In this document: positions 1-64,000 of the stretch, one piece after another
How positions within the stretch are numbered: the first letter of the stretch is position 1
How the letters are laid out: each line of letters starts with the position of its first letter
NCBI GenBank assembly: GCA_024691875.1
Contig: JAILNG010000014.1
Location: 1-64,000, forward strand
DNA: 64,000 nt
Source of the DNA: Lachnospiraceae bacterium
Lineage (GTDB): Bacteria; Bacillota; Clostridia; Lachnospirales; Lachnospiraceae
Reading direction: 5' to 3'
The notes under the pieces: model-generated
The model's input: only the letters and a program-made list of their open reading frames with translations
What the model was told of the DNA's origin: nothing
Database searches by the model: none
Program-made: the position numbers and the translations under genes

Positions 1-1
1 A

Positions 2-415
2 CGCAGAGGCGGCGACGGCGGTGAGTACGGTGCAACAACAGGAAGACCCAGAAGAATGGGATGGTTTGACTGTGTTGCAAGCAAGTACGGCTGCCGCATT
101 CAGGGAACCACAGACGTTGCATTTACGGTGCTCGACGTTCTTGGCTATCTTGATGAGATCCCTGTTTGTGTTGGTTACGACATTGACGGTGAGGTTACAA
201 CAGACTTCCCCACAACCGTTCAGCTTGAAAAGGCAAAGCCCGTTCTTAAAGTCCTTCCCGGGTGGAAGTGCGACATCAGAGGCATAAAGAAGTACGAAGA
301 TCTTCCCGAGAACTGCCGCAAGTACATCGAGTTTGTCGAGAAGGAGATCGGCTTCCCCATCACCATGATCAGCAACGGTCCCGGAAGAGACGACATCATC
401 TACAGAAACAAATAA
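2..415 (+). CDS. purA: Adenylosuccinate synthetase, C-terminal part (5' end outside the window)
   Basis: Frame 2 is open from base 2: RRGGDGGEYGATTGRPRRMGWFDC...GPGRDDIIYRNK, the typical PurA C-terminus (TTGRPRRxGWFD). Confidence 0.95.
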   Translation, partial: RRGGDGGEYGATTGRPRRMGWFDCVASKYGCRIQGTTDVAFTVLDVLGYLDEIPVCVGYDIDGEVTTDFPTTVQLEKAKPVLKVLPGWKCDIRGIKKYEDLPENCRKYIEFVEKEIGFPITMISNGPGRDDIIYRNK

Positions 416-436
416 GCTTTAAAAGAGATAATTACG

Positions 437-469
437 GCCACACGGGTAAGAACCTGTGTGGCTTTTTTT
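437..469 (+). terminator. Intrinsic terminator downstream of purA
   Basis: 11-bp stem GCCACACGGGT/ACCTGTGTGGC (one G-U pair) with AAGA loop, followed by TTTTTTT. Confidence 0.9.
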
Positions 470-545
470 AAAGAAATTTGAGCTTACGATTGAAATGACC
501 CTTTGGGGATGGGGTTAGGGGTTCATTTTCAAAAAACACTTGACA

Positions 546-562
546 ACATAACACTGTTATGT
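546..562. promoter_or_regulatory. Putative TetR operator in the regulator's own promoter
   Basis: Perfect 17-bp palindrome ACATAACACTGTTATGT directly after TTGACA (540-545); core shared with the second palindrome at 1239-1263. Confidence 0.75.
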
Positions 563-575
563 AATACTATGCACT

Positions 576-1205
576 ATGGAAAAAGAAAAGGAAACAAGAA
601 AAAAATTATTGGAATGCGGTAAGAGAGAGTTCATCGAAAAGGGCTATCAGGGGGCTTCCTTACGGAACATCTGTAAGGCTGCGGGAGTGACTACGGGAGC
701 CCTGTACTTTTTCTTTAAGAACAAGGAAGAGCTGTTCGAAGAAGTGGTGAGAGAGCCTCTGCAGGTGCTGGACAAGACCATCCGAATGCACTTTGATGAG
801 GAACTGAAGGCGGATATTACCGACGTAAAGCCCGGAGATCTTAAGGATGACTATCAGGCGGCGGTGGATATAGTAAAAGCATTGTTCAGATACAGGGATG
901 AGTATCTTTTGGTGATCAATAATTCCCATGGTTCCCGTTACGAGGACTATAAGGACAGATATGTGGACAGTGTCTACGATCATTATCTTTTTCTCTTCTG
1001 CAAGATGAAGGGCTATGAGAATGTGGATATGGCGAGTCGTGAAGACAGGTTCATCGTTCACTGGATGACTCATGACCAGTTCGATATCTTTATCCACATG
1101 ATGACTCATTGCAAGGATGAAGAAGAAGCATTGAAACAGGTGGAAAACATGTTTAATTATATGGTGGGCGGATGGTTTGCGGCAATCAAAAAGCAGCCGC
1201 TTTAA
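576..1205 (+). CDS. TetR/AcrR family transcriptional regulator
   Basis: N-terminal HTH: KKLLECGKREFIEKGYQGASLRNICKAAGVTTGALYFFFKNKEELFEEVV. Confidence 0.93.
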   Translation: MEKEKETRKKLLECGKREFIEKGYQGASLRNICKAAGVTTGALYFFFKNKEELFEEVVREPLQVLDKTIRMHFDEELKADITDVKPGDLKDDYQAAVDIVKALFRYRDEYLLVINNSHGSRYEDYKDRYVDSVYDHYLFLFCKMKGYENVDMASREDRFIVHWMTHDQFDIFIHMMTHCKDEEEALKQVENMFNYMVGGWFAAIKKQPL

Positions 1206-1238
1206 GGCAAGTGAAGGTGCTTGCCTATATTTTTAAAA

Positions 1239-1263
1239 CATAACATAACGGCGTTATGTTATG
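1239..1263. promoter_or_regulatory. Putative TetR operator upstream of the ABC transporter operon
   Basis: Perfect 25-bp palindrome CATAACATAACG-G-CGTTATGTTATG; shares CATAAC..GTTATG with the site at 546-562. Confidence 0.8.
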
Positions 1264-1364
1264 CGCATTCAAAACTTTTTTAAACAGACCAATATCATAG
1301 AATAAACAAAACGGGAAAGCATAAAAACTTCCCTTTGTATAGAGTAAATTAATGGAGGAAGAAA

Positions 1365-2066
1365 ATGTACGTAGAAGTATCGAATCTTAAGAAAAGTTAC
1401 GGGGAAGGAGGCAGTTTTGTACAGGTTCTTAAAGGCGTGTCTGTAGGCGTTGAACAGGGAGAAATGTGTGTTATCCAGGGAACCTCAGGCTCCGGCAAGT
1501 CCACCTTGCTGAATTGCATAGGCGGTCTTGATGATATAGATTCCGGCTCCTGTAAAATAGACGGAGTGGAGATCTCCGGACTTAACAAAAAGGCACTTTC
1601 CGAATACAGAAGGGACAAACTGGGCTTTATCTTTCAGTTTTATAATCTGATACCAAATCTCACTGTTAAAGAAAATATTGAGGTCTGCCGTTATCTGACC
1701 AAAGATCCGCTGGATATAAATGAACTCCTGGATACTCTGGGAATGAGAGAGCACGCCGACAAGTTCCCTTCCCAGCTTTCGGGCGGACAACAGCAAAGAA
1801 CTGCCATTGCCAGAGCTCTGATCAAGAATCCCAGGCTGCTGCTTTGCGATGAACCTACTGGAGCGCTGGACTCCAAGACCTCAAGGGACATTCTGATCCT
1901 TTTGGAAACCATCAATAAAAAATACGGTACCACCATGCTGATAGTAACCCACAATAATTCCATAAAGAATATGGTTCACAGGGTTATCTATTTAAAGGAT
2001 GGGGAGATCAGTAAAGAATATACCAACGACGTGAGGATCCCGGCTATAGAACTGGAGGAACTGTAA
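1365..2066 (+). CDS. ABC transporter ATP-binding protein (MacB/LolD-like)
   Basis: Walker [10 protein letters not shown], signature LSGGQQQR, Walker [13 protein letters not shown]. Confidence 0.95.
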
Positions 2067-2067
2067 G

Positions 2068-4302
2068 ATGCATAAAGTACTTAGAAAAAGAGTCTTTCGG
2101 AGCCTCAAAAAACATGCGCTTAGATATTTTATGCTGGGGCTCATGATCGTAATGGGCATTTTTCTTGTGGTCTCCATTGTGGCAAGCGCCGAAACACTGA
2201 CCAAGGGAACGGAAGATATGGCAGCGGAAACGGTGTTGGAAGACGGAGAATTTGAAACTTTGAATGCCCTTAACGATGATGAGATCAAAAAATTGGAAGA
2301 TATGGGTGTGATGATCCGGCCCCAGTTTTATTTTGATCACGTTCTCGATAAAGAGGAAGACGGAACGTTAAGGATCATGAAGGTGAGAACCGACATAAAT
2401 AAGATCCGCTACGTGTCGGGAAGGGCTCCTGAGAGTGACGATGAGGCGGTCCTTGAGAAAAGATATGCAGAGGTGCATGATCTCTCCGTCGGAGACAGCA
2501 TCGTCATAGGAGATGTGACCTACAGGATTTCGGGACTGGGAGTGGTATCGGACTACGATGCACCCTTAAAGGACATGTCCGACACCGCGGTAAACTCCGA
2601 AATCTTCGGCCTGATCTTTATGACCGATAAGGCATATGAAGACTATAAGGCTTCGGGGATCGCCCAAAAGGCGGAAGTGAACCTGTATGCCTATAAAACT
2701 GACGGAAATCCGGATATAAAGAAATTTAAGAAGGAGATCCCGGGACTTACATCTTTCTGCAAACAGGAAGAAAATACCAGAATCTTTGCCACAAAGAATG
2801 ATAAAGTTGTGGATATCGAAACAGGACTCGTAGCGGGAGTGATAGTCCTGATCCTTATGGCCTACGTGATCTCTGTGTTTGTGGTGCATTCCATAGAAAG
2901 TGAAAGCAGCATAATCGGTACGCTGTATGCGATGGGTGTGACAAAGAAGGATCTTCTGCTTCATTATATCAGTCTGCCTGTGGTAGTAACTCTGATCTCG
3001 GGAGTGCTGGGACTGCTTCTTTCCGCCACCGGCATTATGGCGGATATGACAGCGGAAAGCTGCTATGAATACTTCTCTATACCGGAGTTTGATCTTTGGA
3101 TCCCGTCTTATCTCTGGGTTTATTCCGTGGTCTGCCCTCCCGTCATTGCGGTGATCGTTAATCTTATTGCAGTAAACCGCAAACTTGACCGCACAGCCCT
3201 TTCCCTTATCAGAAATGAGGCGGGAGCGGGAAAAGTAAGTAAGATCGGTCTGAAGCATATGAATTTCGTTTCGGCTTTCAGGATAAGACAGATGCTTAGG
3301 GAGATGCGCTCCACAGTGGCTGTGGTGCTGGGAATGTTCTTTGCGCTGCTTGTGTTCATGATCAGTGTGGATTGCTACTCGCTCTGCAGCAACATAGGAG
3401 AGGATTTTGCCAAAGATACGAAGTTTGAATACATGTATGTGCTCAAATTCCCTTTGACAGAGGTACCTGAGGGGGCTGAGAAAGCATATGCCTACTCCTG
3501 CAAGAAAAAGATCTACGGCTACAGCTTTGATGTTACCATGCTGGGGCTGGAGGAGAATGATGTCTACTTTAATGTCAGGCCTGAAAAGAGCCTGCAGGAT
3601 GTGGTGGTTTCATCGGCCTTTGCTGAGAAATTCGGGCTGACAAAGGGGGAGGAGTTCGTGATCACCGATGAGGAGAAGGAGAGGAAATACGCTTTTTCCG
3701 TAAGCGGGATCACAGCCTATGCTCCGGGTTTTTACATCTTTATGGACATTGATGAACTCAGAAATATGATGGGAAAGAGCGAAGGGTATTATAATGTTCT
3801 GTTCTCCGATGAGGCTCTTGATATAGAACCTGCATATATTTACTCAACGATCACAAGAGATGATATAGTGAAGGGTTCCACAGTCTTTTCCGATTTAATG
3901 ATGCCTATGATCTACACACTTTCCTTTGCTTCTGCTGTAATCTTCTGCGTGGTGCTGTATCTCATGATGAAGGTTATGATCGACCGAAGCTCGCAGAATA
4001 TATCTTTGATTAAGGTGTTTGGTTACAGGCGTAAGGAGATCAGGAAGCTTTATCTTGACGGAAATTTCTATATCATAGCCATAGGAGCCCTGCTTGCGGT
4101 ACCTTTGTCAAAAATTCTGATGAACAGCATGTTTCCGTTTATGATCTCAAATGTGAGCTGCGGGTTGAACCTGAATACCCCGAAACTGTTTTATGTGGTA
4201 CTTTACGGAGTGATCATACTGCTTTACCTCTTTATAAACATTTTGCTGGTCAGAAGGCTTGACAGATACAGTCCGGCTGAAGTGCTTAAAAACAGGGAAT
4301 AA
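2068..4302 (+). CDS. ABC transporter permease, FtsX-like
   Basis: 744 aa with an N-terminal TM, a large extracytoplasmic domain and repeated 3-TM FtsX blocks; directly follows the ATPase. Confidence 0.9.
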   Translation: MHKVLRKRVFRSLKKHALRYFMLGLMIVMGIFLVVSIVASAETLTKGTEDMAAETVLEDGEFETLNALNDDEIKKLEDMGVMIRPQFYFDHVLDKEEDGTLRIMKVRTDINKIRYVSGRAPESDDEAVLEKRYAEVHDLSVGDSIVIGDVTYRISGLGVVSDYDAPLKDMSDTAVNSEIFGLIFMTDKAYEDYKASGIAQKAEVNLYAYKTDGNPDIKKFKKEIPGLTSFCKQEENTRIFATKNDKVVDIETGLVAGVIVLILMAYVISVFVVHSIESESSIIGTLYAMGVTKKDLLLHYISLPVVVTLISGVLGLLLSATGIMADMTAESCYEYFSIPEFDLWIPSYLWVYSVVCPPVIAVIVNLIAVNRKLDRTALSLIRNEAGAGKVSKIGLKHMNFVSAFRIRQMLREMRSTVAVVLGMFFALLVFMISVDCYSLCSNIGEDFAKDTKFEYMYVLKFPLTEVPEGAEKAYAYSCKKKIYGYSFDVTMLGLEENDVYFNVRPEKSLQDVVVSSAFAEKFGLTKGEEFVITDEEKERKYAFSVSGITAYAPGFYIFMDIDELRNMMGKSEGYYNVLFSDEALDIEPAYIYSTITRDDIVKGSTVFSDLMMPMIYTLSFASAVIFCVVLYLMMKVMIDRSSQNISLIKVFGYRRKEIRKLYLDGNFYIIAIGALLAVPLSKILMNSMFPFMISNVSCGLNLNTPKLFYVVLYGVIILLYLFINILLVRRLDRYSPAEVLKNRE

Positions 4303-4334
4303 AGCAAGGAGAAAATAAAAGATTCTTGAAATGA

Positions 4335-4364
4335 AAAACCCGCAGGCAAATGCCTGCGGGTTTT
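4335..4364. terminator. Bidirectional intrinsic terminator between convergent genes
   Basis: AAAACCCGCAGGCA-AA-TGCCTGCGGGTTTT, 14-bp perfect stem. Confidence 0.92.
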
Positions 4365-4406
4365 CCTGAACAGCTATCGAAATAAAGTCAATCGTCTTAA
4401 ATTAAA

Positions 4407-5756
<1,350 letters not shown>

Positions 5757-5802
5757 TTAGCTCCTTTGCTGAATCTAATGGGGCCTCCCCATTTGTCGTG
5801 AA

Positions 5803-5843
5803 ATAAAAAAGGGCGCAGACCTGCCTTGGCAGTCTGCGACCCC
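5803..5843 (-). terminator. Intrinsic-terminator-like hairpin in the gdhA 5' leader (possible attenuator)
   Basis: Minus strand GGGTCGCAGACTGCCAAGGCAGGTCTGCGCCC followed by TTTTTTATTT; lies between a strong promoter and the gdhA start. Confidence 0.75.
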
Positions 5844-5867
5844 TTTGTCGCTTTAATGTATGAGAGC

Positions 5868-5895
5868 ATTTTACACCTTTTTTCGCTGTTGTCAA
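5868..5895 (-). promoter_or_regulatory. Sigma-A-type promoter for gdhA
   Basis: Minus strand TTGACA (5895-5890), 16-bp spacer, TAAAAT (5873-5868). Confidence 0.75.
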
Positions 5896-5955
5896 GCGTT
5901 AAAGTGAAAAAAACTTATTATTTCTTCTTTTATATAGCATAAGCAGTCTGTTTCC

Positions 5956-6867
5956 TCAGGCCAGAACACCGAGGATAACACCGCAGAGGATGACAGCGGC
6001 GCAGAAGAGGCGGTAGGCAACATTCTTTTCCTTAAAAACAAATTTGCCTGCAAGGATCGTCACGATGGTACCGGTCTGCTTTATAAGCGTCATTACGGTC
6101 ACGCGGCTGGAAGGATCGCCGTTTGCAATGAAAAGCGCTTTATCCGCAGCAACGAAGAGGATGGCCAGCGCCCAGATCCATCCGTTTTTGAGGACGGATG
6201 CACGGATCTTTGTGCGGGTAATGATAACATAAAGCAGGTAGTAGATAACCAGAAACAGCATGTACCAGAACTGAAGCTGACTGCTGTTCATGTCCTTCAT
6301 AAGGATCTTGTCCAGAGTTCCGGAGCAGGCATTTAAAATGCAGGAGGCAAAGGCCAGAAGCACGTAGATCCATGTCTTCGATGTGTCTGCGGGCTTTGCT
6401 TCCCTCACTTTTTCCATGGCATTTCCCGACTCCAGCATTTCCTTCATTTCCGCTCGCTTTATAAAACCGGGCTTGAATTTCAAAAGGATCAATCCCAAAA
6501 GTACGATAGCAAGCCCCAGGATGTGCATCCCGTTCATCGTTTCGTGGAGCAAGACCACGCCCAGCAGTGTTGCAAACAGCACTCTCGACAGATCCAGCAC
6601 TCCGTACATGCTGATGGGAAGCTTGTCAATGGCCTTGAAGCTGCAGATCCACGCTATGAATATGCAAAAGGATTTAAGAGCGATCCAGGCATATTGCTCC
6701 GGGACCAGTCCGCCCGCATCCTTTACCTGAGGTATGCAAAAAATAAATGACAGTACGGTGTAGACCACCAGTACTTCGATAACCGAATTCTTTTTTAGAG
6801 CTTTCTTTTTTATGGCTTCACGAGCGCCCTTTACAACGCCGTAAAACAAAACCAGAAGCATCCACAT
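5956..6867 (-). CDS. EamA/DMT-family transporter
   Basis: About 10 TM segments in two repeated EamA-like halves; start MWMLLVLFYG preferred because AGGAAGG precedes it. Confidence 0.85.
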   Translation of the reverse strand: MWMLLVLFYGVVKGAREAIKKKALKKNSVIEVLVVYTVLSFIFCIPQVKDAGGLVPEQYAWIALKSFCIFIAWICSFKAIDKLPISMYGVLDLSRVLFATLLGVVLLHETMNGMHILGLAIVLLGLILLKFKPGFIKRAEMKEMLESGNAMEKVREAKPADTSKTWIYVLLAFASCILNACSGTLDKILMKDMNSSQLQFWYMLFLVIYYLLYVIITRTKIRASVLKNGWIWALAILFVAADKALFIANGDPSSRVTVMTLIKQTGTIVTILAGKFVFKEKNVAYRLFCAAVILCGVILGVLA

Positions 6868-7021
6868 GATAATCTTCCTTCCTAAACAAAACCAAAACGT
6901 AGAAGATGATACCACAAAAATTAAAAAAAGAAAACCCAAAGCGACCGGAATTGCATTTCGACTTTTTTTGTTGTATCATATCTGCCGTGCAATCGTCACA
7001 TGATCTTTTAAGGAGTTAATA

Positions 7022-8848
7022 ATGAATCTTCTTACGGCAGAACATATCAGTCATTCATATACAACAAAAAAGCTTTTGGACGACACTTCCTTCAGCCTGA
7101 ACGAAGGCGAGAAGGTGGGGATCATCGGTATCAACGGAACAGGTAAATCCACTCTTCTTAAGATCCTGGCGGGACTTGTGCAGCCCGATGAGGGAACGGT
7201 CACAAAAGGAAACGGCCTTAAGATTGGCTTTTTACCTCAGACTCCTGTCTATGAAGAGGGCATGACGGTTATTGATGCTGCCATGAGCGAGTGTCCGAAA
7301 AATGACCATGACAGACTTCTTCCCGAAGCGAAGAAGATGCTCAATAAGCTTGCGATCACGGATTTCTGTCAAAACATCTCTGAACTTTCCGGAGGGCAGA
7401 GAAAGCGTGTGGCTTTGGTTCGCACATTCCTTTCCGAAGCGGATATTCTGATATTGGACGAGCCAACGAACCACTTGGACAGTTCAATGGCTGAGTGGCT
7501 GGAGCATTATCTTAATGACTTTAAGGGTGCTATCATTATGATCACCCACGATCGCTACTTCCTGGACAGCGTGGCAAGTCGCATCGTGGAACTGGATCAC
7601 GGAAAGCTTTACAGTTATGACGATAACTATCTTGGCTATCTTGCCTTAAAGGAACAGAGAAAGGCCTATGAAAATGCGGGCGAAAGAAAACGTCAATCTA
7701 TTTTAAGAACAGAGATACAGTGGATGATGAGAGGAGCACGCGCCCGTTCCACCAAGCAGAAGGCTCACATAGAGCGCTACGAAAACCTGAGGGATGTGGA
7801 GCCTCCGAAAAGGGACGTTGAAGAGGGCTTCAGTGAACTCAATTCTCAGATGGGAAAAACTCTTTCCTCACGTATGGGAAACACAACCATCGAGCTTGAA
7901 CACATCTCAAAAAGCTATGGGGACAAGGTTCTTATAAAAGACTTTTCCTACATCTTCCTTAAAAATGACCGAATTGGTATCATCGGATCCAACGGCTGCG
8001 GTAAATCTACTCTATTAAAGATCATTAACGGATTGGTCGAGCCTGATTCAGGCAGTGTTAAGATCGGACAGACCGTGAGCATCGGCTTCTTTTCTCAGGA
8101 GAATGAGAGCCTGGACGAGAGCATGCGCGTGATCGACTATGTTCGTGAGGGAGCTGAAGTGATCCGCACTACGGAAGGAAACCTCACCGCTTCTCAGATG
8201 CTGGAAAGATTTCTGTTCCCTTCCGACATGCATTATGCCCTGATCTCAAGGCTTTCCGGAGGAGAGAAGAGGAGGCTTTGTCTGCTGAGGATCCTTATGA
8301 CAGCAACAAATGTGCTTTTTTTGGACGAGCCCACAAACGATCTTGACATAGAGACACTCACTATCCTTGAGGATTTTCTTGACCATTATACAGGCATAGT
8401 TGTTACGGTCTCCCATGACCGATATTTCCTTGACAGAATCGCAAGACGCATCTTTGCCTTTGAAGAAAACGGCGTTATAAAGCAATATGAGGGCGGCTAC
8501 ACCGACTTTTTGGAAAAATCCGGCGGTCTGCAGAGTTCCGTAAACGAAAAAAGAAACAATACGAAAAACAGCACTTCGGAATCCGTAAACACCTGGAAAG
8601 AAGCACCGAAGAAAGCCAAATTCTCCTACAAAGAACAAAGAGAGTACGAAACCATCGAGAGCGAGATCGAGGCTTTGGAGAAAAGGGTTGAAGAGGTGAC
8701 TGCAGAAGCCGAAAAACACACCAGTAATTACGGCAAGCTGATGGAGCTGACGGCTGAAAAGGAAAGACTTGAAGAAGAACTCCTTAACAAAATGGAACGC
8801 TGGGAGTACCTGGAAGATCTGGCAAAGAAGATACAAAACGGCGAATAA
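7022..8848 (+). CDS. ABC-F family ATP-binding protein
   Basis: Two ATPase domains (GINGTGKST, GSNGCGKST; LSGGQRKR, LSGGEKRR; ILDEPTNHLD, FLDEPTNDLD), no TM, C-terminal coiled coil. Confidence 0.95.
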   Translation: MNLLTAEHISHSYTTKKLLDDTSFSLNEGEKVGIIGINGTGKSTLLKILAGLVQPDEGTVTKGNGLKIGFLPQTPVYEEGMTVIDAAMSECPKNDHDRLLPEAKKMLNKLAITDFCQNISELSGGQRKRVALVRTFLSEADILILDEPTNHLDSSMAEWLEHYLNDFKGAIIMITHDRYFLDSVASRIVELDHGKLYSYDDNYLGYLALKEQRKAYENAGERKRQSILRTEIQWMMRGARARSTKQKAHIERYENLRDVEPPKRDVEEGFSELNSQMGKTLSSRMGNTTIELEHISKSYGDKVLIKDFSYIFLKNDRIGIIGSNGCGKSTLLKIINGLVEPDSGSVKIGQTVSIGFFSQENESLDESMRVIDYVREGAEVIRTTEGNLTASQMLERFLFPSDMHYALISRLSGGEKRRLCLLRILMTATNVLFLDEPTNDLDIETLTILEDFLDHYTGIVVTVSHDRYFLDRIARRIFAFEENGVIKQYEGGYTDFLEKSGGLQSSVNEKRNNTKNSTSESVNTWKEAPKKAKFSYKEQREYETIESEIEALEKRVEEVTAEAEKHTSNYGKLMELTAEKERLEEELLNKMERWEYLEDLAKKIQNGE

Positions 8849-8868
8849 AACTTAAGAGTATAAAAACA

Positions 8869-8901
8869 GCTCCGAAAAGGCAAACTTTTCGGAGCATTTT
8901 T
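8869..8901. terminator. Intrinsic terminator between convergent genes
   Basis: GCTCCGAAAAG-GCAAA-CTTTTCGGAGC then ATTTTTG. Confidence 0.88.
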
Positions 8902-8924
8902 GTGCAAACAAAGCAATATGAAAA

Positions 8925-9785
8925 TTAATAGATCTCGATAGTGTAGCTCTTCTCGGACTTTCCGCCGGGTTCGCAGGCAAGTGAAAGCGGCTTTTCCGAA
9001 AATTCACCGTTAAAGCCCTTGGGATCGGGAATTCCGTACCAGGGCTCGATGCAGATGAAAGGTGCATCCTTTGCTGTGGGAGACCATATACCGAGGGCGG
9101 GAGTCTCAAAACGAACCGTAACCAGACGCTTGCCTTTTTTGTCCAGGAGTTCTGCTTCATCAGCCTGACGATCGCCCAGAATGTAGGCGTCATTATCAAA
9201 GGTGTGGTGCTCGTAAAGAAGCTTTCCGTCATCAAGCTTTACCGTTGATTTCTCACCATTTAAGGTTCCTGCCGCATAACCGAGGTTTTCGAAGGACTCA
9301 AGCCTTCTTCCGTCTTTAAAGAGGCGGACACTTGCATGGCAAGGTTCACAACAAAAAGCGGGATGAGCGCCGATGGAAAAGTACATTGTTTCCGCTCCGA
9401 TGTTGATCACTCTCCAGGAAACGGTAAGCCTGCTCTTTTTGAGCACGTATTCGATACGAAGCTCAAAGTCAAAGGGATAGAACTCTTTTGTTTCCTCCGA
9501 AGAACGAAGGTAGAAGGTGCAGCTGTCGGGATTTTTTTCCAAAAGCTTAAAATCCGTGTCTCTTGCAAAGCCGTGCTGAGACATGGAGTAGTCCTTACCG
9601 CCGATCTTTATCTTTTTGTTGTTTAAAGCGCCCACGATGGGGAACAGCACGGGTGACGATCTGGGCCAGAACTCGGGATCGGCCTGGAAGATGTATTCCG
9701 TGTTGTCTTTCTTGAAACTTTTAAGTTCAGCTCCGTGATAGCTGATCACACATGAGTACTTTCCGCTTCTGATCGTAACATTCAT
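8925..9785 (-). CDS. Aldose 1-epimerase family protein (LacX-like)
   Basis: SYHGAELKSFK, SSPVLFPIVGALNN, SIGAHPAFCCE; start MNVTIRSG follows GAAAGGAAC. Confidence 0.85.
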   Translation of the reverse strand: MNVTIRSGKYSCVISYHGAELKSFKKDNTEYIFQADPEFWPRSSPVLFPIVGALNNKKIKIGGKDYSMSQHGFARDTDFKLLEKNPDSCTFYLRSSEETKEFYPFDFELRIEYVLKKSRLTVSWRVINIGAETMYFSIGAHPAFCCEPCHASVRLFKDGRRLESFENLGYAAGTLNGEKSTVKLDDGKLLYEHHTFDNDAYILGDRQADEAELLDKKGKRLVTVRFETPALGIWSPTAKDAPFICIEPWYGIPDPKGFNGEFSEKPLSLACEPGGKSEKSYTIEIY

Positions 9786-9847
9786 ATCGTTCCTTTCTTC
9801 CCCTGTCTCGGGATTCGAGTCCATACGAATTGCTGCATTGTTTTCAT

Positions 9848-10723
9848 TTACCATGATATGATTTCCGCTCCTTCTTCTGTCACGAGTACCTGGATCTCCC
9901 ATTGAGCGGACGGAAGTCCGTCGTCAGTGTAAACTTCCCAGTCATTTTCGTCTGTAATGTATATGCCTTCCTTACCCATGTTAACCATAGGCTCGATAGT
10001 GAACATGAGGCCCGGGGCCAAAAGCATCTCTGTTCCGCGTTTTGAGTGATAGCCCACCCAGGGATCTTCATGGAACTCATTCCCCACGCCGTGTCCGCCG
10101 ATCTCACGCACAATGGTGAAACCGTTCTTGTAAACGTAGTCATGGACCGCCTGCCCCATATCGCCGAGATAGCCCCAGGGCTTTACGGCCTTAAAGCCTT
10201 CTTCGACACTTTCCTTTGTAACCTGCACGAGGCGGCGGACTTCAGGATCCACATCTCCGATGCAGAACATTCTTGAGGAATCCGAGTAGGCTCCGTTCAA
10301 AATGGTGGAGCAGTCAACGTTTATGATGTCACCGCTCTTAAGGATCACCTTGTCTGACGGGAAACCGTGACAAACCTGATCGTTTACCGAAGTGCAGACG
10401 CTGTAGGGAAAGCCTTCGTAGTTGAGGGGAGCGGGAATCCCGCCCATCTTTGTGGTCATGTCGTAGACGATCCTGTCGATCTCGCCTGTTGTCATGCCTT
10501 CCTTGATGACGTCCTGAATGTAGTCGAGGACAGCTACGTTGATCTTTGCACTTTCTTTAATGCGCTTGATCTGCTCGGGAGTTTTTATAAGGTTTCTTCC
10601 CGGAACCTTGTGATGTAAAAGACGAATTTTTTTTACCCTTTGGTCGAATTCCTTGTGGCAGTTTGCATACATTTTGCCGCTTCCGCACCAGCAGGGCTCG
10701 TCATCTCTGAATTTTACCGACAT
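9848..10723 (-). CDS. map: Type I methionine aminopeptidase with N-terminal SEC-C zinc-binding motif
   Basis: CWCGSGKMYANCHKEF at the N-terminus; MAP motifs CHGFP, NVDCS, GHGVGNEFHEDPWV, TIEPMV. Confidence 0.95.
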   Translation of the reverse strand: MSVKFRDDEPCWCGSGKMYANCHKEFDQRVKKIRLLHHKVPGRNLIKTPEQIKRIKESAKINVAVLDYIQDVIKEGMTTGEIDRIVYDMTTKMGGIPAPLNYEGFPYSVCTSVNDQVCHGFPSDKVILKSGDIINVDCSTILNGAYSDSSRMFCIGDVDPEVRRLVQVTKESVEEGFKAVKPWGYLGDMGQAVHDYVYKNGFTIVREIGGHGVGNEFHEDPWVGYHSKRGTEMLLAPGLMFTIEPMVNMGKEGIYITDENDWEVYTDDGLPSAQWEIQVLVTEEGAEIISW

Positions 10724-10801
10724 ATTATCTCACTTTCTGTTTGTTACCTGCCTTTACTTTACTCTCTAAATGGAAAATTATCAAGAAAAAAATCGCAAAA
10801 A

Positions 10802-10828
10802 GAGACCCTGCTTAAGTTGCAGGGCCTC
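10802..10828 (-). terminator. Intrinsic terminator downstream of iolG
   Basis: Minus strand GAGGCCCTGC-AACTTAA-GCAGGGTCTC followed by TTTTT. Confidence 0.8.
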
Positions 10829-10858
10829 GGAAAGGAAACAATAACAAATGGAATTATC

Positions 10859-11872
10859 TCAGAAAACGATCTCCGAAAGCTTTACAGGTCTGCCTTCATC
10901 GAGAGACTTTTTTGCAGCCTTAGCGATGAGAACCGGCTGAAGTCCGTCGTTAATGTCGACAGGAACTTCGCCCTTGCCTTCGCAGGCATCACAGAACATG
11001 GAAACTTCCTTTGAGAAGGAAGCCATGTAGCGCTCAAGGAAGAAGTAGAGCGGCTTTTCGCCGGTTACGCCGGATTCGGTGCTGATCACAGCTGTGGAGG
11101 GGGCGTCGTTGGTGACAGCCACCTGTCCCTTTGAACCGAAAACTTCGGCTCTCTGATCGTAACCGTAAGCGGCCTTACGGGAGTTGTCGATCACTGCGAG
11201 TGCTCCGTTTTTGAGCTTCATGGTGATGATCGCCGTGTCGATGTCTCCGCACTCCTTAATGGCGGGATTTACGAGACATGCCCCGCTTGCATATATTTCC
11301 TCGACATCGCTTCCGGAAAGATAGCGCACCATGTCGAAATCATGAATGGTCATATCCAGGAAGATACCTCCGGAAACCTTAACATAATCAAGTGAAGGTG
11401 CATCGGGATCACGAGAAGTGATCTTTACTACGTGCACATCTCCGATCTTGCCGGCTTTAACGGCTTCGCGAACGGCCTCGAAATTGTGATCGAAACGACG
11501 GTTGAAGCCCACCTGGAACTTGAGCCCTGTGCCCTTTAATGCTTCCATTACCTCTTTGATCTTTGCAAGATCCTGAGATATGGGCTTTTCGCAGAATACG
11601 TTTTTCTTTGCCTTAATTGCCTCGATGGCGATGTCGGCGTGAGTGTTTGTGGATGAGCAGATAAGAACTCCGTCGATCTCGGGATTGTTAAGAATGTCGT
11701 GATAATCCTTGGAAACATTTTTGATCCCCAGACCTCTTGCCCATGCGGCGGTGTCGTCACTCATAAAAGGGTCGGCGATAGAAAGAACTTCCGCGTTTTT
11801 AATGTTAAATGTGATGCTTTCTGCGTGAACCTTTCCGATTCTTCCCGCTCCGATGATACCCAACTTTACCAT
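10859..11872 (-). CDS. iolG: Inositol 2-dehydrogenase / Gfo-Idh-MocA oxidoreductase
   Basis: LGIIGAGRIGKVHAES Rossmann motif, FCEKPIS; divergent from an iol cluster. Confidence 0.88.
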   Translation of the reverse strand: MVKLGIIGAGRIGKVHAESITFNIKNAEVLSIADPFMSDDTAAWARGLGIKNVSKDYHDILNNPEIDGVLICSSTNTHADIAIEAIKAKKNVFCEKPISQDLAKIKEVMEALKGTGLKFQVGFNRRFDHNFEAVREAVKAGKIGDVHVVKITSRDPDAPSLDYVKVSGGIFLDMTIHDFDMVRYLSGSDVEEIYASGACLVNPAIKECGDIDTAIITMKLKNGALAVIDNSRKAAYGYDQRAEVFGSKGQVAVTNDAPSTAVISTESGVTGEKPLYFFLERYMASFSKEVSMFCDACEGKGEVPVDINDGLQPVLIAKAAKKSLDEGRPVKLSEIVF

Positions 11873-12013
11873 AAGTAAATCCTCCATGTCGTATGTTTAA
11901 TTTATCTCTAAAATTTAATACATAGTTAGTATGTTTTTATTAACTCAAGGGCATTATAGCACTGAAAAGAACACAATTCAACAACTAAATTTACAAAAAC
12001 TTACTTTCTTTTG

Positions 12014-12042
12014 TTGATTTTTATCACATTATGATGTATAAC
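12014..12042 (+). promoter_or_regulatory. Sigma-A-type promoter for the deoR-type gene
   Basis: TTGATT (12014-12019), 17-bp spacer, TATAAC (12037-12042). Confidence 0.55.
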
Positions 12043-12089
12043 TTTAAATTAGGAAAAAATGATAGAGATCCAAAGGGAGGATTATAAAA

Positions 12090-12863
12090 ATGGCAATGAA
12101 AAGCTACAGAATAAGCAGAATGGAGCAGTACATCCTGGATAAGGAGCATGTTTCGATGGATGAACTCTGCAGAGAGTTTGATATATCGATAAACACCTGC
12201 AGACTGGATGTGGCAGAGCTTTGTTCCAAAGGAACGATCAAAAAGGTTTACGGCGGTGTGTCCAGCATCAAAGAAAACTCATTGATCCCTTTCGAACAAC
12301 GTAAAATGACCAATTCCAACATTAAAAAGGAGATCTGCAGGGAAGCTGCGGAAGTAGTGGAAGACGGAGACATCATTTTTATAGATTCGGGCTCCACGAC
12401 AATGTATCTTCCGGATTTTCTTGCGGAAAAGAAGAATGTTACCGTTATTACCAACAACCTGAATGCCATCGTAAGAGGAGTACAGCTTCCCGACATTCAG
12501 ATCTTTTGTCTGCCGGGAACACTTGACAGAAGGACAAATTCCTTTGTGACTTCCGACACAGACAAGGTCCTTTCGCGTTTCAACATTAAAAAGGCATTCA
12601 TTGCAACGGCAGGAATTTCCGAAGCCGGAGACGTTTCCAATTCTTCACCTTTGGAATTCGAAGTTAAAAGAGCCGCAATGGCTCATTCCACAAAGAAGTA
12701 TCTGATCGCGGATTCATCGAAGTTTGGCAGAAGTTCACTTCTGAATTTCACATCCCTTTCCGAAATGGATGCGTTTTTCACAGATGATGCGATCGACAAG
12801 AAAGCGGTTCTTTACTGTGAACAGAATAAAGTGCGTCTGGTCACTGCCTGCAAAGGAAAGTAG
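12090..12863 (+). CDS. DeoR-family transcriptional regulator (probable iol regulator)
   Basis: N-terminal HTH MEQYILDKEHVSMDELCREFDISINTCRLDVAEL; sugar-sensor domain IDSGSTT; first gene of the iol cluster. Confidence 0.9.
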   Translation: MAMKSYRISRMEQYILDKEHVSMDELCREFDISINTCRLDVAELCSKGTIKKVYGGVSSIKENSLIPFEQRKMTNSNIKKEICREAAEVVEDGDIIFIDSGSTTMYLPDFLAEKKNVTVITNNLNAIVRGVQLPDIQIFCLPGTLDRRTNSFVTSDTDKVLSRFNIKKAFIATAGISEAGDVSNSSPLEFEVKRAAMAHSTKKYLIADSSKFGRSSLLNFTSLSEMDAFFTDDAIDKKAVLYCEQNKVRLVTACKGK

Positions 12864-12997
12864 GGCAGGCAATCTACCAATTTTTGACGAAAAATGACAT
12901 TGACCGCTCCTGAAAAAGATGTTAGATTTATCATTAATCTAACAAAAAGACACCAATCTTTTCACAAAAATATGACAAGATTGAAAGGAGATAAGAG

Positions 12998-13840
12998 ATG
13001 TCACTTGTACCAATGAAGGACCTGCTGATCAGAGGCGAAGAAAAGGGCTATGGAGTGGGAGCGTTTTCCGTAGCTGATATGGAAATGATCCTGGGAGCTG
13101 TGAAAGCTGCGGAAGAACTGAATGTACCGATGATACTTCAGATCGCTCAGGTCAGGCTTCCTTTTTCACCTTTGGACAAGATAGCTCCCATGATGATCGC
13201 CGCTGCGGAGAACGCAAAAGTGCCGGTGGGTGTCCATTTCGATCACGGACTGGATAAGGAAATGATAAAAGAGGCTTTGGATCTGGGCTTTACTTCGGTG
13301 ATGATCGATGCATCAAAGCTGCCCATATCGGAAAACATAAAGATCACCGCGGAAGTAAAGAAACTGGCTGAAAGGTACGGAGCGAGTGTTGAAGCGGAAG
13401 TGGGACAGCTGGGAGTCTCGGAGGACGGCAGCGGTGACTGCTCCAAGATCCATTCCGATCCAAAAGAAGTGAAGCTTCTCTACGAGGAGACAGGAGTTGA
13501 CGCTATAGCACTTTCCATCGGGAATCAGCACGGCTTTTACAAAGCCGCGCCCAAACTGAATTTTGAGATTCTTGAGGAAGCGAACAGTCTTGTTCCCGTT
13601 CCTCTTGTACTTCACGGCGGTTCCGGCATCAGTGATGAAGACTTCCGTAAGTGCATTTCAAAGGGCATCACAAAGATCAATGTGGCAACTGCCACATTCA
13701 GTGCCGTAAAGGAAGCAGCTGCGTTTTATCTTAAAAACGAAAAGACGGATTACTTTTCCATGAGTGATGCCATGACAAATGCAGCATACGAAAACATAAA
13801 AAGACATATGCAGGTCTTTTCCATGGACAAGCAGTTTTGA
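12998..13840 (+). CDS. iolJ: Class II fructose-bisphosphate aldolase family (probable DKG-phosphate aldolase)
   Basis: VGVHFDHGLD, EAEVGQLG, VLHGGSGI; sits in the iol cluster beside iolC. Confidence 0.85.
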   Translation: MSLVPMKDLLIRGEEKGYGVGAFSVADMEMILGAVKAAEELNVPMILQIAQVRLPFSPLDKIAPMMIAAAENAKVPVGVHFDHGLDKEMIKEALDLGFTSVMIDASKLPISENIKITAEVKKLAERYGASVEAEVGQLGVSEDGSGDCSKIHSDPKEVKLLYEETGVDAIALSIGNQHGFYKAAPKLNFEILEEANSLVPVPLVLHGGSGISDEDFRKCISKGITKINVATATFSAVKEAAAFYLKNEKTDYFSMSDAMTNAAYENIKRHMQVFSMDKQF

Positions 13841-13861
13841 ATGAAGATAAAGGAGAAGAAA

Positions 13862-14878
13862 ATGGCATATATTGAATTTGCTAAGGATCGGAGATTTGAC
13901 ATCATCCCCCTCGGAAGAGCGGCGATCGATCTGAATCCCACGGATTTCTACAAACCTTTAAACCAAAGTACCACTTTTAAAAAGTATCTTGGCGGGTCAC
14001 CCGCGAACATTGCGGTGGGAATGGCCAGACTCGGTAAAAGGGTGGGCTTTATCGGAAAGGTGTCCGACGATCAGTTCGGTACCTTTATTGAAGACAGATT
14101 TAAAGAAGAAGGCATAGACATTTCGCATCTTGTGAGAGCGAAGAACGGTGAAAAGCTGGGGCTCACTTTCACTGAGATCAAAAGCGAAACGGAGAGCAGC
14201 ATCCTGATGTACAGAGATGCCATAGCGGATCTTGAGCTTGATGTTTCGGAAGTGGACGAGGATTACATTAAGAACAGTGCCTCTCTTTTGATCTCGGGAA
14301 CAGCGCTTTCCAAGAGCCCTTCGAGGGAAGCGGCCCTTAAAGCACTCAGACTTGCGAAAAAGAACGGAACAATTGTTATCTTTGACATAGATTACAGACC
14401 TTACTCCTGGAAAAACGAAGACGAGATCTCGGTTTACTACTCGACGGTAGCAAGAGAAGCCGACGTGATCCTGGGATCAAGAGAAGAATTTGATCTTACG
14501 GAAAGACTTCTCGGAACATCAAAAACAGACAGAGAGACGGCAGCTTACTGGCACGGATGCGGAGCAAAGATCGTTGTCATTAAGCATGGAAAAGAAGGCT
14601 CCACTGCTTACACAAACGACGGAAAAAGTTATTCGATCAAGCCTTTCCCCGTAAAGCTTTTAAAGAGCTTCGGAGGCGGAGACGGTTACGCATCCGCTTT
14701 TCTTTACGGATTGATGGAAGGATGGGAGATACAGGATGCGCTCGAGTTCGGAAGCGCCGAAGCGGCAATGTTGGTTGCCAGCCATGCGTGCTCTGAGGAT
14801 ATGCCCGGGGTTGAGGCGGTAAAAAAGTTTATCAAAGAAGAAAAAGAACAATACGGCGAAATGGTCGCACGTGTGTGA
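13862..14878 (+). CDS. iolC: 5-dehydro-2-deoxygluconokinase
   Basis: PfkB family: LGGSPANIAVGMARLG...GFIGKV, GGGDGYASAFLYGL; start preceded by AAAGGAG. Confidence 0.92.
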   Translation: MAYIEFAKDRRFDIIPLGRAAIDLNPTDFYKPLNQSTTFKKYLGGSPANIAVGMARLGKRVGFIGKVSDDQFGTFIEDRFKEEGIDISHLVRAKNGEKLGLTFTEIKSETESSILMYRDAIADLELDVSEVDEDYIKNSASLLISGTALSKSPSREAALKALRLAKKNGTIVIFDIDYRPYSWKNEDEISVYYSTVAREADVILGSREEFDLTERLLGTSKTDRETAAYWHGCGAKIVVIKHGKEGSTAYTNDGKSYSIKPFPVKLLKSFGGGDGYASAFLYGLMEGWEIQDALEFGSAEAAMLVASHACSEDMPGVEAVKKFIKEEKEQYGEMVARV

Positions 14879-14904
14879 AGCTTACAACTTGATCGGAGAA
14901 GAAT

Positions 14905-15666
14905 ATGAGCATGTTTGAAAGACCTGAATTTAACGAAAACGGTGTAAAACTCGTATCGGAAGAAAATTCCGATATGATGATGGACATTAAGATCTTCAGG
15001 ATGAAGAAAGGCGACAGCCTTGATCTTGAAGATGCAAAGGACGAGACTGCGATCCTGCTCACGGAAGGCAAGGTGACCTATGCTTGGGAGGACAGAAAAG
15101 AGCAGGCTTCCAGAAAAAATGTATTTGAAGAACCACCTTACTGCCTTCACATGAGCAAAGGCAAAAAGGCAAAGATCACTGCGGACGAGGACTCTGAGAT
15201 CATTGTTCAGAAGACGGAGAATGAAAGGGACTTTGCCACAAAATTCTACACTCCCGCAGAGAACAAGATCGAACTGATGGGAGCGACACAATGGGAAGGA
15301 ACCGCGAAGCGTGAAGTATTGACGGTGTTTGACTATCAGAATGCGCCTTACTCCAACATGGTGATCGGAGAAGTCATCACAAAGGCGGGGAGATGGTCCA
15401 GTTACGTTCCTCATTCACATCGCCAGCCCGAAGTGTACTACTTCAAGTTTGAGAAACCTCAAGGTTTCGGAGCGGCATTTATCGGAGATAATGTATTTAA
15501 ATCCCGGGACGGAAGCTGCATAAAGATCCCCGGAGGTCTCACCCATCCTATGGCTGCGGCGCCCGGTTACAACATGTATTATTGCTGGATGATAAGGCAT
15601 CTGCCCAATGATCCCTGGACTACGAGAGACAATGATCCGGATCATGTGTGGCTGCTTAACGAATAG
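14905..15666 (+). CDS. iolB: 5-deoxy-glucuronate isomerase
   Basis: PHSHRQPEVYYFKFEKPQGFG, GLTHPMAAAPGYNMYYCWMIRHLPNDPW. Confidence 0.93.
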   Translation: MSMFERPEFNENGVKLVSEENSDMMMDIKIFRMKKGDSLDLEDAKDETAILLTEGKVTYAWEDRKEQASRKNVFEEPPYCLHMSKGKKAKITADEDSEIIVQKTENERDFATKFYTPAENKIELMGATQWEGTAKREVLTVFDYQNAPYSNMVIGEVITKAGRWSSYVPHSHRQPEVYYFKFEKPQGFGAAFIGDNVFKSRDGSCIKIPGGLTHPMAAAPGYNMYYCWMIRHLPNDPWTTRDNDPDHVWLLNE

Positions 15667-15696
15667 ACCTTAAGCCAAACAAAGAGGAGAAAAATT

Positions 15697-17625
15697 ATGG
15701 GAACAGTTAATCTTACGGTAGGACAGGCACTTGTTCGTTTTTTGGACAATCAATACGTTTCCTTTGACGGAGTGGAAAACAAATTTGTGGAGGGCGTGTT
15801 CACTATCTTTGGACATGGCTTTGTACTGGGCTTCGGTCAGGCTCTGGAGGAAGATCCCGGAAAACTCAAAGTTTTTCAGGGACGTAACGAACAGGGCATG
15901 GCCCACGCGGCAGCGGGCTTTGCCAAGCAGAATAACAGAAGGAAGATCATTGCCTGCGCATCATCCATAGGACCCGGAGCGGCGAACATGGTCACTGCGG
16001 TTGCGGATGCAACGGCCAACAGTCTTCCTCTTCTTGTTTTTACGGGAGACACTTACGCCACACGTCAGCCTGACCCCGTTTTGCAACAGGTGGAACAACC
16101 CTGGGATCTGAATCTTACAACCAGTGATGCCTTCAGACCTGTTTCCAGATTCTGGGACAGGATCTCCCGCCCGGAGCAGCTCATGTCTGCTATGATAAAC
16201 GCTATGAGAGTCCTGACTGATCCTGAACTCACAGGCGGCGTCTGCATTTCGCTTCCTCAGGATGTTCAGGGGGAGCGCTACGACTGGCCTGAAGAATTCC
16301 TTGCAAAAAGAGTGATGAAGATCACTAGGCGTATCCCCGTTGACGAAGAGATCAACGATGCCGTGGCTTTGATCGGAAGCAGAAAGAAGCCTTTGGTTAT
16401 TGTGGGAGGCGGTGTAAGGTACTCGGAAGCCGGAGAAGAAGTGGTTAAATTCTGTACGGCTTTCAACATTCCTTATGCGGAGACTCAGTCCGGAAAGAGC
16501 GCAACAAAGGGAAGCAAGCCCTATAACCTCGGCGGACTGGGATGCACCGGAAATCTTTCTGCGAACATGATCGCACGAGAGGCGGATCTGATCATCGGAG
16601 TGGGTACCAAGCTTTCCGACTTCACTACCGGTTCCAAAGAACTGTTTTCAAATCCGGATGTTAAGTTCCTTTGGATCAATGTTTCACGTTACCACAGCCT
16701 CAAGATGAACGGGATGCCGCTGGTGGGAGATGCGAAGGTCACTCTTAACAAACTTGTAAATTACCTGAGTACGCTTAAGTACCTGAGCGGATACAAAGAC
16801 GAGATAAAGGAAGCGAAAAAGGCCTGGGACAGGGAGATGGATTTCCTGACTCATACGGAATACAACGATTCCTACAAGCCCCTTATCAAAGCGATGGAGC
16901 CCGGTGTCCTCGAAGAATTTAAAAAGGCTACCGGTGGCGTTATCACGCAGACAGCCGCTATCGGCATGATCAGAGAAAAGATAGAGGAGAATGCGATAAT
17001 CTGTGCTGCTTCGGGAAGTCTTCCCGGAGATCTGCAGCGTATGTGGACCACGGAAGAGAGAGACTCCTACAACATGGAGTACGGTTACTCCTGCATGGGC
17101 TGGGAGATCGCTGCGGGACTGGGCGCAAAGCTGGCAAGGCCTCATCAGCAGGTTTATGCAATGGTGGGAGACGGAGCTTTCATGATGCTTCATTCCGAAC
17201 TTGCCACCTCATTGCAGGAAAAGAAGAAGATCATTGTGCTTCTCTTTGACAATTGCGGTTTCGGATGCATCAATAATCTTCAGATGGGTAACGGAGTCGG
17301 CTCTCTTGCAACCATGTTCCGCTACAGGGACGACAACAATGAGCTGAAAGGCGATCTCATCCCCACGGATTTTGCGATGATCGCAAGAGGCTACGGCTGC
17401 AAGGGCTACACTGCGACCACCATGAAGGAACTGGAGGAGGCACTTGAGGCAGCAAAAAAGGATGAAGTTTCCGCGCTCATTGACATCAAGGCCATGCCCA
17501 AAACAATGACAGACGGTTATCTGTCCTGGTGGCACGTGGGCTTGGGAGACTCGGAAACAAATCCCAAGATCCATGAGGCTTTTAAAAACCGTATGGAACA
17601 CCTGAAAAATGCCAAAAAATTCTAA
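15697..17625 (+). CDS. iolD: 3D-(3,5/4)-trihydroxycyclohexane-1,2-dione acylhydrolase
   Basis: ThDP-dependent fold: [31 protein letters not shown]...NCGFGCINN; cluster context. Confidence 0.95.
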
Positions 17626-17841
17626 AAGTTATTAACTCATGGCAAAAAAACTGTAAAATCAAGTGCTCTGCCATGCCATAAAAAAATTAGTGGATTTATT
17701 GTGCTTTTTCTGCTATCATTATAAAAGCCTTTGCGGCTCAAGAAAGCATATGCCTTCTTGATGGGGCCGCAGACAGAGAGGCAGATAAAGCATAGCAAAA
17801 AATAAGTTGTACTAAAAATTAAACCGAAAGGACATTTTGTT

Positions 17842-18738
17842 ATGTTTAGCAAAGATAAGGTAAGATTGGGAATTGCACCTATAGGTTGGACCAATGATGA
17901 CATGCCCGCCCTCGGAGGAGAAAACACCTTCGAACAGTGTGTCAGCGAAATGGCCCTTGCAGGCTTCACAGGCTGTGAAGTGGGAAACAAGTATCCCAAG
18001 GACACGGCTGTTTTGAAGGAAGCCTTGGAACTTCGCGGCATGAGGATCGCCAGCAAGTGGTTTTCCTCGTTTTTGGCAACAAAGCCCTACGAAGAGACGG
18101 AAAAAGAATTTATTAAAGAATTGGATTACCTCGAGGCCATGGGCGCCGACAGGATCAACGTCTCGGAACAGAGCTATTCGGTTCAGGGAAATGAAGCTCT
18201 TTCCATTTTTGACAATAAGGTGCATTTTACCGATGAAGAGTGGAAAAAGATGTGCGACGGCCTTAACAGACTGGGAAAGGTTGCTAAGGACAGAGGCTTC
18301 AAGCTTTGCTTCCACCATCACATGGGAACCGGAGTGCAAACGATAGAAGAAACAGCTAAAATGCTGGACGATACGGACCCCGAGCTGGTGTATCTTTGCT
18401 ATGACACCGGTCATTTCACTTTTTCGGGCGAGGATCCCACGTACATCTTGAAGCATTACCCCGACAGGATCGGGCATGTTCACTTGAAAGATGTTCGTGC
18501 GGATGTGCTTAAAAAAGCGACGGAAGGGCGCTGGTCTTTCCTGAAAGCGGTAAGAGAAGGAACCTTTACGGTTCCGGGCGACGGTTGCGTCGACTTTGAC
18601 GCAGTTTTTGCGGAGCTGGAGAAGATGGATTATACGGGATGGTTCCTCGTGGAAGCTGAGCAGGATCCTGCCAAAGCAAATCCTTTAAAATACGCAAAAA
18701 TGGCACGTCGTTTTATCGCCGAAAAAACCGGATTGTAA
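17842..18738 (+). CDS. iolE: myo-Inosose-2 dehydratase
   Basis: [46 protein letters not shown]. Confidence 0.95.
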
Positions 18739-18773
18739 TAAGAGCATATGGGGCCGAGCAAACGGAGGAAACC

Positions 18774-20918
18774 ATGAAATTTTTTGTTAGTGTCATCAGC
18801 TTTTTAAAAAAGCTTGCAAAGAAAGCAGGCAAATGTATTTCGAAAATAGCGGAGTGTCTTGCTAAGCTTGCAGGAAACAGCGGGACGGTCAGCATTAAAA
18901 CCAAGCTGACACTTAGCTTTCTTGTTCCTGTAGTTTTGGTAATGGTTCTGGGCATCACTTCTTATCAGAAGTCGAAAGCAGCTTTGATCGACAGTTACAA
19001 GGACACAGCTCTTTCAACCATAGAGTCAACGGGCAACTACTTTGATCTGATCGCTGAAATGGTTGAATCAAAGGCTGCACAGGTCTTGTCCGTGAATTCG
19101 GTAAACTCCTATTTCGGAGATGCATTTGAAAGCGGATCGGATGATGAAAAAAAGGCAAAAAACGCGATACAGATGCAGATGAAACAGGTTGCAAATGCCG
19201 ATAATATCGTGCTTGATGTCAGCGTTCTGAGTTATTCGATAAATAAAAGCTTCTCATCCAACGGATCTTATCTGATCCTCGGATCCACCGGTGCAGCATC
19301 CTATGACACTTCGAACGAAGGCGTGCTCTTTAATTCACTTGGTGAGGAGCAGGCATGGATCGGAAGTCACAGCTTCATAGATGAATTTGCCTTAAAGGAA
19401 GGCGACTACAGCTGGGTATTTGTAAGGGCTATCTATGATTCCATAGGTGATAAACTCGGTTACATTTCTGTAGATGTCAGCACGGATGTTGTCAAGAATG
19501 CGCTCGAGCAGATCAATCTCGGAGAAACAGCCAAGTTTACACTGGTAACACGTGACGGAAATGAAACTACAAGAAACGGGCTTTCCGGAAACATTTTCTA
19601 CGGAACCGATTTCTATAAAAAAGCTCTTGAGTCTCCCGAAAAGAGCGGCAGCTCGTATGAAAAAATGGACGGCAAAAAGTACCTTTGCCTGTTCTATAAG
19701 ATCGGGGAGACGGGAGCAATGCTCTGCGGAAGGATCGAGGAAAGCGAGATCGTTAAGACCGCAGACAGCATTAAGACCATCACATTCATAATCACCATTA
19801 TGTGTGTTCTTGTAAGTACGGGAATAGGACTCTTTGTATCTGTCGGATTAAGCAGATCCGTTGATATGACCGTTAAGATCCTGGGCAAGGCAGCTGACGG
19901 TGATCTCAGAGAAAGAATGCATTCAAAGCGTAAGGATGAATTTGGCAAATTGTCAAATGCAACGGATAAGATGCTTCACAACACTAAGAAGCTGATCGTT
20001 CAGGCAGCGACAGCATCTGACGCACTGAACACCTCTTCGGGAGAATTGCTTGATTCAGCCAACGAACTTCGTGATTCTTCTGCAAGAATGAACAGCTCCA
20101 TTGACGAGATCAAGCGCGGCATTACCATGCAGGCAAGCGATGCATCGGATTGTCTTGCTGACACGGAAACTTTGAACGAAAAGATCGATGATGTAAGAAA
20201 GAACGTCAATGCCATCGAAGATATGGCGGCAAGTGCAACTTCCGCGGTTTCGGAAGGTGTCAAGTCAGTAGATGAGCTCAAAGAAAAAGCGGGTGAAACA
20301 GCATCCGTTACAAAAGTTGTTATTACAGACATTCAGGCTTTGGCCGGAGAGACCAAGGCGATCAACCAGATCGTTGAAACCATCAATGACATTGCAACTC
20401 AGACCAATCTCCTCTCATTAAATGCTTCCATCGAAGCTGCAAGATCCGGAGATGCGGGCAGAGGCTTTGCGGTAGTTGCAAACGAGATCAGAGTTTTGGC
20501 GGATCAGTCAAAACAGGCTGCAAATGAGATCCGTGCCATCATCGGTTCCATCGTAAAGAGAACCGGAGAAACAGTCGTTTCGGCTCAGAAAGCGGATGAC
20601 ATTGTTACTCAGCAGGGCATCGCGGTGGACAGTACTCTTAAGAAGTTTACGGATATCGAAAACAGCGTAAACAACATCGCAGGAAGTCTTGCGGACATCG
20701 GCCGTCAGGTTAAGGAGATCGAACATGCCAAGGAACACACTGTAGGAGCGATCCAAAGCATTTCTTCGGTACTTCATGAAACGGAAGCCATGGCAGAAGA
20801 ACTTGAGAAGAGTTCAAAGGTTACTCAGGAAGAGGTTGAAAGTCTCAATTCCGTTATTTCCGCTCTTAAGAATGAAGCGGGCAAGCTCAAAGGAGAATTG
20901 GACGTATTTAAGATCTGA
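18774..20918 (+). CDS. Methyl-accepting chemotaxis protein
   Basis: TM, extracytoplasmic Cache-like domain, TM, HAMP, signalling tip [43 protein letters not shown]. Confidence 0.96.
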
Positions 20919-20934
20919 TGACATTATAAAATTA

Positions 20935-20970
20935 AAAAGACGCTCGAGGGGAGACTCTCGGGCGTCTTTT
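20935..20970. terminator. Intrinsic terminator between the MCP gene and convergent AraC gene
   Basis: AAAAGACGC...GCGTCTTTT with inner CGAG/CTCG. Confidence 0.85.
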
Positions 20971-20983
20971 GTCTTATCGGCAT

Positions 20984-21880
20984 TTATTCGGTACTGATCT
21001 TTTCTGCGGGCTTTCTGAACTCGCTGGGACTTTTTCCCACAAGCTTATTGAATGTTCTGTTGAATTGAGAAAAGGAATTGAAACCGCAAGCTATGGAGAT
21101 GTCTGTAATCTTGGATTTTCCGGTGACCAGCATCTGCTGAGCATTACGGATCCTGGTCATCTGGATGTAGTTGACCAGATTAAATCCCGTGATCTCTTTA
21201 AAACGGTGGGAAAGATAGTGAGGTGAAATGTAAAACATTTTTGCAAGGCTTTCAAGAGACAGATCTTCCGAAAAGTGGGCGTGAATGTAAGAAGTGATCT
21301 TGTAGATCTTTTCTTCGAGAGTGCCTTCAGCTACCTGCTTGTAAATATTATCACCTCTAAACCTGTAAAGGCAGTACAGGAATTGTAAAAATTCAGAGTG
21401 GAGCTGTAAAACAAAACCATCCTGTCTGCTTTTCAACAGCCTGAAGATCTCATTCAGATGAGAAAAAGTTTCCGATTGTTCCTTTTCGTTAAAACGGAGC
21501 ACGGGCGTATCGGTGTAGAAAACCGAGAGCAGGTTATCAAGGTCTTTTTTGAACAGAGGATCAGATACGGGCGGAATGGCAAAGTCAATGATCAGACGTC
21601 TTGACGGATTGCCCTTATGGTAGATGGATTTATGAAGCTTCAGAGGCGGCAGAAGCGTAATATCAAACTGCCTGAGTTCAAAAAGATTACCGTCAACCAA
21701 ATGCCCTGCTTCTTTGTCCAATAAAATGTGTATTTCAAAGAAACGATGGAAATGTTGAAATTCCATGTTGATGTTATAGTTTCTCACATCGTAATCGAAG
21801 AGGTAGTATAACGGGTCGGATTCATTGCCTATATTTTCCACAAAACCCTGTTCGTATAAAAACATATCATTAATCAACAT
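20984..21880 (-). CDS. AraC-family transcriptional regulator
   Basis: N-terminal cupin-like domain; C-terminal double HTH SLESLAKMFYISPHYLSHRFKEITG...ISIACGFNSFSQFNRTFNKLVGKSPSEFR. Confidence 0.93.
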   Translation of the reverse strand: MLINDMFLYEQGFVENIGNESDPLYYLFDYDVRNYNINMEFQHFHRFFEIHILLDKEAGHLVDGNLFELRQFDITLLPPLKLHKSIYHKGNPSRRLIIDFAIPPVSDPLFKKDLDNLLSVFYTDTPVLRFNEKEQSETFSHLNEIFRLLKSRQDGFVLQLHSEFLQFLYCLYRFRGDNIYKQVAEGTLEEKIYKITSYIHAHFSEDLSLESLAKMFYISPHYLSHRFKEITGFNLVNYIQMTRIRNAQQMLVTGKSKITDISIACGFNSFSQFNRTFNKLVGKSPSEFRKPAEKISTE

Positions 21881-22139
21881 TAGTAAGTCCTCACTAAAAC
21901 AACAGCAACATGCATTGTGCACTTTTACTAAAAATATGCATAAAAAGACCTTGTCTGTCTATTAAATTGTAACAGAGAAAAGCAAAAAATGCAATCTTTT
22001 TAAACGCAGAAAGCAAATAAAGCGTTGAAATTGTTTGGTACATCTTGCTATTATAATATTGGTAAAAATTAATGGATATACTAAAGTTTTACCAAAAAAT
22101 TACCAAATGCTTACCTGTTATTTAGAAAAGAGAGCTATA

Positions 22140-23225
22140 ATGGATGATATAAGTGAAAAACTGCAACTTTTGTTTAACAGCTTCCAAAAGGTTCTTTACG
22201 AAGAAGATGATCAGTTCCTTAAAGGAATGGCAACAAAGAACCTGGCAGGAGATGATGTAAACAAATATAAATTCTGGGAATGGACTCAGGGCGTCGGACT
22301 TTACGGGATGTGGAAAATGTTCGAAAAGACCGGCGATCGTAAGATGCTGGATGTTCTTCTTAAGTACTACGAGAGACAATTGGGCATCGGACTTCCTTCC
22401 AAGAATGTAAACACTACAGCCCCCATGCTTACCTTGGCCTTCGTATACGAGCACACAAAGAACGAAGAGTACGGCAGGCTTTGCAAAGAGTGGGCTGAAT
22501 GGCTGATGACCGGTCTTCCGAAAACAAAGGAGGGCGGCTTCCAGCACATGACGAGTGACACATTGAATGATCAGGAACTTTGGGATGACACATTGTTCAT
22601 GTCGGTGCTGTTTCTTGCCAAGTGCGGAATGATCTTCGGTAAAACGGAATGGGTAGATGAAGCTAAGTACCAGTTCCTTTTACATATTAAATATCTGGCC
22701 GACAAAAAAACCGGACTCTGGTTCCATGGCTGGACATTTAACGGAAACCACAACTTTGCCGAAGCCCTTTGGGGCAGAGGTAACAGCTGGGCGACAGCAG
22801 CGATTCCCGAATTCCTCGGTATGGTGGAATGCGAGCCGAGCGTAAAGCGTTTCTTAACGGAAGCGTTCAGAAAACAGGTTGATGCCATTAAAAAATTCCA
22901 GGATCCTTCGGGAATGTGGCACACGCTTGTGGATGATCCCACTTCTTATGTTGAAACCAGTGCGACTTGTGGCTTTGCTTACGGCATATTGAAAGGCGTT
23001 CACGAAGGGCTCATCGAAAAAGAGTACGAAGAAGTTGCAAGAAAGGCGCTTCCTGCCGTGCTTTCTCACATCGATGAAAACGGAGTGGTAAACCAAGTTT
23101 CCTATGGTACTGCCATGGGACGAGAATCAAAGCAGTTCTACAAAGAAATAGAAATAAAATCCATGCCTTACGGACAGGCAATGGCGATTTTATTCTTATT
23201 AGAGCTTAAAGCTCAGGAAATTTAA
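22140..23225 (+). CDS. Glycoside hydrolase family 88/105 protein (unsaturated uronyl hydrolase-like)
   Basis: TSDTLNDQELWDDTLFMSVLFLAKCG, WGRGNSWATAAIPEFL, SGMWHTLVDDPTSYVETSATCGFAYGI. Confidence 0.88.
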   Translation: MDDISEKLQLLFNSFQKVLYEEDDQFLKGMATKNLAGDDVNKYKFWEWTQGVGLYGMWKMFEKTGDRKMLDVLLKYYERQLGIGLPSKNVNTTAPMLTLAFVYEHTKNEEYGRLCKEWAEWLMTGLPKTKEGGFQHMTSDTLNDQELWDDTLFMSVLFLAKCGMIFGKTEWVDEAKYQFLLHIKYLADKKTGLWFHGWTFNGNHNFAEALWGRGNSWATAAIPEFLGMVECEPSVKRFLTEAFRKQVDAIKKFQDPSGMWHTLVDDPTSYVETSATCGFAYGILKGVHEGLIEKEYEEVARKALPAVLSHIDENGVVNQVSYGTAMGRESKQFYKEIEIKSMPYGQAMAILFLLELKAQEI

Positions 23226-23238
23226 GGAGGATTCTTTT

Positions 23239-25272
23239 ATGAAGAAAAGACTTTTGTCACTGCTTATTGCAGCAACAATGGTAGTTTCCGCAGCAGCTTG
23301 CGGTGGTAATTCAACAACACCCTCAAGCAATGCTGACCCGACTCCCACAAAAGCTGTAAAGGCAACACAGGCGGTTCAGGCTACTGCCACACCTACTTCA
23401 ACACCCACACCTGTTCCCGTTGAAGAGATGAAGTTCTCACAGGCACCTTCCATTAAAGCCACTGCGAAGGTAGAGGACAGAATTCCTACAAAGGAAGATG
23501 TTTTTGTAGAGCAGGTTGATGCTAACGGCGATCCCCTTGAGATCGGTGTTTACGGAGAAAACATTAACCTTCTCGGTTTAAGTTCGGGATGGAATTGCTC
23601 AAGAGCTATTCTTGAAAGTATCATTCACTACAATACAGACGGTACATACTATCCCAACGTAATTAAAGAGTTTTCTTACAATGCAGACTACACTGTTTGG
23701 ACTTTTAAGCTTCGTGAGGGAATGAAGTGGTCCGATGGTGAACCTTTCACAGCAGATGATATCGTTTTCTGGTATGAAGCTTGTCATAAGACAAATTTCG
23801 ATACAAAGGCCAGCTGGACAGCGCTCAGAGAGAATGATAAGAAGGATGGCGATTTTGCCGTTCTTACCAAGGTTAACGATTATGAAGTAACCTGGACTTT
23901 CCAGAATCCCAAGTATCCCGCTTCCTTTATTGAAAACGGTGATTTCAAGTGGTGCTGGGCTCCCGAGCATTATTTAAAAGATCTCATCCCCAACTCTGTA
24001 TGGAGTGAAAGCAAGCTTACAGATGAAGAAGCTCTTATCAATGCTCAGAAGAAGGGCTTAAGCTTCTCAACAATCAAGGATCTCGGTAAGCAGGTTGCCT
24101 ACTACTTCTGGAACTGGCCCGGAATCCCTACACTTAACTCTTATGTACTTTCAACTGCCGATGGTGTAAACAACTATAAGGGTAACTACTGCGAATTCCT
24201 TAGAAATGAGTACTTCTGGAAGGTAGATGCAAAGGGACAGCAGCTTCCTTATTGCGATAAGATCACTTACACCATGACATCCGCTGAAGGTCAGGATCTC
24301 CTTCTTTTCAGATCCGGCGATCTCGATGTTATCGGTATTGAAATGAAAGATATTTCCTCAACTCTTGCGGATATGAACGGAGCGGCTGTTCTCAGAACAT
24401 TTTCGGGAACAAACTGGGGTTCATATCAGGTTACATTCAACTACACTTCAACAGATAAGAATATGGCAACACTTTTTGCAAATCCTGCATTCCGTCAGGC
24501 AATGTCCATCAGCGTTGACCGTAACGAAGTATCAGGACTTCTTTCCGATAACTTCCTTGAGCCCGGCCAGTGCTGTCCTTCCGAAGGAAACTTTGGTTAT
24601 GATGAAGAGTGGACAAAGAAGTGGACTGATTATGATGTGGCCGCTGCTAAGAAGCTCCTTGAGAGCTGCGGACTTGTAATGGGCAAGGACGGCTTCTATG
24701 ACTTTGCGGACGGTTCCGATCTGCTCATTACTTTCTATTATTACACAGATTCAGGCAATGATAAGGCATACACAGTTCTTTCACAGTACTGGACAAAGGC
24801 CGGCATCAAGACAGACGTTAAGGAACTTACTGTTGATGCTTTCGACCAGGCAGTTGACAACAATGACTGGACAGCAGTTGTAGGCCCTCACACAGCTATC
24901 GGCGGACTTGGCCTCAATGACCGTGTTGCTCCTTTCGCACCCGTTGCTCAGGCAGCAGAGTGGTACGGCGATTACGGTACATACTATCAGACAAGCGGCG
25001 CTTCAGGCGTTAAGCCCACAGGCGATATGGCTAAGCTCGTTGAGCTCTGCGAAAAGTGGCAGGCAACACCCGACAAGGAAACAAAGGATGAGATCGCTCT
25101 TCAGATGTACGAGATCCACAAGAACAACATGTGGTCTATCGCGTACCTTGAAGGACTCGGATCTTACTCACTCATCAATTCCAAGATCCACAACTACCCC
25201 GATAACCTTGTATCCGCTGATCTTTATCAGTATGCAAACATTGCTCATTACTGGACTTTCTTTAAGAAATAA
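23239..25272 (+). CDS. ABC transporter substrate-binding lipoprotein, family 5 (Opp/Dpp-like)
   Basis: Lipobox VSAAACGG, Thr/Pro linker, REGMKWSDGEPFTADDIVFWYE, FRQAMSISVDRNEV. Confidence 0.93.
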   Translation: MKKRLLSLLIAATMVVSAAACGGNSTTPSSNADPTPTKAVKATQAVQATATPTSTPTPVPVEEMKFSQAPSIKATAKVEDRIPTKEDVFVEQVDANGDPLEIGVYGENINLLGLSSGWNCSRAILESIIHYNTDGTYYPNVIKEFSYNADYTVWTFKLREGMKWSDGEPFTADDIVFWYEACHKTNFDTKASWTALRENDKKDGDFAVLTKVNDYEVTWTFQNPKYPASFIENGDFKWCWAPEHYLKDLIPNSVWSESKLTDEEALINAQKKGLSFSTIKDLGKQVAYYFWNWPGIPTLNSYVLSTADGVNNYKGNYCEFLRNEYFWKVDAKGQQLPYCDKITYTMTSAEGQDLLLFRSGDLDVIGIEMKDISSTLADMNGAAVLRTFSGTNWGSYQVTFNYTSTDKNMATLFANPAFRQAMSISVDRNEVSGLLSDNFLEPGQCCPSEGNFGYDEEWTKKWTDYDVAAAKKLLESCGLVMGKDGFYDFADGSDLLITFYYYTDSGNDKAYTVLSQYWTKAGIKTDVKELTVDAFDQAVDNNDWTAVVGPHTAIGGLGLNDRVAPFAPVAQAAEWYGDYGTYYQTSGASGVKPTGDMAKLVELCEKWQATPDKETKDEIALQMYEIHKNNMWSIAYLEGLGSYSLINSKIHNYPDNLVSADLYQYANIAHYWTFFKK

Positions 25273-25288
25273 TTGATTTAACTTCTTT

Positions 25289-25321
25289 CCGAAGGCGGAA
25301 ACCGATTGTTTCCGCCTTCGG
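25289..25321 (+). promoter_or_regulatory. Strong intercistronic hairpin without a U-tract (candidate mRNA stabiliser)
   Basis: CCGAAGGCGGAAAC-CGATT-GTTTCCGCCTTCGG, 14-bp perfect stem, followed by ATTATAAAAATCC. Confidence 0.7.
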
Positions 25322-25370
25322 ATTATAAAAATCCGATTTAACTTTTTGCAACTAACGGAAAGGAAATCCA

Positions 25371-26513
25371 ATGGACACAAATCAAGTCAATTCAGGCAAG
25401 AAGGAAAGAAAAAATGATTTAAAAGAGTTCTTTGGGATGATAGGTGCTACAGTCAATGAATTCTTAAAAAAGGATCTTGTGCGGTACATCGTACGACGTG
25501 TTTTGATGTTCATTCCGACCATTTTCCTTGTATCGATACTTGTATTTTTTGTAATTCAGCTTCCTCCCGGAGATTATGTTTCTGCTCACATTTCCGCATT
25601 GGCCAGTGAGGGAGAGATCGTGACCGCTGAAGAAGCTGAGGCTATGAGAGCAGAGTACGGATTGGATAAATCCGTGCCTGAGCAGTACATCAAATGGATT
25701 AAAGACATCATTTGGACACCTACTGACTCTCAGTATTATAGGGTCAATCTTTCACACCATAACTGGAAATATTCTTTTGCATTCGGTAAGAATGTATGGG
25801 ATGTAGTTGAGGAAAGACTTGGAATAACCATTATCGTAACAGCGATCATAATGGTGTTTCAGTATGCAGTTTCAATACCTATCGCCATATATGCCTCGAC
25901 ACATCAGTATTCCGTCGGAGACTATGTTTTCTCCGTGATCGGATTTTTGGGGACGGCGATACCCAACTTTATTTTGGCAATCGTACTAATGTATTTATCA
26001 TACAAATGGACAGGACAGGCAAATGTTGGCCTGTTCTCTCAGGACATGATGGTGAACGGGATACACTGGTATAATTTCGGTGATTTCCTTAAACGTTTGA
26101 TCATTCCCATCATTGTAATCGGTACATCGGGTACCTGTGGTATCATTCGTTCGGTTCGTGCACAGATGCTTGATGAGATCGGAAAACAATACACACTTAC
26201 AGCAAGAGCAAAGGGTGTAAAAGAGAACAAGATCGTTATGAAGTACTGCTTCAGAGCTGCGATCAATCCTACAGTATCCGGACTTGGAGGAATCCTTTCC
26301 AGCCTATTCTCAGGATCTACGGTTACTGCATTGGTACTTAACATGCAGATCCAGGGGCCTCAGCTTTTACAGGCGTTACTTACTCAGGATATGTATCTTG
26401 CCGGAGCCATCGTAATGATCCAGGCAACGCTGGTTGTAATCGGAATCCTTTTCTCCGATATTGCACTTGCATTTCTTGATCCCAGAATACGTTATTCAGG
26501 AGGAAACAGATAA
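25371..26513 (+). CDS. ABC transporter permease (OppB/DppB-like)
   Basis: YIVRRVLMFIPTIFLVSILVFFVIQLPPGDYV; TARAKGVKENKI EAA-like loop. Confidence 0.93.
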   Translation: MDTNQVNSGKKERKNDLKEFFGMIGATVNEFLKKDLVRYIVRRVLMFIPTIFLVSILVFFVIQLPPGDYVSAHISALASEGEIVTAEEAEAMRAEYGLDKSVPEQYIKWIKDIIWTPTDSQYYRVNLSHHNWKYSFAFGKNVWDVVEERLGITIIVTAIIMVFQYAVSIPIAIYASTHQYSVGDYVFSVIGFLGTAIPNFILAIVLMYLSYKWTGQANVGLFSQDMMVNGIHWYNFGDFLKRLIIPIIVIGTSGTCGIIRSVRAQMLDEIGKQYTLTARAKGVKENKIVMKYCFRAAINPTVSGLGGILSSLFSGSTVTALVLNMQIQGPQLLQALLTQDMYLAGAIVMIQATLVVIGILFSDIALAFLDPRIRYSGGNR

Positions 26514-27631
26514 TGAGCAAAAAGGTAAAATCAAAAGAAGATTATTATCTTGCCTCCCAATGGACGTTGATGGCAAGAAAACTGAAAAAGCACATGTTGG
26601 CAAAAATCTCATTGCTGGTTTTGGCTATCTTATACTTCGGAGCATTGCTTGCCGATGTGCTTGCACCTTATGGACTGGATACATTTGATTCTCTTTACAA
26701 AGATACTGCTCCCACAAAGATACATTGCATATATGATGGAGAATTTGTAGGACCATATGTATTTAAAAGAGTAAAAACCATAGACAAAAAAACATTTACG
26801 GTCAATGTATCGGAAGACACATCGGAATACTACAAGCTTTCTCTTTTCGTTCACGGTGACGAATACAAGATCCTCGGATTGATCAAATCGGATATTCATC
26901 TCTTTGGTGTTACGGAAGGCTCCAATGGCGGAACAGGCGCAAAAGTCTATCTTTTCGGAGCGGATGCACTCGGCAGAGACATTTACTCGAGAGTTCTTTT
27001 GGGAAGTCAGATCTCGCTTACTATACCGTTTGCAAGTGCGGTCATCAGCTTCTTTCTGGGAATCACCATCGGTTCGATCTCGGGTTACTTCGGCGGCGTT
27101 ACCGACATGATCATTCAGCGTATTATCGAAGTTATCGGAGCAGTTCCCCAGATTCCTCTTTGGATGGCTCTTTCGGCAGCTATTCCTGCGGGAATTTCAA
27201 CGGTCAAGATTTATCTTTACATTACGATCATATTGTCGTTCATTAACTGGACGGGTATGGCGCGTATTGTTCGAGGTAAGTTCCTTTCACTTAAGAATGA
27301 AGACTATGTTATGGCGGCAAGACTGGCCGGCGTCAGCACATGGAAGATCATATGGAAACACCTTGTGCCCGGTTTCATGAGCTACCTTATCGTTTCACTT
27401 ACTCTTGGTATTCCCGGATCTATCGTCGGTGAGACTTCAATGTCTTACCTCGGTCTTGGTATTAAGAGCCCTGCAACAAGCTGGGGAGTTCTCCTTCAGG
27501 AAGCAAGTTCCGTAACGGACGTTGCTACAAATCCTCACAAGCTGATCCCCATCATCTTTGTAACAATCACAGTTTTGGCTTACAACTTCCTCGGCGACGG
27601 TCTTCGTGACGCTGCGGATCCTTACAAGTAG
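26513..27631 (+). CDS. ABC transporter permease (OppC/DppC-like)
   Basis: GADALGRDIYSRVLLGSQISL, AARLAGVSTWKIIWKHLVPG; start overlaps the stop of the previous gene. Confidence 0.93.
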   Translation: MSKKVKSKEDYYLASQWTLMARKLKKHMLAKISLLVLAILYFGALLADVLAPYGLDTFDSLYKDTAPTKIHCIYDGEFVGPYVFKRVKTIDKKTFTVNVSEDTSEYYKLSLFVHGDEYKILGLIKSDIHLFGVTEGSNGGTGAKVYLFGADALGRDIYSRVLLGSQISLTIPFASAVISFFLGITIGSISGYFGGVTDMIIQRIIEVIGAVPQIPLWMALSAAIPAGISTVKIYLYITIILSFINWTGMARIVRGKFLSLKNEDYVMAARLAGVSTWKIIWKHLVPGFMSYLIVSLTLGIPGSIVGETSMSYLGLGIKSPATSWGVLLQEASSVTDVATNPHKLIPIIFVTITVLAYNFLGDGLRDAADPYK

Positions 27632-27647
27632 AATCGGGAGGTAATAA

Positions 27648-28784
27648 ATGGATAAAGATAATATTCTTGAAGTTAAAGACCTCCGAGTAAACATTCACAT
27701 GATGGAGGGCGAGCTTACAGCAGTTCGCGGAGTTAACTTTGAAATTAAGAAAGGTGAGACTCTGGGACTGGTTGGAGAATCCGGCTGCGGAAAGTCCCTT
27801 ACATGTAAGGCCATCCTTGCAATTAACGACAAGAAGTGCGAAGCTTCCGGTTCGATCAAGTTTAATTCCGATGAATCCGGAGAAGTTGAGATCCTTGATC
27901 TTAACCCTAAGGGTGATGAGATAAGGAACATCCGCGGAAAACAGATCTCCATGATCTTTCAGGAACCCATGGTTGCTTTCTCTCCCATGTACACCATCGG
28001 AAATCAGATCAATGAGTGTACAAGGCTTCACATCACAAAGGACAAGAAAAAGTCCAAAGAGATTTCAATGTCCGTAATGAAAAAGGTTGGTATAGCAAAC
28101 GTTGAAAAACGTTATAACCAGTATCCTCATGAATTTTCGGGAGGTATGCTTCAAAGAGCATTGATCGCAATGGCACTTGTTTGCAATCCCAAGATGCTGA
28201 TCGCAGATGAACCCACGACAGCTCTTGATGTTACCATTCAGGCTCAGATACTTGAATTAATGAAATCTCTGCAGAAGGACTTTAATACAGCAATCCTTTT
28301 CATAACCCACGATCTGGGTGTTGTTGCAAAAATGTGTGACAGAGTTGCGGTAATGTACCTCGGAAAGATCATTGAGAGTGCAGACACCGAGACGATATAT
28401 GCAAATCCTCAACATCCCTACACCAAGGGACTCATCGGATCGGTTCATAAGATTGGCGGGAACCGTGATGAGAGGCTTTTCTCCATTGAAGGAACGGTTC
28501 CTCTTGCAATGAATCTTCCGATACAGTGCGGTTTCTATGACAGATGCAATGCAGCCATTGAGGGCCTTTGCAATAAAGCGGAACCCGAACTCGTAGAGAT
28601 AGAGCCCGGACACAAGATCGCATGCTTTGCCTGCGACCATGAAAAATGCAAAGAGCAATGCGAAAAGGCAAGAAAAGAGATCGCCGAGCGTGAAGAAAGA
28701 GAAAAAAAGCAGGCTGAACTGAACGAGCAAGAAGAGAGATCAGGCAAAAAGAAAAAGCTGTTCGGAAAGGGGGCAAAAGCATGA
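27648..28784 (+). CDS. ABC transporter ATP-binding protein (OppD/DppD-like)
   Basis: Walker A GESGCGKS, FSGGMLQRALIAMAL, ADEPTTALDVTIQAQIL; Cys-rich C-terminal region and charged tail. Confidence 0.94.
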   Translation: MDKDNILEVKDLRVNIHMMEGELTAVRGVNFEIKKGETLGLVGESGCGKSLTCKAILAINDKKCEASGSIKFNSDESGEVEILDLNPKGDEIRNIRGKQISMIFQEPMVAFSPMYTIGNQINECTRLHITKDKKKSKEISMSVMKKVGIANVEKRYNQYPHEFSGGMLQRALIAMALVCNPKMLIADEPTTALDVTIQAQILELMKSLQKDFNTAILFITHDLGVVAKMCDRVAVMYLGKIIESADTETIYANPQHPYTKGLIGSVHKIGGNRDERLFSIEGTVPLAMNLPIQCGFYDRCNAAIEGLCNKAEPELVEIEPGHKIACFACDHEKCKEQCEKARKEIAEREEREKKQAELNEQEERSGKKKKLFGKGAKA

Positions 28785-29821
28785 GTGAAATGAAAAAAGA
28801 CTCCATTATGGAAGTTAAACATGTCCACAAGCGCTTTACCTCCAAAGGCATTACCGTAAAAGCCGTAACAGATGTTTCCTTTGATGTAAGAAAGGGTGAA
28901 ACCATCGGTATTGTAGGAGAATCCGGATGCGGAAAGACTACCCTTGGCCGCTGCATCGTTCGCGCTTATGATGCTTCCGAAGGAGAAGTATGGTACCGTA
29001 CCGAAGCAGGCGAAGAACTTGATTTCCTTAAAGCTGATAAGAAAAAGATGAAAGAGATCCGTAAAGAGATCCAGATGATCTTCCAGGATCCTTATTCATC
29101 ACTTGATCCCCGAATGACGGTCCTTGACATCATTAAGGAGCCTTTAAAGGCAAATTATCCGAACATGTCAAAGGACGAAATGGATCAAAGAGCAAAGGAC
29201 ATGGCAGTAAAAGTCGGACTTAACCCCATGTACTTAATGCGCTATCCGCACGCTTTTTCCGGAGGACAGAGACAGAGGATCGGAATTGCAAGAGCGTTGG
29301 TTGTTCAGCCTCAGATCATTGTGTGCGATGAAGCCGTTTCCGCACTTGATGTTTCGATCCAGGCTCAGGTCATCAACCTTCTTCGCGATCTTCAGAAGGA
29401 ATTTGGATTAACCTATTTGTTTATTTCTCACGATCTTTCGGTCGTTGAACACATTTCGGATAAAGTGGGTGTCATGTACCTCGGACAAATGGTAGAATTC
29501 TGTGAAACGGAAAAACTTTACTCCCAGCCCATGCACCCTTATACGGAAGCACTGCTTTCCGCGGTTCCCGTAGCAGATCCGACTTACAAGATGGAGCGTA
29601 TCCCTCTTCAGGGTGAGATCCCGAACCCGGCAAATCCTCCTTCAGGCTGTTTCTTCCACGAGAGATGCCGCTATTGCACAAAAAAGTGCATTACAGATGC
29701 TCCTGTGCTTAAGACAATGCCGGACGGCAGACTTTGTGCCTGCCACAGAGCGGAAGAACTTAAACTTCAGGGCTTTGACCTTAAGGGTATGGCAGAAAAC
29801 TCAAAAAAAGCAGATGAGTAA
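28781..29821 (+). CDS. ABC transporter ATP-binding protein (OppF/DppF-like)
   Basis: GESGCGKTTLGR, FSGGQRQRIGIARAL, CDEAVSALDVSIQAQV, C-terminal oligopeptide-transporter Cys region. Confidence 0.94.
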   Translation: MSEMKKDSIMEVKHVHKRFTSKGITVKAVTDVSFDVRKGETIGIVGESGCGKTTLGRCIVRAYDASEGEVWYRTEAGEELDFLKADKKKMKEIRKEIQMIFQDPYSSLDPRMTVLDIIKEPLKANYPNMSKDEMDQRAKDMAVKVGLNPMYLMRYPHAFSGGQRQRIGIARALVVQPQIIVCDEAVSALDVSIQAQVINLLRDLQKEFGLTYLFISHDLSVVEHISDKVGVMYLGQMVEFCETEKLYSQPMHPYTEALLSAVPVADPTYKMERIPLQGEIPNPANPPSGCFFHERCRYCTKKCITDAPVLKTMPDGRLCACHRAEELKLQGFDLKGMAENSKKADE

Positions 29822-29846
29822 GTATAAGAGAACCTCTTTAGATTTG

Positions 29847-29876
29847 CACCCCCTGTTATTTTAAGGGGGTGTTTTT
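29847..29876 (+). terminator. Intrinsic terminator at the end of the ABC importer operon
   Basis: CACCCCC...GGGGGTG then TTTTTG. Confidence 0.85.
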
Positions 29877-29983
29877 GTTTTCCGATAGATTACAAAAACG
29901 ACAAAGTATATGACAAATATGATATAATATATAGTGCAAAAGTCATAAGATGGAATTAACAATAACACTAATCGGAGGTTTGG

Positions 29984-32278
29984 ATGAACAGTGAAATAAT
30001 TGAGAAATTGCCCCTTCTTTCGGGAAAAGGAATGTGGCACACCAATGATTGCAACGGTCGTTATCCCTCGCTTCATCTTTCCGACGGACCACACGGACTG
30101 CGGCGTCAGGAAGAAAGCGCAAAAACAAACAACGACAGTTACGTTTCCACTTGTTATCCCACCGCAAGCTGTCTTGCGGCGACCTGGGATCCCGAGCTGG
30201 TCGGTGAAGTGGCCGATTCCATCGGTAAGGAAGCGAAAGAGGCATCGGTTTCCGTGGTTTTGGGGCCCGGTGTCAACATTAAGCGTTCCCCTCTTTGCGG
30301 GAGAAATTTCGAATACTTCAGTGAAGATCCCTTGTTGGCGGGAAAAATGGGAACTGCCTATGTGAAAGGTGTGCAGCAAAACGGTGTGGGAACATCGCTC
30401 AAGCATTTTGCGGCGAACAGCCAGGAAACGAGGCGCATGACGTCTAACAGCAGAGTCGATGAAAGAACGTTAAGGGAAATTTATCTGAGTGCCTTTGAAC
30501 AGGTGGTTAAGGAAGCAGATCCCGCAACGATCATGGCATCCTACAATTATCTGAACGGTTATAAAGTGACGGAAAACCGTCATCTTTTGACAGAGATATT
30601 AAGGGATGACTGGGGCTACGAAGGAGTGGTGGTTTCCGACTGGGGAGCATGCATTGATCTTTCGAAAGCCGTTAAGGCGGGAATGGATCTTGAGATGCCA
30701 AACCTTACGGATGTTCACAATAAAAAACTGAAGGAAGCCTTGGAGGCAGGCGAGATCGAAGAAGCGGATGTGGGAAGAGCGATAAAGAGGATCGAAAAGA
30801 TGATCGCGAAATACGCTTCGGAAAATCTTAATGACAAGGAAACCACAGGACTCAAAGCCCATGACACGGCTCTTAAAGCTGCTCTTTCAGGGGCTGTTCT
30901 TCTTAAAAATGAAAACGGGTTCCTTCCGTTAATGAAAAATGCAGAGATCAATGTTATCGGCGAACTTGCGCGGACGGTGCGCTTTCAGGGAGGTGGCAGC
31001 AGCCACATAAACACTGCTCCGCAAAAAGACATTGTTGAGGAACTTGAAGCGGCGGGCTTCAAAGTGCACTTTGCTCCCGGCTACAGGATCGACACGGTAA
31101 AAGAAGATTACGAATTAAGATCCGAGGCATTGGAATTGGTCAAGAACGGCTTCCCTATCCTTTTCTGCGGAGGACTTACCGATCTTGCGGAGGGTGAGGG
31201 CTATGACAGAAAAACGTTGGATCTGCCGGAAAATCAGCTGAATCTTATGAGAGAGATCCAAGAGGATAAAGAGATCATCTTTCTTTCCTTCGGAGGTTCA
31301 CCTTTTGCCGTTCCTTTTAAAAGAAAGATCAAAGCCATGCTTCACATGTATCTGGGCGGAGAAGCGGTGGCAAAGGCTGCCGTAATGCTTCTTTCGGGAG
31401 AGAAAAACCCTTCGGGAAAACTGGCTGAAAGCTGGCCATATGCCCTGGAGGACACTCCCGCCTACGGTAATTTTGCGGTAAATACAAACGAGATCTTTTA
31501 CAAAGAAACTCTTTTTGTTGGCTATCGGCATTATGATACAAATAACGTCGAAGTACAGTTTCCTTTTGGCTTCGGCCTTTCATACACCACTTTTGAGTAC
31601 AGCGATCTGAGATTGTCGAGTGCAGAATACGATTCCGGAGAACTGATCGCAACCTTTAAAGTGAAAAATACCGGGAGCAGGGCCGGAGCGGAAGTTACCG
31701 AGCTTTATGTTGAAAATCCCGAAGGAAGGTTTCCGAGGGCAAGACATGAACTCAGGGGCTTTAAGAAGGTATTCCTTAAGCCCGGAGAGGAAAAAGAAGT
31801 CAGCATTACAATAAATGAGAGAGCTTTTTCTGTTTTTGACACAGCACTTAACAGGTTCAATGTGGCGGCGGGAGATTACGTTTTGTGCGTCGGAGGCTCA
31901 CTCACCGATCTTCCCTTAAGAGCAAAGATCAGTGTGAAAGGAAAGGACTACGAGGCTGATCCCCATGGGACGACAACCGATCTTTTTATAGGGAAGAATG
32001 ACAGTAACCTTGACGTGACAAAGCCCGGACATTATTCGGTTTACAATTCTTTAAACGAGCTTTCAAAGAAGTCCTTATTGGGGAGGATCATGCTGAAAGT
32101 TGCGTTAAAAGTGGCCTACTCAATGTTCGATGGGAAGCCTCACGATGATCCGGAAGTTATGATGACAGTCGAAGGCGTAAAAGACGGCCCTTTGGACTGT
32201 GTGATCATGCAGAGCGGAGGAGTACCCTATTGGGTGGCTGAAGCCATCGTGAAACAGGCAAACAGAAAGAAAAGATGA
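29984..32278 (+). CDS. Glycoside hydrolase family 3 (beta-glycosidase), no signal peptide
   Basis: DGPHGLR, GPGVNIKRSPLCGRNFEYFSEDP, LKHFAANSQETRR, GVVVSDWGA; C-terminal fibronectin-III-like domain. Confidence 0.93.
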   Translation: MNSEIIEKLPLLSGKGMWHTNDCNGRYPSLHLSDGPHGLRRQEESAKTNNDSYVSTCYPTASCLAATWDPELVGEVADSIGKEAKEASVSVVLGPGVNIKRSPLCGRNFEYFSEDPLLAGKMGTAYVKGVQQNGVGTSLKHFAANSQETRRMTSNSRVDERTLREIYLSAFEQVVKEADPATIMASYNYLNGYKVTENRHLLTEILRDDWGYEGVVVSDWGACIDLSKAVKAGMDLEMPNLTDVHNKKLKEALEAGEIEEADVGRAIKRIEKMIAKYASENLNDKETTGLKAHDTALKAALSGAVLLKNENGFLPLMKNAEINVIGELARTVRFQGGGSSHINTAPQKDIVEELEAAGFKVHFAPGYRIDTVKEDYELRSEALELVKNGFPILFCGGLTDLAEGEGYDRKTLDLPENQLNLMREIQEDKEIIFLSFGGSPFAVPFKRKIKAMLHMYLGGEAVAKAAVMLLSGEKNPSGKLAESWPYALEDTPAYGNFAVNTNEIFYKETLFVGYRHYDTNNVEVQFPFGFGLSYTTFEYSDLRLSSAEYDSGELIATFKVKNTGSRAGAEVTELYVENPEGRFPRARHELRGFKKVFLKPGEEKEVSITINERAFSVFDTALNRFNVAAGDYVLCVGGSLTDLPLRAKISVKGKDYEADPHGTTTDLFIGKNDSNLDVTKPGHYSVYNSLNELSKKSLLGRIMLKVALKVAYSMFDGKPHDDPEVMMTVEGVKDGPLDCVIMQSGGVPYWVAEAIVKQANRKKR

Positions 32279-32299
32279 AAATAAAAGGAGAAGGATATT

Positions 32300-33736
32300 A
32301 TGATCGATAAGAAAACCAAATGGTCCTATTGTATTGGGGCAACGGGACGAGATGCGGCTTATGCCCTTGTCAGCATGTTTGTGCTGACCTACATTCAGTA
32401 CACAATGAAACTCAGTGTTGCACAGTTTACCGTGATCTCAGTGGCTATGGTGATCTGCATGGTCTGGGATGCTGTAAATGATCTTATGATGAGTTCAATC
32501 ATCGAGAACAGCCATTACAAAATGGGAAAGTATCGCCCATTCATTATCGTGGGTGCTTTGCTTAACGCTGTCGTGATAATCTTGATGTTCACTGTCCGCC
32601 CTACAGGCTGGTCCTTTGTTATTTTCTTCTGCATCACCTACCTGCTTTGGGGAATGACCTACACTATCAATGACATTGCCTACTGGGGCATGCTCCCCAG
32701 CCTTTCCAGCGATCCGAAGGAAAGAGACTCCCTCGTAACACTTATGGGCGTGTTTGTCTGCATCGGTCAGTTTCTTGTGGCAGGCATAGTTCCCATGGTT
32801 ATAGCCGGGAACGCAATTGCCGCATTCAGGATCATCGGTATCATTGTGGCTCTCGGCTTCTTGCTTTTCCAGACACTCACCTTCCTGGGGGTTACCGAAA
32901 AAGAACGTGTGGATAATGCCGAGGAAGTGAATTTCAAAAAGATGTTCGGAATCTTAAAGAGGAACGATCAGCTGGTAAAGTCAGGCATTGCCTACGTTTT
33001 GTTCTGCGTCGGACAGCAGCTTTTGCTCCTTTTGGCCGTTAATTTCTTCTATTTTGAATTCGGCTATTCGGAAAGCGGCGATCTGGTAACCTTGTTTACT
33101 GTAATGTATGGCCTCGGAACTTTGGCGGCCCAATTTGTCTATCCCGTTATTTCTCAAAAAACCAGCCGTAAGAAGATTTACAGCGCATGCATATTGATAC
33201 TGGTTATCGGTTATCTGGTGCTGTTGGGCTTTGGCTACATCATCCCCAAGAACATTGTTCTTTTAATGATAACAGGCTTTGTGATCTTCTTCTGCCAGGG
33301 GCTTATCAATCTTGCTATGGTTGTCATCATCAACAATACCATCGAATACGATGAGTACAGATTTAACGAGCGTCACGACAGCATCATTTCGGCCATCCGT
33401 TCTTTTGCTTCGAAGTTTTCGGGAGCCCTTAATCAGGGGGCTGCGTCTCTGATCCTGATCGTAAGTGGTATCTACGCTGTCAGTCAGAACATCAGCGCGC
33501 TGGAAGTCGAAGTGGGAAAAGGAGCCATGACGGGAGCAGAGGCACTTTCTAAGGCAGACAGCATCATAGCCACTGTAGAACCCGGTCAGACATTGATCCT
33601 TCGCATCGGCATGGTAGCAATTCCTTTGATCGTAATGATCGCTTCCTGGCTTATCATTCAAAAGGGTTACAGGATCGACGAGAAAGAATATGCCCGTATG
33701 GTCGGCGAAATAGAGAAAAGAAAGAGTAAAGAGTAG
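32300..33736 (+). CDS. Glycoside-pentoside-hexuronide (GPH) family sugar symporter
   Basis: About 12 TM; WDAVNDLMMSSIIENSHYKMGKYRPFI is the GPH signature region. Confidence 0.9.
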   Translation: MIDKKTKWSYCIGATGRDAAYALVSMFVLTYIQYTMKLSVAQFTVISVAMVICMVWDAVNDLMMSSIIENSHYKMGKYRPFIIVGALLNAVVIILMFTVRPTGWSFVIFFCITYLLWGMTYTINDIAYWGMLPSLSSDPKERDSLVTLMGVFVCIGQFLVAGIVPMVIAGNAIAAFRIIGIIVALGFLLFQTLTFLGVTEKERVDNAEEVNFKKMFGILKRNDQLVKSGIAYVLFCVGQQLLLLLAVNFFYFEFGYSESGDLVTLFTVMYGLGTLAAQFVYPVISQKTSRKKIYSACILILVIGYLVLLGFGYIIPKNIVLLMITGFVIFFCQGLINLAMVVIINNTIEYDEYRFNERHDSIISAIRSFASKFSGALNQGAASLILIVSGIYAVSQNISALEVEVGKGAMTGAEALSKADSIIATVEPGQTLILRIGMVAIPLIVMIASWLIIQKGYRIDEKEYARMVGEIEKRKSKE

Positions 33737-33745
33737 CGAAAAAGC

Positions 33746-34510
33746 GTGATACGAGAGGGATTGCAAGTGAAAAAATACGATGTAAAGCAATTGCCGGATT
33801 TCGGAAAAAACGAAAAAGCGATCTATTGCGAACGAGAAAGCGGAACTGTCCATTTCCCTTTTAAAGAGGAACTGGAGCTTTGTACCGCCATAAAAAACGG
33901 GGACAGAGAAAAACTGGAAAAACAGTTCGAACAGACTCTTCGGGGAGAAATGGTGGTGGGAAATCTGTCTTCCAACAGGATCAATTCCGTAAAGTACTGG
34001 GCGGTGACTACAGTTGCCAACGCCGTCCATTACGCAATTCTGGGAGGTGTTGATGAAACGGATGCCTACAACTTCAGCGATGAGTGCATCAGAAAGATCG
34101 ATTCTTTTAAGGAATACGACGAATGCATAGATTATCTGATGAAAAGGGCACTGGAACTGGCTGACATGGTGAAGAGCCGGGGGAACAATGCTGCTTTCTC
34201 CGAGCCTGTTAAAAAATGTCTGCATTACATCCATCTTCACCTTCATGAATCTATCCCTTTGAACGTGCTGGCAGAAGAAACCGGACTCTCCAGACCTTAT
34301 CTTGCATCTCTTTTTAAAAAGGAGACCGGATCTTCCATACATGAGTACATTTTGGATGAGAAGATGAAGGAAGCCACAGCGCTTTTGGATGAAGGCAAGT
34401 CCTGCAAAGAAGTGAGCTATGTGCTCGGGATCTGTAATCAGTCTCATTTCGGAAAGATCTTCAGAGCAAAGTACGGCATGACGCCCGAAGATTATAAAAA
34501 TAGGAAATGA
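33746..34510 (+). CDS. AraC-family transcriptional regulator
   Basis: C-terminal IPLNVLAEETGLSRPYLASLFKKETGSSIHEYILDEKM...YVLGICNQSHFGKIFRAKYGMTPEDYK. Confidence 0.9.
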   Translation: MIREGLQVKKYDVKQLPDFGKNEKAIYCERESGTVHFPFKEELELCTAIKNGDREKLEKQFEQTLRGEMVVGNLSSNRINSVKYWAVTTVANAVHYAILGGVDETDAYNFSDECIRKIDSFKEYDECIDYLMKRALELADMVKSRGNNAAFSEPVKKCLHYIHLHLHESIPLNVLAEETGLSRPYLASLFKKETGSSIHEYILDEKMKEATALLDEGKSCKEVSYVLGICNQSHFGKIFRAKYGMTPEDYKNRK

Positions 34511-34570
34511 CAAACTTGAGAATAACGTTTATAATGTTGGAAGTTTTGACATTTGTAAGGAGAAACTAAT

Positions 34571-35185
34571 ATGATAAAAAACGTTATTCTTGATATTGGA
34601 AATGTGCTGGGGGACTTTCAGTGGAAAGAGCTGGGCAGAGAGTGCATGAAGCTTAACGATGAGGAATTTGAGCTTTTTGCCGATGCCATGATCCACAGCG
34701 GACTCTGGGATGAATTTGATAAGGCGTACATGACCGATGCTGAGATCATCAAAGCGATCACGGACAGAATGCCATCTCTTGCCGACCGTATACCGGAGTT
34801 TTTCAAGAGACTGGGAGACATCGTTCTTGATTACGATTACTCCTGTCCTTGGATCGACGAGCTTCACGCAAAGGGCTTCAAAGTTTACATTCTGTCCAAT
34901 TACGGAAAGACAGCCTTTGAAGAGGGCACAAAAAATAGGCTTAAATTTGTACCCATGGTGGACGGAAAGGTCGTCTCCTATGAAGTGAAAATGGTTAAGC
35001 CCAATAAAGACATTTACGAATGCCTTTTAAACAGATATAGTCTTAAAGCGGATGAATGCATCTTCTTTGACGACCGTAAGGAAAACATCAAAGGCGCTGA
35101 GAATGTGGGCATTCATGGCATATTATTTCAAAATATCGATCAGGCAAAAGCCGATCTGGAAAAGGCGATCAAAGAGTTTTCTTAA
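34571..35185 (+). CDS. HAD-superfamily hydrolase
   Basis: KNVILDIGNVLGDF, YILSNYG, KPNKDIYECLL, FFDDRKENIKGAENVG. Confidence 0.88.
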   Translation: MIKNVILDIGNVLGDFQWKELGRECMKLNDEEFELFADAMIHSGLWDEFDKAYMTDAEIIKAITDRMPSLADRIPEFFKRLGDIVLDYDYSCPWIDELHAKGFKVYILSNYGKTAFEEGTKNRLKFVPMVDGKVVSYEVKMVKPNKDIYECLLNRYSLKADECIFFDDRKENIKGAENVGIHGILFQNIDQAKADLEKAIKEFS

Positions 35186-35724
35186 AGCGCTTTTTTGTAT
35201 CGATCGAACAATGCCAGATACTCTCTTTCGACGTCCTTAAACGGACGAACATTGTAAGAAAGTTCTATGCAGAGTTTGGGTTCGGGACGATCCATGGTTT
35301 CATTCAAAAGCACCTTCAGATCGTAGTAAAGCATATCATCATCCACAGTCTTGACCAGCTTTGCTTCCTCTTTCGTAAGCATCGAACCGAGCCATTTTTT
35401 GTAGATCAGATCAAGGAGCTTATCCTCCCATTCAATAAAGGAGGGAAGCTCCTTTTTAAATGGTCTGGGAACATCGCTCATGTAGGCTTCGGAAGCATCG
35501 TGAAGAAGACAGGCCAGAACGGTTCTTGGAGAGTAGCCTCTTGCTTCTGCCTCCTTTGCACAGTTGATGCAATGCTGACCGACTGAGAAGAAGGACTTTA
35601 CGTGACCGTTTCCTCTGCACTGCATGGAAAGCGAGTGGGCAATATCCTCGATCTTTATTTTCTCCGGATCGGGTTCTGTGGGATAAAAATGTTCTTCTGT
35701 GTAAGTTGTGATATAATCAGCCAT
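35182..35724 (-). CDS. HD-domain hydrolase (YfbR-like phosphohydrolase)
   Basis: FSVGQHCINCAKEAEARG, LLHDASEAYMSDVPRPFKKELPSF; start MADYITTY 1 nt after the upstream stop (TAAAATG). Confidence 0.82.
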   Translation of the reverse strand: MADYITTYTEEHFYPTEPDPEKIKIEDIAHSLSMQCRGNGHVKSFFSVGQHCINCAKEAEARGYSPRTVLACLLHDASEAYMSDVPRPFKKELPSFIEWEDKLLDLIYKKWLGSMLTKEEAKLVKTVDDDMLYYDLKVLLNETMDRPEPKLCIELSYNVRPFKDVEREYLALFDRYKKAL

Positions 35725-35725
35725 T

Positions 35726-37303
35726 TTACTGTACTCCGTATTTTTCTTTAAAGTATTTTTTAAGCAGGTCTCTTGCGAAAATCTCTTCGTCATACAGTTC
35801 AACTTCCGTAAGATTGTTCGGCGCATAGGAAGAAGAGTAGGTGTCCGTCACAAGATAGTAGAGGGCATTCGGAGCCGGATGGTTCTTAACCTCTTCACCA
35901 TATTCACCGTAGGTGATGAAGTAATTTCCGTTTTCCGTTTCAAAAAAATTGTTGTTTAGATCTATGCCTTTGCATTCGCAGAGCACCAGACGGTTGTCAA
36001 AGGGGAAGAGCATCTGCAGATCGGCGTAGGTCACTTCTCCCGCATCCAGGATCCTGGGGCTTCTCACGGAAAAGTAGCCGCCGCCCAGAACGATGTCGTA
36101 CTTGTCGCCCCAGCGTTCAATAGCCGCTTCATAATAAAGATCTGCGCAAAGCTGCCTCAGTTCGTCCCCGTCAAGAGTTTCCGGGATGTTTGCGATCACG
36201 GCGTTGATGTCTCCGATCTCGCTTTCGTACTTAGCCATCAACTCTTCGACTATGGGATCGCCCTGATAATCGTATTTGTAAGTGCTGTGAGGAATGATCC
36301 CGGCTTCCGATGTCTCGAGGGTGTCGTTGGCCTTGTTGTACTCAAATGTCACGTGGGAAAGGCCTGTGGAGTTGTCACCGCCACCCTGGAGATGCCAGAC
36401 ATCGTACATGTCCTTTAAGGCATATGCTTTGTGGGTGTGAGCTTCAAAAACAACGTCAACGTAGCCGTGTGAGATCGTGGGTTCATAGTAGCTTTTTAAC
36501 TGTCCGGCGGAAATACTTCCGGAACCGGAGTAATTCTTTGAATAGCCGTCATGAACGGAGTAAATGATTATCTTACAGCCTTCTTTGTTTCTGAGTCTGT
36601 CGGATTCAGCCTTGACCAGATCGGCCAGTTCGTTTCCGGTGATAAAGTAAACATCGGAAACCATGTTGCCGGAAATGGATGAGTAGCAATCACCGATGGC
36701 ACCGATGATGCCGATCTTCACACCTTCACGTTCGATGACGACGGAAGGGGTACAGTAGGAGGCGAGAGCATTTGTGGAAGTTTCGTAAATGTTCAGAGCA
36801 AGGAAAGGAAACTCAGCCATTTCCTCGTTCTTTTCGATATACTCTCGTCCCCAGTCGTATTCGTGGTTTCCAAAGGTCATGGAAACAAAATCCAGACTGT
36901 TCATCCATTCGGTCATGAGTTTACCGCGGGTAAGATTTGATTCACTGCTGCCCTGCCACATGTCTCCGGAGGAGAGAAGAACGAAGTTGTCGTCCAACAT
37001 AGCTCTGGTTTTGAGCCAGGTGGTCATCTCGTCCACGCCGGGCTGGGATTCGCTGTCCGTAAATTTGCCGTGCAGGTCATTGATGGCATATACATCGATG
37101 ACAGCCAGCACATCTGCGTTACAGATGTCGCAAAGCCCGTTGTTGTCTTCATCCTTATGGGAACACTCAGCTTCGGCTCCGGGAACTGCCGTTACAGCAG
37201 CAGACGGTGCTGCGACGGGAGTATCGGGATGTTCGGTCTCGTTGCCGCAGGCTGCCACGGAAAGGAAGAGGGTGATCAAAGGTAATAGCATCTTTTTCTT
37301 CAT
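35726..37303 (-). CDS. 5'-nucleotidase / metallophosphatase lipoprotein
   Basis: Lipobox LSVAACGN; NDLHGKF, SSGDMWQGSSES, FGNHEYDWG; C-terminal 5'-nucleotidase domain. Confidence 0.9.
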   Translation of the reverse strand: MKKKMLLPLITLFLSVAACGNETEHPDTPVAAPSAAVTAVPGAEAECSHKDEDNNGLCDICNADVLAVIDVYAINDLHGKFTDSESQPGVDEMTTWLKTRAMLDDNFVLLSSGDMWQGSSESNLTRGKLMTEWMNSLDFVSMTFGNHEYDWGREYIEKNEEMAEFPFLALNIYETSTNALASYCTPSVVIEREGVKIGIIGAIGDCYSSISGNMVSDVYFITGNELADLVKAESDRLRNKEGCKIIIYSVHDGYSKNYSGSGSISAGQLKSYYEPTISHGYVDVVFEAHTHKAYALKDMYDVWHLQGGGDNSTGLSHVTFEYNKANDTLETSEAGIIPHSTYKYDYQGDPIVEELMAKYESEIGDINAVIANIPETLDGDELRQLCADLYYEAAIERWGDKYDIVLGGGYFSVRSPRILDAGEVTYADLQMLFPFDNRLVLCECKGIDLNNNFFETENGNYFITYGEYGEEVKNHPAPNALYYLVTDTYSSSYAPNNLTEVELYDEEIFARDLLKKYFKEKYGVQ

Positions 37304-37448
37304 CTTTTTGTACCTCTGTTTTATTTCAAGCGGTTAATTATAACTCCGTTTAAAATTTTTTGAAAGGGTTTATATTGTAAAATAATTATGATAAAATTTC
37401 CTTAAGGTTTGGACTATTTGTAAACAGACAAGCAAAGGAGCGGGTTGT

Positions 37449-39377
37449 ATGGCGCTGCACGACGACATCAGATCGTTTACAAAAAAATATAAGAAAAACA
37501 TCGAGATCAGAACCGAATTAAATGACAAGCTGTTTAAGATCTGTGATCACGATAAATGGCTTAAAACATTAAAGGACAGAGCTGTCAAGTGCCAGAAACT
37601 TTACAAGGATAATGACAGGCTCATTGCCGATCTGATCTCAAAGCTCAGCGGCGATCTTTCCGACAAAGCAGGGGAAACGTTGTTCAGCTCGATTTTTGAT
37701 GTATTTTTTGACCGCTTTGAGATCAGTGATGTTCCGATCATCATCCTGCTTTGCAAGAAGGCGGCGGAGCATTTTGAAAAAAAGAATGATTACAACAAGC
37801 TCGTGAGAATATATGCCTTTTTGACCTATTGCAATATGGAGTACTACAGCAGGATCAGGGTGGAAGAAAAGGATAAGACTCTTGAGTATGCCAATATCAC
37901 TATTTCCTATAAGGAGCATTATGAAAAACTGGACGATCCGGAAGCCAGACTCAGGATCTTCAGAACATATGCAAATCTTATGGGAGATGTACTTGAAGAT
38001 CAAACAGGCCTAAAGGCCGGAGATTTTACGATCTATAACGAAATGATGGACCTCTGGAACAGCGATGTTGTACAAAAGATGGATGGTGACAATGAGGACA
38101 TTATCAGTGAAGTGGAATGGATGAAGGACAATATGGTCTACATCTGTGCCTGCAACCTTTTGGATTACAAGACCACTCTTTCGGAGGAGATCAGAAATTC
38201 GGAGATTTCATTTATTAAGAAAAAGCTTGAAGAACATGCGGAGGAAGCGGATAAAAATACCATTTACTGGATGGCGGACATGACATTAAAGATCATTAAT
38301 TCCGAGATCACACCAATGGATGCCATTCATAAGGTGATAATGAAGACGGATGCCATTGCAAAACCGGATTTTGATAAGCTGAGTCCCGAAGAGAATTGCG
38401 ACATTCTGGATGAAAAGTACATGATGATGGAACTCAGCGTGGCGGTTCTCAGAAAAATGGATTTTACGGAAAAGGAAAGGGCTGAATACGGCAGACAGAT
38501 TACTTTTCGATTCTTTAAGGACATTCACAAGATACCTAATAATCTGTTTACGAACTATGTGGATGACATCTGCAAAGAGTACTTTTCCATGGTACGTCCG
38601 TTCCTTAACGGTGTCGGTGAAAAGGAGCAGAAGCTGATGCAGATCTTTTTCCTGCGCCAGCCGCTGACTTACATTCATTGCCTCCTTGTGGGAAGTCTTG
38701 CATACAGACTTGGTGGAGCGATAATTGAAAAAAATCCGGAGTTGCTGGTGGGGCTCGGGGAATTGGATTCGATAAGAGATGTTGTTTCCAAGGAAAACGG
38801 CATTCTTGATTTTATTCGACGCGCCGGACTCATCCATGATGTGGGAGAGATCATCATGCCCACGATCATTAACATGCAGACCAGAAGTCTGACCGAAGAA
38901 GAAAAAGAGTTCATCCTGAAACATCCGGGGATCGGAGTGGAGTACCTTAAGGATGATAAAGATTTTGAACCCTATAGGGATGTTATCCTCGGCCATCACA
39001 AGTCCTATGACGGAAAGAGCGGCTACCCTGCGGAGTTTGACAATACAGCTTCTCCGTACAGGATCATAATCGATATTATTTCAATCTGTGATGCTTTGGA
39101 AAACGCCGAAGATTACATCAGCCGTGCATATAAGGAACCCAAACGTTTTGACGAGATCATAGGTGAGATCTACGATGGAGCCGGAACGACATATAATCCT
39201 TATATAGCTGACATGATAAAAAATGACGATGTATTGAGAAACGAATTGAAATTTATTGTAACTGAAGGCAGGATCAAGGCTACTCAGGAGGTTTACAGAA
39301 ACATCGTAACATGTGTCCGGTACGGCGGATCGCCCTATTTCAGACTGAATGCGGTGGATATGGTAAACGATGGTTAA
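37449..39377 (+). CDS. HD-GYP-like domain protein with long N-terminal region
   Basis: LIHDVGEIIMPTIIN...LKHPGIGVEYL...ILGHHKSYDGKSGYP resembles HD-GYP; no TM seen. Confidence 0.75.
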   Translation: MALHDDIRSFTKKYKKNIEIRTELNDKLFKICDHDKWLKTLKDRAVKCQKLYKDNDRLIADLISKLSGDLSDKAGETLFSSIFDVFFDRFEISDVPIIILLCKKAAEHFEKKNDYNKLVRIYAFLTYCNMEYYSRIRVEEKDKTLEYANITISYKEHYEKLDDPEARLRIFRTYANLMGDVLEDQTGLKAGDFTIYNEMMDLWNSDVVQKMDGDNEDIISEVEWMKDNMVYICACNLLDYKTTLSEEIRNSEISFIKKKLEEHAEEADKNTIYWMADMTLKIINSEITPMDAIHKVIMKTDAIAKPDFDKLSPEENCDILDEKYMMMELSVAVLRKMDFTEKERAEYGRQITFRFFKDIHKIPNNLFTNYVDDICKEYFSMVRPFLNGVGEKEQKLMQIFFLRQPLTYIHCLLVGSLAYRLGGAIIEKNPELLVGLGELDSIRDVVSKENGILDFIRRAGLIHDVGEIIMPTIINMQTRSLTEEEKEFILKHPGIGVEYLKDDKDFEPYRDVILGHHKSYDGKSGYPAEFDNTASPYRIIIDIISICDALENAEDYISRAYKEPKRFDEIIGEIYDGAGTTYNPYIADMIKNDDVLRNELKFIVTEGRIKATQEVYRNIVTCVRYGGSPYFRLNAVDMVNDG

Positions 39378-39502
39378 TTAACTTTCAAATTCGCGAAAAG
39401 CCTGTAAATTTATAATTATTTAGCAATTTTGATGTATATTTGATGGACTATTTATGATAGAATCGACTAACAAGATCAATTTGCTGAAGGAGGCGCGTGT
39501 AA

Positions 39503-41638
39503 ATGAAAAAGTTTGCGTTGAATTTAAAGATCATACTGGTTGTCGGGGTTATCTTTGCAGCATGTATTATCATATTCTGGGTATTCGCATCCGGAAAGAT
39601 GATGGATATATCAAAAGAAAATGCCCGCGGTTCATTGCAAGGGGTCGTAAATGGGGCATCAAACAGTATAAGACAGTACATCCAAAATGAAGTAACTTTC
39701 GTAGAAGGTTACAGATGGACGACAGAAGTTCAGAACATCGTTAACGGAAATCGTTCCGCTGAAGCTTTGGCAGCAGCGGAAGATGTAACTATCAGATACT
39801 CAGGTAAAAAGGATTACATCGAAGGTCTCTTCTATTGTGACGAGAAGGGTATTGTAGACACACATACATTACCGATGATCGTCGGAATGGATCTCGGAGC
39901 AGGCGGAGCCGATACATTTGCAGGCGAGCAGGTAATGGCAACGGCATCCGTTTCCGAAGCAACAGGCAACATAGTAATTTCAGTCGGAAAGACGATTCCC
40001 AATGATACGGGAGCTTATGGCGGAATGATCATGTGCGCAACCTTCACCGATGGATTTAATGAGATGCTTGACGGCGTAATGAGAAGCAATCCTCTTTACA
40101 CACACTTGCAGCTCGTAATTCCTTATTCCTACACAACATCAACGTCCTCCGTTATTTACGATACAAATAAGGACAAGGTAGCAAAGCCATATGAAGATCA
40201 GGCGCTTGCAGGATTTGTAGAAGGCTATTCACTTTATTCACAGGCTTTGATGAACGGTCTCATCGAAATGAATACAGATGAAACAGCTACCACATTCCAT
40301 TATGAAGATCCTGAGACAGGTAAGGTTTACGATTACCCGTTCCAGAAGATGGATACATATATTGATTCCGCAACAGGTAAGGAAATGATCTACTTCTACA
40401 TGCTGATCCCCGAGTACAGCTGGGTGATCCTTCTTGAAGGCGAAGCCGATGCGGTTTACGCACAGGCATCAAGCTCAAGCCGTCAGCTCCTTATCGCTAC
40501 AATACTTACACTTGCTGTAGGTATCGTCGGAATCCTTGCATTCGTAACAGTTCTTCTCAGACCTCTTACAAATGTTGAAGGCGAACTTAAGAAAGTCGCA
40601 ACACTTGACTTTACACAGAGTGATACACTTGATAAATACGCTAGCAGAAACGACGAAGTCGGAACTATTGCCGGTGCAACCATTGCTCTTAAGGATGCAG
40701 TGAGCGACACGATGAAGATGGTAGGTGAGAGCGCAGGAAAGATGAACACCAACTCCGGTGCACTTGTAGATACCTCCAGACTCCTTTCCAACTTCACTGA
40801 AGAAAGTATGGCGGTTACCGAGGAATTGTATGCACGTATTGAGCAGACCAATGAATCGGTTAGAAAGACAGAAGATGAGATCAATAAGGTTGTAGGCCTT
40901 GTTCAGAACGTAAATGACAAGGTTGGTGCAGGTGAAAAGCTCTCCAAGGATCTCATTAAGAAGACAGGCATAGTTACTCAGGAAGTTGAAGGCAAGCTTG
41001 AAGCAAGCCGTGAAAAGATCAACGAGACCAGAACAAACGTTTACGAAGCGGTTGAAAGCCTTGAGACAGTTAAGAAGATCAATGATCTTGCAAGTGCGAT
41101 CCTTGAGATCACATCTCAGACCAATCTCCTTTCCCTCAACGCTTCCATCGAGGCAGCTCGTGCAGGTGAGGCCGGCAGAGGCTTCGCAGTAGTTGCAAGC
41201 GAAATTGCTAAGCTCGCTACAGAGTCTCAGCAGACCGCAGGAAGAATTCAGGACATCGTTGCCGAGAGTAACATCGCGGTTGATAAGGTTAGAAACAGCG
41301 TAGAAGCTGTTATGAAGTTCGTACTTGAAGATGTTGAAGGCGAATTCAAGTCCTTCGGTGAGAGCTCCAGAAGCTACGGTACAGACATTGAAACCATCAT
41401 GCACTCCATCGACGAGATCGGCGGAGCTATGGATAACCTTAAGACATCGGTTGACGACATCGGAACCTACATCCGTGAAGTTTCCAACTGCGCATCCAAT
41501 AACTACGACGGAGTTAAGCAGATCGTTGATAAGAACGTCGGAACAACAAAGGTTGTTGAAGACATCAACGTCATCATCGATTCCGAGAGAGACAGCGCAG
41601 GCAGCCTGAATGATATGGTAGGAAAATTCAAAGTTTGA
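39503..41638 (+). CDS. Methyl-accepting chemotaxis protein
   Basis: Two TM, Cache-like ligand domain, signalling tip [46 protein letters not shown]. Confidence 0.96.
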   Translation: MKKFALNLKIILVVGVIFAACIIIFWVFASGKMMDISKENARGSLQGVVNGASNSIRQYIQNEVTFVEGYRWTTEVQNIVNGNRSAEALAAAEDVTIRYSGKKDYIEGLFYCDEKGIVDTHTLPMIVGMDLGAGGADTFAGEQVMATASVSEATGNIVISVGKTIPNDTGAYGGMIMCATFTDGFNEMLDGVMRSNPLYTHLQLVIPYSYTTSTSSVIYDTNKDKVAKPYEDQALAGFVEGYSLYSQALMNGLIEMNTDETATTFHYEDPETGKVYDYPFQKMDTYIDSATGKEMIYFYMLIPEYSWVILLEGEADAVYAQASSSSRQLLIATILTLAVGIVGILAFVTVLLRPLTNVEGELKKVATLDFTQSDTLDKYASRNDEVGTIAGATIALKDAVSDTMKMVGESAGKMNTNSGALVDTSRLLSNFTEESMAVTEELYARIEQTNESVRKTEDEINKVVGLVQNVNDKVGAGEKLSKDLIKKTGIVTQEVEGKLEASREKINETRTNVYEAVESLETVKKINDLASAILEITSQTNLLSLNASIEAARAGEAGRGFAVVASEIAKLATESQQTAGRIQDIVAESNIAVDKVRNSVEAVMKFVLEDVEGEFKSFGESSRSYGTDIETIMHSIDEIGGAMDNLKTSVDDIGTYIREVSNCASNNYDGVKQIVDKNVGTTKVVEDINVIIDSERDSAGSLNDMVGKFKV

Positions 41639-41670
41639 TCACGGTGAACAAAAAACGGATATAAAGACTT

Positions 41671-41703
41671 GGGAGGAAGCATTCGCTTCCTCCCTTTTGT
41701 TTT
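41671..41703 (+). terminator. Intrinsic terminator downstream of the MCP gene
   Basis: GGGAGGAAGC-ATTC-GCTTCCTCCC then TTTTGTTTT. Confidence 0.9.
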
Positions 41704-41794
41704 GCAGTAGGGGCTTTTTTAGAAGGGCATTTTGTGGTAGAATAATCCATAAGTAAAATGCGTTTTAAAACGCGGATAAATCGGAGGATGCCAA

Positions 41795-42127
41795 ATGGCA
41801 GATAAGAAGAAAGATTACAATCTTGAGACAGTTACGCTTGAACTTGATAACGGTGAAGAGATCACATGCGATGTTATCTCGATCTTTCCTGTTAATATAA
41901 ACAACAAGGAGCAGATGTACATCGCACTTTTGGATGAAAATGCAGGAGAGGATGATGACATCTTTCTTTACAGAGCATCAAATCTTGAAAATCCCGATGA
42001 CATTAAGATAGATAACATTGAAAGCGACGACGAATTTGAGATCGTTGCAGATGCATTTGATGAACTCCTTGACGATGAAGAGTTGAACACTATGCTCGAC
42101 GATCTGGAGGACGACGAGGAAGAATAA
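41795..42127 (+). CDS. DUF1292-like small acidic protein
   Basis: VTLELDNGEEITCDVISIFPVNINNKEQMYIALLDE with acidic C-terminus. Confidence 0.75.
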   Translation: MADKKKDYNLETVTLELDNGEEITCDVISIFPVNINNKEQMYIALLDENAGEDDDIFLYRASNLENPDDIKIDNIESDDEFEIVADAFDELLDDEELNTMLDDLEDDEEE

Positions 42128-42128
42128 A

Positions 42129-43883
42129 ATGAACCCGGAAAAGCATCCGAACCCACAATTAAAGAGAAATAAAATTTTCAGCCTGGACGGTGACTGGCTT
42201 CTCAACGGTAGAAGCATCAAAATCCCTTTTTGTCCGGAATCCAAAGCTTCGGAGTTTAAAGGGGAGATCGGCTATGGTAAAAGAGAAAGCCTTGTATATG
42301 AAAAGAGCTTTGTGCTGCCCGAATATATGCACGAAGGAAGCCATACAAGGCTTCTTTTGCATGTAGACGGCGTGGATCAAAGGCATTTGGCTGTTCTTAA
42401 CGGCAGGGTGATAGGGAGTCGTACGGACGGTTATTTAAAAGCTGTTTATGACATTACAGGTAAGGTGGATCGTGAGAATGAGAATCTTCTTAAAATCCTT
42501 GCGGTTGATCCTGTGTCGACAGAACTTCCTTACGGAAAACAAAAACTGAAAAGAGGCGGAATGTGGTACACCCCTTTCAGCGGCATTTGGAAGAGCGTCT
42601 GGCTCGAAGCCGTTCCGGAAAAATATATAAAAGATTTTATGGTGGACGCGAACAAAGAAAACATTAAGTTTAAATTTAACTTCTCTGACTTTCAGGGTCA
42701 AAGCTTTGAGATCAGGGTGTTTCCGCCTGAATTAAAGAACAGGATCGAGCAGGAAATTGACGAAGAAAAGGAAGAATGTTGGATCATTTCCGGGGAGATC
42801 GGAAAGGATGTTCCGGAAAACGGCATTGAGATCAAACTGGCAGGACTCAAGTCCAATCTTGGAAATGATCTTCCGATAAAGGAATGGGATACAAAGGAGC
42901 CTTGGCTTTACGACATGGAGATCACTGCAGGTGCAGACGTTCTGCATTCATACTTTGGAATCAGAACCGTAGAAGAGAAAGAGATAGACGGAAAGGTACG
43001 GGTTCTTCTTAACGGGAAACCCATATTTCTCCATGGAGTTCTCGATCAGGGCTACTATACTGACGGTCTTTGCAGGCCTGCGGATGAAGCTGAGTACGAG
43101 AGAGACATATTGAGGATGAAAGCCTTGGGCTTCAACCTTTTAAGAAAACATGTAAAAACGGAAACAGACCTGTTCTACTACTATTGCGATATTAACGGAA
43201 TGCTTGTGATGCAGGATTTTGTTAATATGGGTAAATACAGGTATATTATAGACACTGTTCTTCCCACAGTAGGAGTGAAACTGACTGACGACAGGATCAG
43301 ACATGTGAGCAATTCCGCAAGAAAAAATTTTGAACAGCATGCATTGGGAGTCGTAAAAGAATTGCACAATCACCCGTCTGTCATTGCCTATACGATATTT
43401 AATGAGGGCTGGGGGCAGCACCGCGGCGACGATTACTATAAAATGCTGAAGGAATTGGAACCCGACCGTCTGTTTGACACTGCATCGGGCTGGTTTGACG
43501 TGAGAAAAACCGATTTTGACAGCAGACACATTTATTTCAGATTAAGAGATATTAAACCCTCAAAAAGATACAAAGGAAAGCCGATATTTATTACAGAATG
43601 CGGTGGTTACATGATGGCTGTGAAAGGTCATGTGTTTAATGAAAAGGCTACCTACGGATACGGAAAGTGTCAATCGACGGAAGAACTGACTGACAAGATC
43701 GAGGAGTTGTACGATAAAATGATCATACCCGGCATTAAAAACGGTGTTTGCGGATGCATATACACCCAGCTTTCCGATATCGAGGATGAGATTAACGGAC
43801 TCTACACCTATGACAGAGAGATCTGCAAGGTTGACGAGAAGAGAATGAAGGCGCTTGCCGATCGACTGCAGTCAGTCGAATAG
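42129..43883 (+). CDS. Glycoside hydrolase family 2, no signal peptide
   Basis: GMWYTPFSGIWKSVWLE, TIFNEGWGQH (acid/base), IFITECGGYM (nucleophile). Confidence 0.92.
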   Translation: MNPEKHPNPQLKRNKIFSLDGDWLLNGRSIKIPFCPESKASEFKGEIGYGKRESLVYEKSFVLPEYMHEGSHTRLLLHVDGVDQRHLAVLNGRVIGSRTDGYLKAVYDITGKVDRENENLLKILAVDPVSTELPYGKQKLKRGGMWYTPFSGIWKSVWLEAVPEKYIKDFMVDANKENIKFKFNFSDFQGQSFEIRVFPPELKNRIEQEIDEEKEECWIISGEIGKDVPENGIEIKLAGLKSNLGNDLPIKEWDTKEPWLYDMEITAGADVLHSYFGIRTVEEKEIDGKVRVLLNGKPIFLHGVLDQGYYTDGLCRPADEAEYERDILRMKALGFNLLRKHVKTETDLFYYYCDINGMLVMQDFVNMGKYRYIIDTVLPTVGVKLTDDRIRHVSNSARKNFEQHALGVVKELHNHPSVIAYTIFNEGWGQHRGDDYYKMLKELEPDRLFDTASGWFDVRKTDFDSRHIYFRLRDIKPSKRYKGKPIFITECGGYMMAVKGHVFNEKATYGYGKCQSTEELTDKIEELYDKMIIPGIKNGVCGCIYTQLSDIEDEINGLYTYDREICKVDEKRMKALADRLQSVE

Positions 43884-43895
43884 GAGGAAGAGATT

Positions 43896-44390
43896 TTGCA
43901 GATTAAGGATTCATCTTACAAATTGGTGATTTTAACCGCGGGATTGTCTGTGGTCCTTGTTTTGGGCGGATGCAGAAAAACCTGGTCACCCGCAAGAAAC
44001 ACTCCGACACCGACTCCGCCGGTCAGAGTCATAGATTATAATGACCCGAACAATGGAGATAACAAGGACAGTCAGCTTGTTCCGGTTACGACATTGTTCC
44101 CGGGCAGATATGGGCAGGAGGGCACTTTGACTCCCACACCTACGCACACCAATACTCCCACACCCACCCCGACTCCTAAGGGAGGAAGCAGCGGACCGGT
44201 TTATCCTACTGCCACACCTACACCGAGACCGACGCCCACTCCGACTCCAAAGCCTACTAATACCCCGAGACCAACAAGAGTTCCGCCTACACCTGTAGCA
44301 CCTACCAACGAGCCGACTGCGACTCCTACACCCGGTAGCGTGGAGTATGAATTGATCAGCGGAACGCCAACTCCGAGAGCCGGTAACTGA
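43896..44390 (+). CDS. Thr/Pro-rich low-complexity lipoprotein (TTG start)
   Basis: Hydrophobic N-terminus LVILTAGLSVVLVLGGC, then mostly TPTPTP repeats; RBS TAGGAGGAAG. Confidence 0.65.
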   Translation: MQIKDSSYKLVILTAGLSVVLVLGGCRKTWSPARNTPTPTPPVRVIDYNDPNNGDNKDSQLVPVTTLFPGRYGQEGTLTPTPTHTNTPTPTPTPKGGSSGPVYPTATPTPRPTPTPTPKPTNTPRPTRVPPTPVAPTNEPTATPTPGSVEYELISGTPTPRAGN

Positions 44391-44394
44391 TACG

Positions 44395-46905
44395 ATGGAT
44401 GAAGAGAACATTACCGTCACCGTTTCGGTAAGAAACCTGGTAGAGTTCATACTGAGATCGGGAGACATTGACAATACAAGATCGCACACTGATACGGATG
44501 CCATGCAGGAAGGTGCCAGGATACACAGAAAGATCCAAAAAAGCATGCCTGAAGGCTACAAAGCAGAGGTGCCTTTAAAAACCGTAAAGATACTTCAAAG
44601 AGAGGACAAAAAGGGAACTCTGGCACTGACTGTCGAAGGAAGAGCAGATGGCATATTTAAATTAAATCAAGATGTAATTATTGATGAAATTAAAAGTACG
44701 TATCTTTCTTTGGACAGGATCACTGAGGCTGTTCCTGTGCACGAGGCACAGGCAAAATGTTATGCGTGCATTTATGCGTCCGATGAGGAGCTTTCGGAGA
44801 TCGGTGTGCAGCTGACTTACTGTAACATTGAGAGTGAAGAGATAAAGAGATTTAACAGCACTTTTACTGCGGAAGAACTGAATGAATGGTTTGACGGTGT
44901 TGTAAAAGAATACGCCAAATGGCTATATTGGGAAGCGGACTGGAAAAAGATAAGAAACGAAAGCGTTAAAGGTCTTGAATTCCCTTTTCCTTACAGGCCC
45001 GGACAGAGAGAACTGGTAGGAAATGTATATAAAACGATTTCAAGAGGAAGGAAGCTTTTTATCGAAGCTCCTACAGGAGTAGGAAAGACTGTTTCCACGG
45101 TTTTTCCGTCTGTTTGGAGTGTGGGAGAAGGAAAAGCCTCCAAAATTTTTTATTTAACGGCCAAAACAATAGCCCGAACCGTAGCGGAGGATACCTTTGC
45201 ACTTTTGGGCACAAAAGGGCTGAAATTCAGATATGTGACACTTACTGCCAAAGAAAAGATCTGTGTTTTGGAAAAACCCGACTGTAATCCCAAAGCTTGC
45301 CCCAGAGCCTGTGGCCATGAGGATAGAGTGAATGACTGCGTGTTTGATCTTTTAACACATGAAGAAGAAATAAATCGTGATTTAATTTTAAAATATGCAG
45401 AAAAACACAATGTCTGTCCTTTTGAAATGAGCCTGGATGTCAGTCTTTGGGCAGATGCGGTGATCTGCGATTACAATTATGCATTCGATCCGGATGCCTG
45501 TTTGAAACGTTTCTTTTCCGAGGACAAAAAGAATGACTTTATATTCCTTATAGATGAGGCACACAATCTTTTGGAACGATCCAGAGAGATGTATAGCGCC
45601 GAATTGATCAAGGAAGACTTTTTGACTGTAAAAAAAGAGGTTGCTCCTTTAAACAAGAGACTTGAAAAACAACTTGACCAGTGCAATAAGGCATTGCTTT
45701 CGCTGAAAAGGGAATGCGATGATTTTCAGGTATGGGATCTGGCTGATGATCTATATAATAAGATATTAAGAGCATTTTCTGTATTTGAGGATTTTTTGGA
45801 CAGCACACCCGGAGGCTTTGAAGGAAAAGATGATGCGTTGGATCTTTTCTTTGACATGAGAAGATTTCTGGAAGTCTACGAGGGAATGGATGATGCCTAC
45901 AGGATCTACACCGATTACACCGAAAAAGGAAACTTCCGCATCAAGCTTCTTTGTATGGAGCCTGCAGCCAAACTGAAAAAGATAATGGGAAACACCAAAG
46001 CCTCAATTCTGTTCAGCGCCACGCTTCTTCCGATGAACTACTACAAAGAACAACTGGGCGGAAATGAAGACGATTATGCGATCTATGCGCCATCTCCCTT
46101 TTCTGCTGAGAAGAGAGTGATCATGATCGGAAGAGATGTTTCAACAAGATACGTAAGGCGCACTAGGGAAGAGTACCTTAAGGTTGCGAGCTATATAGAG
46201 GACTTTGTGAAAGCCAAAAAAGGAAACTATATGGTTTTCTTCAGCTCATATAAAATGATGGAAGACGTGTTGGCGGCTTCCGACAGACTACAAGAGTGGT
46301 ATGTTGGAAATAAAGAAGAGGCTCTTGATAAGGTTGACGATGAAAAACAGGCTGAAAAAGATAGTTACGATTTAGCTGAAAAAATAGTCGGAAATGACAA
46401 ATCAGGATTTGACAAAAGTGCTTGCGATGACAAAAAAGTCATTGAAATTATTATCCAAAGACGTGATATGAATGAAAAGGAGAAAGAAGAGTTCCTTGGA
46501 GCATTTAAGGAAAAGCCCGATTCTACTCTTGTCGGATTTGCGGTTATGGGAGGTGTTTTTTCGGAAGGGATCGACCTTACGGGAGACAGACTTAACGGAG
46601 CCGTGATAGTGGGATGCGGACTGCCTATGGTGGGAAACGAAAAAGAACTCTTTAAATTTTATTTTGATGAAAAATCGGGAACCGGGTTTGAGTACGCTTA
46701 TCTCTATCCCGGAATGAATAAAGTCATGCAGTCCGCGGGGCGTGTCATCAGAACTGTTGATGACGTGGGGGCGATCCTGCTGCTGGATGAACGTTTTGGA
46801 AATTCTCAATACACCGAGCTTTTTCCCAGAGAATGGTTTCCTTACGTTACCGTTAACCTGAACACAATGAAAGAGAGGTTAAAAGATTTCTATGACAGAC
46901 AATAA
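44395..46905 (+). CDS. PD-(D/E)XK (Cas4/RecB-like) nuclease fused to XPD/DinG-type helicase
   Basis: Nuclease motifs GRADGIF...VIIDEIKST...HEAQAKCYA; helicase Walker A EAPTGVGKT, FeS-type cysteines CVLEKPDCNPKACPRAC, DEAH box LIDEAHN. Confidence 0.88.
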   Translation: MDEENITVTVSVRNLVEFILRSGDIDNTRSHTDTDAMQEGARIHRKIQKSMPEGYKAEVPLKTVKILQREDKKGTLALTVEGRADGIFKLNQDVIIDEIKSTYLSLDRITEAVPVHEAQAKCYACIYASDEELSEIGVQLTYCNIESEEIKRFNSTFTAEELNEWFDGVVKEYAKWLYWEADWKKIRNESVKGLEFPFPYRPGQRELVGNVYKTISRGRKLFIEAPTGVGKTVSTVFPSVWSVGEGKASKIFYLTAKTIARTVAEDTFALLGTKGLKFRYVTLTAKEKICVLEKPDCNPKACPRACGHEDRVNDCVFDLLTHEEEINRDLILKYAEKHNVCPFEMSLDVSLWADAVICDYNYAFDPDACLKRFFSEDKKNDFIFLIDEAHNLLERSREMYSAELIKEDFLTVKKEVAPLNKRLEKQLDQCNKALLSLKRECDDFQVWDLADDLYNKILRAFSVFEDFLDSTPGGFEGKDDALDLFFDMRRFLEVYEGMDDAYRIYTDYTEKGNFRIKLLCMEPAAKLKKIMGNTKASILFSATLLPMNYYKEQLGGNEDDYAIYAPSPFSAEKRVIMIGRDVSTRYVRRTREEYLKVASYIEDFVKAKKGNYMVFFSSYKMMEDVLAASDRLQEWYVGNKEEALDKVDDEKQAEKDSYDLAEKIVGNDKSGFDKSACDDKKVIEIIIQRRDMNEKEKEEFLGAFKEKPDSTLVGFAVMGGVFSEGIDLTGDRLNGAVIVGCGLPMVGNEKELFKFYFDEKSGTGFEYAYLYPGMNKVMQSAGRVIRTVDDVGAILLLDERFGNSQYTELFPREWFPYVTVNLNTMKERLKDFYDRQ

Positions 46906-47728
46906 TACAATATATGCGGGGACCGGCGTTGCCACCGCCGTTATCTGTTTTCTTATTATGTTTAATGCGGAATCCCTGATCTGGCCTTTGATCTTTTGTG
47001 CATTGGTGATCGCTGTGGGAACCTGGGCTGTGATAAAAGCGGGAGACGGGCTGGAAGGACTTTTCATTTTTTCGGCGATCAATTTTGCTTATCCCGGAGT
47101 CAGACTTCTTTTTGATCTTTCGGCCAAAACCACTTCGGGAATCATTCCTTCTTTAAATGTTTTGGCTGTAATGCTTTCATGGGCGATTCCTTTTGTGTGG
47201 TCTGTTATATATGCGCTTTCCGCTCACGATGTCGAGAGAAACGGCTTTGCTGTCTGGTTCAGATCGCAGTCGATCATGATGGGACTTGGATATATTGCCT
47301 TCATGATCTTCTGGCTTTTTTATTACAACACTGCTTATCACGAAGAAGGTGCTTCATCTCAGTTGATTCCTTTTGCAACTTTTGCCGGTTATTTGGAAGC
47401 GGTCATCATGGGAAATATTTCCTGGAAGGTTCTGGCACTCTATTTTGTTTTTGCCGGAGCGATCTTTATCCCGTTCGGTTTCCTTGTTTCTATTGCGCTT
47501 TCGAGATTTAATGTTCTCGTGAGACTGGCGGTTGCCTTGTTTTTTCCGTTGCTCACCGAACTTATTCAGCTCTGGAGCGGTAAAAATTTGTTTGACATTG
47601 ATGATATAATAATTGGGTTCGTAGGAGGAGCGCTGGGAATACTGATCCACAACATCCTTGATGCCGTTTTTCTTGAGATCTGCGGAAGGAGCTGCACGGG
47701 AAAGCCCAAGAGATACTCCTTTGAGTAA
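46892..47728 (+). CDS. Multi-TM membrane protein with VanZ-like C-terminus
   Basis: RFNVLVRLAVALFFPLLTELIQLWSGKNLFDIDDIIIGFVGGALGILI; overlaps the helicase 3' end by 14 nt. Confidence 0.7.
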   Translation: MTDNNTIYAGTGVATAVICFLIMFNAESLIWPLIFCALVIAVGTWAVIKAGDGLEGLFIFSAINFAYPGVRLLFDLSAKTTSGIIPSLNVLAVMLSWAIPFVWSVIYALSAHDVERNGFAVWFRSQSIMMGLGYIAFMIFWLFYYNTAYHEEGASSQLIPFATFAGYLEAVIMGNISWKVLALYFVFAGAIFIPFGFLVSIALSRFNVLVRLAVALFFPLLTELIQLWSGKNLFDIDDIIIGFVGGALGILIHNILDAVFLEICGRSCTGKPKRYSFE

Positions 47729-47788
47729 GGAAATTCATTAATTAATAAAAGAAAAATTCAAGATGAAAGATGAAGAGAGGTAAATTTA

Positions 47789-48499
47789 ATGCGAATTATC
47801 GAAGCGAAAGACTATGCAGACATGAGCCGTAAGGCGGCAAACGTGATCTCTGCGCAGGTTATCCTTGAGCCCCGTTCGGTTTTGGGGCTTGCAACCGGAT
47901 CAACACCCATCGGAGCCTACAAACAGCTGATCGACTGGTACAATAAGGGGGATATAGATTTCTCCCAGACAAAATCAGTGAATCTCGACGAATACATCGG
48001 GCTTGACGGCTCGAATGACCAGAGCTATCGCTATTTTATGAACACCAATTTTTTTGACGGTATCAATATTAAAAAAGAAAACACTTTTGTACCCAACGGT
48101 AAAGCTCCCGACATGGAAGCGGAATGCAAGAGATACGATGAACTGATCAAATCCCTCGGTGGTATCGATCTGCAGCTTCTCGGCATCGGACACGACGGAC
48201 ACATAGGGTTCAACGAGCCTGGTGCTGCTTTTGAAAAGACTACGCACATTGTTGAACTTGAAGAAGCAACCATCAAAGCAAATGCCAGATTTTTCGGGTC
48301 TGAGGAAAAGGTACCCAAAAAAGCGATAACAATGGGCATCAAATCCATTATGCAGGCTAAAAAGCTTCTTTTGATCGCTAACGGACCGGACAAAAAGGAT
48401 ATTGTGGAAAAGGCTTTACACGGACCCGTTACTCCCATGGTTCCCGCGTCTATCCTGCAGTTCCATCCCAATCTGACGGTGGTTTATTGCTTTAATTAG
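47789..48499 (+). CDS. nagB: Glucosamine-6-phosphate deaminase
   Basis: LGLATGSTPIGAYKQLI, NLDEYIGLDGSNDQSYRYFMN, GIGHDGHIGFNEPG. Confidence 0.96.
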   Translation: MRIIEAKDYADMSRKAANVISAQVILEPRSVLGLATGSTPIGAYKQLIDWYNKGDIDFSQTKSVNLDEYIGLDGSNDQSYRYFMNTNFFDGINIKKENTFVPNGKAPDMEAECKRYDELIKSLGGIDLQLLGIGHDGHIGFNEPGAAFEKTTHIVELEEATIKANARFFGSEEKVPKKAITMGIKSIMQAKKLLLIANGPDKKDIVEKALHGPVTPMVPASILQFHPNLTVVYCFN

Positions 48500-48549
48500 G
48501 TATCGTTTTGTGATGACAGGTTCAACGTTGATTTTCAGGAGTGTCCAAA

Positions 48550-49650
48550 ATGAACATTTTTTATGAAGGAAAGTTCGTAAAAGGAGAATTCGAAACAAAG
48601 GACGGAAGGTTTTCTGCCGTCCGTGTGCTCGGAGAAGAAGACCCCAAAGACAAAGACTACGCCGTTCCCGGCTATCTTGACATTCACACCCACGGCAGAA
48701 GCGGAGAAGACTTCAGCTTTGTTGACGACCAAAAACTGGAAAAGCTCACGAAAGCATATGCCTGCTGTGGCGTTACATCCGTTTTGGCGACTACGATGAC
48801 GAATGAGCCGAAGGCTGTGGAGATTTCGATCGAGGCGGCGGGAAGAGCCGCAAGCCGCGAACCGAAGGCGGGTGAAGCAAGAGTCCTGGGCGTTCACATG
48901 GAAGGCCCTTTTTTGGGAAAAGACAAAAAGGGAGCCCATGATGAAAATTTCTTGTGGGAATTTGACAAAATTTGGTTAGATAAAATAATAGAAAAAAGTA
49001 ATAATAGCATCAGGATCATTTCGGTGGATCCCAATCTCAAAGATTCATCCGATTTTATCAGAGAGTACACAAAGCGCGGGATCGTGATCTCTATCGCTCA
49101 CACGAGCGCAGATTATGAGACTGCTCTTAGGGCTGCGGATGCCGGGGCGGATCACGTGACTCATCTGTTTAATGCTATGAATCCGTTAAACCACAGAGCG
49201 CCGGGAGTGATCGGAGCGGCTTTTGACAGGCAGCTTTTTTCTGAGATCATCTGTGACGGGATCCATGTGAAGCCTACGCTGATAAGGATGTGGTTTAAAC
49301 TCATGGCGGACAGGATGATAATTATTTCGGATTCCATGCAGGCGGCGGGATTAAAAGACGGCAAGTACTCTTTGGGAGGACTTGATGTTTTCGTGAAGGA
49401 CGGGAAAGCCGTTCAGGAGAATGGAACCATCGCCGGATCGGTAACAGACGTCGGGACCGAAGTGAGAAATGTGATCAATTACGGCGTGAGCCGTGAAGAG
49501 GCTGTTCTGGCCGCTACCTTTAATGCTGCGCGTTCCATAGGAGCATCTGATAAGGTGGGCAGGATAGCAAAAGGCTGTGCAGCGGATTACCTCATTACGG
49601 ATGAGGGTCTGAATATAAAGAATGTTATTATTAACGGGAGGACAATTTAA
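48550..49650 (+). CDS. nagA: N-acetylglucosamine-6-phosphate deacetylase
   Basis: PGYLDIHTHGRSGEDF, GVHMEGPF, AHTSADYETALRAADAGADHVTHLFNAM. GTG at 48541 is an alternative start. Confidence 0.95.
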   Translation: MNIFYEGKFVKGEFETKDGRFSAVRVLGEEDPKDKDYAVPGYLDIHTHGRSGEDFSFVDDQKLEKLTKAYACCGVTSVLATTMTNEPKAVEISIEAAGRAASREPKAGEARVLGVHMEGPFLGKDKKGAHDENFLWEFDKIWLDKIIEKSNNSIRIISVDPNLKDSSDFIREYTKRGIVISIAHTSADYETALRAADAGADHVTHLFNAMNPLNHRAPGVIGAAFDRQLFSEIICDGIHVKPTLIRMWFKLMADRMIIISDSMQAAGLKDGKYSLGGLDVFVKDGKAVQENGTIAGSVTDVGTEVRNVINYGVSREEAVLAATFNAARSIGASDKVGRIAKGCAADYLITDEGLNIKNVIINGRTI

Positions 49651-51125
49651 TGTATTATTTAGGTGTGGATCTCGGAACATCTTCCATAAAGCTTGTTGTA
49701 ATGGATGAAAAGGGTGCTATTCAGGCAACTGCGGGAGCAGAGTACGGGCTCAGCTTTCCGAAGCCCGGCTGGTCGGAGCAGAGCCCCGCAGACTGGGTTA
49801 AGGGAATGAAGGAGAGCTTTAAGAAACTTTCCGAAAAGATCGATCTGAAAAAGGTAAAGGGCATCAGCTTCGGCGGACAGATGCACGGACTTGTTATCCT
49901 GGATGAAAAGGACAATGTCATCAGACCCGCTATCCTTTGGAACGACGGAAGAACCCAGAAGGAATGTGATTATCTCAACAAGACTGTCGGAAGAGAAAAG
50001 ATCTCTTCTTACACTGCAAACATGGCTCTTACAGGCTTTACAGCACCCAAGATCCTTTGGGTAAAGGAAAATGAGCCCGAGAACTTTAAAAAGATCTGCA
50101 AGATCATGCTTCCCAAGGACTATCTTGCTTATGTTCTTACAGGCGTTCATTGCACGGATTACTCCGATGCGTCCGGAATGCTTCTTCTTGACGTAAAGAA
50201 CAAGTGCTGGTCCAAGGAGATGATGGAACTTTGCGATGTTAAGGAAAATCAGCTTGCAAAGCTCTATGAAAGCTATGATGTTGTAGGAACCGTTAAGGCT
50301 GACATGGCAGCAGAGCTGGGACTCGGAGCTGACGTTAAGGTTACGGCAGGTGCGGGAGACAATGCTGCAGGTGCTATCGGAACAGGTACCGTCAAGAACG
50401 GAATGACGATCGTTTCCCTCGGAACCAGCGGAACCGTATTCACAGCAAGTGACAAGTTCGCTGTGGATGACAAGAACGCTCTTCACATGTTTGCTCATGC
50501 AAACGGAAAGTATCATCTTATGGGATGCATGCTTTCAGCGGCCTCTTCAAATAAATGGTGGATGGATGAGATCATCGGAACGAAGGATTACGCAGGCGAG
50601 CAGAAGAAGATCGGTGCACTCGGTGAAAACCACGTTTACTATCTGCCTTATCTTATGGGCGAGCGTACACCTCACAACAATCCCAATGCAAGAGGAAGCT
50701 TTGTGGGTATGACAATGGACACAACACGTTCAGACATGACACTTGCCGTTCTTGAAGGCGTTACTTTCGCACTTCGTGATTCCCTTGAGATCGCTCGTTC
50801 TCTCGGCGTTAAGATCGACACCATCCGTGCTACGGGCGGCGGTGCAAAGAGCCCTCTTTGGAGACAGCTCCTTGCAAACATCATGAACGTTAACGTTGAG
50901 ATCATGAACAGCGAAGAAGGTCCCGGATACGGTGCTGCGATCCTTGCTGCTGTAGGCTGCGGAGAGTACGCAAGCGTTGAAGAAGCTACCGATAAGATCG
51001 TAAAGGTTTCCGAAAAGCTTTCTCCCGATGCGGATCTGGTTAAGAAGTACGAAGTTAAGTACAACGTTTGGAAGAAGATCTATCCCGCACTCAAGGATGT
51101 TTTTGACGATGTTGCGACAAAGTGA
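49650..51125 (+). CDS. xylB: Xylulokinase (FGGY family)
   Basis: LGVDLGTSSIKLVV, SFGGQMHGLVIL, WNDGRTQKECD, GAGDNAAGAIGTG; overlaps the nagA stop (TAATG). Confidence 0.92.
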   Translation: MYYLGVDLGTSSIKLVVMDEKGAIQATAGAEYGLSFPKPGWSEQSPADWVKGMKESFKKLSEKIDLKKVKGISFGGQMHGLVILDEKDNVIRPAILWNDGRTQKECDYLNKTVGREKISSYTANMALTGFTAPKILWVKENEPENFKKICKIMLPKDYLAYVLTGVHCTDYSDASGMLLLDVKNKCWSKEMMELCDVKENQLAKLYESYDVVGTVKADMAAELGLGADVKVTAGAGDNAAGAIGTGTVKNGMTIVSLGTSGTVFTASDKFAVDDKNALHMFAHANGKYHLMGCMLSAASSNKWWMDEIIGTKDYAGEQKKIGALGENHVYYLPYLMGERTPHNNPNARGSFVGMTMDTTRSDMTLAVLEGVTFALRDSLEIARSLGVKIDTIRATGGGAKSPLWRQLLANIMNVNVEIMNSEEGPGYGAAILAAVGCGEYASVEEATDKIVKVSEKLSPDADLVKKYEVKYNVWKKIYPALKDVFDDVATK

Positions 51126-51177
51126 TGCGGAGATCGCTGAACAAACGACAGAAATGAATTTAAACAATCTCTAAATT

Positions 51178-51202
51178 TAAGGGCGGATTTGTTCCGCCCT
51201 TA
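51178..51202 (+). terminator. Hairpin downstream of xylB (weak terminator or mRNA 3' stabiliser)
   Basis: TAAGGGCGGA-TTTGT-TCCGCCCTTA, 10-bp stem, poor U-tract. Confidence 0.6.
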
Positions 51203-51246
51203 TGTTATACTTTACGATACAACTATCATTAAAGTGAGGTTTACAC

Positions 51247-52704
51247 ATGAACACCAAGAACCCGGAAAAAATTTACAGGATCCATATGGGGCCCGCAAAG
51301 TACTCACTTGATCTCTGCGACGGAAGCGAGAGAGGAGAGTACGTTAATCAGGACTACATTCTTCATGCGCTCGGAAGGCCGCACAGAGCTATCAATCTTA
51401 TGTATTGTTATTACCCGAATGATGAAGGCTGGCCCGAGAGAGCAAGCGTGGCTTTTAAAGACAAGAAGGTTGGCTTTGCATGGGATTATCCTTACGATGA
51501 CTATTTTCCCTACGGCGGAGGTCTGAAAGGAAATAAGGATGCGGACGTTTTTAAACAGATAAAAGAGATCCGCCGCCACGGGATGGATGTTATTTTGACA
51601 CTTACCATCGATCCTAAAGTGAGTGACGAGCATCTTCGTGCCATCGGCCGTGATTTAAGGAAGTTCGGAAGAATGGAACTTCGCATAAATCATGAAGCAA
51701 CAGGAAACTGGTTTTCTTTTACGAAAAGGGCGACCTACAAGGAAATCGGCGAGTTCTTCTGTCATGCATCCAAGCTCATCAAAGAGGAAGCACCGAATGT
51801 CAAGACAATTACATGCGTTGGCGGTATAGAAGATCTGAAGAGCAATACCATCACCATGGAAGAAGAGTTTAAGAATACGATCTTTGAAGCAGACATATGG
51901 TCCGTGGATAAATATCTGGCTCTTCACTGGGGATGGCCTTACGATGTAGCTGAAAAAGGCGGAAAGAGTTTTGCCAGATACCCGGTTTCGGAAGTGTATG
52001 AAAAGACAAAAAGAAGCTGGAAGCGTTATACGGAACTTAACAACGGAAAGTCCAAACCTTTTGTAATGGCTGAGCTTAATGCGGATGCAGATGTTACGGG
52101 ACCTTACGACCAGATCAAAATGATGAAAGAATTCATCGGAATGCTAAAAAAAGATCCGGATGACTGGTTTAAGGGCTTTACATTCTATCAGTTCAGGGAC
52201 AGGGGGAGACTGGGACTGGAAACGGAGGACCCCAACGATAAGTTTGTGGGCGTCCGCCAGCCTGTAATGGATTATTACATCGATCTTATCAATGAACCTG
52301 AGTTCATGCCTGTGATCACCAAAGGTAAGTCTGTTAAAAAGAATGAAGAAGTGAATCTTCGTTTCGGAGCATCGGATGATGCGGAAGGAATTGCAATGGA
52401 GTTCACGGTACCTAAGAATCCGGTATTCTTCGAAGCTTATTTTGAAGATGAGGCATCGGATTATAACCTTATGATGGAGGTTAACGGCCAGTGGTTCTAC
52501 AAAGCACCGGGAACAAAGTGTGTGGACATGATGGAGGCTTTTTATAAGAAAAAGCTAAAAGGAGAAACAACGCTTCAGGTGAAGCTTTTTGCACCGCCCG
52601 CTACGGGAGAGAATGAGGACGACATTTTGAATTACAATAAGGTGATCAAAACGCTTCCCAAGTTTCGCATAGAGTGTGAGCCTGTTGTTAAAAGAAAAAG
52701 ATAA
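51247..52704 (+). CDS. Putative cytoplasmic TIM-barrel glycosidase, GH26-like
   Basis: MELRINHEATGNWFSF resembles the GH26 acid/base region; KPFVMAELNAD is a plausible nucleophile strand; no signal peptide. Confidence 0.5.
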   Translation: MNTKNPEKIYRIHMGPAKYSLDLCDGSERGEYVNQDYILHALGRPHRAINLMYCYYPNDEGWPERASVAFKDKKVGFAWDYPYDDYFPYGGGLKGNKDADVFKQIKEIRRHGMDVILTLTIDPKVSDEHLRAIGRDLRKFGRMELRINHEATGNWFSFTKRATYKEIGEFFCHASKLIKEEAPNVKTITCVGGIEDLKSNTITMEEEFKNTIFEADIWSVDKYLALHWGWPYDVAEKGGKSFARYPVSEVYEKTKRSWKRYTELNNGKSKPFVMAELNADADVTGPYDQIKMMKEFIGMLKKDPDDWFKGFTFYQFRDRGRLGLETEDPNDKFVGVRQPVMDYYIDLINEPEFMPVITKGKSVKKNEEVNLRFGASDDAEGIAMEFTVPKNPVFFEAYFEDEASDYNLMMEVNGQWFYKAPGTKCVDMMEAFYKKKLKGETTLQVKLFAPPATGENEDDILNYNKVIKTLPKFRIECEPVVKRKR

Positions 52705-52739
52705 AAAATCCCCCCGATATTTATCAGGGGTAAAACCTT

Positions 52740-52769
52740 GGCCGCCGGGAATCCGGCGGCCTTTGTCTT
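52740..52769. terminator. Intrinsic terminator between convergent genes
   Basis: GGCCGCCGG-GAAT-CCGGCGGCC then TTTGTCTT. Confidence 0.85.
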
Positions 52770-52787
52770 ATGTTAACCCCGAAGATT

Positions 52788-53318
52788 CTAATATCCTTCG
52801 GGCTCGATCAATCCGTAAGTGTCACCTTTACGCTTGTAAACCACATTAATTTCATTGGTTTCCGCATTTCTGAAAACGAAGAAATTGTGATTTAAGAGTT
52901 CCATCTGTACACAAGCCTCTTCAACATCCATGGGCTTAATGTCAAATCTTTTGGTCCTTACTATCTTGATCTCGTCATCCGCTGAGTCGTCTTCTTCGGT
53001 AAAAGCAGCTGCGAAATTGGCTGCGCTTTGTTTCTTATCAATTAGCTTTTTTCTGTACCTCCTGAGTTGTCTTTCGATGATGTCTTCAATCATGTCGATG
53101 GAAGCGTACATGTCTTCGCTTTCTTCTTCGGCGTGGATCGTGGTACCTTTAAGAGGAATTGTAACTTCGACCTTCTGCTTGCCGCCTTGGACGCTGAAGG
53201 TTACATGGACTTCGGTCTCGGGTTTGAAATAGTGTTCAAGCTTGCCCAGCTTTTCCTCCACCATGTTCTTCATGCCTTTGGTTACTTCAATGTTTTTGCC
53301 ATACGTGTAAATGCGCAT
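52788..53318 (-). CDS. hpf: Ribosome hibernation-promoting factor, long form
   Basis: [31 protein letters not shown]; C-terminal domain [37 protein letters not shown]-like. Confidence 0.95.
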   Translation of the reverse strand: [176 protein letters not shown]

Positions 53319-53589
53319 ACAATCACTCCCTTTATTTAGTTGATTGGCTGAAACCTGTGAGGTTTTAACCTGGTTTTATGATAGCATATGCCCTCTTTTT
53401 TTTCAACTGTTGCAAGCCAAGTTTACAGAAATTTTATTGAGAGTATTTGGAATTTTCTGAAAAAATATGTGTCAAGAAGAAATACTAATAAATGCTCCTG
53501 ATTTGAACTTTTCGTTAATATTTACAAGGAAAATTTTGTATTATTTTGGTGTAGAATTATTCCACTTTGATAGTATAATCGGTGGAAAA

Positions 53590-53598
53590 TGTGGATAA
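53590..53598 (-). promoter_or_regulatory. DnaA-box-like 9-mer
   Basis: TGTGGATAA on + (TTATCCACA on -), exact match to the consensus DnaA box. Confidence 0.6.
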
Positions 53599-53643
53599 CT
53601 TTGCGAATAACTCACTTTTAAGGCTAAAAACAGCCGATTTTCC

Positions 53644-53652
53644 TGTGGATAA
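53644..53652 (-). promoter_or_regulatory. DnaA-box-like 9-mer
   Basis: TGTGGATAA on + (TTATCCACA on -), 54 bp from the first copy, same orientation. Confidence 0.6.
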
Positions 53653-53653
53653 C

Positions 53654-53675
53654 TTTTGCGCAAATTTGCGCAAAA
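53654..53675. repeat. Perfect 22-bp palindrome
   Basis: TTTTGCGCAAA/TTTGCGCAAAA, two bases after the second DnaA-box-like 9-mer. Confidence 0.9.
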
Positions 53676-53826
53676 AATCCATTCTACATGCTAAGAAGAA
53701 GCTTTTTTGTGAAAAATGCACAAAGGTTTTAAAAGTCAAGATGAAAATTTCAAATTTAAAAATTTCGAAAACAGACCAATATTGTCGGAGAGATAGCCAA
53801 TTCACAATATGTTAAATTTTATCTTA

Positions 53827-53855
53827 TTGATAAGGGTGGCGCAAAATGTTATAAT
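53827..53855 (+). promoter_or_regulatory. Sigma-A-type promoter for secA
   Basis: TTGATA (53827-53832), 17-bp spacer, TATAAT (53850-53855). Confidence 0.75.
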
Positions 53856-53923
53856 AAAGGATACTTTTGGGGTATTGTACCTTATTGGGGACAAAAGCCT
53901 ACCATTTATCGGAGGAACATAAA

Positions 53924-56488
53924 TTGAGTATTGTAACAAAAATATTCGGGACTCACAGTGAAAGAGAACTGAAAAAGATTGCTCCCATCGCCGACAAGGT
54001 AATGGCTCTCGATGCAGAGATGGCTGCACTTACGGATGAGCAACTCAGGGGAAAGACAGAAGAGTTCAGAAAGAGACTTAAAAACGGAGAAACACTTGAC
54101 GATCTCCTTGTGGAAGCATATGCAGTAGTGCGTGAAGCTGCCGGAAGAACGTTGGGTATGAAGCACTTCAGAGTGCAGATCATAGGTGGTATCATTCTTC
54201 ATCAGGGACGTATCGCCGAACTTAAAACAGGTGAAGGAAAAACCCTTATGGCCACACTTCCTTCCTACCTCAATGCATTGGAAGGAAAAGGCGTTCATGT
54301 TGTAACATGCAACGATTACCTTGCTCATCGTGATGCAGAGTGGATGGGACAGGTTCATCGATTCCTCGGACTGACAGTCGGATGCATTTTGAACAGTTTA
54401 ACAAATGAAGAGAGAAGAGAAGCATATAACTGCGATATTACATATGCTACCAATAACGAACTCGGATTTGATTATCTTCGTGACAACATGGTGCTTTACA
54501 AGGAGCAGCTTGTTATGCGCGGACTGCCCTACGCCATCATCGATGAAGTAGACTCCATCCTTATCGATGAAGCCAGAACGCCTCTCATCATTTCCGGACA
54601 GAGCGGAAAATCCACCAAGCTTTACGAGGCTTGCGACATTCTCGCCTGCCAGCTGAAGAAAGGAACGGAAAAGGAACTCTCCAAGATGGACATCATCATG
54701 GGTGAAGAGAGTCAGGAATCCGGAGACTTCGTTGTAAATGAAAAGGATAAGAACGTAAACCTTACCGAAGAAGGTGTCAGAAAGGTTGAGCAGTTCTTTA
54801 AGATAGAGAATCTGGCCGATCCCGAAAACCTCGAGATCCAGCACAACATTATTCTTGCACTCAGAGCTCACAACCTTATGTTCAGAGACAAGGATTATGT
54901 TGTTAAGGATGATGAGGTTCTGATCGTTGATGACTTTACGGGACGTATTCTGCCCGGACGCCGTTATTCCGACGGCCTTCATCAGGCCATTGAAGCGAAG
55001 GAACATGTAAAGATCAAGAGAGAATCTCAGACTCTTGCAACGATCACTTTCCAGAACTTCTTTAATAAGTACGAAAAGAAAGCCGGCATGACAGGTACCG
55101 CCCTCACAGAGGAACAGGAATTCCGTGAGATTTACGGAATGGACGTTGTGGAAGTTCCCACAAATGTTCCCGTAAGACGTGTGGATCATGAAGATGCCGT
55201 TTACAAGACAAAGAGAGAAAAATTGAATGCAATTGCCGATGTCGTTGCAAAAGCTCATTCTATCGGACAGCCGGTGCTGGTAGGTACGGTTACCATCGAG
55301 TCTTCCGAAGAAGTCAGCGAGTATCTGCGTCGCAGAGGCATTCCTCATAAAGTTTTGAACGCCAAGTTCCATGAGCTTGAGGCAGAGATCATCGCGGATG
55401 CAGGTCAGAAGGGTGCTGTTACCATCGCCACAAACATGGCAGGACGTGGTACCGACATTAAGCTCGGCGAAGGCGTTGTTGAACTGGGCGGTCTTAAGAT
55501 CATAGGTACGGAAAGACATGAATCCAGACGTATCGACAACCAGTTGAGAGGACGTGCGGGACGTCAGGGTGATCCCGGTGATTCCAGGTTCTACATTTCA
55601 CTTGAAGACGATCTTTTAAGACTCTTCGGTGCTGAAAATCTGATGAACATCTTTAATTCCCTCGGTTTCCCCGAGGGCGAAGAGCTTCATCACAAGATGC
55701 TCTCCAATGCGATCGAAAGAGCGCAGAAGAAGATAGAAGGAAACAACTTCGGCATCAGAAAGAATCTTCTGGAGTACGACCGTGTCAACAATGAGCAGCG
55801 TGAGGTAATCTACGCCGAGCGTCGTAAAGTGCTTGACGGCGAGAACATGCGCAACTCCATTGTCAAGATGATATATGATGTGGTTGAAGGAAGCGTGGAT
55901 ACATGCATCGGAGAAGACAGACTTCCCGAGGAATGGGATATCCCCGAGCTTAACAACCTTCTCCTTCCCATCATCCCCATGGAGACCATAAAGCTTACCG
56001 ATGAGGAGATGAAGCACTTCACTAAGAAGGAACTCAAGCAGAGTCTCAAGGAAAAGGCTTTAAGACTCTATGAATCCAAGGAAGCCGAATTCCCCGAGAA
56101 GGAGCAGTTCCGTGAAGTAGAGCGTGTCGTTCTCCTTAAGGTCATTGACCGTAAATGGATGGATCACATCGATGACATGGCTCAGCTCCAGCAAGGCATA
56201 CATCTTCAGTCCTATGGACAGAAGAATCCCGTTCAGGAGTACAAGATGCAGGGCTACGACATGTTTGACGACATGGAAGCCGCAATCTCCGAAGATACAG
56301 TAAAGATCCTTATGCACATCAAGGTTGAACAGAAGGTTGAACGTGAAGAGGTTGCAAAGATCACCGGAACAAATAAGGATGATTCCGCTTTGAAGCAGCC
56401 CGTACGCCGTGCTACAAAGAAAGTAATGCCCAACGATCCCTGCCCTTGCGGATCCGGCAAAAAGTACAAATTCTGCTGCGGTAAGTGA
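53924..56488 (+). CDS. secA: Preprotein translocase subunit SecA (TTG start)
   Basis: [26 protein letters not shown]..., [26 protein letters not shown]-terminal [25 protein letters not shown] precedes TTG 53924. Confidence 0.97.
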
Positions 56489-56531
56489 TCCGCGGCATCA
56501 AAATAAAATTTTTAAAAGGTGGTGACGACTG

Positions 56532-57669
56532 GTGGTAGAACTTGATCAGATCAAGACAGAACTTAATACTTATGAAAAACCTTTAGTCGAAGTGGGGGAT
56601 TCACTTTGACCTCGCCAATAAGCGGGAGAAGATCCAGGAAATAGAAAACATTATGAATGAGCCCAATTTTTGGGATTCCGCGGAGAAATCCCAGGAATAC
56701 GTTAAGGAGCTCAATCAGTTAAAGAACATCGTCGGAGAGTACGAAGACTTAAAGAAGGAATTTGAGGACGTTGAACTCTTCCTTGAGATGGGCTACGAAG
56801 AAAACGATCCGGCCTTTGTGCCTGAGGTACAGGAGGCTTTGGACAAATTTAAAGAGCACCTGGAAGCCATGCGTCTTTCGACAATGCTTTCTGGCGAATA
56901 CGATCACAATGACGCTATTCTCACTCTCCATGCGGGAGCGGGCGGAACGGAAAGCTGTGACTGGGCGTCAATGCTGTGCAGAATGTATATGCGTTGGGCT
57001 GAGAAACACGGATTTGCGGTAGCAATGCTCGACTTCCTTGACGGAGATGAAGCGGGATACAAGTCGGTAACTTTGGAGATCAAGGGTGAGAATGCCTACG
57101 GCTATTTGAAGAGCGAAAAAGGCATACATCGTCTGGTCCGCATCTCGCCTTTCAATGCAGCGGGTAAGCGCCAGACCTCCTTTGTGTCCTGTGATGTAAT
57201 GCCTGACATTGAGGAAAACATCGACATCGAGATAAATGATGCTGATATCAGGATCGACACCTATCACTCCAGCGGTGCCGGCGGTCAGCATATCAACAAG
57301 ACTTCTTCTGCCATCAGAATTACGCACTTCCCTACGGGAATCGTGGTTCAGTGCCAGAACGAAAGATCACAGTTCCAGAACAAGGACAAGGCTATGCAGA
57401 TGCTGAAAGCCAAGCTCTATCTTCTTGAAAAGGAGAAGAACGAAGCAAAAACATCAGGCATACGAGGAGAGGTCCGTGACATCAATTTCGGAAGTCAGAT
57501 CAGATCCTATGTTTTACAGCCTTATACGCTTGTTAAAGACCACAGGACTAACGCAGAAGTGGGAAATGCAGGCAATGTTTTGGACGGCTATCTGGATCCT
57601 TTCATTACCGCTTATCTTAAGTGGAATGCAACGGGACAGAAGTCAGGCGAGGACTCGGATATCGAATAA
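56532..57669 (+). CDS. prfB: Peptide chain release factor 2, programmed +1 frameshift: join(56532..56606,56608..57669)
   Basis: GTG-initiated VVELDQIKTELNTYEKPLVEVGDSL, then CTT TGA C; +1 frame continues DLANKREKIQEIENIMNEPNFWD...; GGQ motif SSGAGGQHINKTSSAIR. Confidence 0.95.
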
Positions 57670-57740
57670 AACCCTGTGCCCGAGGGTTAAAGCAGGGCAC
57701 TTCTTGCGGCCGCCGCAATGAAGACGGAGATAAAAGGAAA

Positions 57741-59345
57741 ATGAAGACAAAAGAAGAGATCAAAAAGGCTATCGGGGAGGGAAAGACCTTCCTTGGAATC
57801 GAACTCGGTTCCACAAGGATCAAGGGCGTACTTGTCGGTGAAGACTTTGCGCCCATCGCATCAGGTGATCACACCTGGGAAAACAAACTTGTAGACGGCA
57901 TCTGGACCTACTCGATCGAAGAGATCAAAGAAGGCTTAAGAGCCTGTTACAGAAGCCTCGCAGAGAACGTAAAGCGTGAATACGGCGAGGAACTAACCGA
58001 CATTTCGTCCATCGGCATCAGTGCAATGATGCACGGCTACATGCCCTTTAATGAAAAGGGAGAGATACTGGTTCCGTTCAGGACCTGGAGAAACACGATC
58101 ACGGGAGAAGCTGCCGATGAACTCACAGAGCTTTTTGGCTTCAACATCCCCCAGAGATGGAGTATTGCTCATCTTTATCAGGCTATCTTGAATAAGGAGC
58201 CTCATGTTAAGGAAATTAAGTATCTGACCACTCTTGAAGGCTACGTTCATTGGATGCTGACAGGACAAAAGGTCCTTGGTATCGGTGACTGCGCAGGCAT
58301 GTTCCCCATTGACGGCAACACAAAGAATTACAATGCCGTCATGGTTGAAAAATTCGATAAGCTCATTCAGAGCAAAGGCATTGATTTAAAACTTAAGGAC
58401 ATCCTTCCCAAGGTTCTTCTTGCGGGAGAAGAAGCCGGCTGCCTCACGGAAGAGGGTGCAAGGTTTTTGGATCCTACAGGTAAACTGAAAGCCGGGATCA
58501 GACTTTGCCCTCCGGAGGGAGATGCAGGAACCGGTATGGTTGCCACAAATTCCGTGGGGGCCAGAACATGTAATGTTTCCGCAGGAACCAGCTGCTTTGC
58601 GATGGTTGTTTTGGAGAAGGATCTTAAGAAACTTCACAGAGAGATCGATATGGTTACCACTCCCGACGGACTTCCCGTGGCTATGGTTCATTGCAACAAC
58701 TGTACTTCGGATCTCAATGCTTGGATCAATCTTTTTGAAGAAAATCTCAAGCTGTTCGGTCTTGAGGTTGACAAAAACACAATATATGAAAAGCTCTACA
58801 CTCTTGCTCTTAAGGGTGACAAGGATTGCGGCGGTTTAATGAGTTTTCCTTATTTTTCGGGCGAGCATGTGACTCATCTGAACGAAGGCAGACCCATGTT
58901 CTTACGTAAACCCGATGCAGCCTTTAATCTGGCAAATTTCATGAGATGCCATCTGATCTCTTCACTGGGCGTTTTGAAGCTGGGTATGGAGATCCTTAAT
59001 AAGGAAGAAAATGTTAAGGTTGACAGTGTCATGGGACACGGCGGCCTTTTCAAGACAAAGGGCGTAGGTCAGGGAATTCTGGCTGCGATCACCGAGTCTC
59101 CCGTTACCTGCATGGAAACCGCAGGAGAAGGAGGAGCATGGGGCGCGGCTCTTTTGGCTGCCTTCAGTGTCCTCGGCAACGGAGCTTCATTACCGGAATT
59201 CCTTAACAAGAAAGTCTTTGCAGATGCAAAGGGCAGCACAATGCAGCCTGATGCGGCTGATGTTAAAGGCGTTGAGGGATTCATGGAGCTTTACAGAGAA
59301 TGGCTTTCGGCAGAAAAAGCAGCCGTTGGTGCAGAGGGGAGATAA
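57741..59345 (+). CDS. FGGY-family carbohydrate kinase (ribulokinase-like)
   Basis: FLGIELGSTRIKGVLV, ISAMMHGYMPF, NVSAGTSCFAMVV; start at ATG 57741 after GGAG; next to araD. Confidence 0.88.
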   Translation: MKTKEEIKKAIGEGKTFLGIELGSTRIKGVLVGEDFAPIASGDHTWENKLVDGIWTYSIEEIKEGLRACYRSLAENVKREYGEELTDISSIGISAMMHGYMPFNEKGEILVPFRTWRNTITGEAADELTELFGFNIPQRWSIAHLYQAILNKEPHVKEIKYLTTLEGYVHWMLTGQKVLGIGDCAGMFPIDGNTKNYNAVMVEKFDKLIQSKGIDLKLKDILPKVLLAGEEAGCLTEEGARFLDPTGKLKAGIRLCPPEGDAGTGMVATNSVGARTCNVSAGTSCFAMVVLEKDLKKLHREIDMVTTPDGLPVAMVHCNNCTSDLNAWINLFEENLKLFGLEVDKNTIYEKLYTLALKGDKDCGGLMSFPYFSGEHVTHLNEGRPMFLRKPDAAFNLANFMRCHLISSLGVLKLGMEILNKEENVKVDSVMGHGGLFKTKGVGQGILAAITESPVTCMETAGEGGAWGAALLAAFSVLGNGASLPEFLNKKVFADAKGSTMQPDAADVKGVEGFMELYREWLSAEKAAVGAEGR

Positions 59346-59348
59346 AAT

Positions 59349-60071
59349 ATGGGCTTATTAAATGAAGTTAAAGGCGTTTTAAGTCTTGAAAAATTAAAAG
59401 ATATTGTATACGAAGCAAATATGGAACTTCCCAAGAGAGGACTGGTTACTTACACCTGGGGAAATGTCAGCGGGATCGACAGAAAGGCCGGACTTATTGT
59501 AATTAAACCCAGCGGTGTTGATTACGACAAGATGAAGGCTGATGACATGGTTGTGCTCGATCTTGAAGGAAATGTGGTTGAAGGTCATTACAGACCTTCA
59601 TCGGACACTCCCACCCACATTGAGCTGTACAAGGCTTTTCCCGAGATCGGCGGAATAGTTCACACTCATTCTCCCTGGGCTACAAGCTGGGCTCAGGCCG
59701 CACGCTCGATACCTTGCTACGGAACCACTCATGCAGACTACTTTTATGGTCCCATTCCCTGCGTAAGGAATCTTACAAAGGAAGAGATAGACACCGGTTA
59801 CGAAAAACACACGGGTACGTCTATCATTGAAGCATTTGAAGGTAGGAATCCCATGTTTTGCCCCGGTTGCATCTGTGCAAATCACGGCCCTTTCACCTGG
59901 GGGAAGGATCCGAATGAGGCTGTGCACAACGCAGTTGTTTTGGAAGAAGTGGCAAAGATGGCTGCCAGAGCCGAGGCTTTAAATCCTAACATTAAAGAAA
60001 CACCTCAGGCAATGCAGGATAAACATTTTAACAGAAAACACGGTCCAAACGCATATTACGGACAGAATTAG
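59349..60071 (+). CDS. araD: L-ribulose-5-phosphate 4-epimerase
   Basis: [67 protein letters not shown]. Confidence 0.95.
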
Positions 60072-60134
60072 TCGGACCTGTGCGGCTTTAAGAGGGAAAA
60101 GCAGTTTTAAAGTCGATTACGAGGAAACCGCACA

Positions 60135-61859
60135 ATGGTTAAACAGATAACTAATAAAAAGATCATACTGGTCGGTATCGTGGCCTTCATCGCAATGCTT
60201 ATCGGATGGAGCGTTATTTACATTATGCGCGGCGTCAGGGCGACAGATGGAATTTCCATGGACAGCGGTTGGACGCTGTGTTTAAACGACAAAAGGGTTG
60301 AAAATGTCGACATTTCCACCTACACGGTATCCAATCTTAAACGTCTGGATTCGATAGAGATCTCGCGACTTGTCACCGAGGATCTTCAAAGGGGTTATAC
60401 AGCTCAGGTGAGGAGTCAGTATTGTTCGGTGGAAGTTTTTGTTAACGACGATATGATCTTTTCTTACGGAACTTCCGAAGTGATGAAAAATAGGTTTTTG
60501 GGAAGCGGTTATTGTTTTGTTGAACTTCCGGATGATATTCAGGGTAAGGTACTTAAGATCAGATTTATAATTAATGAAAGAAATGCAATCACCGACATCG
60601 GACGGATCACGCTTGAACCCACATCCGATGCCATGAGAGTTTTTGCTAACAAGAATGCTACAAGTGTTTATCTTAATGCATTTGTTTTGGTTTTCGGACT
60701 GGTTCTGGTTGCCATCGGCCTTTCTGTAAGAGCTAACGGAAGAGACTATCTGAGCCTTATTTTGATCGGAGTTTTTTCTGCAATGATCGGACATTGGTCA
60801 AATTGTCAGGGAAAGATCTACCAGATTTTCTCCGATTCGCTGATAAAACTTTCGACACAGGAATTTCTTTGCCTCTACACCGCTCCGATCCCTTTGGCGG
60901 TATTCATATGGCGTAAGGTAAAGGAAGAAGGCGGCTGGAGAGAAATGGTATTAAGAGTCACAACGATAGTCTTTACAGCCTTTGATGTTTTGGCGGTCTT
61001 TCTTCACTTCACCAACATAGTAAGATTTCCGCAGATCCTTTTGACTTATCATGTTCTCGGAGCTATCGGTATCATTGCGATCTCTGTGGCGGGGATCTTT
61101 AAGATCAGAAAGGAAAAAACATCGGACAAGATCGTGATACTTGCTTTTGCTGAAATTGCTTTGGCCGCATTCATGGATCTGATACGTTTGAATGTGCAAA
61201 GAGTTTTTCTTCCCAGTAAGGACAATATTGTAGAAGTCAGTTTACTGCCTATGGGAGCCATCCTGCTGGTAACGATGCTGACGGCCAGCTATCTGTTCTC
61301 ACTTTATGAAAAGGTGCTTTCTCATGCCGAGAGAGATGCTCTCACAAAGCTGGCCTATCATGATCCGCTTACGGGCATATACAATCGTGCCAAAGCAAAT
61401 GAAAGGTTTAAAGAGCTGGAGGCGAAAGACAGTGTATATGCACTGGTGAACTTTGATGTTAACGGACTTAAGTACGTTAATGATAATTTTGGTCATGACG
61501 AGGGAGATGTTCTCTTAAAGAAAGTGGCAGAGCTTATTGAAAAGAATTTCAATGAGATCGGAACAGGTTATCGCATGAGCGGTGACGAGTTCCTTTGCGT
61601 GATCGATCCCGCCGGGATCTTTACGGTCAAGCAGGCTGCGGACAGATTTAAGAAGGATCTCAAGGAAGCCTCCAAAAACAGCAAGTACGTTCTTTCGGTA
61701 TCCTACGGTATAGCATACAAAAACATCAACGATGATAAGAGCGTTCAGGAGGTCTACTCGGAGGCCGACGAGAAAATGTATGCAATGAAGGCACGCAGCA
61801 AACACTCAAGACAGGCGCTCGAAGAGGAAGGAAAAAATAAGCAGAGGGACCAAGGGTAG
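60135..61859 (+). CDS. Membrane diguanylate cyclase (7TM sensor-like region + GGDEF domain)
   Basis: Extracytoplasmic domain, about 7 TM, then LAYHDPLTGIYNRAKANERF...YRMSGDEFLCV (SGDEF variant). Confidence 0.92.
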   Translation: MVKQITNKKIILVGIVAFIAMLIGWSVIYIMRGVRATDGISMDSGWTLCLNDKRVENVDISTYTVSNLKRLDSIEISRLVTEDLQRGYTAQVRSQYCSVEVFVNDDMIFSYGTSEVMKNRFLGSGYCFVELPDDIQGKVLKIRFIINERNAITDIGRITLEPTSDAMRVFANKNATSVYLNAFVLVFGLVLVAIGLSVRANGRDYLSLILIGVFSAMIGHWSNCQGKIYQIFSDSLIKLSTQEFLCLYTAPIPLAVFIWRKVKEEGGWREMVLRVTTIVFTAFDVLAVFLHFTNIVRFPQILLTYHVLGAIGIIAISVAGIFKIRKEKTSDKIVILAFAEIALAAFMDLIRLNVQRVFLPSKDNIVEVSLLPMGAILLVTMLTASYLFSLYEKVLSHAERDALTKLAYHDPLTGIYNRAKANERFKELEAKDSVYALVNFDVNGLKYVNDNFGHDEGDVLLKKVAELIEKNFNEIGTGYRMSGDEFLCVIDPAGIFTVKQAADRFKKDLKEASKNSKYVLSVSYGIAYKNINDDKSVQEVYSEADEKMYAMKARSKHSRQALEEEGKNKQRDQG

Positions 61860-61886
61860 TTGTGTTAATTAAGGAATAGGTGGTAT

Positions 61887-64000
61887 ATGTTCTGGACATC
61901 GTTACAATTGTTTATAGGTTTTGTGTATGTGATAGCCTGGTTTTACTACATCGAGATTATTCGAGTGGATTCGAGTATCGGTGGTAAAAAAATGATGGCA
62001 TCCATGCTTTTGATCATGGCGCTGGGATGCTTTTTCGAATACCTCCCTTGGGTTGTTTCCGATGAGGCAGTTCAATCTTATTTTGTGAGCAGGGTCGTTG
62101 TGGGGACCATAAACAGGTTTCATATAATCGGATTTTTATTTACGGCAACTTTCTATGGTATGGCGATCTATGCGGATAAATTTCTGAATGCCGAAAACAA
62201 GACCATAGGGAAGCTTCATTCCTTTGTGGAAGTTGTGATAATCGAGTTTGGATTTTGGGTTGTGGGCTATGTAATGGCTTATTGGATCGAAAAAGCGGGA
62301 ATCGACTATCCTTTGGAAGGTCACATTGATCTTTACAGCTTCTGTCTTACTGCAGCATTCCTTGTAGCTTTTTGGGTTAACGGTCTGATCTTTATGAAAA
62401 GAGAGCCGTACATTATAAATCGTTACCTTTTCGTGCTGATCTACCAAACCTTGCTTACAGCCATTTGTCTGATCACAAAAGAAGTGTTCCTGCCCACATT
62501 TTCTAACCTCATGGTCGGTCTGACCATCATCTGGGGTTACATAGATATGAGCAAGTTAAGGAAATACAATCCTCTCGAACTTAAGGGAGAGGGGTATTTC
62601 AAAACCAGATTGCACAAGCTTTATTCAAGGCATATACCTTTTTACAGCGTTACCTTGTGCCTGGACAGCACTCCGTTTGAAAATGAGCCTCCTTATGTCC
62701 GTGCACTTGCAATGTTTGAGAGCAGCATAAGAAGCATGGGAACCATCATTAAGGATGCGGACGATTTCCTTTTTAAGAATGAGGATAATTGCATTACTGC
62801 ATTGATACCCATAAAGAATAAAACAAGAGATCTGAAAAAGATCATAGATCTGACCTCAAAGTGGAACATAGACAAGTACGTGAGGGCGAACATTCAATCC
62901 AAGATCCTGGTGATCGAATGCCCTGAACAGATCCATCTGGAAAGCGTCTACGAAAACATCGTTAAACTGTTCTGCAAGAGAGAGCTCAACAGAGACCTGG
63001 AATATGGCCTGACCTATTTCTACAATTCAGAAATGAAGAATAAATACATGGGATATATGGCCATTGAAAAAGCATTGGAGCAGCTTTGCGATGATGAAAA
63101 CTTTGATGTCTACTATCAGCCGATATATTCAACGGAAGAAGGCTACTGCTCAAGTGTTGAAGCACTGGCCAGGTTCCCGAAACTCGATAAGGGATTTTTT
63201 GAGAGACTGGAAAAGAATTACGGAAGCGATGTATGCGCCCTTGTAAGAAATGAATCTCAACCGGATCCCAACAACGGCAATCTGAGAATCTTGAGGGCGG
63301 CAGCAGAAGATTTTATCAGGATGGCGGAGAACAAAAAACTGATCTACGAGATCGGAAAAACGGTTTACAGAAAAGCCTGCGAATTCTTTGTCAGGAACGA
63401 TCTGAACAAGAAATACGGAATTCATTACATAGAGATCAATCTGTCCCTGAAACAGTGCGAAGAGACCACTCTTGCACGGGACTTCATAAGGATAGCCGCA
63501 GAACACGGTTTGATGTCGAATTTCATTAACTTTGAAATTACGGAAGGCATCGCAAAAACCAAATCCATTATGGTAAACGACAACCTTGAAAAACTCCGGA
63601 ATGCACGATTCAGTTTTTCCATGGATGACTTCGGAACAGGTTATTCAAATCTCATCGGTATCGTTGATGACAAGTACAGTATCATAAAGATCGATAAGAG
63701 CATTTTGGATAATTGCTTTGAAGAAACGGATAATGTGCGTAAGCATACATTGATCTCGCCCCAGGAGAGAGAACAGACGATGAAACTCCTTAGGGCGGTC
63801 ATAAAGATGATACGGGGACAGGAAAAGAAGATTGTTTTTGAAGGCGTTTGCGATAAAACAAGGAAAGACACTTTGGACAGCTTCGGTGGAGGGCTTTATC
63901 AGGGATTTTACTTTTCTGAACCTCTTTGCGGAGAGCGGTATCTGGAGTATCTCACCAACATCGGAGGAAGATGCGGTACTGCTGACAACAGCAAGATCGA
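61887..64000 (+). CDS. Membrane protein with EAL (c-di-GMP phosphodiesterase) domain, partial at the 3' end
   Basis: Open frame from ATG 61887 to the window end: MFWTSLQLFIGFVYVIAWFYYIEI...; VEALARF, FEITEG, MDDFGTGYSNL, IIKIDKSIL, FEGV, QGFYFSEP. Absent from the ORF track because no stop is in the window. Confidence 0.88.
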   Translation, partial: MFWTSLQLFIGFVYVIAWFYYIEIIRVDSSIGGKKMMASMLLIMALGCFFEYLPWVVSDEAVQSYFVSRVVVGTINRFHIIGFLFTATFYGMAIYADKFLNAENKTIGKLHSFVEVVIIEFGFWVVGYVMAYWIEKAGIDYPLEGHIDLYSFCLTAAFLVAFWVNGLIFMKREPYIINRYLFVLIYQTLLTAICLITKEVFLPTFSNLMVGLTIIWGYIDMSKLRKYNPLELKGEGYFKTRLHKLYSRHIPFYSVTLCLDSTPFENEPPYVRALAMFESSIRSMGTIIKDADDFLFKNEDNCITALIPIKNKTRDLKKIIDLTSKWNIDKYVRANIQSKILVIECPEQIHLESVYENIVKLFCKRELNRDLEYGLTYFYNSEMKNKYMGYMAIEKALEQLCDDENFDVYYQPIYSTEEGYCSSVEALARFPKLDKGFFERLEKNYGSDVCALVRNESQPDPNNGNLRILRAAAEDFIRMAENKKLIYEIGKTVYRKACEFFVRNDLNKKYGIHYIEINLSLKQCEETTLARDFIRIAAEHGLMSNFINFEITEGIAKTKSIMVNDNLEKLRNARFSFSMDDFGTGYSNLIGIVDDKYSIIKIDKSILDNCFEETDNVRKHTLISPQEREQTMKLLRAVIKMIRGQEKKIVFEGVCDKTRKDTLDSFGGGLYQGFYFSEPLCGERYLEYLTNIGGRCGTADNSKI

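What the first reader, a model, noticed from the sequence alone, without database searches (positions are those of the whole stretch)
53319..53923. 600-bp AT-rich hpf-secA gap with two DnaA-box-like 9-mers and a perfect 22-bp palindrome
Seen: TGTGGATAACTTTGCG (53590-53605) and TGTGGATAACTTTTGCG (53644-53660) are near-identical direct repeats, each containing an exact TTATCCACA complement; the second runs into TTTTGCGCAAATTTGCGCAAAA (53654-53675). Flanks are very AT-rich, and a clear secA promoter lies about 150 bp downstream. Known: TTATCCACA is the consensus DnaA box; clusters outside oriC can titrate DnaA or tune transcription. Inference: a non-oriC DnaA site or a replication-linked control element for hpf/secA; the palindrome may bind a separate protein.
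Basis: partly seen in the sequence, partly recalled or inferred. Interest (0 to 1): 0.6.

Follow-up and report, generated by a model that had tools for sequence, protein, structure and literature searches.

The report
Conserved DnaA-binding locus upstream of hpf
The spacer between two ordinary genes holds one copy of a roughly 200-base control element, made of evenly spaced binding sites for the DNA-replication starter protein DnaA plus two further motifs, which recurs once per genome across a large family of gut bacteria and keeps its layout even where its neighbouring genes change, so it looks like a chromosomal site that handles DnaA rather than a switch for the neighbouring gene.

Summary
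In detail: two exact DnaA boxes and a perfect 22-bp palindrome lie in a 605-bp hpf-secA gap. They are part of something larger. The window carries four same-strand DnaA boxes at offsets 0, +9, +21 and +63. Across 127 Lachnospiraceae genera the DNA upstream of hpf shows 286 boxes against 12.5 expected, with stereotyped spacings (9, 53/54, 62/63, 97 bp). A strict 3-box pattern occurs in 111 of 299 genera, exactly once in 107, reversed control zero; 63 of 82 mapped copies lie upstream of hpf, all pointing away from it. On the hpf side two motifs recur at fixed distances (TTTTG at about 50 bp, TTGAC at about 105 bp). Copies away from hpf keep both motifs (17 of 17), some between convergent genes. 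So the element is autonomous, not hpf- or secA-specific. The canonical oriC is at dnaA-dnaN, and the window shows no GC-skew flip. Best reading: a clostridial non-oriC DnaA-handling locus, working like B. subtilis DnaA-box clusters or E. coli datA/DARS, with unidentified partner proteins. DnaA binding and effects on initiation are inferred, not shown. The palindrome belongs only to this genus.

The parts
53470..53475 (-). TTGACA motif (TGTCAA on +), 105 bp from box a on the hpf side
   Evidence: TTGAC at 103-108 or 95-97 bp in 40/58 hpf-located elements and 17/17 elsewhere; control GTCAA 1 and 1
53509..53529 (-). Degenerate copy of the TTTTGT(n)ATAAA block (CCTTGTAAATATTAACGAAAA on -)
   Evidence: Conserved in five genus members; TTTTG at 49-54 bp in 41/58 hpf-located and 17/17 other elements
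53581..53589 (+). DnaA box a, GGTGGAAAA (complement TTTTCCACC)
   Evidence: Abuts box b; tandem 9-bp arrangement in 59/127 genera, 0 expected
53590..53598 (+). DnaA box b, TGTGGATAA (complement TTATCCACA)
   Evidence: Exact; invariant in the genus except TGTGGAAAA in G004
53602..53610 (+). DnaA box c, degenerate TGCGAATAA; family consensus nGTGnATAA at +21
   Evidence: Position and family consensus; GTG is mutated to GCG here, so the strict pattern misses this genome
53644..53652 (+). DnaA box d, TGTGGATAA, +63 from box a
   Evidence: Exact; +61 to +63 in most genera with the array
53654..53675 (.). Perfect 22-bp palindrome TTTTGCGCAAATTTGCGCAAAA
   Evidence: Confirmed; partly kept in 5 genus members, not seen at box d in the other genera printed
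53550..53688 (.). Genus-level inverted repeat TGTAGAAT (53550-53557) / ATTCTACA (53681-53688) around the boxes
   Evidence: Both arms invariant in G000-G003 and G006
52788..53318 (-). hpf, ribosome hibernation promoting factor
53827..53855 (+). Predicted secA promoter TTGATA-17-TATAAT
   Evidence: 11/12 consensus match

Best explanation
The gap contains a single-copy, autonomous chromosomal DnaA-binding element of about 180-200 bp. DnaA binds a head-to-tail array of boxes (two abutting, a third 12 bp on, a fourth about five helical turns away) while unidentified proteins bind the TTTTGT block and the TTGAC motif at fixed, helically phased distances, forming one defined nucleoprotein complex. 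Its likely job is to set the amount or nucleotide state of DnaA available to oriC, as DnaA-box clusters do in B. subtilis and datA/DARS do in E. coli, not to regulate the adjacent gene. Shown: the anatomy, its conservation, single copy, and independence from neighbouring genes. Inferred: DnaA binding, the partner proteins, and the effect on initiation.
For: Array upstream of hpf in 59/127 genera; 286 boxes against 12.5 expected; spacing peaks 9, 53/54, 62/63, 97; 231 boxes point away from hpf against 55 toward it. The third box was not required in the search yet matches TTATNCAC in nearly all 58 arrays, and TTATNCACA is the published DnaA consensus (PMC4447404). Strict 3-box pattern: 111/299 genera, single copy in 107, reversed control 0; at order level 27/295, one each. 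Fixed-distance TTTTG and TTGAC: 41/58 and 40/58 at hpf, 17/17 and 17/17 elsewhere; no shuffled 5-mer exceeds 7; motif-to-motif spacing 53-55 bp, or 42-44 bp (one turn less). The array stays with hpf, or with an NlpC/P60 gene after hpf is lost, including convergent contexts mecA(+)-element-NlpC/P60(-) and V-ATPase D(+)-element-NlpC/P60(-). In complete genomes the element lies at 0.10, 0.10 and 0.28 of a replichore from dnaA.
Against: No binding or replication data. 63 of 82 mapped copies adjoin hpf in one orientation, and arrays next to hpf in other families lack the accessory motifs, so an hpf-linked role could be ancestral. Most of the 299 genera have no strict 3-box match. Origin proximity rests on few, partly related genomes, and in 48 drafts dnaA never shares a contig with the element. 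The window's own copy is degenerate in box c and in the TTTTGT block.
Confidence: 0.6

Rival explanations
1. A DnaA-controlled transcription site for hpf: DnaA bound upstream activates or represses the hpf promoter, coupling ribosome hibernation to replication.
For: 63 of 82 mapped copies are 196-532 bp upstream of hpf, all in one orientation; the hpf association reaches other families at 35-46% Hpf identity; TTGAC could be a distant -35 element.
Against: The element survives without hpf with both accessory motifs intact (17/17), some copies between convergent genes; no consistent -10 follows TTGAC; distance to the hpf start varies widely.
Confidence: 0.25
2. A DnaA- or Spo0A-related site for chromosome organisation or segregation, with DnaA as one architectural component.
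For: Fixed helical phasing of several motifs; a Spo0A-box-like TTTTGTCGAAAAA at about 78 bp in mecA-type copies.
Against: Spo0A-like motif seen in only part of the elements; no segregation protein motif recognised.
Confidence: 0.08
3. A small RNA or structured 5' leader rather than a protein-binding site.
For: The minus strand of 53545-53720 folds better than shuffles, z -4.3; flanking inverted repeat.
Against: No Rfam match above threshold; the middle varies in sequence without an obvious kept hairpin; across genera the conserved bases are DnaA boxes and short motifs.
Confidence: 0.04
4. A secondary or ancestral replication origin.
For: AT-rich DNA with clustered DnaA boxes.
Against: Uniform positive GC skew across most of the window with no flip at the gap; dnaA-dnaN region with boxes and a DnaA-trio-like TACTAATACTAAAA elsewhere.
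Confidence: 0.02

Closest known systems
B. subtilis non-oriC DnaA-box clusters (Okumura et al. 2012, as cited in PMC5295017 and PMC13220808)
   Same: Clusters of TTATNCACA boxes outside oriC, thought to bind free DnaA; deletion of six gives early initiation
   Different: There six clusters; here one stereotyped composite element per genome with fixed-distance accessory motifs, conserved across many genera
E. coli datA
   Same: Single non-coding locus with several DnaA boxes plus a required partner-protein site whose spacing matters (PMC4585315)
   Different: datA needs IHF; motifs here differ and no partner is known; ATP hydrolysis stimulation untested
E. coli DARS1/DARS2
   Same: Non-coding DnaA-box loci with accessory protein sites
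   Different: Box layout not shown to match; ADP-to-ATP reactivation untested
DnaA-regulated promoters such as B. subtilis sda
   Same: DnaA boxes upstream of a gene
   Different: Here the element persists away from the gene and between convergent genes

Membership tests
Non-oriC DnaA-box cluster (B. subtilis DBC type) | Several DnaA boxes clustered outside oriC | tested here: met
Non-oriC DnaA-box cluster (B. subtilis DBC type) | Bound by DnaA in cells | not testable with these tools
   Needs ChIP-seq
Non-oriC DnaA-box cluster (B. subtilis DBC type) | Loss gives early initiation | not testable with these tools
   Needs deletion strain
datA | Non-coding, gene-independent, single-copy DnaA-box locus | tested here: met
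datA | IHF site between the DnaA boxes | not tested
   IHF site not searched; PMC13220808 states that B. subtilis lacks IHF
datA | Close to oriC | tested here: inconclusive
   0.10, 0.10, 0.28 of a replichore in three complete genomes; 48 drafts uninformative
datA / DARS | Changes DnaA nucleotide state | not testable with these tools
   Needs biochemistry
oriC | GC-skew flip at the site | tested here: not met
oriC | Adjacent to dnaA/dnaN | tested here: not met
   dnaA is on contig C93, the window on C56
DnaA-regulated hpf promoter | Always positioned at the regulated gene | tested here: not met
   19 of 82 mapped copies are not at hpf

The most novel reading that the evidence does not exclude
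A clostridial counterpart of datA/DARS: one composite locus per chromosome at which DnaA and a new DNA-binding partner (sites TTTTGT and TTGAC) assemble to switch or titrate DnaA, in a phylum branch where no such locus is known.
Probability: 0.4. Interest if true: 0.85.

Novelty: new variant of a known kind. Interest (0 to 1): 0.72.

Why it matters
A 2026 review states that datA and DARS are absent from B. subtilis and that it is unknown whether B. subtilis has regulators that balance DnaA-ATP and DnaA-ADP (PMC13220808). A single-copy element kept across a large gut-bacterial family, with partner motifs at fixed spacing, gives a concrete place to test this and a handle for finding the partner protein. 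No paper on it was found in the held library; subscription papers are mostly missing there.

Tried and rejected
oriC: rejected by GC skew and by the dnaA-dnaN region. Rfam RNA: nothing above threshold. Plasmid match to the gap: none. Phage origin: 17 viral contigs carry the 3-box word, several inside ORFs, none with both accessory motifs at the element's distances and none with hpf. TTGAC as an hpf -35: no consistent -10. Early belief that divergent hpf/secA is peculiar to this genus: wrong, it occurs in other genera too. The first family pattern required K where this genome has C and so missed the window's own copy.

Full report
OBSERVATION. The window comes from a 239-contig Lachnospiraceae-type draft (G000, 2.34 Mb). 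Exact TTATCCACA alone is weak evidence: 28 copies in the genome against 12 for the reversed word, mostly in ORFs. The arrangement is what matters: boxes on one strand at 53581, 53590, 53602 and 53644.

WITHIN THE GENUS. Six of seven genus members keep the array in the hpf-secA gap (G005 does not). The middle of the element diverges in sequence but not in length among five of them, and TGTGGATAA changes to TGTGGAAAA in relatives, a form also used in the dnaA-dnaN boxes. The palindrome and the TGTAGAAT/ATTCTACA inverted repeat are genus features.

ACROSS THE FAMILY. A pattern scan of 84,980 genomes first showed the three-box arrangement at other intergenic places in Clostridia. I then read the DNA upstream of hpf in 127 genera. 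It holds 286 boxes against 12.5 expected; 59 genera have two boxes exactly 9 bp apart, none expected; spacings peak at 9, 53/54, 62/63 and 97; boxes point away from hpf. With a looser test, 71 of 127 have two boxes at array spacing on the away strand, 3 on the other strand, 0 in shuffles. A strict three-box pattern is single-copy in 107 of the 111 genera that have it, reversed control zero. Of 82 copies with known hpf position, 63 are 196-532 bp upstream (median 282), all pointing away; 19 are elsewhere.

A COMPOSITE ELEMENT. On the hpf side, TTTTG lies at 49-54 bp in 41/58 elements and TTGAC at 103-108 bp (32) or 95-97 bp (8). In 17 elements away from hpf both motifs are present at the same distances in all 17. 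Their mutual spacing is 53-55 bp, or 42-44 bp, a difference of one helical turn; no 5-mer in shuffled sequence recurs at one position more than 7 times. One of the 17 (L333) and five two-box copies came from complete-genome or order-level searches, so the 17 are a convenience sample. Tandem boxes at the dnaD/dnaI-like locus lack both motifs.

INDEPENDENCE FROM NEIGHBOURS. A common order is secA(-)-hpf(-)-element-NlpC/P60(-). Derived forms include hpf(-)-element-secA(+), as in the window, mecA(+)-element-NlpC/P60(-) and V-ATPase D(+)-element-NlpC/P60(-). In the last two the flanking genes converge on the element, so it cannot be their promoter region. This is the main argument against hpf regulation as the primary role. 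Against that, arrays beside hpf in other families of the order lack the accessory motifs, so the hpf association may be older than the composite form.

POSITION ON THE CHROMOSOME. In three complete genomes the strict element lies at 0.28 (G076), 0.10 (G295) and 0.10 (G132) of a replichore from dnaA, taking contigs as circular. Two-box copies with both accessory motifs in G325 and G065 are 64 and 39 kb from dnaA. In G132 and G221 hpf is far from dnaA and has no array, while the element lies elsewhere. In 48 drafts with dnaA found, dnaA and element never share a contig. Origin proximity is therefore suggestive only.

MECHANISM. Most likely DnaA and partner proteins build one defined complex here that titrates DnaA or changes its nucleotide state. 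Shown: anatomy, single copy, conservation, gene independence. Inferred: DnaA binding (from consensus TTATNCACA, PMC4447404), partners, effect on initiation. The closest known systems are B. subtilis DnaA-box clusters and E. coli datA/DARS (PMC5295017, PMC4585315, PMC13220808); membership of datA or DARS is not claimed.

Noticed in passing
L004 1396-1513 (own genome contig C36): Two pairs of abutting DnaA boxes between a DnaB_2-domain replication protein gene (PF07261) and murC; in most of the complete genomes tandem boxes lie about 2 kb from a partial DnaA-profile AAA+ hit (helicase-loader-like), a second recurrent non-oriC DnaA site.
   Followed up: partly
window 53451-53465: CodY-box-like AATTTTCTGAAAA upstream of hpf, paired with CAGAAATTTT at about 53427, conserved in five genus members; CodY presence not tested.
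   Followed up: no
window 53706-53724: Imperfect palindrome TTTGTGAAAAATGCACAAA, perfect in relative G004 (TTTGTGCAATTTGCACAAA), resembling the GCGCAA palindrome 50 bp away.
   Followed up: no
L265, L284, L288: Spo0A-box-like TTTTGTCGAAAAA at about 78 bp from the array in mecA-type copies.
   Followed up: no
L339, L340, L343, L345, L347, L352: Viral contigs with TGTGGAAAATGTGGATAACTTTGTGGATAA just before a ribosome-binding site and ATG, a recurrent phage arrangement without the accessory motifs.
   Followed up: partly
L113, L119, L123, L231, L251, L283: between array and TTTTGT: TTTACATAA and GAACnnnYGTTTTGT (LexA-box-like) recur beside the array; meaning unknown.
   Followed up: no
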